Positions 1 through 23,615 of a stretch of 23,615 nt of DNA are shown here, one piece after another. The number at the start of each line of letters is the position of its first letter. The first letter of the stretch is position 1. Both the position numbers and the translations under genes were made by a program. Source of the DNA: a virus; IMG/VR virus record IMGVR_UViG_3300010413_000173, positions 1 to 23,615 of that record; one strand, written 5' to 3'. The notes beneath the pieces are model-generated. The model was not told the DNA's origin. It saw only the letters and a list, made by a program, of their open reading frames with translations, and searched no databases.

Positions 1-856
1 CTGATAAGATAGATGTTACAAGAAGGATAGGGGATGTTGCTGTATGGCCCTGAGAGGCAGGTGCCACAGAGAGGTTATGAGTTTGGGTTAGAGTTGGCGA
101 CTGCGAAGTAGTAAGGTGGCTACAACTAGCTAAAACCAAGCCAATAATCGCAGTAATTTCTGGACTTGAAGCTGTATGACTATGAAGTGCAGAAGCGGGG
201 ATAAGATTGTATATCTGCTCTAACGAGACGTTTTCACTGGTATGAGTGTGGTTCGCTTGAACGACAGTAAGAATATGAAGCTGTGTTGGAGTGGGGGTTT
301 GAGCTGTGTGAGCATGTAAGGCGTTGGCCACTGTAAGGTCGACGGCTCCGACTGCCATAGTAATCTGGGCAGCCATGACGCCCATAGAGACACCGTCTGA
401 GACGTTCCATATTCTGAATGTATATTGCGAGCCGCCTGCTGAGCCGCTACAGTCAACAGCCCACTGGTATTCTGACCAGTTGCCAAGTGACATACCAGCA
501 GGGGTGATATCATTAGCGCCTTCCCTTTCAAGTCCATCAACCCAAGTAGCTGTGGGTGAAGAAGATGTGCAACCGCGCTCAGTCGAGGTGACTAAACCGC
601 CATTAGTAAGAGTAGTTGACGCACTCCAAGTTAGTTCGCCAGTACCAGAAAGAGGATACCAAGTGCCTCCGTCCTTCTGCCACTCAAGTCGAATAACATC
701 GGCCCAACCACCCTTACCAGAGTTAACTAGGATTGCGCCAGCAACGATGATAGGATTAGATTTATTCCAACTGCCAACATCATTATCTTGTAGTGCTTGC
801 CACGACCTATTAGCGTCGGCAATCCTACTTCCGTCTAATACACCATCACCAGCCAT
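1..856 (-). CDS. Tail-fibre-like virion protein with His-rich 22-residue repeats, C-terminus off the left edge
   Basis: Translating the minus strand from the ATG at 854-856 gives 285 codons open to the window edge, so the gene is 3'-truncated. GGGAG lies just upstream and an in-frame TAG directly precedes the ATG, which fixes the start. Residues 1-175 are Trp/Gly/Ser/Thr-rich with a beta-sandwich look. From about residue 181 a 22-residue unit repeats: HAHTAQTP, HTHTSENV, HSHTASSP, HLTTSQSP, then a partial GHTATSP, each followed by a hydrophobic stretch such as LTQTHNLSV. HxHT-type repeats of this kind are common in phage tail fibres and virion spikes, where His pairs can bind metal. The start overlaps the upstream gene by 11 bases. 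Virion role is inferred from the repeats and the position at the end of the structural operon. I do not recognise the family. Confidence 0.8.
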   Translation of the reverse strand, partial: MAGDGVLDGSRIADANRSWQALQDNDVGSWNKSNPIIVAGAILVNSGKGGWADVIRLEWQKDGGTWYPLSGTGELTWSASTTLTNGGLVTSTERGCTSSSPTATWVDGLEREGANDITPAGMSLGNWSEYQWAVDCSGSAGGSQYTFRIWNVSDGVSMGVMAAQITMAVGAVDLTVANALHAHTAQTPTPTQLHILTVVQANHTHTSENVSLEQIYNLIPASALHSHTASSPEITAIIGLVLASCSHLTTSQSPTLTQTHNLSVAPASQGHTATSPILLVTSILS

Positions 857-1163
857 CTATACGCTCCCACCTTACATTACAAAAATCTTGGTCATGTATA
901 TCTGTGCCGTCGCTTGTTAAGCACGCAAAAGGCCAACCCAGAGAACAAGTTCCGTCGTAGTGCCTACATTGAATATACTCACAACATTTTCCGCACTGAA
1001 TACAGCGAGAAACTTTCTTGTACCAAACTCCGCCTTCCCTGCGGTAGATTTCTTCTATTCCTGCTAGGACAACAATCTTGCGTTCATCAGTCCAGTCTGG
1101 CAACCCCAAAACTGGACGCCCACAAAACTTTACAAAAAGCTGGAATAGTCTATCTCTAAGCAA
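846..1163 (-). CDS. Small Cys-rich protein with CxxCxxCC cluster (YkgJ-like)
   Basis: 105 residues from a TTG start. Around residues 54-61 it has CIQCGKCC, followed by CRHYDGTC, a later C, and C near the end. A CxxCxxCC cluster with further cysteines is the signature of the YkgJ/UPF0153 group of putative Zn- or Fe-chelating proteins, whose function is unsettled. No good Shine-Dalgarno precedes the TTG. The reading frame is the same as that of the 49-residue gene upstream, separated from it by the TAA at 1170-1172 and two codons, so expression by reinitiation or readthrough is conceivable. The TGA stop overlaps the start of the fibre-like gene. The cysteine cluster makes the frame convincing; the exact start is uncertain. 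Confidence 0.65.
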   Translation of the reverse strand: MLRDRLFQLFVKFCGRPVLGLPDWTDERKIVVLAGIEEIYRREGGVWYKKVSRCIQCGKCCEYIQCRHYDGTCSLGWPFACLTSDGTDIHDQDFCNVRWERIDGW

Positions 1164-1169
1164 TTCGTA

Positions 1170-1319
1170 TTAGAAACCTTTCTTAATAGCTTTATGTGTT
1201 CCACTATGCACAAACAGCGCGGCCTGTCTAACACCGCATTTTTGACACACATCTAGCTTTAGAATCTGGTTATATCGCCAAACATGCTCGCCAAGATTAC
1301 ATTCCTTCTTCTCGTTCAT
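1170..1319 (-). CDS. 49-residue zinc-ribbon-like protein
   Basis: Short ORF with an excellent ribosome binding site (AAAGGAG, then ACT before ATG). The product starts MNEKKECNLGEHVWRY and contains CQKC, so one Cys, one His and a CxxC pair could bind a metal in a single ribbon. It is basic at the C-terminus (HKAIKKGF). It follows the 45-residue membrane protein with its Shine-Dalgarno overlapping that gene's stop, typical of tight phage operons. Function unknown; a DNA- or RNA-binding mini-protein is one guess. Confidence 0.6.
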   Translation of the reverse strand: MNEKKECNLGEHVWRYNQILKLDVCQKCGVRQAALFVHSGTHKAIKKGF

Positions 1320-1328
1320 AGTTCTCCT

Positions 1329-1466
1329 TTATAAAGACAAACCAAACGAATCTCTAAGGTTTGCCACTCCCCACAAAATCAAAAGTCCGGGGAGGGCAAC
1401 AAGAACTCCGAAAACAAACAGGAACTTTGTAACCACGTCTACAGTACGACGAAGAATGCCTTCCAT
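1329..1466 (-). CDS. 45-residue single-span membrane protein
   Basis: The product begins MEGILRRTVDVVTKF and then has one hydrophobic segment, about residues 15-35 (FLFVFGVLVALPGLLILWGV), ending in a short polar tail. Positive residues before the segment suggest N-in topology. The Shine-Dalgarno is weak: GGTGGGA followed by a run of ten Ts. The stop is overlapped by the ribosome binding site of the next gene. Small membrane proteins in late phage operons can be holin-like or superinfection-exclusion factors, but nothing here decides between them. Confidence 0.55.
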   Translation of the reverse strand: MEGILRRTVDVVTKFLFVFGVLVALPGLLILWGVANLRDSFGLSL

Positions 1467-1509
1467 ACAAAAAAAAAATCCCACCCGCCCGTCCAACTCA
1501 AATTAAGAG

Positions 1510-1884
1510 TTATGTAGGGTCGCCAATCTCCATCTTCCATGCAGGAATGTTAACTTTGTTCCCGGATGTAAGTGATTGCGTGGTGCAAGTTGTCACATAG
1601 AGCAACCGAGTACCATCAACTAGAGCCACATGCTGAGCACTTCCAGTAGAATCTACAGCCACAGAGTTGAATGCGTTAACAGTCAACTTTCTCCCCCCAG
1701 ATGAACCACTGGTAGGACCAGTAAAGTTAGCAGACGTGAAGGCTGTAGCCGCTAAAGCATAGGAAGTAATCGCGTGCGAGCGTGTAGTCGGTTGCGAAGA
1801 ACATACAGTAATTTGTCCAGACGTGGCAGACTTGATGATTGCCCAAGCTCCATCTAAGACATCGTTGTGAACGCTTTTAGCCAT
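1510..1884 (-). CDS. Hypothetical virion-type protein, 124 aa
   Basis: Begins MAKSVHNDVLDGAWAIIKSA and is rich in Thr, Ser, Ala and Val with alternating hydrophobic residues, as in beta-rich capsid or tail accessory proteins. The N-terminal pattern (HNDVLDGA, then CSSQPTT) resembles small proteins found beside head or tail genes in many siphoviral and podoviral genomes, from memory. GGGAG lies 10 bases before the ATG. The gap to the upstream gene is only 6 bases. No catalytic motif is visible. A structural role is inferred from composition and position. Confidence 0.7.
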   Translation of the reverse strand: MAKSVHNDVLDGAWAIIKSATSGQITVCSSQPTTRSHAITSYALAATAFTSANFTGPTSGSSGGRKLTVNAFNSVAVDSTGSAQHVALVDGTRLLYVTTCTTQSLTSGNKVNIPAWKMEIGDPT

Positions 1885-1890
1885 TTTCGT

Positions 1891-2709
1891 TTATCTCCCA
1901 AATTTATTATGAAAAGTCACATAGTCAGGATATAAGGGTTTTCCCTGAGTAAATTTTAAATATGTTTCATCTCCGTTCATGTAAGCGAACTCAATCCACT
2001 TACGCTTGATATGCCAAACTAGTGGGTCAGGTTGGTCCACTTCCCGTGTATCTCGTACAACCCACTCATTAATCAATTCTTCAATAGTTTCTTGTGCAGG
2101 GGCCACTTCCCACTCATCACTTGGTCCGACGGCGTGTTCCATCTCGGTACAACCGCGCTTGAGAATGACCTTAACGTCTTTACCTAAATATGGGTCGTTA
2201 TCTACAGCCTCTCGAACTGCAAGATAACATTCTTCTCCATTCTCTAGCCCAATGTTATAAAAGTAGCCGCCATACAAGCCATGTACAGTAGTTCTTACCT
2301 CTATACCGCATTTCGATGGCCTGCCTAGTTTTTTCTGTAAGTCATCAAGAGCAAATAGTTGGATTAAAGTTTTAGGTCTAACAACAACCTTATAACAGTT
2401 TTGACAACCTGAAGGCACAAAAGGCTTCCCGCCCTTAAAATATTTACTCATATTGAGCGACACAATATTAAACATTATGTTAGTCCAAGTGAAACAATCT
2501 AACCCCGCGTGGCCATTGTGGACCCAAGGCGTTTCAATCGCAAACTGCTTCTGTCGAGCTCTGAGTTTGCCGTTGTCTTGAACTATCCAACCCCCACTAT
2601 CAAGGAGGGGCTTTAACCAAGTATAGACATCATGCCCTATCAACCAGTCGTAAAAACTTCCGTCAAACTCTTCTTTGTCCTGCGCCGTCCCTTCTATAAT
2701 ATCGACCAT
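1891..2709 (-). CDS. Hypothetical phage protein, 272 aa
   Basis: A full-length, well-behaved ORF with an even amino-acid mix and many aromatic residues. Its ATG directly follows the TAA of the small basic gene (TAAATG) and GGAAGGGAT provides the Shine-Dalgarno. Visible features are a CQNC pair near residue 103-106, the segment GLYGGYFYNIGLENGEE in the middle, an acidic region near residues 200-220, and a basic/aromatic C-terminus. I do not recognise the family. The CxxC pair is too little to claim a metal site. Confidence 0.7.
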   Translation of the reverse strand: MVDIIEGTAQDKEEFDGSFYDWLIGHDVYTWLKPLLDSGGWIVQDNGKLRARQKQFAIETPWVHNGHAGLDCFTWTNIMFNIVSLNMSKYFKGGKPFVPSGCQNCYKVVVRPKTLIQLFALDDLQKKLGRPSKCGIEVRTTVHGLYGGYFYNIGLENGEECYLAVREAVDNDPYLGKDVKVILKRGCTEMEHAVGPSDEWEVAPAQETIEELINEWVVRDTREVDQPDPLVWHIKRKWIEFAYMNGDETYLKFTQGKPLYPDYVTFHNKFGR

Positions 2710-2868
2710 TTATCCCTTCCTTTTGGGTACTTTATAACCTTTCTTTCTAGCGTGAGCCAAATTCCTAGCTGTTTGCGCCCCCTTGGCTTTTTTGGTTGTT
2801 TTGTGACAAGAAACCTTCTTGCCTGAATCTCTCTCGTAGAGTCATTTACCTTTCCTAATAACCGGCAT
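2710..2868 (-). pseudogene. Small basic gene with an in-frame UGA at codon 9
   Basis: A near-ideal ribosome binding site (TAGGAGGTAGAT) precedes an ATG that encodes MPVIRKGK and then hits TGA at 2842-2844. The same frame continues without another stop for 43 codons, LYERDSGKKVSCHKT and then a Lys/Arg-rich tail ending VPKRKG, to a TAA that abuts the next ATG. Reading the TGA as Trp gives a 52-residue basic protein of the kind common in phage head operons. TGA serves as a normal stop at several other genes here (846-1163, 6002-7198, 18565-19494) and tryptophans elsewhere are TGG, so general recoding is unlikely. A TGG-to-TGA mutation, a sequencing error, or UGA-C readthrough remain possible. 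Confidence 0.6.
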
Positions 2869-2880
2869 ATCTACCTCCTA

Positions 2881-3378
2881 CTAAGCCCTGACCAACTCCA
2901 CGTTCCAACTCGACTTCAAATAGGGTTTGAGCAAAAAATCAATGTATAAATATTCTGGAACATCACGCTTGCCAGTTCTGGCATACTCAATCTCAATTAC
3001 ATCAACCTTCTCACGTATAACATTACCAGTTTGAGATAAGTCTGGAGCTGGATTGCCACCAGACAAATAGCGTAAAGCAATCTCTGCCTGAGCCTGTTTT
3101 ACACGCAAGGGTACCGCCGTAGCGGAAACATAATAGTTATTCTGGTCTGTAACATCACGTCTAGGCCATTCTAAGCCCTGTGTAGAGGTTGTTTTTAACC
3201 CACGCCAAGGAAGTGTTTCCATGTAACGCGCCGCGCGTATCAGATGGCCTTCGAGAGTCGAGCTAGGTCCTCCCCATGTCGTAATTCCTATCTCGTCAAA
3301 GTACGCACTGGCACTAGCCAAAGACATATACGAATTACTACTTGCCATTGAAGTTCCGTCTTCTACAACAATAGTCAT
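2881..3378 (-). CDS. Head-completion / DnaT-like phage protein
   Basis: 165 residues starting MTIVVEDGTSMASSNSYMSL, then SASAYFDE, HLIRAARYME, PWRG and LEWPRRDV. This order (VEDGT, NSY, ASAYF, LIRAARY, W, WPR) is the pattern of the phage family annotated as putative DnaT-like ssDNA-binding protein, which in practice sits among head-tail connector genes. An AGAGGA ribosome site lies about 8 bases before the ATG, and the TAA of the upstream gene abuts it. The position downstream of the portal and capsid genes fits a neck or completion role; the DnaT-like name is historical. Confidence 0.75.
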   Translation of the reverse strand: MTIVVEDGTSMASSNSYMSLASASAYFDEIGITTWGGPSSTLEGHLIRAARYMETLPWRGLKTTSTQGLEWPRRDVTDQNNYYVSATAVPLRVKQAQAEIALRYLSGGNPAPDLSQTGNVIREKVDVIEIEYARTGKRDVPEYLYIDFLLKPYLKSSWNVELVRA

Positions 3379-3516
3379 TTAGAACATCCTCTTCATGCCA
3401 GAGCGTCTGTCTTTTGGGTTTGGAGCTGTGCCTTTGCGTTTAGACAAACGTTCACTCTTGTGTTTTTTCGGACCCGACTTTTTCTTCTTTTTGCTGGTCT
3501 TGTTCTTGTTAGCCAT
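3379..3516 (-). CDS. 45-residue Lys/Arg-rich protein
   Basis: The product begins MANKNKTSKKKKKSGPKKHK and ends DRRSGMKRMF; roughly 40% of residues are Lys or Arg. AAGGGA precedes the ATG by about 7 bases, and the stop abuts the start of the DnaT-like gene (TAAATG). Very basic mini-proteins are frequent in phage head operons, where they may neutralise or organise DNA, but no specific family is recognisable. An alternative longer frame across this stretch (3393-3599) lacks a ribosome site and overlaps the acetyltransferase gene. Confidence 0.6.
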   Translation of the reverse strand: MANKNKTSKKKKKSGPKKHKSERLSKRKGTAPNPKDRRSGMKRMF

Positions 3517-3525
3517 CTGCGTCCC

Positions 3526-4041
3526 TTAAAGGCCGGTTTTGGCATCCCTAGACAAATCGCGCTTAATCCAGTTATAGTTTTGGATTTTCGCAGGCACACC
3601 CCAAGCTGTCATGTTGTCTGGCACATCTTTGGTGACGACACTCCCGGCCCCCACAAAAGAATTTCGTCCTAGCACAACACCACACACTATGGTTGCATTT
3701 GCACCCACGGCCGCCCCGTCCTTCACTACTGTTTTCTCATACCGTCCACGACGAAAGGTACGAGGACGCTTAACATTCGTAAATGTTGCGTTCGGGCCGA
3801 CAAATACATTATCGCCTAAAATAACTCCATCAAAAAGAAAAACCCCGTTTTGGATTCGGCAGTTGTCACCTACAACAACGGTTGAAGCAATAAAACAACC
3901 TTGTCCAATAGAGCAGTTCTTGCCAATTTTTGCCCCAGACATAATATGCGTCCAACGCCATACCTTTGTACCGTCTCCCAAACTACATCCGGGTTCAACA
4001 TCCGCTAGTCTATGGATAAACACGGGGGCTTTACTATCCAT
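3526..4041 (-). CDS. wlbB: Left-handed beta-helix N-acetyltransferase (WlbB/WbpD-like)
   Basis: 171 residues made almost entirely of hexapeptide repeats: FIHRLADVEPGCSLGDGT, then HIMSGAKIGKNCSIGQ, then VGANATIVCGVVLG and FVGAGSVVTKDV. This matches WbpD/WlbB, the trimeric acetyl-CoA enzymes that N-acetylate the 3-amino group of UDP-2-acetamido-3-amino-2,3-dideoxyglucuronate in making di-N-acetylated uronic acids of O-antigen; FdtC-type enzymes are close relatives. The ATG at 4041 is preferred over the TTG one codon earlier because GGAGG lies 8 bases before it. A WlbA-like dehydrogenase lies 0.9 kb upstream, supporting the pathway assignment. No aminotransferase (WbpE/WlbC) is in the window, so the host or another phage region must supply it. 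Confidence 0.85.
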   Translation of the reverse strand: MDSKAPVFIHRLADVEPGCSLGDGTKVWRWTHIMSGAKIGKNCSIGQGCFIASTVVVGDNCRIQNGVFLFDGVILGDNVFVGPNATFTNVKRPRTFRRGRYEKTVVKDGAAVGANATIVCGVVLGRNSFVGAGSVVTKDVPDNMTAWGVPAKIQNYNWIKRDLSRDAKTGL

Positions 4042-4264
4042 CAAGTCTTCCTCCAGTTGTCAAGAAAGTACCTGTGTTTTCCAGTCGTTTAACGGCCTCT
4101 CTAAGTTTACGATTGCCAATCATACCATACACAGCCCAAGCCACAGCAGACGCGATGTCATCGGCCAGTTCTTGGTCCATAAAACCGAGTAGCTCTGTAT
4201 CAATCCGAATTTCACCTGTTACCCCATTAACATCTTCAATCATCACAGTAATTTTCTCGTTCAT
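4034..4264 (-). CDS. Hypothetical protein, 76 aa
   Basis: Starts MNEKITVMIEDVNGVTGEIRI with AAGGAGTAGTT before the ATG, a strong ribosome site that overlaps the stop of the upstream gene. The N-terminal third looks like beta-strands, the rest like amphipathic helices (ADDIASAVAWAVYGMI). Its last bases overlap the start of the acetyltransferase gene by 8, indicating translational coupling. No family recognised. Confidence 0.65.
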   Translation of the reverse strand: MNEKITVMIEDVNGVTGEIRIDTELLGFMDQELADDIASAVAWAVYGMIGNRKLREAVKRLENTGTFLTTGGRLDG

Positions 4265-4266
4265 AA

Positions 4267-4662
4267 CTACTCCTTTTCGACAAGCTTCTTCAGGAGTCCG
4301 ACAATCTCCTGTTGTTGCTTAGCTATAAAATGCAGAAGTTCTTTAACTTCTGTCTTATCTAACTCTGACTGTTCTTCGACAGGATCACGTTCTGAGTACT
4401 CGATGGCCTTGAGAGCAAAAATCTCCCACTCCTCTCTGACGCTTGACCAAATACGACAATAATCCTCGTGTGAAATCTGCTTTCCGTATTTTAGGCTTAG
4501 CAGGTAACGTTCAAACTCCTCAAGTTCTTCCTCAAAATCTTGACTTTCGATAGAGTTGTCTCGTCCCATAGAAAGAAACGGCTCGCGGCATTTACGCCAT
4601 TTCCTCGCCATCTCGCGGAGGTCTTCCTGTAGAAGGTCCACCGGACGTTTCTCGTTCTTCAT
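4267..4662 (-). CDS. Hypothetical acidic helical protein, 131 aa
   Basis: Strongly charged and predicted helical throughout, with an acidic run (FEEELEEFERYLLSL) near residue 43 and a C-terminal amphipathic segment (LHFIAKQQQEIVGLLKKLV) that could form a coiled coil. The given ATG overlaps the upstream gene by 71 bases and has no Shine-Dalgarno. An ATG at 4611 (MARKWRK) would reduce the overlap to 20 bases and may be the true start. The stop is embedded in the ribosome site of the next gene. Function unknown. Confidence 0.6.
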   Translation of the reverse strand: MKNEKRPVDLLQEDLREMARKWRKCREPFLSMGRDNSIESQDFEEELEEFERYLLSLKYGKQISHEDYCRIWSSVREEWEIFALKAIEYSERDPVEEQSELDKTEVKELLHFIAKQQQEIVGLLKKLVEKE

Positions 4663-4993
4663 ACGTTGACAAGTCCCAAAACCAATACTGTTTCTCGCGT
4701 GGAGTAACAGGGTAGGCCATTAACATTTCAACCTTGTACGATCCGCACCTCGGACAGGTAACAAAACGCCCCAGCACGCCGCCATTTGCAACATCCTCTC
4801 CGTCGTGCATTCGTCCTAGGGGAGTTACCCAACGTTCGGGGGTGCCATAGTCATTCACACAACCATTAGCACATTCAAACGCTATAACCTGTATCTCTGT
4901 ATGGAACCGTGCAAAATGTACAAACTCTCCTAAACAACCACGTTTTAAATCAATAAAAGCAGGAGTTTTTACATATGTCTGATTGTCTCGCAT
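4592..4993 (-). CDS. Zinc-ribbon-like hypothetical protein, 133 aa
   Basis: Contains CANGC at about residue 41 and CPRCGSYKVE at about residue 80, a spacing that could form a four-cysteine zinc ribbon. Aromatic and acidic residues dominate elsewhere. The ATG lies inside the end of the WlbA-like gene (25-base overlap), consistent with coupled translation, and there is no convincing Shine-Dalgarno. The tail (STGRPPRDGEEMA) is polar and probably disordered. No enzymatic motif is seen. Confidence 0.65.
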   Translation of the reverse strand: MRDNQTYVKTPAFIDLKRGCLGEFVHFARFHTEIQVIAFECANGCVNDYGTPERWVTPLGRMHDGEDVANGGVLGRFVTCPRCGSYKVEMLMAYPVTPREKQYWFWDLSTYEERETSGGPSTGRPPRDGEEMA

Positions 4994-5805
4994 AACATCA
5001 CACTGGGCGTAGCATCGTCTAGGACGAAACCTTCGCCTGCAAGTATTTTCTTGTATGAGATTGTATGCAAATCTGTAAAATTCCCCGTAAAATCAATACG
5101 TTCTCCGTCGATAATAATCTCCCGACACACATTGTGAGCGGACTCGACAGAGAGGTCAAAGGTTACATCAGCATTGGGAGTAACAAAACTACCCGCTACA
5201 CGTTCAAGTTTCTTGTGCGTTAGTTTAACGTCCCGAAAGTCTGAACCAAACAACCACAAAAGTAAGTCAAACATGTGGATGCCAATGTTTGTAGCAAGCC
5301 CCCCAGACTGTCGAATATCGTTTTTCCAAGACCTAAAATACCAAGGCCCACGCGGAGTATGATACTGCAAATGCACTTTGTGGTTAGTAGTAACCTCGTC
5401 TTTCACCTTCATCAGCTCGGGTTTAAGTCTTGACTGTAGAATTGTGTATACTGTCTTACCAGTCTCAGCCTCACAGTTCTTCAAACGACAGATATCGTTG
5501 TATGTCAAAACGACAGGCTTCTCGCAGATAACGTTAGCACTGTTTCTTAGTCCCACTAAGCACTGTTCATAGTGATGTACATTGGGAGAGCATATAACAA
5601 AATAATCAGGCTGAACATACATGCACTCCCTGTAGAATGCCCCCAAACCCGTAAAAAATGCACACTCTAGATTGTAGGAATCTAGGATGCCAACAGAATC
5701 GTGGGGGTCCATCGCCACTACAACAGCTCCATCACACTCGCTAATGGCACGTAAGTGACGTGGAGCTACATACCCAGCAACTCCAGTGATAGCAAACGTT
5801 AACAT
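4969..5805 (-). CDS. wlbA: UDP-GlcNAcA 3-dehydrogenase-like oxidoreductase (Gfo/Idh/MocA family)
   Basis: 278 residues matching WlbA/WbpB closely: an N-terminal Rossmann start (FAITGVAGYVAPRHLRAI), DPHDSVGILDSYN, ICSPNVHHYEQC, the CEKPVVL motif with the family lysine, then GGLATNIGIHMFDLLLWLFG containing the active-site D and H of the family, and FTDLHTISY plus LDDATPSV near the end. WlbA/WbpB oxidises the 3-position of UDP-N-acetylglucosaminuronate using NAD as a step toward 2,3-diacetamido uronic acids. The protein is shorter than typical 310-350-residue homologues, mostly through trimmed loops. It starts within a few bases of the preceding stop. With the WlbB-like enzyme and a GT2 gene nearby it suggests phage-directed change of a surface sugar. 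Confidence 0.9.
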   Translation of the reverse strand: MLTFAITGVAGYVAPRHLRAISECDGAVVVAMDPHDSVGILDSYNLECAFFTGLGAFYRECMYVQPDYFVICSPNVHHYEQCLVGLRNSANVICEKPVVLTYNDICRLKNCEAETGKTVYTILQSRLKPELMKVKDEVTTNHKVHLQYHTPRGPWYFRSWKNDIRQSGGLATNIGIHMFDLLLWLFGSDFRDVKLTHKKLERVAGSFVTPNADVTFDLSVESAHNVCREIIIDGERIDFTGNFTDLHTISYKKILAGEGFVLDDATPSVMLCETIRHM

Positions 5806-6005
5806 AGTTTCTTGTAATGTTCAATATTTCTATGGATGAACTCTCTCCGTTTCATCCAAGCATCTATTAGACGCACAAGCATTTCTGTAAGGTCACTCGC
5901 GTCCTCTTCATCAAAGAGTTCCTTCGACAACCCAACGTAGCCAGTTAGTCCTTTGTCATTTTCAAAGTCTACAACGTGGAACAACTCCTCTTTTATACAT
6001 GTCAA
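5799..6005 (-). CDS. Hypothetical protein, 68 aa
   Basis: Small acidic helical protein (FDEEDASDLTEMLVRLIDAW, then a basic helix ending HYKKLC). The TTG start overlaps the TGA stop of the glycosyltransferase gene (TTTGACA), and GAGGTGA upstream serves as Shine-Dalgarno. An ATG at 6000 is in a different frame. Its stop overlaps the region just before the WlbA-like ATG. The tight coupling argues that it is translated. No family recognised. Confidence 0.6.
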   Translation of the reverse strand: MTCIKEELFHVVDFENDKGLTGYVGLSKELFDEEDASDLTEMLVRLIDAWMKRREFIHRNIEHYKKLC

Positions 6006-7198
6006 ACCGTCACCTCACGAATATCCAGTCTATGCTTTTGACTGTTAACATCTTCCAGCTCTGGGACCTCTTCAATCAAGTGAGGCAAGCCGATAACGTT
6101 AAGATTCATCTTAAGTTCGTGCTTTAGTTCATCCCCAGCAGAAGCCATACGTTGTCTAACAGCCTGCCAACACCGCATCCCTTCCTCTAAGCTAGCTATA
6201 CACAGACGGTACAGATTAAGCGTTAAAACATCGTCTGTCAAACTGAAATAGAATTGCCCGCCCTTTTTCGCGGGGTTCTCTGACATCTCCCTAAAACCAG
6301 AGAGGTAGCGTCTAGAACCTTCAGCCATCAGGGCATTGTTTTTTGTCATGGCCCCAATGTCGGACATGGCGGATGCCAAGTCCGGGTCGTTCGGTTTGTC
6401 AGCTAGTGCCTCTTTAAGCAGGTTCTCGGCTTTCTCCAGTTCACCGGTTTCTTGATAGTTTCTCACCATCGTGAAGAAGATGGTTGAGTTGTAGCGCTCA
6501 GGAGGTATCTCGTGCCGAAGTGATAGATACCGCTCTCCCCAATAACGACTCTTGTCTTGAAAACCGTGGTGCCCGTAGAGCTGACATAGATAAAACGGCA
6601 CGTCTCTGTTATCAGGGTTATCCCGCATTTCTTTAAAAAGCAACCCTTTAGTACGAAAGAACTTACGTCGCATCTGTGCCGGGGTGAGGTCGTACCCGTG
6701 GTGGCTAATGAAAAAGAAGTGATTGAGAACGCAGGCTCCCTCGAACCGGGGCTGGTTATGAATCATGTTAACGTACTGAATAGTTCCCCGCTTAAACATA
6801 CGCGCGGAGTTACACGTCATCGCACAACGTCCCTGCTGAAAGTCCTTAACAATAAGAGCTACTGCCTTGAAGTCAGCCCCGTCCACATCCGTTTTCATCC
6901 ACTGAATAAAGTCCTCTTTTCTGTAGTTAGGAGATTTGACTAACCGCTCGTCGGCATCAATTATTAAAACCCAATCACCTGTAGCATACCCAATAGACTG
7001 ATTTCTATGTAAGGAAAAGTTCTTTTGCCAAGGATGATGGTAAACCTTTGCACCGTACAACTCGGCAATCATGGGGGTCCTGTCCTTCGAACCCGTATCA
7101 ACGACAATTATTTCATCAACGACATCCTGTAAAGATTCAAGGACCTTGGGCATATGAGCCTCTTCGTCCTTAACCATCATACATGCTGATATTTTCAA
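6002..7198 (-). CDS. GT2 glycosyltransferase with C-terminal helical repeats
   Basis: 398 residues from a TTG start with AAAGGAG 5 bases before it. Residues 1-85 are a classic GT-A domain: ISACMMVKDEEAHMPKVLES, EIIVVDTGSKDRT, and the metal/nucleotide-binding DAD in VLIIDADER. The mid-region has MFKRGTIQYVNMIHNQ, typical of family 2 transferases. From about residue 190 the protein is alpha-helical with a TPR-like segment (ETGELEKAENLLKEALADKP). This architecture is shared by bacterial enzymes that glycosylate polysaccharide or peptide acceptors; the donor sugar cannot be read from sequence. It lies upstream of the WlbA/WlbB-like genes on the same strand and probably uses or accompanies their product, modifying host LPS or the phage's own virion. 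Confidence 0.85.
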   Translation of the reverse strand: MKISACMMVKDEEAHMPKVLESLQDVVDEIIVVDTGSKDRTPMIAELYGAKVYHHPWQKNFSLHRNQSIGYATGDWVLIIDADERLVKSPNYRKEDFIQWMKTDVDGADFKAVALIVKDFQQGRCAMTCNSARMFKRGTIQYVNMIHNQPRFEGACVLNHFFFISHHGYDLTPAQMRRKFFRTKGLLFKEMRDNPDNRDVPFYLCQLYGHHGFQDKSRYWGERYLSLRHEIPPERYNSTIFFTMVRNYQETGELEKAENLLKEALADKPNDPDLASAMSDIGAMTKNNALMAEGSRRYLSGFREMSENPAKKGGQFYFSLTDDVLTLNLYRLCIASLEEGMRCWQAVRQRMASAGDELKHELKMNLNVIGLPHLIEEVPELEDVNSQKHRLDIREVTV

Positions 7199-7230
7199 AA
7201 TTGCTCCTTTATTATTTTATAAACAGAGAT

Positions 7231-7617
7231 CTACGGCCTCCCCCCAACCTTCATTGCCCAATGTACCGATCCAGACGTGTAGTTGCCTGTCTTAATACCC
7301 ACACGCAAACTGCACGCTACCCCAATATCAACAGTCTCAACCGCATTAACAGAGTAGGTAGATAGATCGTACCAAGTTGTAGGAGAAGTAGCCGTAGAAA
7401 GAGATATTTGCATTTGTACAGTGGCAGTCCAAGTTCCAGACAGAACAACAAGGGACTTACCAGCTCCTAAGATTTGAACAGCTGAGCCAAACGTGTTAGA
7501 CGCCGCAATACTACCAGTTTTTGTGGAAACACTCTGGACAGAATAGTCTGTCATTTGTAAAAGCTGGTCCCAATACCTGTCGAATTGGGCGTCTTGAGTA
7601 GAAGTAGGGACGGTCAT
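7231..7617 (-). CDS. Hypothetical virion-type protein, 128 aa
   Basis: The ATG at 7617 is chosen over a TTG one codon upstream because AGGAGG lies about 7 bases before it. After a short polar helix (DAQFDRYWDQLLQMTDY) the chain is Ser/Thr/Val-rich with alternating hydrophobics, ending VHWAMKVGGRP, as expected of a small beta-sandwich virion protein. It lies between capsid-associated genes and the sugar cargo block. Structural role inferred; no named family recognised. Confidence 0.65.
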   Translation of the reverse strand: MTVPTSTQDAQFDRYWDQLLQMTDYSVQSVSTKTGSIAASNTFGSAVQILGAGKSLVVLSGTWTATVQMQISLSTATSPTTWYDLSTYSVNAVETVDIGVACSLRVGIKTGNYTSGSVHWAMKVGGRP

Positions 7618-7628
7618 CAAGGCACCTC

Positions 7629-7910
7629 CTACATCTCGTCAAAATGAGAAGGAATTACATCATCTGGCCCAAACTCAGCAATATCCCCAGGCTCGAATAT
7701 ACCGTATTTTGGTGTCCAGCAACGCACACGACAGATATACTTCTTAGACTTAGGGATTTCTGGAGGTTTAGGTTCGGCTTTGGGAGCACTAACTTCCGCA
7801 GGTTTAGGAGTAGGCTCAACCTCTTTAGTGGAACTTTTCAAAAACTCATCTTGTTTCAAAGGTTCTTTTACTGCTTTTTTGGTATCAACTTCTGTTGGAG
7901 ATTTAGCCAT
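7629..7910 (-). CDS. Small head-operon protein with Lys/Pro/Glu linker, 93 aa
   Basis: The ATG at 7910 (MAKSPTEV) follows AGGAGAACAAGAAA and lies just after a transcription terminator, so the longer frame reaching 8003 is rejected as it runs through that hairpin. Residues 1-58 form a disordered Lys/Pro/Glu/Ala linker (EPTPKPAEVSAPKAEPKPPE). The last 35 residues are compact and aromatic (YICRVRCWTPKYGIFEPGD, ending IPSHFDEM). Such a C-terminal module occurs in small phage head proteins. Function unknown. Confidence 0.7.
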   Translation of the reverse strand: MAKSPTEVDTKKAVKEPLKQDEFLKSSTKEVEPTPKPAEVSAPKAEPKPPEIPKSKKYICRVRCWTPKYGIFEPGDIAEFGPDDVIPSHFDEM

Positions 7911-7930
7911 TTTCTTGTTCTCCTGTATAT

Positions 7931-7964
7931 AAAAAAAGCCGGGGGACGCCGAGCGCCCCCCGGC
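7931..7964 (-). terminator. Rho-independent terminator after the capsid-associated gene
   Basis: On the minus strand, GCCGGGGG and CCCCCGGC pair, followed by a G-U and three more pairs closing a 3-base TCG loop, then seven Ts. It starts 10 bases after the stop at 7975. It should end or attenuate high-level capsid transcription before the minor genes. Confidence 0.9.
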
Positions 7965-7974
7965 GCGTAGAGGG

Positions 7975-8418
7975 TTATTCGTAAGTTGTAGGTAAGCCGC
8001 CAATATCTAACCACACATCCAAAGTCCCAGCAGTAAGAGGTGTGCCAGCAATAGTAGCCTTGGCACGAATGTACCGCTTAACAACCGCAGGCATGGCCTG
8101 ACTGTAAATAAGTTTACCAGCTGTCAACTTATTAGCAGTCATGCTAGTACCAGCCGCCAAATTCATATTCAGCAAATCAGAATAACTAGCAGGGCTATCG
8201 GTCCCCGCGTGTTGCAGGACCAGAGCTAGGGTTGAAAGAGATGGACTTGCACTAGACACAGCAGTCCCGACTCTAGCGTGGATGTAGACGGGCTCGCCCC
8301 TACCATAGTTGGGGTTAGCCGCGCCAAAATCGTAGCTAAATTCAGTAATTGTCGCAGCCACAGCACCCACCATAGACTTGCCGTCCATGAGTTGGGCACG
8401 ATAGTCCATAATCGCCAT
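7975..8418 (-). CDS. Bbp16-like capsid-associated (decoration) protein
   Basis: 147 residues: a short N-terminus, then FSYDFGAANPNYGRGEPVYI, alternating strands, and a C-terminal YIRAKATIAGTPLTAGTLDV. The GRGEP followed by strand-rich sequence, and the AGTxDVWL ending, match the Bbp16-like family, which sits next to the major capsid gene in Bordetella phage BPP-1 and epsilon15-like phages and acts as a capsid cement protein. GAGGTAT lies about 10 bases before the ATG; the same TACGAGGTAT leader precedes the capsid gene. Confidence 0.8.
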   Translation of the reverse strand: MAIMDYRAQLMDGKSMVGAVAATITEFSYDFGAANPNYGRGEPVYIHARVGTAVSSASPSLSTLALVLQHAGTDSPASYSDLLNMNLAAGTSMTANKLTAGKLIYSQAMPAVVKRYIRAKATIAGTPLTAGTLDVWLDIGGLPTTYE

Positions 8419-8454
8419 AGTTCAAATACCTCGTATAAATATTTTTTGGGCTTT

Positions 8455-8485
8455 ATAACAGAGCCGTAAAGAACGGCTCTGTTAT
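8455..8485 (-). other. 13-bp perfect hairpin between capsid and capsid-associated genes
   Basis: The arms ATAACAGAGCCGT and ACGGCTCTGTTAT pair perfectly around a 5-base loop. No T-run follows in the direction of transcription, so it is more likely an RNA-stabilising or processing hairpin, or a leaky terminator setting the ratio of the two virion proteins, than a full stop. It lies 22 bases after the capsid stop. Confidence 0.7.
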
Positions 8486-8506
8486 CTCGCCTCTGATTTC
8501 AGCACC

Positions 8507-9481
8507 TTATGTGAGAGCGCTTTCTGTAGTCAACAGAGCTTCAACCTTTTTCACGGGAATACCACGGAAGAACATTGTGGGACGCCCAAAGGCATCAGCA
8601 GGGCCATAATTCACATTGGTCTTATCTTTCGCTTCCTTGTCAAGCTGACCGAGCATTGTAGCGTTACCATAGATAACAGCACCAGCACCGTCAGTAGGCA
8701 TTTGACGCAGAGCATCAATAAGCTTGTTGGAAATATTGGCCGCAGTAGCAGGAATGTTGGCGATACGCTGGACACAACGGTCATCACGTACACACAGACC
8801 GGCATACTGTTTGAAGTGGGTCTGGTAAACCTTAAAATACCCACCGTTAGGAGCAGTGATTGTCTGAACACCATCGTCATTCATGGTGAAGCCGATGGTC
8901 AAGGAGTTTCTAGGATAAATCATGTGAACCTTAGAGGCTCCCCACTGCACAATCCAAAGGGAGTTCAGGGTAGAACCTGTGGCACCATAGTTGTGCACGT
9001 TGTGCACGGCGCTCACGCCCTGAGTTGTAAGATTAGCATATCGTTTGGCAAACCCATCAAACCGCTCGGGATAGCCCACAGTAGTACCGTAGACAATCTG
9101 ATTCGCTAGGGTTTGAGACATACCTTCCACAAAGGCTAAGTCTTCAGTTAATCTGAAGGCGGCCTTGTCAGGGGCAACGTCGATGAGAGCCGAGTCGACA
9201 TGGGAATAAGCTTCCAGCATACCGATGGTCTCCACGATTTGTTGCGTGGTGGATTTTTCGGGTTGCACACCTTCGTTAATCTTACGCCAAGAACCAGTAG
9301 GCAAGCTCAGCCGCTTAGAAGTTAAGTGCTGAGTTTCCCCGTTGGCCTGAATCCAAACCGCATCGTCCAAAATTGTGTTAACCTTGTTCAGTACTTCAGC
9401 AATGGCTAAGACAGCATTGTCTTTAGTACGTTTTGCAAGATCAATCAAGGTCATGCGGGTTCCTGTAAGCAAAGTAGCCAT
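8507..9481 (-). CDS. Major capsid protein (epsilon15 gp7 / BPP-1 type, HK97 fold)
   Basis: 324 residues. Recognisable family segments in order: MTLIDLAKRTKDNAVLAIAE, EVLNKVNTILDDAVW, LPTGSWRKINEGVQPEKSTT, ETIGMLEAYSHVDSALID, AFRLTEDLAFVEGMSQTLAN, WIVQWGASKVHMIYPRNS and KQYAGLCVRDDRCVQRIANI. These are the hallmarks of the GP7-type major capsid family seen in epsilon15 and BPP-1-like podoviruses. It follows the scaffold gene by about 20 bases and precedes the Bbp16-like gene, the expected order. CGAGGT lies 11-12 bases upstream of the ATG. Confidence 0.92.
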   Translation of the reverse strand: MATLLTGTRMTLIDLAKRTKDNAVLAIAEVLNKVNTILDDAVWIQANGETQHLTSKRLSLPTGSWRKINEGVQPEKSTTQQIVETIGMLEAYSHVDSALIDVAPDKAAFRLTEDLAFVEGMSQTLANQIVYGTTVGYPERFDGFAKRYANLTTQGVSAVHNVHNYGATGSTLNSLWIVQWGASKVHMIYPRNSLTIGFTMNDDGVQTITAPNGGYFKVYQTHFKQYAGLCVRDDRCVQRIANIPATAANISNKLIDALRQMPTDGAGAVIYGNATMLGQLDKEAKDKTNVNYGPADAFGRPTMFFRGIPVKKVEALLTTESALT

Positions 9482-9500
9482 AGAGAATTATACCTCGTAC

Positions 9501-10322
9501 TTATTTGTTTTTCATTGTAGGATACATAGACGTCGCCAACGCATCAGGTTGCTCAGACGCCATAGTGTCGGGGCTGAACATGCCAGTCCCAGACTGCATC
9601 TTTCCTTTAAGGATACTATCTTTAAATGGCGACTTCTCGACTAGAATCTCAATCGCCTCTTCAGGAGAAGCCAACTCACCCGGGTTCCGCTTAGAAATGA
9701 TGTCCTCGCCTGTCGGGAATTTCCCAACCGCAACAGGATGGCCCTCAATCTCTCTCACTTCAAAATAACGTTTGAAGTATTCGTGAGCTACGTCAGGCGG
9801 AAGGAGCGTTTCGTTTCGCAAGTATTCAGAACCATCAAAAGCACTCTTAATCAAGAGAGTTCTGATTTGCTCGCTTTTCTTGTCGAGGACCACACTTTTC
9901 TCAGAAAGTTGCTCCTCCCAGTCTTTGCGTTGTTTCTCCAAGTCTTGTTGGAAGGCTTCTTTCATTTGTCGCTTCACGCTTTCTACACCTTCCGTATCCA
10001 TGAGCTGTTTGTCTTCCATGTTCTGTAGCGTTTCGATAGCTCTAATCGCTGCGTCCGGGTCTTCGATACCCTCGTACCGCTGTTGGAGTTCACTCAACTG
10101 TTGTTTCAGTTCTTGGATTTCGTGTCTCCGGCTAGCACTCTCTGCATTAGCCTTGGTCTTATCGTTGTAAAGCTTGGCAACATCGAAGACAACCTCCTCC
10201 CCATCTTGATTGTACCAAACAGGAAGGTCATTATCGTTTAACGCCACACTGCCACTCTCGTCAAATTTTAGTTTTAACTTAAGTTCTTTTTCTTCTGGTT
10301 TCTTTCTGCTTTGTTCAGCCAT
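9501..10322 (-). CDS. Capsid scaffold protein
   Basis: 273 residues, highly charged, with a central coiled coil (ESASRRHEIQELKQQLSELQ onward to about residue 155) and a Gly/Ser/Pro-rich C-terminus. A beta-like N-terminal segment (LKLKFDESGSVALNDNDLP, then QDGEEVVFD) precedes the coil. Its place directly upstream of the major capsid gene, its composition and its length are typical of phage scaffolds of the BPP-1-like group. No protease motif is visible. Confidence 0.8.
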   Translation of the reverse strand: MAEQSRKKPEEKELKLKLKFDESGSVALNDNDLPVWYNQDGEEVVFDVAKLYNDKTKANAESASRRHEIQELKQQLSELQQRYEGIEDPDAAIRAIETLQNMEDKQLMDTEGVESVKRQMKEAFQQDLEKQRKDWEEQLSEKSVVLDKKSEQIRTLLIKSAFDGSEYLRNETLLPPDVAHEYFKRYFEVREIEGHPVAVGKFPTGEDIISKRNPGELASPEEAIEILVEKSPFKDSILKGKMQSGTGMFSPDTMASEQPDALATSMYPTMKNK

Positions 10323-10365
10323 GCTGGAATCTCTCCATAGTTTTTAAGGCATCACGCCCGAATGA

Positions 10366-10384
10366 AAGGACACAATCTGTCCTT
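10366..10384 (-). other. 7-bp leader hairpin before the scaffold gene
   Basis: AAGGACA and TGTCCTT pair around a 5-base loop, about 45 bases upstream of the scaffold ATG and just downstream of a promoter-like site. It would form at the 5' end of the scaffold-capsid transcript, where such hairpins often protect mRNA. Confidence 0.5.
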
Positions 10385-10399
10385 ATATTTACTAACGGT

Positions 10400-10427
10400 A
10401 ATATAAACAACGTTTCGTGGGTTGCAA
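10400..10427 (-). promoter_or_regulatory. Candidate promoter for the scaffold-capsid genes
   Basis: On the minus strand TTGCAA (10422-10427) and TATATT (10400-10405) are 16 bases apart. The site lies in the only intergenic gap over 100 bases between the metallophosphoesterase and scaffold genes, which fits an extra promoter for high capsid expression. Prediction from consensus only. Confidence 0.5.
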
Positions 10428-10454
10428 AGAAAAATCAACGTCTTCGCACCTTAG

Positions 10455-11447
10455 TTATGTGCGCACCGGATAGAATTCCTGTTTGACCCTCACTATTCTA
10501 TCTGGAGCTACAGTAATCTCAAAAATCCAAAACCCCATTATTGCCGCTATTTTACGCCCCCTCATAAAAGGAGTTTGGTGTTGAGTAGTTCCACCTTGGT
10601 AAATCAGTATCCCGCGGTAAGGTAAAAACTCAGCTTTATGATAATGGCCCAAAAGAAGAACATCTGGTTTTGTTCCAGGTGGAAGGGCGTTAACATATTG
10701 TTGTGGTTTATAACTTATAGCGTACGCCGTACCGTCTTCTGGATGTGATAACCGCACAGTAGCCTTACAGCGCCCCTCACCTATTTCGACATTAGCCTCT
10801 TGGTAACCTAAGTACATCATGTCATCGCGTTTGTCAGAAATCCACTGTCCTACATCTACCCCACCGTGCTTCCAATGACTTCTATCGTGATTCCCGCATA
10901 CAAAAAGAGTACGAATCCCGCGTCTACTCGGATATTTCTCAACAACCACATTCACTTGAGCGTCGGCTCCATGATGAGAAAGCTCGAATTCGTGACCACG
11001 ATACATCCTAATCCCATCTGTTAAATCGCCTGTATTAAAAACTATCTCTATACCTTCATCGCTGAAAACATCATACGCATATGACAACAGAGCATAGTCA
11101 GCATACAAACTCCCAAAATGAGTGTCCGATACAAGACCAAACTTGTGCTTAGTGCCTTTAATAACAAGTTTGGGTGATTGAAGATGCCGCGTAAGTTCCT
11201 CCACTTGCTTGAGTAGCCTGTCAACCTCTGGACCTAAGTCTGTAGAACAAGACTCAGCTTGAGCTTCTCCCTCTACACACTGTCCTGTTACAGCATAGAC
11301 AGCGTCTCCCCAACTGCCAAAATGTCTATTAATTGTTTTCCTAGAGGGTTTCCGAAACGGTAACCTGTCATATTCTGCGGAAGAAAGTAGTCCGTGTTGC
11401 TTAAATATACGGCTAAGAATACGACTTAGCTTGTCGCGTTTACTCAT
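10455..11447 (-). CDS. Calcineurin-like metallophosphoesterase with N-terminal helical domain
   Basis: 330 residues. The phosphoesterase signature is complete: D and H in LVSDTHFGS, GD in FNTGDLTDG, GNHD in FVCGNHDRS, a later H in LSHPEDG, and GHYH in LLLGHYHKAE. The first 95 residues are basic and helical (LSRILSRIFKQHGL, then KTINRHFGSWGDAVYAVTG), resembling a DNA-binding homeodomain-like module followed by a short coiled coil. Family members hydrolyse phosphodiesters using two metal ions; phage versions may act as nucleases or remove signal nucleotides, which sequence cannot settle. AGGAGAATTT before the ATG is a strong ribosome site. Confidence 0.88.
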   Translation of the reverse strand: MSKRDKLSRILSRIFKQHGLLSSAEYDRLPFRKPSRKTINRHFGSWGDAVYAVTGQCVEGEAQAESCSTDLGPEVDRLLKQVEELTRHLQSPKLVIKGTKHKFGLVSDTHFGSLYADYALLSYAYDVFSDEGIEIVFNTGDLTDGIRMYRGHEFELSHHGADAQVNVVVEKYPSRRGIRTLFVCGNHDRSHWKHGGVDVGQWISDKRDDMMYLGYQEANVEIGEGRCKATVRLSHPEDGTAYAISYKPQQYVNALPPGTKPDVLLLGHYHKAEFLPYRGILIYQGGTTQHQTPFMRGRKIAAIMGFWIFEITVAPDRIVRVKQEFYPVRT

Positions 11448-11455
11448 AAATTCTC

Positions 11456-12646
11456 CTATCTCACAGGACGACTATGTTTGAGGGTATGCGAGTTATACAT
11501 ATAGTTGTCAAAGCCCCCAAAACATACGTCCCAAATCGTGTCATATGCTTCCGGGTCGTACTGAAACTCAGGTATGGCATAGGTATCACCGTCTTCTAGT
11601 ACAACTCGTAACATAGAAAGGTCGCGTTTCATTTGAGCTATAGAATAAACCATTTGTTCCTCAGAAAAGCCGAAGCAGTGACGCACTTGGTGCCAGTAAT
11701 CTTGTCCGTTCCAGATTTTATAAGCACGGTACACATCGCCCGCTGTATCATCACCTTCAGAGTGTCCAGCACTACAGCCGTCATGGTTGGAGGGCAAATC
11801 GAGGTAATGGTAAACTTTGGCACACAGCAGATTAACCATTTGGTGATATATAGACCCAAACGAAATCCTATAATCCGTAAGCGGGTCAGCAAAAAGAGGG
11901 AACGCACTCGGAATTGTAGTAATTCCAGGTTGTAGTATCTGCGCCATGACAAGACCACACAAACATTCGGCATGGGCTTGGAGGGCCAGTCCGTAGATAC
12001 TCGCTGGACCGGTGGAGTAGGAGATGGGCATTACAGTCAAAAAGATAGGTAAATTCCTCTTACACGCCTCTATAAAGATCGGGACATTTGGCCCGTTGTC
12101 GTTTAGTTTTAGCGGGCTATAGAAATGTGAATGACATGTGGCTATACGTGGGTCACGTTTGTGCTCGGAGTGAACAGCCTCTATCCCCTCCATAGACCCA
12201 ACATAGACATAAATATACCCAGAGTAGTGCTTCCGCATAACGGCAATCTGCGCTACGTCTTCGCTTGGGGTATGTCTAGGCCCAACACCCCTGAACATAA
12301 AAGGTATATTGTGAGATTCCGCTACCTTCATGATGTTCTCAACGTCTGTTAAGGTGGGTAAACGAACCTCACCTTTCTCACGCACAAGAGTAGCTGTCCC
12401 ACCTCCACCAAAGGAGTGATTAGGTACTCCATAACGCGCGATGAACTCACCACGCCGCGGAGTTGTTTCCAACGCTGTTTCGACAAGTTCGGGCTCTACG
12501 CTAATACGCACCTGTCCGTCCAGTTCTACTCTGTAAGCCTTACCTGTTCGCAAAAAGATACTCTCCACCTCCGCGTTGTGGCACTTAAAGCCCGGTGATG
12601 CTAATAACAAAACAGCCTCTTCGTGAAGCTTAGAAACTAAGTCCAT
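11456..12646 (-). CDS. MttB-like (trimethylamine/betaine methyltransferase superfamily) protein
   Basis: 396 residues. Family features in order: LHEEAVLLLASPGF at the N-terminus, VEPELVETALETTP, GGGGTATLV, VRLPTLTDVENIMKVAESH, LQAHAECLCGLVMAQILQPG, and HTLKH at the very end. MttB superfamily enzymes move a methyl group from trimethylamine, glycine betaine or related quaternary amines to a corrinoid protein. Typical members are about 470-500 residues; this one stops right after HTLKHSR, lacking the usual tail. There is no internal amber codon, so it is of the non-pyrrolysine type, and no corrinoid-protein gene is nearby. AGAGGA precedes the ATG. The family assignment is by remembered pattern, not a search. 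The gene sits next to a SAM methyltransferase, and its phage role is unknown. Confidence 0.8.
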   Translation of the reverse strand: MDLVSKLHEEAVLLLASPGFKCHNAEVESIFLRTGKAYRVELDGQVRISVEPELVETALETTPRRGEFIARYGVPNHSFGGGGTATLVREKGEVRLPTLTDVENIMKVAESHNIPFMFRGVGPRHTPSEDVAQIAVMRKHYSGYIYVYVGSMEGIEAVHSEHKRDPRIATCHSHFYSPLKLNDNGPNVPIFIEACKRNLPIFLTVMPISYSTGPASIYGLALQAHAECLCGLVMAQILQPGITTIPSAFPLFADPLTDYRISFGSIYHQMVNLLCAKVYHYLDLPSNHDGCSAGHSEGDDTAGDVYRAYKIWNGQDYWHQVRHCFGFSEEQMVYSIAQMKRDLSMLRVVLEDGDTYAIPEFQYDPEAYDTIWDVCFGGFDNYMYNSHTLKHSRPVR

Positions 12647-12663
12647 ATTTCATCCTCTGTTCT

Positions 12664-13395
12664 CTAAATAAACCTATTGAACAGTCCTGTAAAGTAAAGG
12701 TATGCCAACTGTTCTGGTCCGTTTTGTAGAGACATAAACAAAAATATCCGTCCTCTCGGATTGGGTTCCCCACTTGTACCTGCTTGGAACTCTTTTCCAT
12801 ACAAGGGCAGTGAAAACAATTGTCCGGGCGGATATAGTCCTAGTTGAACATAGGGGGCAACAAACTGTATTGTTTCCCAATTCTGGTCAGTGCCGTCAAA
12901 CTCTGCCGCATTCCAACCCAAGTGCGGCTGGTCCGGAACCTCAAAATCATGTACAGCTACACCCGCACAATCGAAAACTCCCTGCTCCAGCTTGTCAACT
13001 ATAGCTGTAAGTTCCCCAACGAGAGGGTTTTCACTACTTCTGGCATGTGCGTCTAGAAAGAAAAAGGGCGACTTACCTACATCTCTCTCTCGTAAAGTAG
13101 GAAGGAATTTTGTACTTGCCATACTACGTGAATAAATGTTAGGAAAATCAACAAACTCGTCAACAGCGGTCACATCACATGTTAAAAGAGGCAACTTAGG
13201 AAAAACAGTGGCTAAAAACCGAGTAGTACCACCTTGACCTGTGCCTGTTTCAACTATACCTGTGGCTCCCATCAAGCTAATAAAAGCGACTAGCTCTCGT
13301 ACCAAGGCGTAGTCATGTAACGTATGCGCTCTGTTGCTCTGTACCTCCGAATGCAACTCTTCAACCAAATTCCAGTCAACAGGAACAATATTCAT
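12664..13395 (-). CDS. SAM-dependent methyltransferase-like protein
   Basis: 243 residues from the ATG at 13395. The SAM-binding motif I is clear (GIVETGTGQGGTTRFLA), followed by an acidic motif II position (LLTCDV) and PFFFLDAHARSSENPLVGEL, as in the methyltransferase-24 / cephalosporin-hydroxylase-like group. It probably methylates a small molecule or sugar rather than DNA, since no DPPY or PCQ motif exists. A longer frame from a TTG at 13422 would start inside a terminator-like hairpin and has no ribosome site; the chosen ATG also lacks a clear Shine-Dalgarno, so the start is uncertain. It lies directly before the MttB-like gene. Confidence 0.8.
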   Translation of the reverse strand: MNIVPVDWNLVEELHSEVQSNRAHTLHDYALVRELVAFISLMGATGIVETGTGQGGTTRFLATVFPKLPLLTCDVTAVDEFVDFPNIYSRSMASTKFLPTLRERDVGKSPFFFLDAHARSSENPLVGELTAIVDKLEQGVFDCAGVAVHDFEVPDQPHLGWNAAEFDGTDQNWETIQFVAPYVQLGLYPPGQLFSLPLYGKEFQAGTSGEPNPRGRIFLFMSLQNGPEQLAYLYFTGLFNRFI

Positions 13396-13398
13396 AGC

Positions 13399-13427
13399 AA
13401 AAAGGCTGTTGTTCTCGTACAACAGCC
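13399..13427 (-). terminator. Terminator-like hairpin before the SAM methyltransferase gene
   Basis: GGCTGTTGT and ACAACAGCC form a perfect 9-bp stem with a 6-base loop, followed on the minus strand by five Ts. It separates the zinc-protein gene from the methyltransferase gene. The T-run is short, so termination may be partial, allowing the methyltransferase block to be read at reduced level. Confidence 0.65.
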
Positions 13428-13583
13428 AAAAACGCCGGTTCGGTCTCTTAGCTCAGCATATGGACAGATACGCTTTCCCCCAAAGCATTGACCCGCGGGG
13501 AAAGGAGGAAAACCCGCAGGCAGAGGACCGCTTACCGCCAGACTCCAGGCGCGTCTGGGAAAGGAGGTGGGGGAACTGGGTCG
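13428..13583 (-). other. Structured non-coding gap between zinc-protein and methyltransferase genes
   Basis: No supported gene. On the minus strand two more hairpins can form: CCTGCGGG with CCCGCGGG (one G-U pair, 13-base loop) and GCTTT with AAAGC around GGGGG. A minus-strand frame ending in a proline-rich tail (13532-13753) runs into this stretch from the zinc-protein gene. The plus strand carries a TAGCTCAGC motif resembling a tRNA D-arm, but no full tRNA folds. Confidence 0.45.
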
Positions 13584-13799
13584 TCATTTGCCGTGACAAC
13601 ACGAGTTCTCACTTCCACAGTTACATGATGTTGTGTACTGATAGTTCGCTGTGGAGTTGGGAATCCATGTCCAACTCGGGTACCAGCACCGGTGCACAAC
13701 GGGTTTTTTCCACTCTTCCCCACACCGAGTGCAATAAACAGTATCGCAGTCACGACAATGAACTAATTGATGGTCATAACAGTGAACGTGAATATGCAT
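13584..13799 (-). CDS. Small Cys/His-rich zinc-binding protein, 71 aa
   Basis: Begins MHIHVHCYDHQLVHCRDC and continues VYCTRCGEEW; with HCRDC and CTRC this forms a plausible zinc finger, and two more CxC/CC groups lie at the C-terminus. GGAGAG, 7 bases before the ATG, overlaps the portal stop codon. A second frame on the same strand (13532-13753) overlaps its second half and has a natural-looking valine/proline-rich ending, so a frameshifted longer product cannot be excluded. Small zinc-finger proteins of this N-terminal pattern are common beside portal genes in phages of unknown mechanism. Confidence 0.6.
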   Translation of the reverse strand: MHIHVHCYDHQLVHCRDCDTVYCTRCGEEWKKPVVHRCWYPSWTWIPNSTANYQYTTSCNCGSENSCCHGK

Positions 13800-13811
13800 A
13801 ACTAGTCTCTC

Positions 13812-15425
13812 CTACCTTCCTCGACGCCCGGTTCCACGTTTAAAACCATACGGAGTTGTTGTCCCCGTCGGTGAACGGTCGGGTTCTGTGGATACCGGAC
13901 TTGATTGGCCTTTTACAACAGCCCCAAAACTGCCTTGCATAAACTCTGAGGGGTCAGGGTTTTCTTCGTCGAACATTCTCTGAACATCCGCGAAAGTATA
14001 TTGGTCGCTCACAATCGCCCGCCGTTGAAGCTCTTCAAAGACAAGCTGTTTAGGTAGAACCTCAAATTGAGCCCCACGCAAAAGCACTTCAGCGTCAAGC
14101 GTTTGCATCCATCTGAACTGGGTGTTGATTTCTATACTACCACCGTCGGGTTTCCCCAAGTACATCGCTGTATACAATAGACACAGTTCTATAAAATCTT
14201 TAAAAAGTAAGGCCCAAGCCTTCAACGTGCTATCACTCTCACCTGAAGCAAGCGCCTTCTCCGTAGCTGTTATTGTTCCTGTTTTGGGCATCAAAAGCTG
14301 AAGCCCCCACATCGCCATCTTAGTCTCTAAGTCAACCAGATGTGTATGGCCCGCACTAATAGAATCTCCTGAGTGCTCGACATATTTCAAGTCGCCTTCT
14401 ATATCGTCAGAATGAAGCATTCTGTTAGGACCGATTTCAATCTGGTCGAGTTTGTCGGGGTCTGTGAGTCTACGCCCAAAGAGAATTGGGAGGCGAGTGA
14501 AGTGCAGAATGTTCATTTGGTCACTTGTAGATTGCCAATGAGCCAAATTCATGTATGCTAAATCCTCCAAGGGCGGTTCAGCTGTTAAGGCAGACAGTTT
14601 CTTACCCGGACGAAATACAGCCAAAGGGATCACTCTTAGAGATGTCCGACCTTCGCCAACTTGATACCAATCAACTGTACCATCGCGTTCAACCTCTTCA
14701 AAAAGCCGCCACGAGCCGGGCTCAAGTACACGGATTCTGTTTACCTTTTTGATTCCAAACTCACCATCGTCGACCTCTTCGACTTCTCTAATCCTCACCT
14801 GCGTGAACAACTCCTTACCTCTAACAAAGCGAGTTTTCCAACCAATAATAGCAGAAGTCGGGATATGAACCCAGTAAGGACGCAACCCAGCTTTCTTCTC
14901 ATCCGCTACAGATATTGACCCTTCGATACGTAGCGGAGGGAAGTCAACAAGCACGCACGTGCATCCATCCGTTACGCCTCGCTCAAAAACAGGCTTGAGG
15001 AACGCATCCATGTTGTTCCCCTTCAAGTCGATGTCTTCCTTGTATCCCCCTGTAGTTCCTGTCCTAATAGCAGACGGAACGTCATCACGGAGTCTGACAG
15101 GCTGAGCAAATACCTGACCGCCTAAATACGAGATAGTTCGACCGAAAGCGTTAAACAGATAGGAACGTTTAAGTCTGTTCTGATAATTGTCGTGGCTCTC
15201 CTTTGTCTCTTTGGGAAGGTACTTTTGGCCCGCGTCTTTCATGGCCTTTGTCCCGCCCAACAACGTCTGTAACAGGTCAAGTCGCTCTTGGTGCTCAATA
15301 TACTCAGTACGCGGCTCGTCCACCTTGGGAGCAGGTGTCTGTTCTTGAGGAATATTCGGGTCGTACCTCGCAAACTTCTGTTCTATAATAACATCGCCTG
15401 TATATTCGTCCTTTAAAATAGCCAT
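13812..15425 (-). CDS. Portal protein (DUF4055-type)
   Basis: 537 residues. The N-terminal segment KYLPKETKESHDNYQNRLKR followed by SYLFNAFGRTISYLGGQVF is the signature of the DUF4055 phage portal group. A central strand/helix region (VLVDFPPLR, PYWVHIPTSAIIGWKT) and the long helix LAHWQSTSDQMNILHFTRLP fit the portal wing and stem. The C-terminus is Ser/Thr/Arg-rich and disordered. The position just downstream of the large terminase and upstream of scaffold and capsid genes supports the call. TGAGG lies 5 bases before the ATG. Confidence 0.9.
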   Translation of the reverse strand: MAILKDEYTGDVIIEQKFARYDPNIPQEQTPAPKVDEPRTEYIEHQERLDLLQTLLGGTKAMKDAGQKYLPKETKESHDNYQNRLKRSYLFNAFGRTISYLGGQVFAQPVRLRDDVPSAIRTGTTGGYKEDIDLKGNNMDAFLKPVFERGVTDGCTCVLVDFPPLRIEGSISVADEKKAGLRPYWVHIPTSAIIGWKTRFVRGKELFTQVRIREVEEVDDGEFGIKKVNRIRVLEPGSWRLFEEVERDGTVDWYQVGEGRTSLRVIPLAVFRPGKKLSALTAEPPLEDLAYMNLAHWQSTSDQMNILHFTRLPILFGRRLTDPDKLDQIEIGPNRMLHSDDIEGDLKYVEHSGDSISAGHTHLVDLETKMAMWGLQLLMPKTGTITATEKALASGESDSTLKAWALLFKDFIELCLLYTAMYLGKPDGGSIEINTQFRWMQTLDAEVLLRGAQFEVLPKQLVFEELQRRAIVSDQYTFADVQRMFDEENPDPSEFMQGSFGAVVKGQSSPVSTEPDRSPTGTTTPYGFKRGTGRRGR

Positions 15426-15432
15426 ATTTGCC

Positions 15433-15690
15433 TCAGTTTATTGTGGGTTGATTCGTCTCAAAATGTTTTGAACAAAAGGGACAGTCCAGTAAAATATCTA
15501 ACAACGCATTAACTTTCTCGTCTTCTAGGGAAACCAGATTTCCCTCAACATCCAAAATACAGCGAAACGCCGCACTTACAGGCAGGTCTAAGGGAAGTTC
15601 CTTCAATATCTCAATTAAATTCCCCACCGTTGAATTTTCCTTCACAATTGTCTCCTGCGGAGTACAAAATGAAATCTCAGAGTATGTCAT
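15433..15690 (-). CDS. Hypothetical protein, 85 aa
   Basis: The ATG at 15690 is chosen because GAGG sits 8 bases upstream and the gene then no longer overlaps the terminase; a start at 15735 would overlap by 32 bases. The product has a helical middle (VGNLIEILKELPLDLPVSAA, then KVNALLDILL) and a CPFC pair near the end (DCPFCSKHF), possibly half a metal site. It lies 7 bases from the portal gene. Unknown function. Confidence 0.65.
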   Translation of the reverse strand: MTYSEISFCTPQETIVKENSTVGNLIEILKELPLDLPVSAAFRCILDVEGNLVSLEDEKVNALLDILLDCPFCSKHFETNQPTIN

Positions 15691-15703
15691 TGCTGTAACC
15701 TCA

Positions 15704-18370
15704 CTACCAAAGAAGCTCGACGGAACGCCCCACAAGCTCCTCCACCGGAAATCTATAAACTACGTAGTACCCCAATGCGTCAGATAAATGTGACAGCATT
15801 GGATCGGACTTCTTGTCAATGTCCCCCCCTCCACCTTCCACAAGTCGTGTCCCTTCAAGGTCTCTAGCTGTGTGAGGAGCCTTATCTTTATCAATAAGCA
15901 TGTGAACGATGCCCGCCGCCGAGAGTAACCGCGAGTTTAGGGCATTAACTCTTACACGTTCACGCGGGTTAGCTGGCGGAATAAAGTAATGCACACGTCT
16001 CCACTTATTCCTAAAAACCTTCTTAACAATATCCCAGTCGGAACCCTCGACTTTAGCCGAACCACCAGCGCCACCTGTAGCATCACCATAAACATGCACA
16101 TCGCCTTGGTGACTGCCCCAGTCAGTTAGGATTGCTTCGCAAACAGCTACAGTATTGCTGTTTCTGGGGATGAAGACTTCTCCGATAACACCTGTGCCAA
16201 TTACCGGGTTATAATAGGTTTCATTGCGTCTTTCATCATAAACAGGCTCTTTTACGCCCGGTAACTGCTGTTCTTGGCAAATAACGGCCACTCCAGGGGA
16301 AATATTGAAGTCAAAACACAAAACTAGGGGCTGAGTTGGGTCGTACTGGAGAGGTCGGCAGTGAACATCCATGTCAAAAGGATAATACACACGCCCTTGG
16401 AAGTAGATGAACGAGTTAAAATTATCTATACCTTCCGACAGAAGATAACTATGGTCTTGGCTGTCGACTTCTATGTTCCAGCATTCCTCTTGAGGACCAA
16501 ACGTCTGGCCTACCACTTTGAGACGCAACTTACCGTCTACAAAATGAGTAGACATCCACTGATTAAAGTCTGGGAAGTTGTTTGGAGTTCTGTTCTGCTT
16601 GTCCTGTGTAACAAGACTTTTTATTACCTGTTGGTTCGTGGACAAAAGTTCACCTATTTTGTTCCAACGTAGGCCCAGTTCATACAGAGAACGGGCCTTT
16701 CTCTTTCTATACCCAGAAGCAAACATATACTTCTGCCACAACCAAGCCAACTCCTGCTTCTTAGGAGAGTATAAAAAGCCTACAGTCGATAGGAACTCTC
16801 GTGAATTCACATAGAGCACTGAGACATGCTGATGTGGTCTAACCGTATTTCCAACCCCAAGCTCTGTCAGCAACTCTCCGCACTCTTCAACAAGACGTCT
16901 AGATGCCATACTCAAAGTAACTTCTGGGCTCTTTTTGCCTCTTGGAGAATGTCCGTCGGCCCCAAAAATAGCAGCCAAAAACCATTTTTTTACAGACAAC
17001 GAGCCGTGTTTAATCCAACTCGGGACGCCTAGAGGAGAACTAGGCTTGTGTCCAACAATACAGCCTGCCTTTACAAGCTGTCTGGCATATTGCCCCCCGA
17101 CTTGGAGTTGCCAAAAGCCATCACTCTTTTCTGTTACATTGCAGTTTGCCTCTATGCCAGCCAAAAGCAAATCTCTTTTAATCTCTTCGAGGGCAGTCTT
17201 GTCAGACGAGTAAAAAGCTACCCCGTACGACGGACCGTTTCTGGTTTGGCCTGTTTCACACACGGTTCCGTCTCCTAAGTTGAATCCAACAACACTCGCC
17301 AAAGCTTCAGCTTGCGTCCTAGGTCTGTCGTGGATAGGAACAAACTCAATGAATGTACAGTCCTCTAGCGGTACTACTTCATCAGCTAACCGCATTTTGT
17401 GCTGAGTTGAGGCTACAAAAGTACTTCCGTCCTCCAACTCCACTGTTAGCATGTATTTTTTCCCAGTCGGCCCTACTTGGAGTACTGTTGTCTCAGTAAC
17501 AACACCGTTCTGTAACGACAAAAGCTTATCGCCCACAGTCAAGCTAGAAATAGCCTTGTTTGTGCCGTCAGCAAGTCTGACCAACGTATCCGGACGATGG
17601 CAACCTTCATATTCTTGCTTGAACGTCAAGTCGTCAAGCGTGTTGCGGGCGCTTTCAACCTCCCGCGGGTCAAGAATCTCCGCACTCTTCCAATGAAACA
17701 TGTCCCACTCGGGGGTAATCCCGTCGTACATTGCCTCTTCCGAAATACGCTTCGCGTCTTCGGCTAACTCCCAATAATGGTTCCGGCCTTCTGGCACGCC
17801 GATGAAATCGCACCAACCCGCACGGTCAGAAAGAGCAGGACGCACATGTTCAGGCCAAGTTCTAGCTCTCATATTGCCGTACTCATCCAAAACGCACCCG
17901 TCCCACGGCGTACCCTCCACACGTTCGGGCTTGTCCATGCCAATTACCCATATTTCTGCCCCAGACTTGAGACGTATACACATTTCTGTCTCACTTACAC
18001 CGCGACGCGGGTCTGGGTCGTAAGCCCAGTCGGGCACGAGCCGTTTGATGTCCTGCCAAAAAATACGTTTAGCCTGCGACCAAACAGGCGCACCCACAAA
18101 ATAACGTGGATAAGGGTCTTTGGAGGGTAGGGGAAGGCCGTGAATAGTGCTGTACGGGTCAAGCGCCCGTAGAACAATTTTACGTTTAGCAAGCTCAGTT
18201 TTACCCGACCTGCGCCCTGAAGGGACAACCTTAAAACGCGCCGGAGAGGACCAATACCGATGTTGTTCGGCATGAGGGCGCATTTGTGTCCACCGAGGCG
18301 TTAAATAGCTCTCTTTTGGGGGCCGACCGCCCTTGTTTCGCAATGTACTGGGTGTTTCGCGCGATGGCAC
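15704..18370 (-). CDS. terL: Large terminase subunit, interrupted by an in-frame intein
   Basis: 888 residues from a GTG start. N-extein, residues 1-256: Walker A SGRRSGKTE (51-59), motif GTPWDGCVLDEYGNM with the Walker B pair D162/E163, and NTLDDLTFKQEYEG at the end of the ATPase domain. C-extein, residues 653-888: nuclease motifs LCFDFN, VYGDATGG and HLSDALGYYV, the three acidic sites of the RNase H-like packaging nuclease. Joining EYEG to SFIYFQGRVYYPFD restores an uninterrupted TerL of 492 residues, so the product is presumably active after splicing. It cuts and pumps phage DNA into proheads with TerS. The methyltransferase gene lies between the two terminase genes, which is uncommon but known. 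Confidence 0.93.
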   Translation of the reverse strand: MPSRETPSTLRNKGGRPPKESYLTPRWTQMRPHAEQHRYWSSPARFKVVPSGRRSGKTELAKRKIVLRALDPYSTIHGLPLPSKDPYPRYFVGAPVWSQAKRIFWQDIKRLVPDWAYDPDPRRGVSETEMCIRLKSGAEIWVIGMDKPERVEGTPWDGCVLDEYGNMRARTWPEHVRPALSDRAGWCDFIGVPEGRNHYWELAEDAKRISEEAMYDGITPEWDMFHWKSAEILDPREVESARNTLDDLTFKQEYEGCHRPDTLVRLADGTNKAISSLTVGDKLLSLQNGVVTETTVLQVGPTGKKYMLTVELEDGSTFVASTQHKMRLADEVVPLEDCTFIEFVPIHDRPRTQAEALASVVGFNLGDGTVCETGQTRNGPSYGVAFYSSDKTALEEIKRDLLLAGIEANCNVTEKSDGFWQLQVGGQYARQLVKAGCIVGHKPSSPLGVPSWIKHGSLSVKKWFLAAIFGADGHSPRGKKSPEVTLSMASRRLVEECGELLTELGVGNTVRPHQHVSVLYVNSREFLSTVGFLYSPKKQELAWLWQKYMFASGYRKRKARSLYELGLRWNKIGELLSTNQQVIKSLVTQDKQNRTPNNFPDFNQWMSTHFVDGKLRLKVVGQTFGPQEECWNIEVDSQDHSYLLSEGIDNFNSFIYFQGRVYYPFDMDVHCRPLQYDPTQPLVLCFDFNISPGVAVICQEQQLPGVKEPVYDERRNETYYNPVIGTGVIGEVFIPRNSNTVAVCEAILTDWGSHQGDVHVYGDATGGAGGSAKVEGSDWDIVKKVFRNKWRRVHYFIPPANPRERVRVNALNSRLLSAAGIVHMLIDKDKAPHTARDLEGTRLVEGGGGDIDKKSDPMLSHLSDALGYYVVYRFPVEELVGRSVELLW
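16415..17602 (-). mobile_element. Intein with LAGLIDADG homing endonuclease in terL
   Basis: Residues 257-652 of TerL (396 aa). Block A starts CHRPDTLVRLADGT; block B is GSTFVASTQHKMRL with the STQH variant of TxxH; block F is CWNIEVDSQDHSYLL; block G ends GIDNFN followed by Ser +1 of the C-extein. Two LAGLIDADG-type helices are visible: SVVGFNLGDGTV (D367) and FLAAIFGADGHS (D472), so the endonuclease looks intact. The penultimate residue is Phe rather than the usual His, which may slow Asn cyclisation or be offset by block F. The insertion point is the ATPase-nuclease junction. Confidence 0.92.
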
Positions 18371-18382
18371 AGCCTAAAAACC

Positions 18383-18568
18383 TCAAAAATCAGTGCGAAA
18401 TCGGCCAGTTATCGTCTGAATCGTGTAGCGTAACTCGCCGTTATCATTAAAGATAACCATCATTTGATTCGTCTTCAATTCCAAGAGTTTTTCCAAGACG
18501 TCATCTGCGTCATCAAAGTCTACAGGTTTGTCCGCCAAACGTTGTGTTAAGTCAATAATTTTGGTCAT
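18383..18568 (-). CDS. Hypothetical protein, 61 aa
   Basis: The ATG at 18568 overlaps the methyltransferase stop (ATGA), a standard coupling arrangement; a further ATG at 18580 is possible. The product (MTKIIDLTQRLADKPVDFDD, then a Leu/Lys helix and LRYTIQTITGRF) is small, acidic at the centre and unlike any family I know. It lies 12 bases before the terL start. Confidence 0.6.
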   Translation of the reverse strand: MTKIIDLTQRLADKPVDFDDADDVLEKLLELKTNQMMVIFNDNGELRYTIQTITGRFRTDF

Positions 18569-19494
18569 AATTCCATACATGCCTGTATAAACTTCGCCGC
18601 TACTTGCGGGACGACCGCATTGCCGTAGGCGCGCAGGCGTCCCACTCGGGCGGGAATCCTATTAGCCAACGGGAAAAGGCTGGGTTCAACTGGCCTCCAC
18701 TTTCCGTCTCGACAGGGCAACCATTCGACGTTGGCCCAGAAACCTTCCAAACTTCCCTGCCTAACAGGGAGTTTGTCGGTACATTGGGGCAAAACGGCCC
18801 GTCTTTGTGGTCTCTCTGTGTCGGAGTGGGCCAACTCGCCAGCAGTACTTGATCCCTCAACTTGATTTTCGGGGATAACTTCTCTACTTTCGCCCGTATG
18901 ACATCCATACAGCCGCCTACCCCGTCCGACCCCGAGGGAGTCCTCCACCCGACCAGCATCGCACAATCGTTCAGGTCGTTCGAGCGTTTCGGATGGGTGA
19001 ATCTGTGACCCTGCCCCCACTTCCAGTCTCGACCTTGGGGAGTAGGCCACGAACCACAATCTTTGTCTGATATGCGGCGCACCGACGCCCGCTGCTGGCA
19101 AATCAGCCGCCCCGACCGCATAACCTTCTGCTTCCAAGTCAGTTTGAACAAGGTCGAGCCAGAGGTAGCCAGCTTTTGACGCAACTTGCTCTCCAAAGAT
19201 GACTGGAGGCTGGAGCGACTGTACAAGATGAAACCAGGCGGGCCACAGGTGCCGCTCATCAGTAAACCCTTCTCTTTTGCCTGCTGAGGAGAAAGGTTGG
19301 CAAGGACATGAACCTGTCCAGACGGGTCGATGGCTAGGCCAGCCTGCGAGCTGTAGTGCGTAAGCCCACCCTCCGACTCCCGCAAAAAAATGGAGTTGCG
19401 CATAACCTTTGAGTTCGGACGGTCGAATCTCCCGCATATCTCTGTCATCCACGTCCCCTTTCGGTAAAACGCCTGCGTCTATCAAGTTTCTCAA
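18565..19494 (-). CDS. dcm: C5-cytosine DNA methyltransferase
   Basis: 309 residues from the given TTG. Motif I is LHFFAGVGGWAYALQLAGW, motif IV GSCPCQPFSSAGKREGF with the catalytic Cys, motif VI appears as FGEQVAS (Gln for the usual Asn), motif VIII IRQRLWFVAYS, and motif X YGNAVVPQVAAKFIQA. The target sequence is unknown. Upstream in frame the codons continue YYSENDTFCVRWLRNLI, which matches the usual N-terminus of phage enzymes of this type, back to an ATA at 19534-19536 overlapping the terS stop; the true start may be that non-canonical codon, with AGGGA upstream. The enzyme may protect phage DNA from host restriction. A second gene is encoded in another frame inside it. Confidence 0.92.
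   Translation of the reverse strand: MRNLIDAGVLPKGDVDDRDMREIRPSELKGYAQLHFFAGVGGWAYALQLAGWPSHRPVWTGSCPCQPFSSAGKREGFTDERHLWPAWFHLVQSLQPPVIFGEQVASKAGYLWLDLVQTDLEAEGYAVGAADLPAAGVGAPHIRQRLWFVAYSPRSRLEVGAGSQIHPSETLERPERLCDAGRVEDSLGVGRGRRLYGCHTGESREVIPENQVEGSSTAGELAHSDTERPQRRAVLPQCTDKLPVRQGSLEGFWANVEWLPCRDGKWRPVEPSLFPLANRIPARVGRLRAYGNAVVPQVAAKFIQACMEL
18600..19448 (-). CDS. Overprinted gene inside the C5 methyltransferase, 282 aa
   Basis: A 282-codon open frame on the same strand, shifted relative to the methyltransferase and almost wholly inside it. The product has segments I recognise from many phage and prophage hypothetical proteins encoded with Dcm genes: LSPQQAKEKGLLMSGTCGP, LQSSLESKLRQKLATSGSTL, FKLTWKQKV with SGRLICQQRAS, PTPTQRDHKDG, and the ending LNPAFSRWLIGFPPEWDACA. 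Recurrence of these motifs argues for a genuine overlapping gene, not a chance frame. Function is unknown; an accessory of the methyltransferase is a fair guess. The start is uncertain (ATG at 19448 or 19403, neither with a strong ribosome site). Confidence 0.65.
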   Translation of the reverse strand: MTEICGRFDRPNSKVMRNSIFLRESEGGLTHYSSQAGLAIDPSGQVHVLANLSPQQAKEKGLLMSGTCGPPGFILYSRSSLQSSLESKLRQKLATSGSTLFKLTWKQKVMRSGRLICQQRASVRRISDKDCGSWPTPQGRDWKWGQGHRFTHPKRSNDLNDCAMLVGWRTPSGSDGVGGCMDVIRAKVEKLSPKIKLRDQVLLASWPTPTQRDHKDGPFCPNVPTNSLLGREVWKVSGPTSNGCPVETESGGQLNPAFSRWLIGFPPEWDACAPTAMRSSRK

Positions 19495-19532
19495 CCAACG
19501 TACGCAGAACGTATCGTTCTCACTATAATAAA

Positions 19533-20111
19533 CTATTTATCTGTCCCTGTTTTTTGTGGTACAGCAGGCAGTGTCTCCACCATATATTTAGCTGTTGTCT
19601 GTAAACGCTTAGCGATATCTTCGGTCGATTCGTCTTGTGTACCAAACTTCCTCATCCCAGAACCTAACCCGTTTCCAGAACCTTCCTTCCAACCGGCATG
19701 CACAGTCAACCAGAACTTAGTCATAGAGGGATGCTGGCCGCTCAACGCCATCTGAGTAGCGACAGCAATGACATCACGTGTGAGTAGCGCTTTACCGTTA
19801 TCAAGCTCATCACGGAAATAACGTCTCAACGTACTAGTAGAAATCGGACCGAGCGGATGTATCGCACGAGCTATTTCGTCTTGTTTCATACCGGCGGCAG
19901 CCATGACCCGCACAGCATAACGCTCTTCAGAGGTGGGTTCCCACCCCCTCACCTGCGCCAACGTCAACTTCTTAGGTCTGTCTGTCGCTTTATAATCAAA
20001 AGTAGCACGGCGCTTCTTACCCAGACTCTCACGTGCCTTCTTCACACTTGTCTTTTTAGGCTTCTGTAACTGTATAACACGACCCGGAGTACACGTCGTA
20101 GAACTGGCCAT
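19533..20111 (-). CDS. terS: Small terminase subunit
   Basis: 192 residues from the ATG at 20111, preceded by GAGGTGAACTCT, which favours it over a GTG at 20120. After a basic disordered N-terminus comes a helix-turn-helix region (SEERYAVRVMAAAGMKQDEI, then GPISTSTLRRYFRDELDNGK) and a segment typical of phage small terminases (VATQMALSGQHPSMTKFWL, then HAGWKEG). TerS binds the packaging site and hands DNA to TerL. It is the first gene of the left-going operon, 0.1 kb from a duplicated promoter module. Confidence 0.85.
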   Translation of the reverse strand: MASSTTCTPGRVIQLQKPKKTSVKKARESLGKKRRATFDYKATDRPKKLTLAQVRGWEPTSEERYAVRVMAAAGMKQDEIARAIHPLGPISTSTLRRYFRDELDNGKALLTRDVIAVATQMALSGQHPSMTKFWLTVHAGWKEGSGNGLGSGMRKFGTQDESTEDIAKRLQTTAKYMVETLPAVPQKTGTDK

Positions 20112-20208
20112 AGAGTTCACCTCTACGACCTATTGTAATCCCAAAGTCTCATTCACAAAGTACTTTACGTACTTCAGAACGTTGTTACTACAAAGTTCAG
20201 TCCGCTCT

Positions 20209-20237
20209 ATTATAGCAAAACTTGTCCGGATTGGCTG
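20209..20237 (-). promoter_or_regulatory. Proximal late promoter candidate upstream of terS
   Basis: Minus strand: extended -10 TGCTATAAT (20209-20217), with CAGCCAATCCGGAC (20224-20237) ending 9 bases upstream of the hexamer. The usual TTGACA is absent, so the conserved CAGCCAA-CCGGAC block may be a phage-specific -35 or an activator site. Transcription would run leftward through terS, dcm, terL and the head genes. Confidence 0.7.
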
Positions 20238-20279
20238 CTGTACTTAGGAACGTTGTTACTACAAATTTCAACTAACATG

Positions 20280-20308
20280 TATATACGTAAAAAAGTCCGG
20301 TTTGGCTG
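20280..20308 (-). promoter_or_regulatory. Distal late promoter candidate, copy 2 of the module
   Basis: Minus strand: TATATA (20280-20285) and CAGCCAAACCGGAC (20295-20308), exactly 71 bases from the proximal pair and at the same internal spacing. The -10 is weaker than in copy 1, so it may be secondary. Confidence 0.55.
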
Positions 20309-20310
20309 TG

Positions 20311-20460
20311 GGACGTAGTGGTACGTAGGGTGTGGTGGGTTGTGGTTAGTTGTACGTAGTTGGTTGGTTGTACGTAGCATATTATACCTAGAGCGTGGTT
20401 GGTTGTACGTAGTTGGTCGTACGTGGTTGGTTGGTTGTACGTAGTTATGACAGGTACCCC
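20311..20460. repeat. GT-rich tract with six iterated GTACGTRG boxes
   Basis: GTACGTAG occurs at 20321, 20352, 20370, 20405 and 20437, and GTACGTGG at 20419, embedded in GGTTGGTTG repeats. The plus strand is almost devoid of C outside the boxes. TACGTA is self-complementary, so each box is a potential dimer site. The tract lies immediately upstream of the duplicated late promoters and contains one further TATAAT on the minus strand (20381-20386). It could be an activator array, an origin or a packaging site. No gene is supported here. Confidence 0.75.
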
Positions 20461-20479
20461 ACGCATGGCCGGGGCCGGG

Positions 20480-20506
20480 AAATCCCGGATTTGGCTGCCG
20501 GGATTT
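20480..20506. other. 9-bp hairpin whose loop carries the promoter-module motif
   Basis: AAATCCCGG (20480-20488) and CCGGGATTT (20498-20506) pair around a 9-base loop. The loop reads CAGCCAAAT on the minus strand, and with the arm gives CAGCCAAATCCGG, close to the conserved block of the 71-bp modules. The likeness may be a relic of a third copy or chance. Confidence 0.5.
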
Positions 20507-20582
20507 TCCTGATGGCTGGGGGATTTTCTTAGGGGGAGCTAGGGGATTCTCTTAGGGGAATCCCCTAGGCCAAGGGCAAGGG

Positions 20583-20619
20583 AAAGCCCTAGGCTTGGAG
20601 GGGGAGCCTAGGGCTTTTT
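20583..20619. terminator. 13-bp hairpin, bidirectional terminator candidate
   Basis: AAAGCCCTAGGCT and AGCCTAGGGCTTT pair perfectly around a 9-base loop; on the plus strand TT-C-TT follows, on the minus strand the stem itself ends in TTT. It lies just after the stop of the minus-strand gene at 20637 and could end that transcript. Confidence 0.6.
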
Positions 20620-20626
20620 CTTAGGG

Positions 20627-20647
20627 AAAAATCCTATTAGGATTTTT
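20627..20647 (-). terminator. Hairpin overlapping the stop codon at 20637
   Basis: AAAAATCC and GGATTTTT pair around TAATA, which holds the TAA stop. On either strand the stem ends in five Ts, a compact bidirectional terminator. Confidence 0.55.
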
Positions 20648-21167
20648 GGCCTTGCCTCATGCAGAGAGGCAAGAATTTATTATAATCTCTCTGCCAATGG
20701 CAAAAATGCGAGCCGAAATGCTTGCGAGAGGCCATAGGAATTGGCATATTGATTTTTTCGCCATGAGAGATTAAATCCTCAATTTTTGGCAGGGATTTTC
20801 CCGGATTTTCCCTATGCCAAGAGGCCAAGATGCAATCATAATATCCCCCGCGAGAGGCCAATTTTCTGCCATAGGGGGAATCTTGGGCCTTGCCAAGGGA
20901 TTTATTTTTGGCCTTGGCCTTATCAATCCAATTCTGCATGATTGCTTGCGAAAATTCCTCTGAGAGGGAATCTTGATTTTCCCTGATTGCATTTTGCAGG
21001 CGGGCCTTGCCTTGGGCCTCTCTCCGGGCCTCTATCGCCTCTTGAGCCTGCCTTTGGGCCTTGGCATTGGCCTCTGCATTTTGGGCCTCTCTCCGGGCCT
21101 CTTGGGCCTCTAAATTAGCCTGCCAATTTTCCTCTTGCCTCTGATTTTTCGCCAATTTTTTCGCCAT
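20637..21167 (-). CDS. Unknown protein with no Thr and no Val, 176 aa
   Basis: The ATG at 21167 follows GAGAGAGGAAAAAAATC, a good ribosome site; a TTG at 21215 lies at the promoter and is rejected. Residues 1-75 are an Ala/Gln/Glu/Arg-rich helix or coiled coil with near-repeats (EAQEARREAQ, then EAIEARREAQ). The C-terminal 85 residues are mixed and look folded (GYYDCILASWHRENPGK, then HFGSHFCHWQRDYNKF). Because the DNA contains no AC or GT, threonine and valine codons cannot occur, and Tyr, His, Asn, Asp, Cys, Gly and Arg use only the remaining synonyms. No family recognised. An upstream promoter, a ribosome site and a downstream terminator argue for a genuine gene. Confidence 0.65.
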   Translation of the reverse strand: MAKKLAKNQRQEENWQANLEAQEARREAQNAEANAKAQRQAQEAIEARREAQGKARLQNAIRENQDSLSEEFSQAIMQNWIDKAKAKNKSLGKAQDSPYGRKLASRGGYYDCILASWHRENPGKSLPKIEDLISHGEKINMPIPMASRKHFGSHFCHWQRDYNKFLPLCMRQGQKS

Positions 21168-21199
21168 GATTTTTTTCCTCTCTCTGATTTTTTTTGGCC

Positions 21200-21215
21200 T
21201 TGCCTTGCAAGGCAA
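21200..21215. promoter_or_regulatory. Perfect 16-bp palindrome, candidate operator
   Basis: TTGCCTTGCAAGGCAA is fully self-complementary and directly follows the -10 hexamer of the minus-strand promoter at 21215-21242, where a bound dimer would block transcription. In RNA it could also form a leader hairpin. Confidence 0.55.
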
Positions 21216-21242
21216 TTATCATATATGCATAGCCCATGCCAA
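21215..21242 (-). promoter_or_regulatory. Promoter candidate for the Thr/Val-free protein gene
   Basis: Minus strand TTGGCA (21237-21242), 16-base spacer, GATAAT (21215-21220). The predicted start lies about 40 bases before the ATG. An AT-rich stretch lies upstream. Confidence 0.6.
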
Positions 21243-21293
21243 TTTTGCCTTTTTTGATATTTTTTATTTTTCTAATCATTTTATATATTTATC

Positions 21294-21536
21294 TTAATTC
21301 ATATTTTTTTTATTTTGGCATAGGCAGGGAATTTTATCATTTTGAGAATTTTGCATTTTTCCTTTCTCATTTTGAGAATCATTTTGGGCTATGGCTGGCA
21401 GAGCCGCGCCAGGAGCGGGCCTCCCAGCCGGAGCCTTTTTTTGGCCTTTATCATTTTGAGAATTTTGCATTTTTCCTTTCTCATTTTGAGAATCTGCTTT
21501 TTTTGGCATAGATTTTGCCCTAGGAGCCTTTGGCAT
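21294..21536 (-). CDS. Possible repetitive polar protein, 80 aa
   Basis: Opens MPKAPRAKSMPKKAD and contains the peptide DSQNEKGKMQNSQNDK twice, separated by a Pro/Ala-rich stretch, because a 48-base DNA repeat lies in frame. AAGG sits a few bases before the ATG. Highly polar, basic, and again without Thr or Val. It could be a real disordered protein or an open frame across a repeat-bearing control region; lack of rarer residues and of any fold signal keeps confidence low. Confidence 0.35.
   Translation of the reverse strand: MPKAPRAKSMPKKADSQNEKGKMQNSQNDKGQKKAPAGRPAPGAALPAIAQNDSQNEKGKMQNSQNDKIPCLCQNKKNMN
21333..21380. repeat. 48-bp direct repeat, copy 1
   Basis: Identical to 21447-21494, 114 bases away. 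Each copy holds TCATTTTGAGAAT twice, 30 bases apart (here at 21337 and 21367), so four such 13-mers lie in the region. Confidence 0.9.
21447..21494. repeat. 48-bp direct repeat, copy 2
   Basis: Exact copy of 21333-21380, with its TCATTTTGAGAAT elements at 21451 and 21481. The even spacing of paired 13-mers resembles iterated protein-binding sites. Confidence 0.9.
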
Positions 21537-21620
21537 GGCCCTTGCAATCTATCGCCAGATTATATATTATTTTGCTAGGAAATCCCCCAGCCATTTCCTG
21601 GCAAATTAATATAGATTAGC

Positions 21621-21680
21621 CTAATATATATTGCCCTATTCTATATCAGGCTAATATATATTGCCCTATTCTATATCGGC
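21621..21680. repeat. 30-bp tandem repeat, two units
   Basis: Units 21621-21650 and 21651-21680 differ only at the last bases. On the minus strand each contains GATATAGAATAGGGCA; the same motif with one change (GATATAGGATAGGGCA) overlaps the -10 of the plus-strand promoter near 22750, suggesting a shared promoter or regulator site. Confidence 0.85.
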
Positions 21681-21695
21681 CCGCCAGGAAAAAGA

Positions 21696-22036
21696 CGAAC
21701 GACCAAAAGGCAAAAACGCCACGACCCGAACCCAAGACGCCCGACGACCCGGCAAAAGGACGATCCACAACCCGGCAAAAGGACGAAACGCCACTTGACG
21801 CACGACGGAACGACGACCCGACGACGCGACCCAGGCACGCGCGGGACGTTTTGAAACGTTTTCGCCGGAACCAGCCGGGACGTTTTGAAACGTTTTCGCC
21901 ACCCAGGAACGGAACGGCTGGGACGATTTACTACGCTTTTGAGACGAACCACAAAGGCGCAAAAGACGCTTTCACGACTTGGCAAAAGGCCGATTTTTCG
22001 CTGGCGTTTTTTTCTGAGTTTTTTTGAAGGTATTCC
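21696..22036. other. Intergenic control region rich in GACG and GGCAAAAGG words
   Basis: No supported gene. Right after the AC/GT-free tract the plus strand becomes very rich in AC (mostly GACG and CGAC) while GT stays absent until the ACGTTTT elements at 21846. ACCCGGCAAAAGGACGA occurs twice near 21755 and 21772, and GGCAAAAGG-type words recur at 21980, 22663 and near 23355. Long minus-strand frames here (21666-22240) have no ribosome site and an Arg/Ser/Val composition typical of shadow frames. Confidence 0.6.
21843..21900. repeat. Two exact 24-bp copies of an ACGTTTT element
   Basis: Copies at 21843-21866 and 21877-21900 both read GGGACGTTTTGAAACGTTTT followed by CGCC, 34 bases apart. ACGTTTTGAAACGT is a near-perfect inverted repeat. 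Related sites lie at 22584, 23277 and 23317, all between transcription units. Likely operator or regulator sites. Confidence 0.85.
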
Positions 22037-22064
22037 TTGATTTTTTCTTTGTGCCCTATATGAT
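22037..22064 (+). promoter_or_regulatory. Promoter of the first plus-strand unit
   Basis: TTGATT (22037-22042), 16-base spacer, TATGAT (22059-22064), about 33 bases before the ATG at 22097. A GAGAGAGAG leader with ribosome site follows. Confidence 0.65.
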
Positions 22065-22096
22065 GAGGATAATCTGAGAGAGAGAGGAGAGCACAA

Positions 22097-22291
22097 ATGG
22101 AGAAGAAGAGAATAGACAAGGAGAAGCTTTCTTTCGACGAGGGCAAAGCCCTCATCGCCACAGGCCAATTCGAGCTGGCGGGGAAGCATTATCACCCCCG
22201 CCGGGGCTTCTGCCTCACCTTCCTCCATGAGAATTCCCACCAGGAATTAATCATAGGGGAAGATTGGGCCAGACTTTATTTTCTGGCCTAA
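22097..22291 (+). CDS. Unknown small protein, 64 aa
   Basis: Follows a promoter and AGAGGAGAGCACAA. The product (MEKKRIDKEKLSFDEGKALI, then FELAGKHYHPRRGF and ending DWARLYFLA) is charged and looks folded, with no valine. It is the first gene of a two-gene unit, followed after 8 bases by a GNRA-capped hairpin and the next gene's ribosome site. No family recognised. The GT-free sense strand is shared with its neighbours. Confidence 0.7.
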   Translation: MEKKRIDKEKLSFDEGKALIATGQFELAGKHYHPRRGFCLTFLHENSHQELIIGEDWARLYFLA

Positions 22292-22299
22292 TCCACATC

Positions 22300-22317
22300 G
22301 GGGGGCGAAAGCCCCCC
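22300..22317 (+). other. Intercistronic GNRA hairpin before a strong ribosome site
   Basis: GGGGGGC-GAAA-GCCCCCC, a 7-bp stem with a GAAA tetraloop, followed by ACAAGGAGGAAATC and ATG. No T-run follows, so it is not a terminator; mRNA stabilisation or processing between the two cistrons is more likely. A second copy with a GCAA loop is at 23070-23087. Confidence 0.8.
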
Positions 22318-22331
22318 ACAAGGAGGAAATC

Positions 22332-22526
22332 ATGCCGAGCACATTTGAATTGATTCGCCGGGACCTTCGCCAGGCTCAGGAATACGCCGAGGCCGCTCTG
22401 AGCCGGATTCACAATTACGATATTTCGGAAATACCGATGGAAAATCTGGATGACGCCATCGGGGAATTGCGGGGACTCCAGCGCCTCGCCGCTCTCCACG
22501 ATATGAAGACGAAGCCTTATCGCTAA
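22332..22526 (+). CDS. Unknown helical protein, 64 aa
   Basis: AAGGAGG lies 6-7 bases before the ATG. The chain is almost wholly helical and acidic (LIRRDLRQAQEYAEAALSRI, then MENLDDAIGELRGLQRLAAL) with no valine and no cysteine. It could form a helical hairpin or a small coiled-coil dimer. It is the second gene of the first plus-strand unit and is followed by a terminator. Function unknown. Confidence 0.7.
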   Translation: MPSTFELIRRDLRQAQEYAEAALSRIHNYDISEIPMENLDDAIGELRGLQRLAALHDMKTKPYR

Positions 22527-22542
22527 TCTCCTCTCTCCAACC

Positions 22543-22568
22543 GGCCCGCTTCGGCGGGCCAACCTTTT
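22543..22568 (+). terminator. Terminator of the first plus-strand unit
   Basis: GGCCCGC-TTCG-GCGGGCC, a 7-bp stem with a UUCG loop, then AACCTTTT. It shares its flanks (TAATCTCCTCTCTCC before, ACCTTTT-GCC after) with the terminator at 23235. Confidence 0.85.
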
Positions 22569-22583
22569 GCCTTGCCTTATTGC

Positions 22584-22601
22584 GACGTTTTAAAACGTTT
22601 T
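22584..22601. repeat. ACGTTTT palindrome between the plus-strand units
   Basis: GACGTTTTAAAACGTTTT; the 14-base core ACGTTTTAAAACGT is perfectly self-complementary. It lies 16 bases after the first terminator. The remaining 22602-22728 shows AC-rich, gene-free sequence. Confidence 0.8.
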
Positions 22602-22728
22602 GATTACTTCCTCACGGCACTGCGCGAACGCCCGACTACGAGGCTTAGACAGCCTACAACGAGGCAAAAGGCAAAACTGCCACTCTTGAAGCTGACTGTT
22701 TTTATTTGAGTAGGAAGCAAGGTAATGC

Positions 22729-22757
22729 TTGCCATTCCTATTGGTGCGATATAGGAT
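22729..22757 (+). promoter_or_regulatory. Promoter of the second plus-strand unit
   Basis: TTGCCA (22729-22734), 17-base spacer, TAGGAT (22752-22757), 29 bases before the ATG at 22787. The -10 sits inside GATATAGGATAGGGCA, the motif also found in the 30-bp tandem repeats at 21621-21680 on the other strand. Confidence 0.6.
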
Positions 22758-22786
22758 AGGGCATCAATCAGAGAGGAGGACAAAGG

Positions 22787-23065
22787 ATGAGAGAGGAAGC
22801 GGTTTTGAAGGCCAGAGTCAATGGCCGCAGGATTGAAGTTTTCGTGGTAGGGAAATGGCGGGGCGTCCGCTATTATGGCGGGAAACTCGCCGCTCCCAAA
22901 GGCAAGCACATCTTGGCGGATATCGAGCGCACTATCCGCATCAACACAGGCGGCTATGATTATCCTGGACATGGCTCCCTGAGCGGGCTGACCTATAATC
23001 CCGACAAAGGGCGCTTTGCTGGCAAGGACATCCGCTTCGATTGGCAGGACAGAATCGAGCCCTAA
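22787..23065 (+). CDS. Unknown protein, 92 aa
   Basis: AGGAGGACAAAGG precedes the ATG. The product starts MREEAVLKARVNGRRIEVFV and continues with a beta-rich, Gly/Tyr-rich stretch (NTGGYDYPGHGSLSGL) and an Asp/Arg C-terminus. All six valines fall in the first 27 residues; downstream of about base 22866 the sense strand has no GT. First gene of the second two-gene unit. No family recognised. Confidence 0.7.
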   Translation: MREEAVLKARVNGRRIEVFVVGKWRGVRYYGGKLAAPKGKHILADIERTIRINTGGYDYPGHGSLSGLTYNPDKGRFAGKDIRFDWQDRIEP

Positions 23066-23069
23066 ACTC

Positions 23070-23087
23070 GGGGGGCGCAAGCCCCCC
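23070..23087 (+). other. Second intercistronic GNRA hairpin before a strong ribosome site
   Basis: GGGGGGC-GCAA-GCCCCCC, identical in stem to the hairpin at 22300 but with a GCAA loop, then AACAAGGAGGGAAACC and ATG. The loop change keeps the GNRA rule, which points to a selected RNA fold. Confidence 0.8.
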
Positions 23088-23103
23088 AACAAGGAGGGAA
23101 ACC

Positions 23104-23214
23104 ATGGGATATTTTGAATTCACAATGATTGCGATAGCTTTTGGACTTCTTCTCTGCATCGGGCTCCGCGGCTTCGAGATGCTGGCCGACTGGATAGCCG
23201 ACAGATTCTTCTAA
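23104..23214 (+). CDS. 36-residue single-span membrane protein
   Basis: AAGGAGGG lies about 6 bases before the ATG. The product MGYFEFTMIAIAFGLLLCIG is followed by LRGFEMLADWIADRFF: one transmembrane helix, then an amphipathic segment. It contains no valine, which is unusual for a membrane helix, in keeping with the GT-free sense strand. Second gene of its unit, followed by a terminator. Toxin-like or lysis-accessory roles are possible but unproven. Confidence 0.65.
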   Translation: MGYFEFTMIAIAFGLLLCIGLRGFEMLADWIADRFF

Positions 23215-23234
23215 TCTCCTCTCTCCTCTCCAAC

Positions 23235-23262
23235 GGGGCTCCTGCGGGAGCCCCACCTTTTT
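23235..23262 (+). terminator. Terminator of the second plus-strand unit
   Basis: GGGGCTCC-TGCG-GGAGCCCC, an 8-bp stem, then ACCTTTTTGCC. Preceded by TAATCTCCTCTCTCC as at the first terminator. Confidence 0.85.
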
Positions 23263-23276
23263 GCCTGCCAGCCACC

Positions 23277-23351
23277 GGGACGTTTTGAGACGTAGCCAAT
23301 TTTCTCTTACCGGCCAACGTTTTAAAACGTCCCTGCCTGAAATCGAGACGT
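23277..23351. repeat. ACGTTTT elements between the last plus-strand unit and the convergent gene
   Basis: GGGACGTTTTGAGACGT (23277-23293) and ACGTTTTAAAACGTCCC (23317-23333) are inverted relative to each other; a further ACGTTTCG starts at 23348. These are the only GTs of the plus strand between 22867 and 23371. Confidence 0.8.
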
Positions 23352-23401
23352 TTCGCAAAAGGGCAATCCTCTGTGGCTGGGCCTCCCCTCAGCTTGTCGG
23401 C

Positions 23402-23615
23402 CTAGCTAATCCGCCATGTGCCCTTTGAGCGCAGGGCTTGTTTCGCCCTTTCGCTCAGCTTGTCGGAGCGCATATGCTCCCGAAGTTGCCGATTCTCCTC
23501 GCGGAGGTCGGCAATCATCTCCTGCGCTTGTCTCAGCTCCTCTTGGAGCCGTGAAAGCTCGGAAGCCTTTTTGTAGGCGGCCTTGACAGCTGGCGTGGCA
23601 TTTTCCAGGGAATTT
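23402..23615 (-). CDS. Partial coiled-coil protein, N-terminus off the right edge
   Basis: The minus strand is open from the right edge to the TAG at 23402-23404, giving the last 70 residues. They form a strongly helical Glu/Arg/Gln-rich segment (LSRLQEELRQAQEMIADLRE, then ENRQLREHMRSDKLSERAKQ) ending KGTWRIS, a likely coiled coil. Only one valine occurs. The sense strand has a single GT in this stretch apart from the edge, while AC is frequent, so it shares the dinucleotide habit of the plus-strand genes although it lies on the other strand. Function unknown. Confidence 0.65.
   Translation of the reverse strand, partial: NSLENATPAVKAAYKKASELSRLQEELRQAQEMIADLREENRQLREHMRSDKLSERAKQALRSKGTWRIS

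Follow-up and report, generated by a model that had tools for sequence, protein, structure and literature searches.

Can a phage gene for a C5-cytosine DNA methyltransferase encode a second, selected protein in another reading frame, and what would that protein do? The question is raised by a locus in a 23,615-base IMG/VR virus record, a phage contig whose whole length is referred to here as the window, and for which the initial annotation, made from the sequence alone, had proposed a gene overprinted on the methyltransferase. Both ORFs are present where it placed them, on the same strand and offset by +1, together with all the motifs that it quoted. Each codon of the second ORF (beta) is made of positions 2 and 3 of one codon of the methyltransferase (alpha) and position 1 of the next. 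The features of the locus are the following:

18565..19494, minus strand: alpha, C5-cytosine DNA methyltransferase (Dcm-type); PHROG 363; motifs I, IV, VI, VIII and X, without motif IX
18600..19448, minus strand: beta, second protein of 282 aa in the +1 frame, with its ATG at 19448 and fully within alpha; PHROG 1008
19454..19461, minus strand: Shine-Dalgarno-like site AAAGGGGA, 5 bases 5' of the beta ATG and inside alpha codons; the sequence preceding the ATG is AAAGGGGACGTGG
19288..19305, minus strand: alpha motif IV, PCQPFS, with the catalytic Cys (sequence motif)
19083..19217, minus strand: beta residues 78-122 (SLESKLRQKL...STLFKLTWKQKVMRSGRLICQQRAS), a conserved helix and beta hairpin; best-modelled part (block pLDDT up to 86-90)
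18789..19049, minus strand: beta residues 134-220, variable, with WPTP/WRTP repeats; overlies the alpha variable region
18639..18692, minus strand: beta residues 253-270, QLNPAFSRWLIGFPPEWD, a segment resembling motif IX, where the codons of the gene are most strongly constrained
18604..18627, minus strand: alpha motif X, YGNAVVPQ, on the DNA directly downstream of the candidate motif IX of beta, in the other frame

Genes neighboring the alpha/beta locus include those for the terminase large subunit and the portal, and no partner endonuclease was seen at the phage locus. Alpha is listed from the TTG at 19494, and alignment places the homologous N-terminus about 14 codons farther upstream. Homologues begin MxxYYNE..., and the matching upstream part of alpha in the window, IVYYSENDTFCVRW, opens with ATA straight after an in-frame TAA (19534-19536, minus strand), with ATG, GTG and TTG absent before 19494. 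Two starts are conceivable for alpha in the window: an AUA that shares bases with the TAG of the preceding gene in the form ATAG, or the TTG, which would give a shortened protein.

Two other features of the window were recorded. The terminase large subunit gene (15704-18370, minus strand) is split by an intein, with PHROG 2 and PHROG 10250 matching the terminase halves on either side. The intein has a Hint-like start near residue 252 (PF01079, under its cut-off), and residues 460-524 form a LAGLIDADG endonuclease domain (PF14528, 2.7e-13). At 20210-20466 (minus strand), the ORF translations are repetitive (TTNQLRTTNHNPP..., NQPTTYDQLRTTNH...), which suggests that a short DNA sequence is repeated in tandem between genes.

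The second frame is open and conserved beyond expectation

The openness of the second frame was compared with that in sequences whose synonymous codons had been shuffled within each methyltransferase, a procedure that preserves its protein and its codon usage. The longest +1 ORF of the window spans 292 codons against a shuffle mean of 140, a length reached in 0 of 200 shuffles, whereas the +2 frame is unremarkable (43 codons vs 69 in the shuffles). The initial annotation had named frequent second-frame stops among close homologues as the mark of a spurious gene, and the opposite was found: across 102 unique homologues there were 292 stops in the +1 frame against 541 expected, mostly outside the second ORF, and no depletion was detected in the same homologues in the +2 frame (1464 vs 1318 expected) or in the three antisense frames (531/531, 758/689 and 973/934). 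Among 73 diverged homologues, mean identity in the +1 frame was 0.377 compared to 0.239 after shuffling; the +2 frame also rose (0.341 vs 0.240), which shows that such values are lifted by nucleotide conservation alone, so that the more telling test is how the signal runs along the gene.

Codon constraint follows the boundaries of beta

Codon identity among pairs sharing the same residue was related to its expectation in 73 alphas less than 70% identical (set 1) and in an independent set of 83 diverged Bacillota-type alphas (set 2). The regions of alpha outside beta served as the control, the portal gene as an external control having only 5 relatives. The constraint at synonymous sites that the initial annotation had suggested looking for in methyltransferase alignments is evident in both sets, with values close to neutral outside beta. 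For set 1, codon identity was 1.00-1.04x expectation in alpha codons 1-20, about 1.7-2.95x over the conserved parts of beta and 0.97x past its end; for set 2, it was 1.00-1.08x before beta, up to 2.87x inside it and 1.03x after, with zero +1 stops across ~160 columns.

Single codons illustrate the same pattern. V284 of alpha is written as GTG in 67 of 68 sequences (15 expected), which gives W in beta in 72/73, and A277 is GCT in 60/60 (13 expected). At codon 183 beta keeps W in 66/71 over an alpha L found in 36/71, and at codon 281 it keeps P in 72/73 over an alpha P found in 37/73. In the variable region, the beta residues (W, T, P) are better conserved than the alpha residues that they overlap.

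Beta has start signals of its own

An ATG with a strong Shine-Dalgarno (SD) sequence in the right place was present in 26 of the 73 genes of set 1, compared to 3.5 expected and a maximum of 9 in 300 shuffles. In the Bacillota-type set, a start with a strong SD was present in 40/83 (6.5 expected; maximum of 14 in 200 shuffles). R18 written as AGG together with D22 written as GAT, the combination that builds both SD and ATG, occurs in 20 set-1 genes. Both frames are under selection, and that the second one is a conserved protein maintained by dual coding, and not a chance ORF, we regard as practically certain. Stop depletion, synonymous-codon constraint and the excess of start signals thus bear out the overprinting by a real protein that had been proposed.

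Alpha lacks motif IX and beta carries a motif-IX-like segment

Alpha matches PF00145 (E 2e-16) and PHROG 363 "DNA methyltransferase" (3e-70), and the core motifs of a C5 methyltransferase are aligned in it (FAGVGG, PCQPFS, GEQV, HIRQR and YGNAVVPQ). It is not a complete single chain, as motif IX is missing between the variable region and motif X: 0 of 73 alphas match a motif-IX-like pattern, and the motif is absent from the alignment too.

Beta matches PHROG 1008 (8.2e-34), with residues 17-277 covering positions 15-286 of the 329 of the profile. Sequence searches with beta in Pfam, NCBIfam and PDB returned nothing meaningful, and its model, whose confidence (mean pLDDT 57) is too low for a verdict on the fold, had no Foldseek match in the PDB under E 0.001. 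The C-terminus of beta, LNPxFxxWLMGFPxxW, lies behind the variable WPTP repeats and is motif-IX-like (LNPAFSRWLIGFPPEW in beta); it has the same spacing as motif IX of M.HhaI, which we take to be LTPRECARVMGYPDSY. Position and pattern suggest that this segment is motif IX. The initial annotation had called the second product uncharacterised, which holds only in part, given its match to PHROG 1008 and its layout as a small motif-IX subunit.

Fused and split relatives in actinophages

Divergent C5 methyltransferases (L382-L386) were tried as negative controls and rejected, as two of them had unusually long +1 ORFs and several had PTP and WLMGFP words; that they were not clean negatives led to the link with actinophages. 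Mycobacteriophages encode single-chain methyltransferases (IrishSherpFalk 71, Papez 46) and, in IrishSherpFalk and many more loci, LPTP repeats, a motif-IX-like segment and GNGVVPQQA stand in frame with the catalytic core. In natural split forms (Gordonia phage Camerico gp38/gp39, Streptomyces phage Samy 49/50, and loci L423, L426 and L427), these three elements sit in a +1 ORF.

The C-terminal half of beta is homologous to the C-terminal half of the single-chain enzymes: fused residues 192-358 align with beta 128-279 (hhalign, probability 94%, E 9e-8), in an alignment that rests on low-complexity repeats and one short motif, and with Bacillota-type beta the repeat part alone was aligned. In profile comparison, alpha aligns with the fused enzymes over motifs I-VIII only. 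The model of a fused enzyme matches M.HhaI over its full length (Z 23.5, rmsd 3.6, 239 residues), with a well-ordered C-terminal segment and a repeat region that is not. HMM alignments of fused enzymes to HhaI end at or before motif VIII, and CheeseTouch, another in-frame form, matches PF00145 up to profile position 316 of 324.

In the fused mycobacteriophage genes (L402-L431), where the C-terminal part has moved into frame 0, the +1 frame has nevertheless stayed open across motifs VI-VIII (YSETWPxSGMTRNGRLFPLPTS), and its codons there are constrained at 2.2-2.7x vs a background of 1.2-1.5x.

Distribution of the overlapping pair

Both frames were found at all 359 relative loci (119 and 160 from IMG/VR and 80 from GTDB), in the +1 register wherever this was tested; the total is not a census, because the sets are ranked best matches and some contigs recur between them. 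The GTDB loci belong mostly to Bacillota, and also to Coriobacteriia, Acidobacteria, Chlorobiota, Bacteroidota and several proteobacterial classes. No stand-alone beta gene was found among the 160 IMG/VR and 80 GTDB loci listed with beta queries. Phages with both frames include N15, epsilon15, K1G, RcRios, Leyra and Lacticaseibacillus R23.9 among others, with an early stop and an internal start in the second frame of N15. The double use of one gene is kept in viruses and in bacteria of several phyla, and the second protein is absent from most annotations. The initial annotation had called such persistent dual coding rare; within this gene family, overlap is the rule, at every locus examined. 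It had also placed proteins with the motifs of beta on or beside Dcm genes, of which only the first applies, since all the relatives found overlap a C5 methyltransferase.

Some loci deviate from the common form. Komagataeibacter phage phiKX1 (L120, 2398-4044) has an unannotated methyltransferase frame of 549 codons in which the C-terminal region (motif X and the tail of the second frame) is apparently duplicated, and Salmonella phage SAP012 (L129, 1853-2672) has a short variant of the overlapping pair where no gene is annotated. Only broken pieces, of both frames, are left in Pseudomonas phage PACT201 (L131), where decay seems to have struck both frames together. Two candidate leads were discarded: the "Mte8-like protein" of K1 phages carried no functional information, and a match in a K. 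aerogenes plasmid, considered as possible EaeI, turned out to be a phage-like fragment. No account of such breadth was found in a literature search limited to open-licence papers; the arrangement itself is of a known kind, and what seems to be new is how widespread it is and how strong a codon signature it leaves.

A probable heterodimeric methyltransferase as the best explanation

M.EcoHK31I, a C5 methyltransferase, consists of two polypeptides: motifs I-VIII and X reside in the large one together with the predicted target-recognition domain (TRD), and the small one has motif IX only (PMC3404938). As its division of motifs is the one found here, an alpha/beta heterodimer is the most likely reading, and from the sequences we consider it probable that the locus encodes a heterodimeric C5-cytosine DNA methyltransferase with beta overprinted on alpha. 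Frame 0 would provide alpha, with the AdoMet-binding and catalytic core (motifs I, IV, VI, VIII and X), and the +1 frame would be translated into beta from its own SD and ATG within alpha codons. Beta would contribute the motif IX that alpha lacks; the target-recognition region, too, would probably come from it in part or in whole (the variable WPTP-repeat segment), and by analogy with M.EcoHK31I both chains may assemble into the active enzyme. Encoded on the same bases, alpha and beta would be kept together and co-produced, and the enzyme, beside packaging genes, most likely protects phage DNA from host restriction by modifying it. A bolder proposal, which we advance tentatively and at somewhat less than even chances, is that the real TRD lies in the overprinted frame instead of in the annotated methyltransferase frame, with the WPTP-repeat region picking the sequence to be methylated; the variable region is included in the profile match of beta, but M.EcoHK31I has its predicted TRD in the large subunit (PMC3404938).

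Beta could instead be a real protein with an accessory role (DNA-binding, anti-restriction or regulation of the methyltransferase), overprinted and travelling with the enzyme. It is strongly basic (median pI 9.8), is mostly modelled as disordered and has a conserved N-terminal module of its own (helix and hairpin), for which we know of no counterpart in HhaI-type or other monomeric C5 methyltransferases. Such a role is nevertheless unlikely, as beta was never apart from a C5 methyltransferase in the 359 loci (ranked best matches, some recurring) and bears the motif-IX-like segment missing from alpha, a segment that in actinophages belongs to the methyltransferase chain. Far less probable is that programmed frameshifting joins the N-terminal part of alpha to the C-terminal part of beta, the second frame not being translated alone: the excess of beta's own SD and start is great, the codon constraint starts near the beta start and not at a shift site, and the joined product would be without motif X in most dual-frame members, even if actinophage relatives have exactly such a joined product in one frame and the +1 frame over motifs VI-VIII is open and codon-constrained even in fused genes. 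That the second frame is a by-product of conserved methyltransferase residues and codon bias, a gene-caller artefact turned database family, is hardly credible. The strongest motifs of beta do lie over conserved alpha motifs, +1 frames are often open in GC-rich genes and in many records only one of the pair is annotated, but the synonymous shuffles reject it, codon conservation ends at the boundaries of beta, beta residues are conserved where alpha residues vary (codons 183 and 281) and the signal is also present in sequences of ~53% GC (the Bacillota-type set).

If beta does carry the TRD, a large multi-phylum family of "solitary" C5 methyltransferases of phages and bacteria has been annotated without the polypeptide that gives specificity and activity, and few of the gene-in-gene overlaps conserved in prokaryotes would be as widespread or as long. 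If the reading is true, many annotated stand-alone Dcm enzymes of phages and bacteria would be inactive when cloned alone, recoded or codon-optimised, because the second frame would be destroyed; gene callers that forbid nested genes would drop an essential subunit, and methylation specificity predicted from alpha alone would be unreliable. The family samples a long dual-coding gene in great depth, and the natural occurrence of one enzyme in fused, split and overlapping form allows the study of how overprinting arises and resolves.

Comparison with known systems

The label of PHROG 1008, the family to which beta belongs by profile match, is silent on motif IX, on the missing catalytic core and on the constant overlap. 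The single-chain and split enzymes of mycobacteriophages resemble the present pair in that beta-type LPTP repeats and a WMMGxP segment make up their C-terminal half; in contrast, their beta-type sequence either shares the frame of the core or forms a separate downstream ORF that also bears motif X.

M.AquI is a split C5 methyltransferase whose two polypeptides form one enzyme (PMC3404938). Its small subunit has motifs IX and X and half of the variable region, whereas the phage pair keeps motif X on alpha, inside which beta is almost completely contained.

M.EcoHK31I recognises YGGCCR according to Lee, Kam and Shaw 1995, as cited in PMC3404938. It is part of an E. coli restriction-modification system, whereas the locus described here is a phage locus adjoining terminase and portal genes. 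Compared by description, the two share a large subunit with motifs I-VIII and X that lacks motif IX and a second polypeptide with motif IX, or here with the segment assigned to it. The beta subunit of M.EcoHK31I is nested in the alpha gene in an alternate frame, just as the small subunit is coded inside the gene of the large one here, and it is 176 aa long vs the 282 aa of the phage protein.

Follow-up and report, generated by a model that had tools for sequence, protein, structure and literature searches.

In phage Mu, the Mom protein modifies adenine in a short context, and plasmid and phage iterons are direct repeats about 22 bp apart that can lie in genes. Restriction-site avoidance in phages is selection that removes short sites of 4-6 bp throughout the genome. 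To our knowledge, the primase start sites of T7 and T4 show neither an absolute local exclusion nor a two-turn spacing, and headful pac regions show no dinucleotide exclusion. In the relevant passages of the cited papers, the DpdA enzyme of phage CAjan, which together with 9g represents the phages with 7-deazaguanine DNA, is reported to modify GA and GGC (PMC8306585), and 7-deazaguanine is described as a possible obstacle to sigma and transcription factors (PMC6884629). According to further such passages, T7 primase starts at 5'-GTC with pppAC and T4 primase at 5'-GTT or GCT (PMC11109968, PMC10359460), P22 pac lies in the small terminase gene and SPP1 pac overlaps the start of its own, with DNA wrapping as one proposed model (PMC9611059, PMC4737164), and Dam marks at pac are needed for P1 packaging (PMC12707154).

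The locus analyzed here resembles several of these systems in part. Like headful pac regions, it lies near a small terminase gene, but those sites are far smaller; like the T7 and T4 start sites it concerns GT, but those are trinucleotides. Unlike iterons, its steps share a dinucleotide only, and unlike restriction-site avoidance, the exclusion is local, absolute or nearly so, and concerns 2 bp. We found that three related uncultured bacterial viruses avoid AC and GT over about 0.7-1.2 kb near their DNA-packaging genes. The exclusion is absolute in the window (the whole stretch of viral DNA that was analyzed, 23,615 bases) and in that portion of the tract which the related contig L098 covers, and near-absolute in the related contig L003; in the window it is accompanied by a ladder of these dinucleotides at steps of about 22 bases with a strand switch. 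This pattern of exclusion plus ladder looks categorically new, and our search of the open-licence PMC literature on dinucleotide absence or spacing in phages returned no account of such a tract. The tract and its surroundings comprise:

19533..20120, minus strand: small-terminase-like gene left of the tract, named from its position
20281..20462, plus strand: GT-rich left flank
20463..21695, unstranded: AC/GT-free tract
20515..20622, unstranded: hairpin and cluster of GGGG..CCCC dyads, downstream of the tract ORF, with GGGGAATCCCCTA-type words common to L098
20637..21167, minus strand: tract ORF with ATG start (reaching 21215 in the TTG-start version), devoid of Thr and Val
21294..21536, minus strand: 80-aa tract ORF, no Thr or Val, holding TCAAAATGAGAA or TCAAAATGATAA words
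21594..21691, minus strand: repeats and long inverted repeat with a GATATAGAATAGGGCA-like element, at the upstream edge of the tract
21695..21980, plus strand: AC-dense right flank with two CGGGACGTTTTGAAACGTTTTCGCC copies, at 21842 and 21876

The initial annotation of this DNA had described the absence of AC and GT from 20463-21695, with a GT-rich left and an AC-rich right flank, and our counts agree with this description. Both dinucleotides are at zero between the bounding AC at 20461 and that at 21695, where approximately 159 would be expected from the background density (0.1294 per base), and the second-longest gap in the window is 52 bases. The left flank holds 38 GT and 12 AC, and 21696-22050 holds 42 AC versus 7 GT. 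AC and GT are the only dinucleotides missing from the tract, the rarest other being CG with 25 copies, and GT by itself is missing over 20454-21848. A plain repeat appeared unlikely as the source: the tract is not built from one repeat unit, 12.5% of its 12-mers recur and its tandem arrays are short, in contrast with another record, L200, whose long AC/GT-free run is a gene of 15-base tandem repeats. An Rfam scan of 20000-23615 (gathering cut-off) gave no match, and neither did a tRNA scan. By eye, the element at 21594-21691 resembles 22744-22765.

Simple codon bias could also be set aside. When the four ORFs of the three tracts were recoded synonymously (5000 recodings per ORF), no recoded version was free of AC/GT (0 in each actual ORF, versus means of 38.7, 16.6, 28.4 and 31.7 after recoding, with minima of 21, 6, 14 and 19), so that the earlier statement that codon choice alone cannot explain the tract was right. 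Thr and Val were absent from all 565 residues of these ORFs, compared with 13.9% of the 5,189 residues of 17 other window ORFs. Selection on a two-base step that goes so far as to deprive proteins of two amino acids implies that something actively reads the step. The ORF at 20637-21167 is the positional counterpart of the tract ORFs in L003 and L098, with no significant BLASTP match to either (E 12 and 0.17, respectively). Its product had no Pfam match, including none to an H-NS-like silencer family, and the predicted structure (mean pLDDT 52) was too poor for a structure search. Protein searches of viral contigs and phages with this ORF, the L098 tract ORF and gene C (listed below) found nothing, and a profile built from the L098 and L003 tract ORFs matched those two contigs only.

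The L098 tract contains no AC or GT in 712 bases and the L003 tract one AC in 805 bases, and all three tracts, different in sequence, sit upstream of the same small-terminase-like gene. The window copy of this gene is related to those of L003 (49% identity) and L098 (45%), and its PHROG match is phrog_12540, a family of unknown function. The right flank of the L003 tract is GT-rich. Because the arrangement recurs in two further contigs with diverged sequence, the assembly chimera, one of four hypotheses raised by the initial annotation without a claim for any of them, is unlikely; the same exclusion on diverged sequence had also been suggested as a sign of selection rather than inheritance, and the L003 and L098 tracts provide it. 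The window (23.6 kb) and L098 (5.3 kb) records are fragments, and the longest record is that of L003's phage (140 kb). AC and GT are ordinary across the rest of the window and of this 140-kb relative.

A dyad-array pattern gave 102 viral stretches. As a control, we screened 217 records (2,115,168 bases, redundant copies counted, three longest runs per record), and AC/GT-free runs of more than 126 bases were present, besides the window, only in L003, L098 and the repeat gene of L200. A stricter dyad-array pattern picked 73 cellular stretches of genome contigs (497,911 bases), none with a tract and with a longest run of 135 bases. Among 80 listed of the 92 relatives found by a small-terminase profile, only L003's own contig carried a tract, and searching genome contigs with a portal profile recovered no relative. 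The complete genomes MW202621 and MW202657, related by their large terminase, are tract-less (longest AC/GT-free runs of 77 and 107, respectively). The CGT-array pattern of L003 matched nine stretches, among them the contig of L003 itself; of the remaining eight, the seven that were inspected (all but L112, from the same contig as L109) proved to be tandem or simple repeats. In the L003 CGT array, no phasing beyond a 4/5 mixture reached significance (p=0.064). The AC-poor runs in L008 belong to an SPSLSPS repeat protein.

The ladder, which the initial annotation did not mention, occupies 22093-23595, where AC, and later GT, recurs at steps near 22 bases. AC mostly stands every 20-24 bases on the sense strand of the small genes right of the tract, GT is nearly absent from it, and the strand of the ladder switches along with gene direction. 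The features of this part are:

22006..22064, plus strand: promoter-like P1, GT at 22006, 22018, 22030 and 22051, TTGATT-N16-TATGAT (consensus matches only)
22093..22585, plus strand: AC ladder spanning genes A and B, with 23 AC and 0 GT, two steps of 34
22097..22291, plus strand: gene A (64 aa), without family match below E 0.05
22332..22526, plus strand: gene B, 64 aa, no family match
22583..22600, unstranded: ACGTTTTAAAACGT palindrome after the A-B unit, read from sequence
22698..22757, plus strand: promoter-like P2, GT at 22698, 22710, 22722 and 22744, TTGCCA-N17-TAGGAT (consensus matches only)
22787..23065, plus strand: gene C (92 aa), with six GT in its first part and without family match above cut-off
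22885..23280, plus strand: AC ladder covering the remainder of gene C plus gene D, with 21 AC and 0 GT
23104..23214, plus strand: gene D, 36 aa, no family match
23235..23254, plus strand: terminator-like hairpin after gene D
23278..23333, unstranded: ACGTTTT-type palindromes between convergent units, read from sequence
23350..23596, plus strand: GT ladder made up of 12 GT, steps 21-23 (SD 0.62), AC only at 23586
23402..23615, minus strand: 3' part of gene E, which runs off the contig, with three ladder GT beyond its stop

Altogether, 36 of 53 neighboring steps measured 20-24 bases (15/22, 10/20 and 11/11 in the three segments), versus a mean fraction of 0.089 and a maximum of 0.275 in 3000 simulations. 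Steps of 34, 44 and 11-13 were also seen, and the 17 steps outside 20-24 include 2, 6, 16, 17, 19, 27, 31 and 32. The segment 22093-22585 fits a period of 11.2, the segment 22885-23280 has no clear period, and periods of 10.45-11.3 fit all spacings about equally. The 55 ladder sites have only AC in common, with no flanking consensus beyond weak biases and thus no conserved 17-22 bp repeat of the kind found in iteron origins. The ladder runs on past the hairpin at 23235-23254, a GC-rich hairpin after gene B (seen by eye) and the stop of gene E. Sense GT is absent from genes A, B and D and occurs once in E and six times in C; therefore, the template strands of A, B, D and E are almost free of AC. 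The GT positions of P1 and P2 are within one base of each other. The ladder was seen in one contig, the window.

It is plausible, if somewhat short of an even chance, that these patterns represent a DNA-level spacing code of one dinucleotide step, with kilobase-long absence where the locus must stay blank, one-strand spacing of about two turns along transcribed genes and fixed positions at promoters, all kept by selection while the surrounding sequence changes almost freely. As to the reader, our best explanation, offered tentatively, is that a base-modification enzyme of the phage targets the AC/GT step and that the tract cannot receive its marks. The phage's own enzyme would act at AC/GT, on the guanine of GT if it is DpdA-like or on the adenine of AC if it is of the Mom family, and the locus would be written around that step. 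The tract would then be a zone unmarkable on both strands, and the neighboring small genes would carry marks almost wholly on one strand, at a reduced density of about one mark every two helical turns. Such marks would hinder an early-acting protein on this DNA (host RNA polymerase, or one that serves packaging or replication), and their even spacing would balance protection against hindrance. If so, phages keep mark-free and mark-spaced zones, and modification contexts could be inferred from sequence.

The lack of a base-modification context was among the hypotheses of the initial annotation, and it is now the best supported of them because one relative encodes the 7-deazaguanine pathway together with DpdA-like and Mom-family proteins. 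As in the DpdA phages, the 140-kb record of L003's phage contains GTP cyclohydrolase I/FolE (8e-56), QueC (8e-62), a QueE-like protein (phrog_2076, 3e-17), a PTPS/QueD protein (3e-27) and a DpdA-like protein (phrog_887, 4e-47, without Pfam match), and, as in Mu, a Mom-family protein (PF25680, 3e-29). The strand symmetry of the exclusion in three phages of differing sequence also favors modification. The preQ0 synthesis and DpdA-like genes occur in one of the three tract phages, that of L003, and none turned up in the records of the window and L098, both fragments; the Mom-family gene occurs in one of the seven records searched, again L003's. QueC, phrog_887, PTPS and Mom were found in neither of the tract-less MW202621 and MW202657, but each of these has an annotated pyrimidine hydroxymethylase, and MW202657 annotated methylases as well, so that the contrast holds for 7-deazaguanine and Mom only. 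Several further observations count against modification. A context-free tract was seen in none of three other modifying phages: CAjan, 9g and Mu had no long run free of any of the six strand-paired dinucleotide classes, the longest run without GA/TC in CAjan being 81 and the longest without [CG]A[CG] on either strand in Mu 72. The Mu Mom site, [CG]A[CG]N[CT], is not simply AC, and the passages on DpdA in our sources give no AC/GT context. AC and GT are ordinary elsewhere in the window and in the 140-kb relative, and the locus would therefore need a special reason to avoid them. In addition, gene C has its six sense GT, and modification by itself does not predict steps of 22 bases.

A second explanation, which we consider possible but doubtful, is a phased DNA-binding array. 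A multimeric dsDNA-binding protein would recognize GT (or AC) as its minimal, oriented site, with sites kept at a distance of two helical turns. The ladder would be its array on the small operons, the tract a reader-free zone around one operon, and the GT at about -65, -53, -41 and -20 relative to the estimated starts its promoter form. Such a protein could be a silencer, an activator or an origin initiator. This would amount to a minimal, helically spaced code. The excess of 20-24-base steps over simulation, the steps of 34, 44 and 11-13, the continuation of the ladder beyond hairpins and gene E's stop, and the agreement of P1 with P2 all favor such an array, as does the 11.2-base period of 22093-22585, a period of about 11 bases being commonly read, in a passage of the cited paper, as the pitch of negatively supercoiled bacterial DNA (PMC4132750). 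Moreover, 13 of 15 GGG..CCC dyads outside the tracts contain GT or AC, and three hold a tract-bounding GT. However, the missing flanking consensus, the irregular steps, the poorly defined period and the observation of the ladder in one contig weigh against a binding array, and the positions shared by P1 and P2 may reflect descent because the two look like paralogues. HU/IHF was not found in the four records searched, and the tract protein has no Pfam match and a poor model.

Removal of primase sites, another of the earlier hypotheses, seems unlikely. Primers would begin at template GT and the tract would be an unprimed zone at an origin-like region, in keeping with the GT-containing start sites of T7 and T4 and with a primase in L003's phage (phrog_47, 3e-41, L012:17133-17999; PF01807 match below cut-off), although PF01807 found none in the three shorter records searched, the window included. 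In the 140-kb record, GC skew and gene direction are positive between ~4 and 54 kb and turn negative between 54 and ~120 kb, while the remainder up to 140 kb shows little skew; the tract would sit near the change if the contig ends adjoin, but gene direction alone can produce GC skew. Both window flanks would prime outward, whereas L003's GT-rich right flank would prime inward. Lagging fragments are usually long relative to an unprimed stretch of 1.2 kb, and the two-turn ladder is left unexplained because primase reads single strands. We regard as similarly improbable a packaging zone in which the small terminase ring wraps DNA, and ladder and tract set the ring position and genome cut. In each of the three phages, the small-terminase-like gene has the tract upstream of it, and packaging would bear on the open question of how pac is recognized with little sequence specificity; however, the ladder lies 2-3.5 kb from the terminase gene, switches strand as gene direction changes and keeps in step with apparent transcription units, and wrapping is without biochemical support according to the relevant passage of the cited review. 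That tracking, with GU nearly absent from most sense strands there, would instead suit a ribonuclease or RNA-binding protein that makes transcripts avoid AC and GU, and the L003 tract ends ~24 bases past its terminator-like hairpin. The RNA interferase proposed initially is nevertheless weak, and an RNA-level rule quite improbable, because the putative neighboring transcripts (genes A-E) keep AC and the L098 tract reaches ~120 bases past its terminator-like hairpin; the ladder likewise outruns the hairpin of the C-D unit. Least credible, and very improbable, is a context-dependent mutator that keeps converting AC/GT at this locus, since the ladder would need protected sites. By calculation, the rise of AT in all three tracts and of GC steps in the window does not exceed what AC/GT removal alone gives, but GC steps in L003 and L098 do exceed it, and several dyads inside the tracts read GGGAATCCC while some outside read GGGAGTCCC.

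Matched genes in the window contig, an uncultured phage from IMG/VR whose 23,615 bases make up the entire record and which is probably a genome fragment, were arranged as follows, the small-terminase-like gene being the closest to the tract:

up to 20120, minus strand, among others: portal, major head protein, large terminase, C5 DNA methyltransferase and small-terminase-like gene

The large terminase gene (15704-18370) contained a long insertion that had no counterpart in the terminase of L003, a related phage contig, and that appeared intein-like from its position and the way it split the match.

We found that neither AC nor GT occurred in the tract (20463-21695), against approximately 159 expected from the contig's own density (0.1294), and that the remaining dinucleotides were all present. 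This recount agreed with the initial annotation, as did the presence of its GT-rich left and AC-rich right flanks. When the four ORFs in this tract and in the two related tracts described below were recoded synonymously with local codon usage (5000 trials each), the mean number of AC/GT was 38.7, 16.6, 28.4 and 31.7, and never fell below 6, compared with 0 observed in all four. Thr and Val were absent from their 565 residues but accounted for 13.9% of the 5,189 residues in 17 other window ORFs. Within the tract, four copies of TCAAAATGAGAA or TCAAAATGATAA were observed at 21334-21489, and a 13-base word overlapping them also occurred in the tract of L003.

The initial annotation had proposed a search for tracts with the same exclusion but diverged sequence, and these were found in L003 and in a second related contig, L098, whose names carry different sample numbers. 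L003 covers the beginning of a phage contig of 140,478 bases, recovered by a portal search (portal 70% identical to that of the window); its tract (2545-3349), upstream of the small-terminase-like gene, contained no GT and one AC (AC plus GT expected, about 100). L098, a 5,264-base contig from the terminase search, lacked AC and GT in its first 712 bases, up to the left contig end (about 89 expected). Their small-terminase-like genes were 49% (L003) and 45% (L098) identical to that of the window. Between L098 and L003, the ORFs of the tracts shared 33% identity over 67 residues (E 4e-8); the window tract ORF had no significant BLASTP match to L003 or L098 (E 12 and 0.17, respectively) and is thus their counterpart by position only. 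The three tracts had only a few 13-base words in common. Tracts of differing sequence in three phages show that the AC/GT exclusion persists longer than the underlying sequence. Simple arithmetic on dinucleotide counts revealed that the AT excess of the tracts did not exceed that from AC/GT removal alone; GC rose somewhat above this level in the tracts of L003 and L098, and that of the window showed no such surplus.

In the record of L003, AC/GT-free runs were otherwise no longer than 57 bases, except for a second, smaller run of 169 bases at the same locus (179-348). By large terminase, the closest complete phages were MW202621 (51.6%) and MW202657 (40.6%); neither contained a tract anywhere in its record, and their longest AC/GT-free runs were 77 and 107 bases, respectively. 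Outside the tract phages, a control of 217 records (2,115,168 bases, redundant copies counted, three longest runs per record) contained runs above 126 bases only in L200, a 15-base tandem repeat (435 and 146 bases). In 73 cellular stretches picked by dyad pattern and totalling 497,911 bases, such runs reached at most 135 bases.

Several other features were observed in the phage of L003. Just upstream of its tract (2190-2500), CGT words followed one another at 4-5-base intervals, almost without A and with an almost designed appearance (64 GT from 2199 to 2494); phasing beyond a 4/5 mixture was not significant. The ORF at 3580-4545, which separates the tract from the small-terminase-like gene, resembled a GIY-YIG homing endonuclease by eye, and AC-poor runs elsewhere in the phage (L008, 10301-12793) were accounted for by a long SPSLSPS-type repeat protein.

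To the right of the window tract, AC or GT recurred at near-regular steps of about 22 bases (the ladder) over five small genes with no family match above the cut-offs:

genes A-D, plus strand
gene E, minus strand
22093-22585, ladder segment: 23 AC, no GT
22885-23280, ladder segment: 21 AC, no GT
23350-23595, ladder segment: 12 GT, one AC (at 23586)

The GT steps of the third segment were 23, 23, 22, 22, 22, 23, 22, 23, 21, 22 and 22 bases. Overall, 36 of the 53 sense-strand steps measured 20-24 bases (15/22, 10/20 and 11/11 by segment), a fraction of 0.679 against a mean of 0.089 and a maximum of 0.275 across 3000 simulated sequences of equal dinucleotide composition. The ladder is imperfect, as the remaining steps (34 twice, 44 once, 11-13 five times, 2, 6 twice, 16, 17, 19, 27, 31 and 32) include irregular ones, and the C-D unit is the least regular. 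Sense GT was absent from A, B and D, and occurred once in E and six times in C; with A, B, D and E the observed counts were reached in 0.07% of 3000 recodings, with C in none. The ladder extended beyond the stop codon of gene E, a GC-rich hairpin after gene B (seen by eye) and a terminator-like hairpin (23235-23254), and is therefore a property of the nucleic acid rather than of protein. AC itself was the sole sequence common to its 55 sites. It was seen in one contig only, the window: GT-only arrays adjoin the tract of L003, which lacks this ladder, and L098 ends within its tract.

Genes for base modification, along with one for a ParB-like protein, were found in the phage of L003:

80856-81545: Mom-family protein
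98009-98590: methyltransferase
98590-99408: DpdA-like protein
98-105 kb, also: GTP cyclohydrolase I, ParB-like protein, QueC, QueE-like protein and PTPS/QueD protein

Two base-modification families, Mom-family and 7-deazaguanine pathway, thus occur in one phage (G002, parts L011 and L012; 80856-105101). PreQ0 is described as made by FolE, QueD, QueE and QueC, and 7-deazaguanine as put into phage DNA by DpdA. For the DpdA of phage CAjan, marks have been reported at GA and GGC (PMC8306585), so that a two-base context would not be strange for such an enzyme. On the basis of these genes and this short context, we tentatively rank first a reading in which AC/GT would be the step acted on by base modification, the tract a zone that could not be marked, and the ladder a means of thinning the marks and confining them to one strand. 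Marks on the A of AC would leave genes A, B, D and E with almost mark-free template strands; marks on the G of GT would do so for their non-template strands.

However, these modification genes were found in only one of the three tract phages. In the whole genomes of the base-modifying phages CAjan, 9g and Mu, six strand-paired dinucleotide classes were compared and none gave a tract of this kind (GA/TC-free runs of at most 81 in CAjan; in Mu, at most 72 bases with no [CG]A[CG] on either strand). QueC, the DpdA-like family, PTPS and Mom were absent from both tract-less complete relatives; as each carries an annotated pyrimidine hydroxymethylase, these may be modified in another way. Moreover, modification by itself does not predict the step of about 22 bases, which speaks just as much for an array of protein along double-stranded DNA; this reading we rank next, also tentatively. 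Readings based on primase, packaging, RNA-level or mutational effects were given lower weight. Separately, about 240 bases without TC and about 226 without AT were noted in CAjan (39240-39484), in a gene noted as a DUF699 protein.

In two promoter-like regions, the distances from GT to the -35-like hexamer agreed within one base. Outside the tracts, 13 of 15 GGG..CCC dyads carried GT or AC (L003, 12/14; L098, 1/1), and in three of them the GT is one that delimits a tract. Of the two dyads without either, one fell in the 169-base run of L003; the 16 dyads inside tracts lacked both by definition of the tract. Finally, repeated ACGTTTT-type palindromes were located between apparent transcription units of the window (21842, 21876, 22583, 23278 and 23315), a placement resembling that of operators or boundaries.
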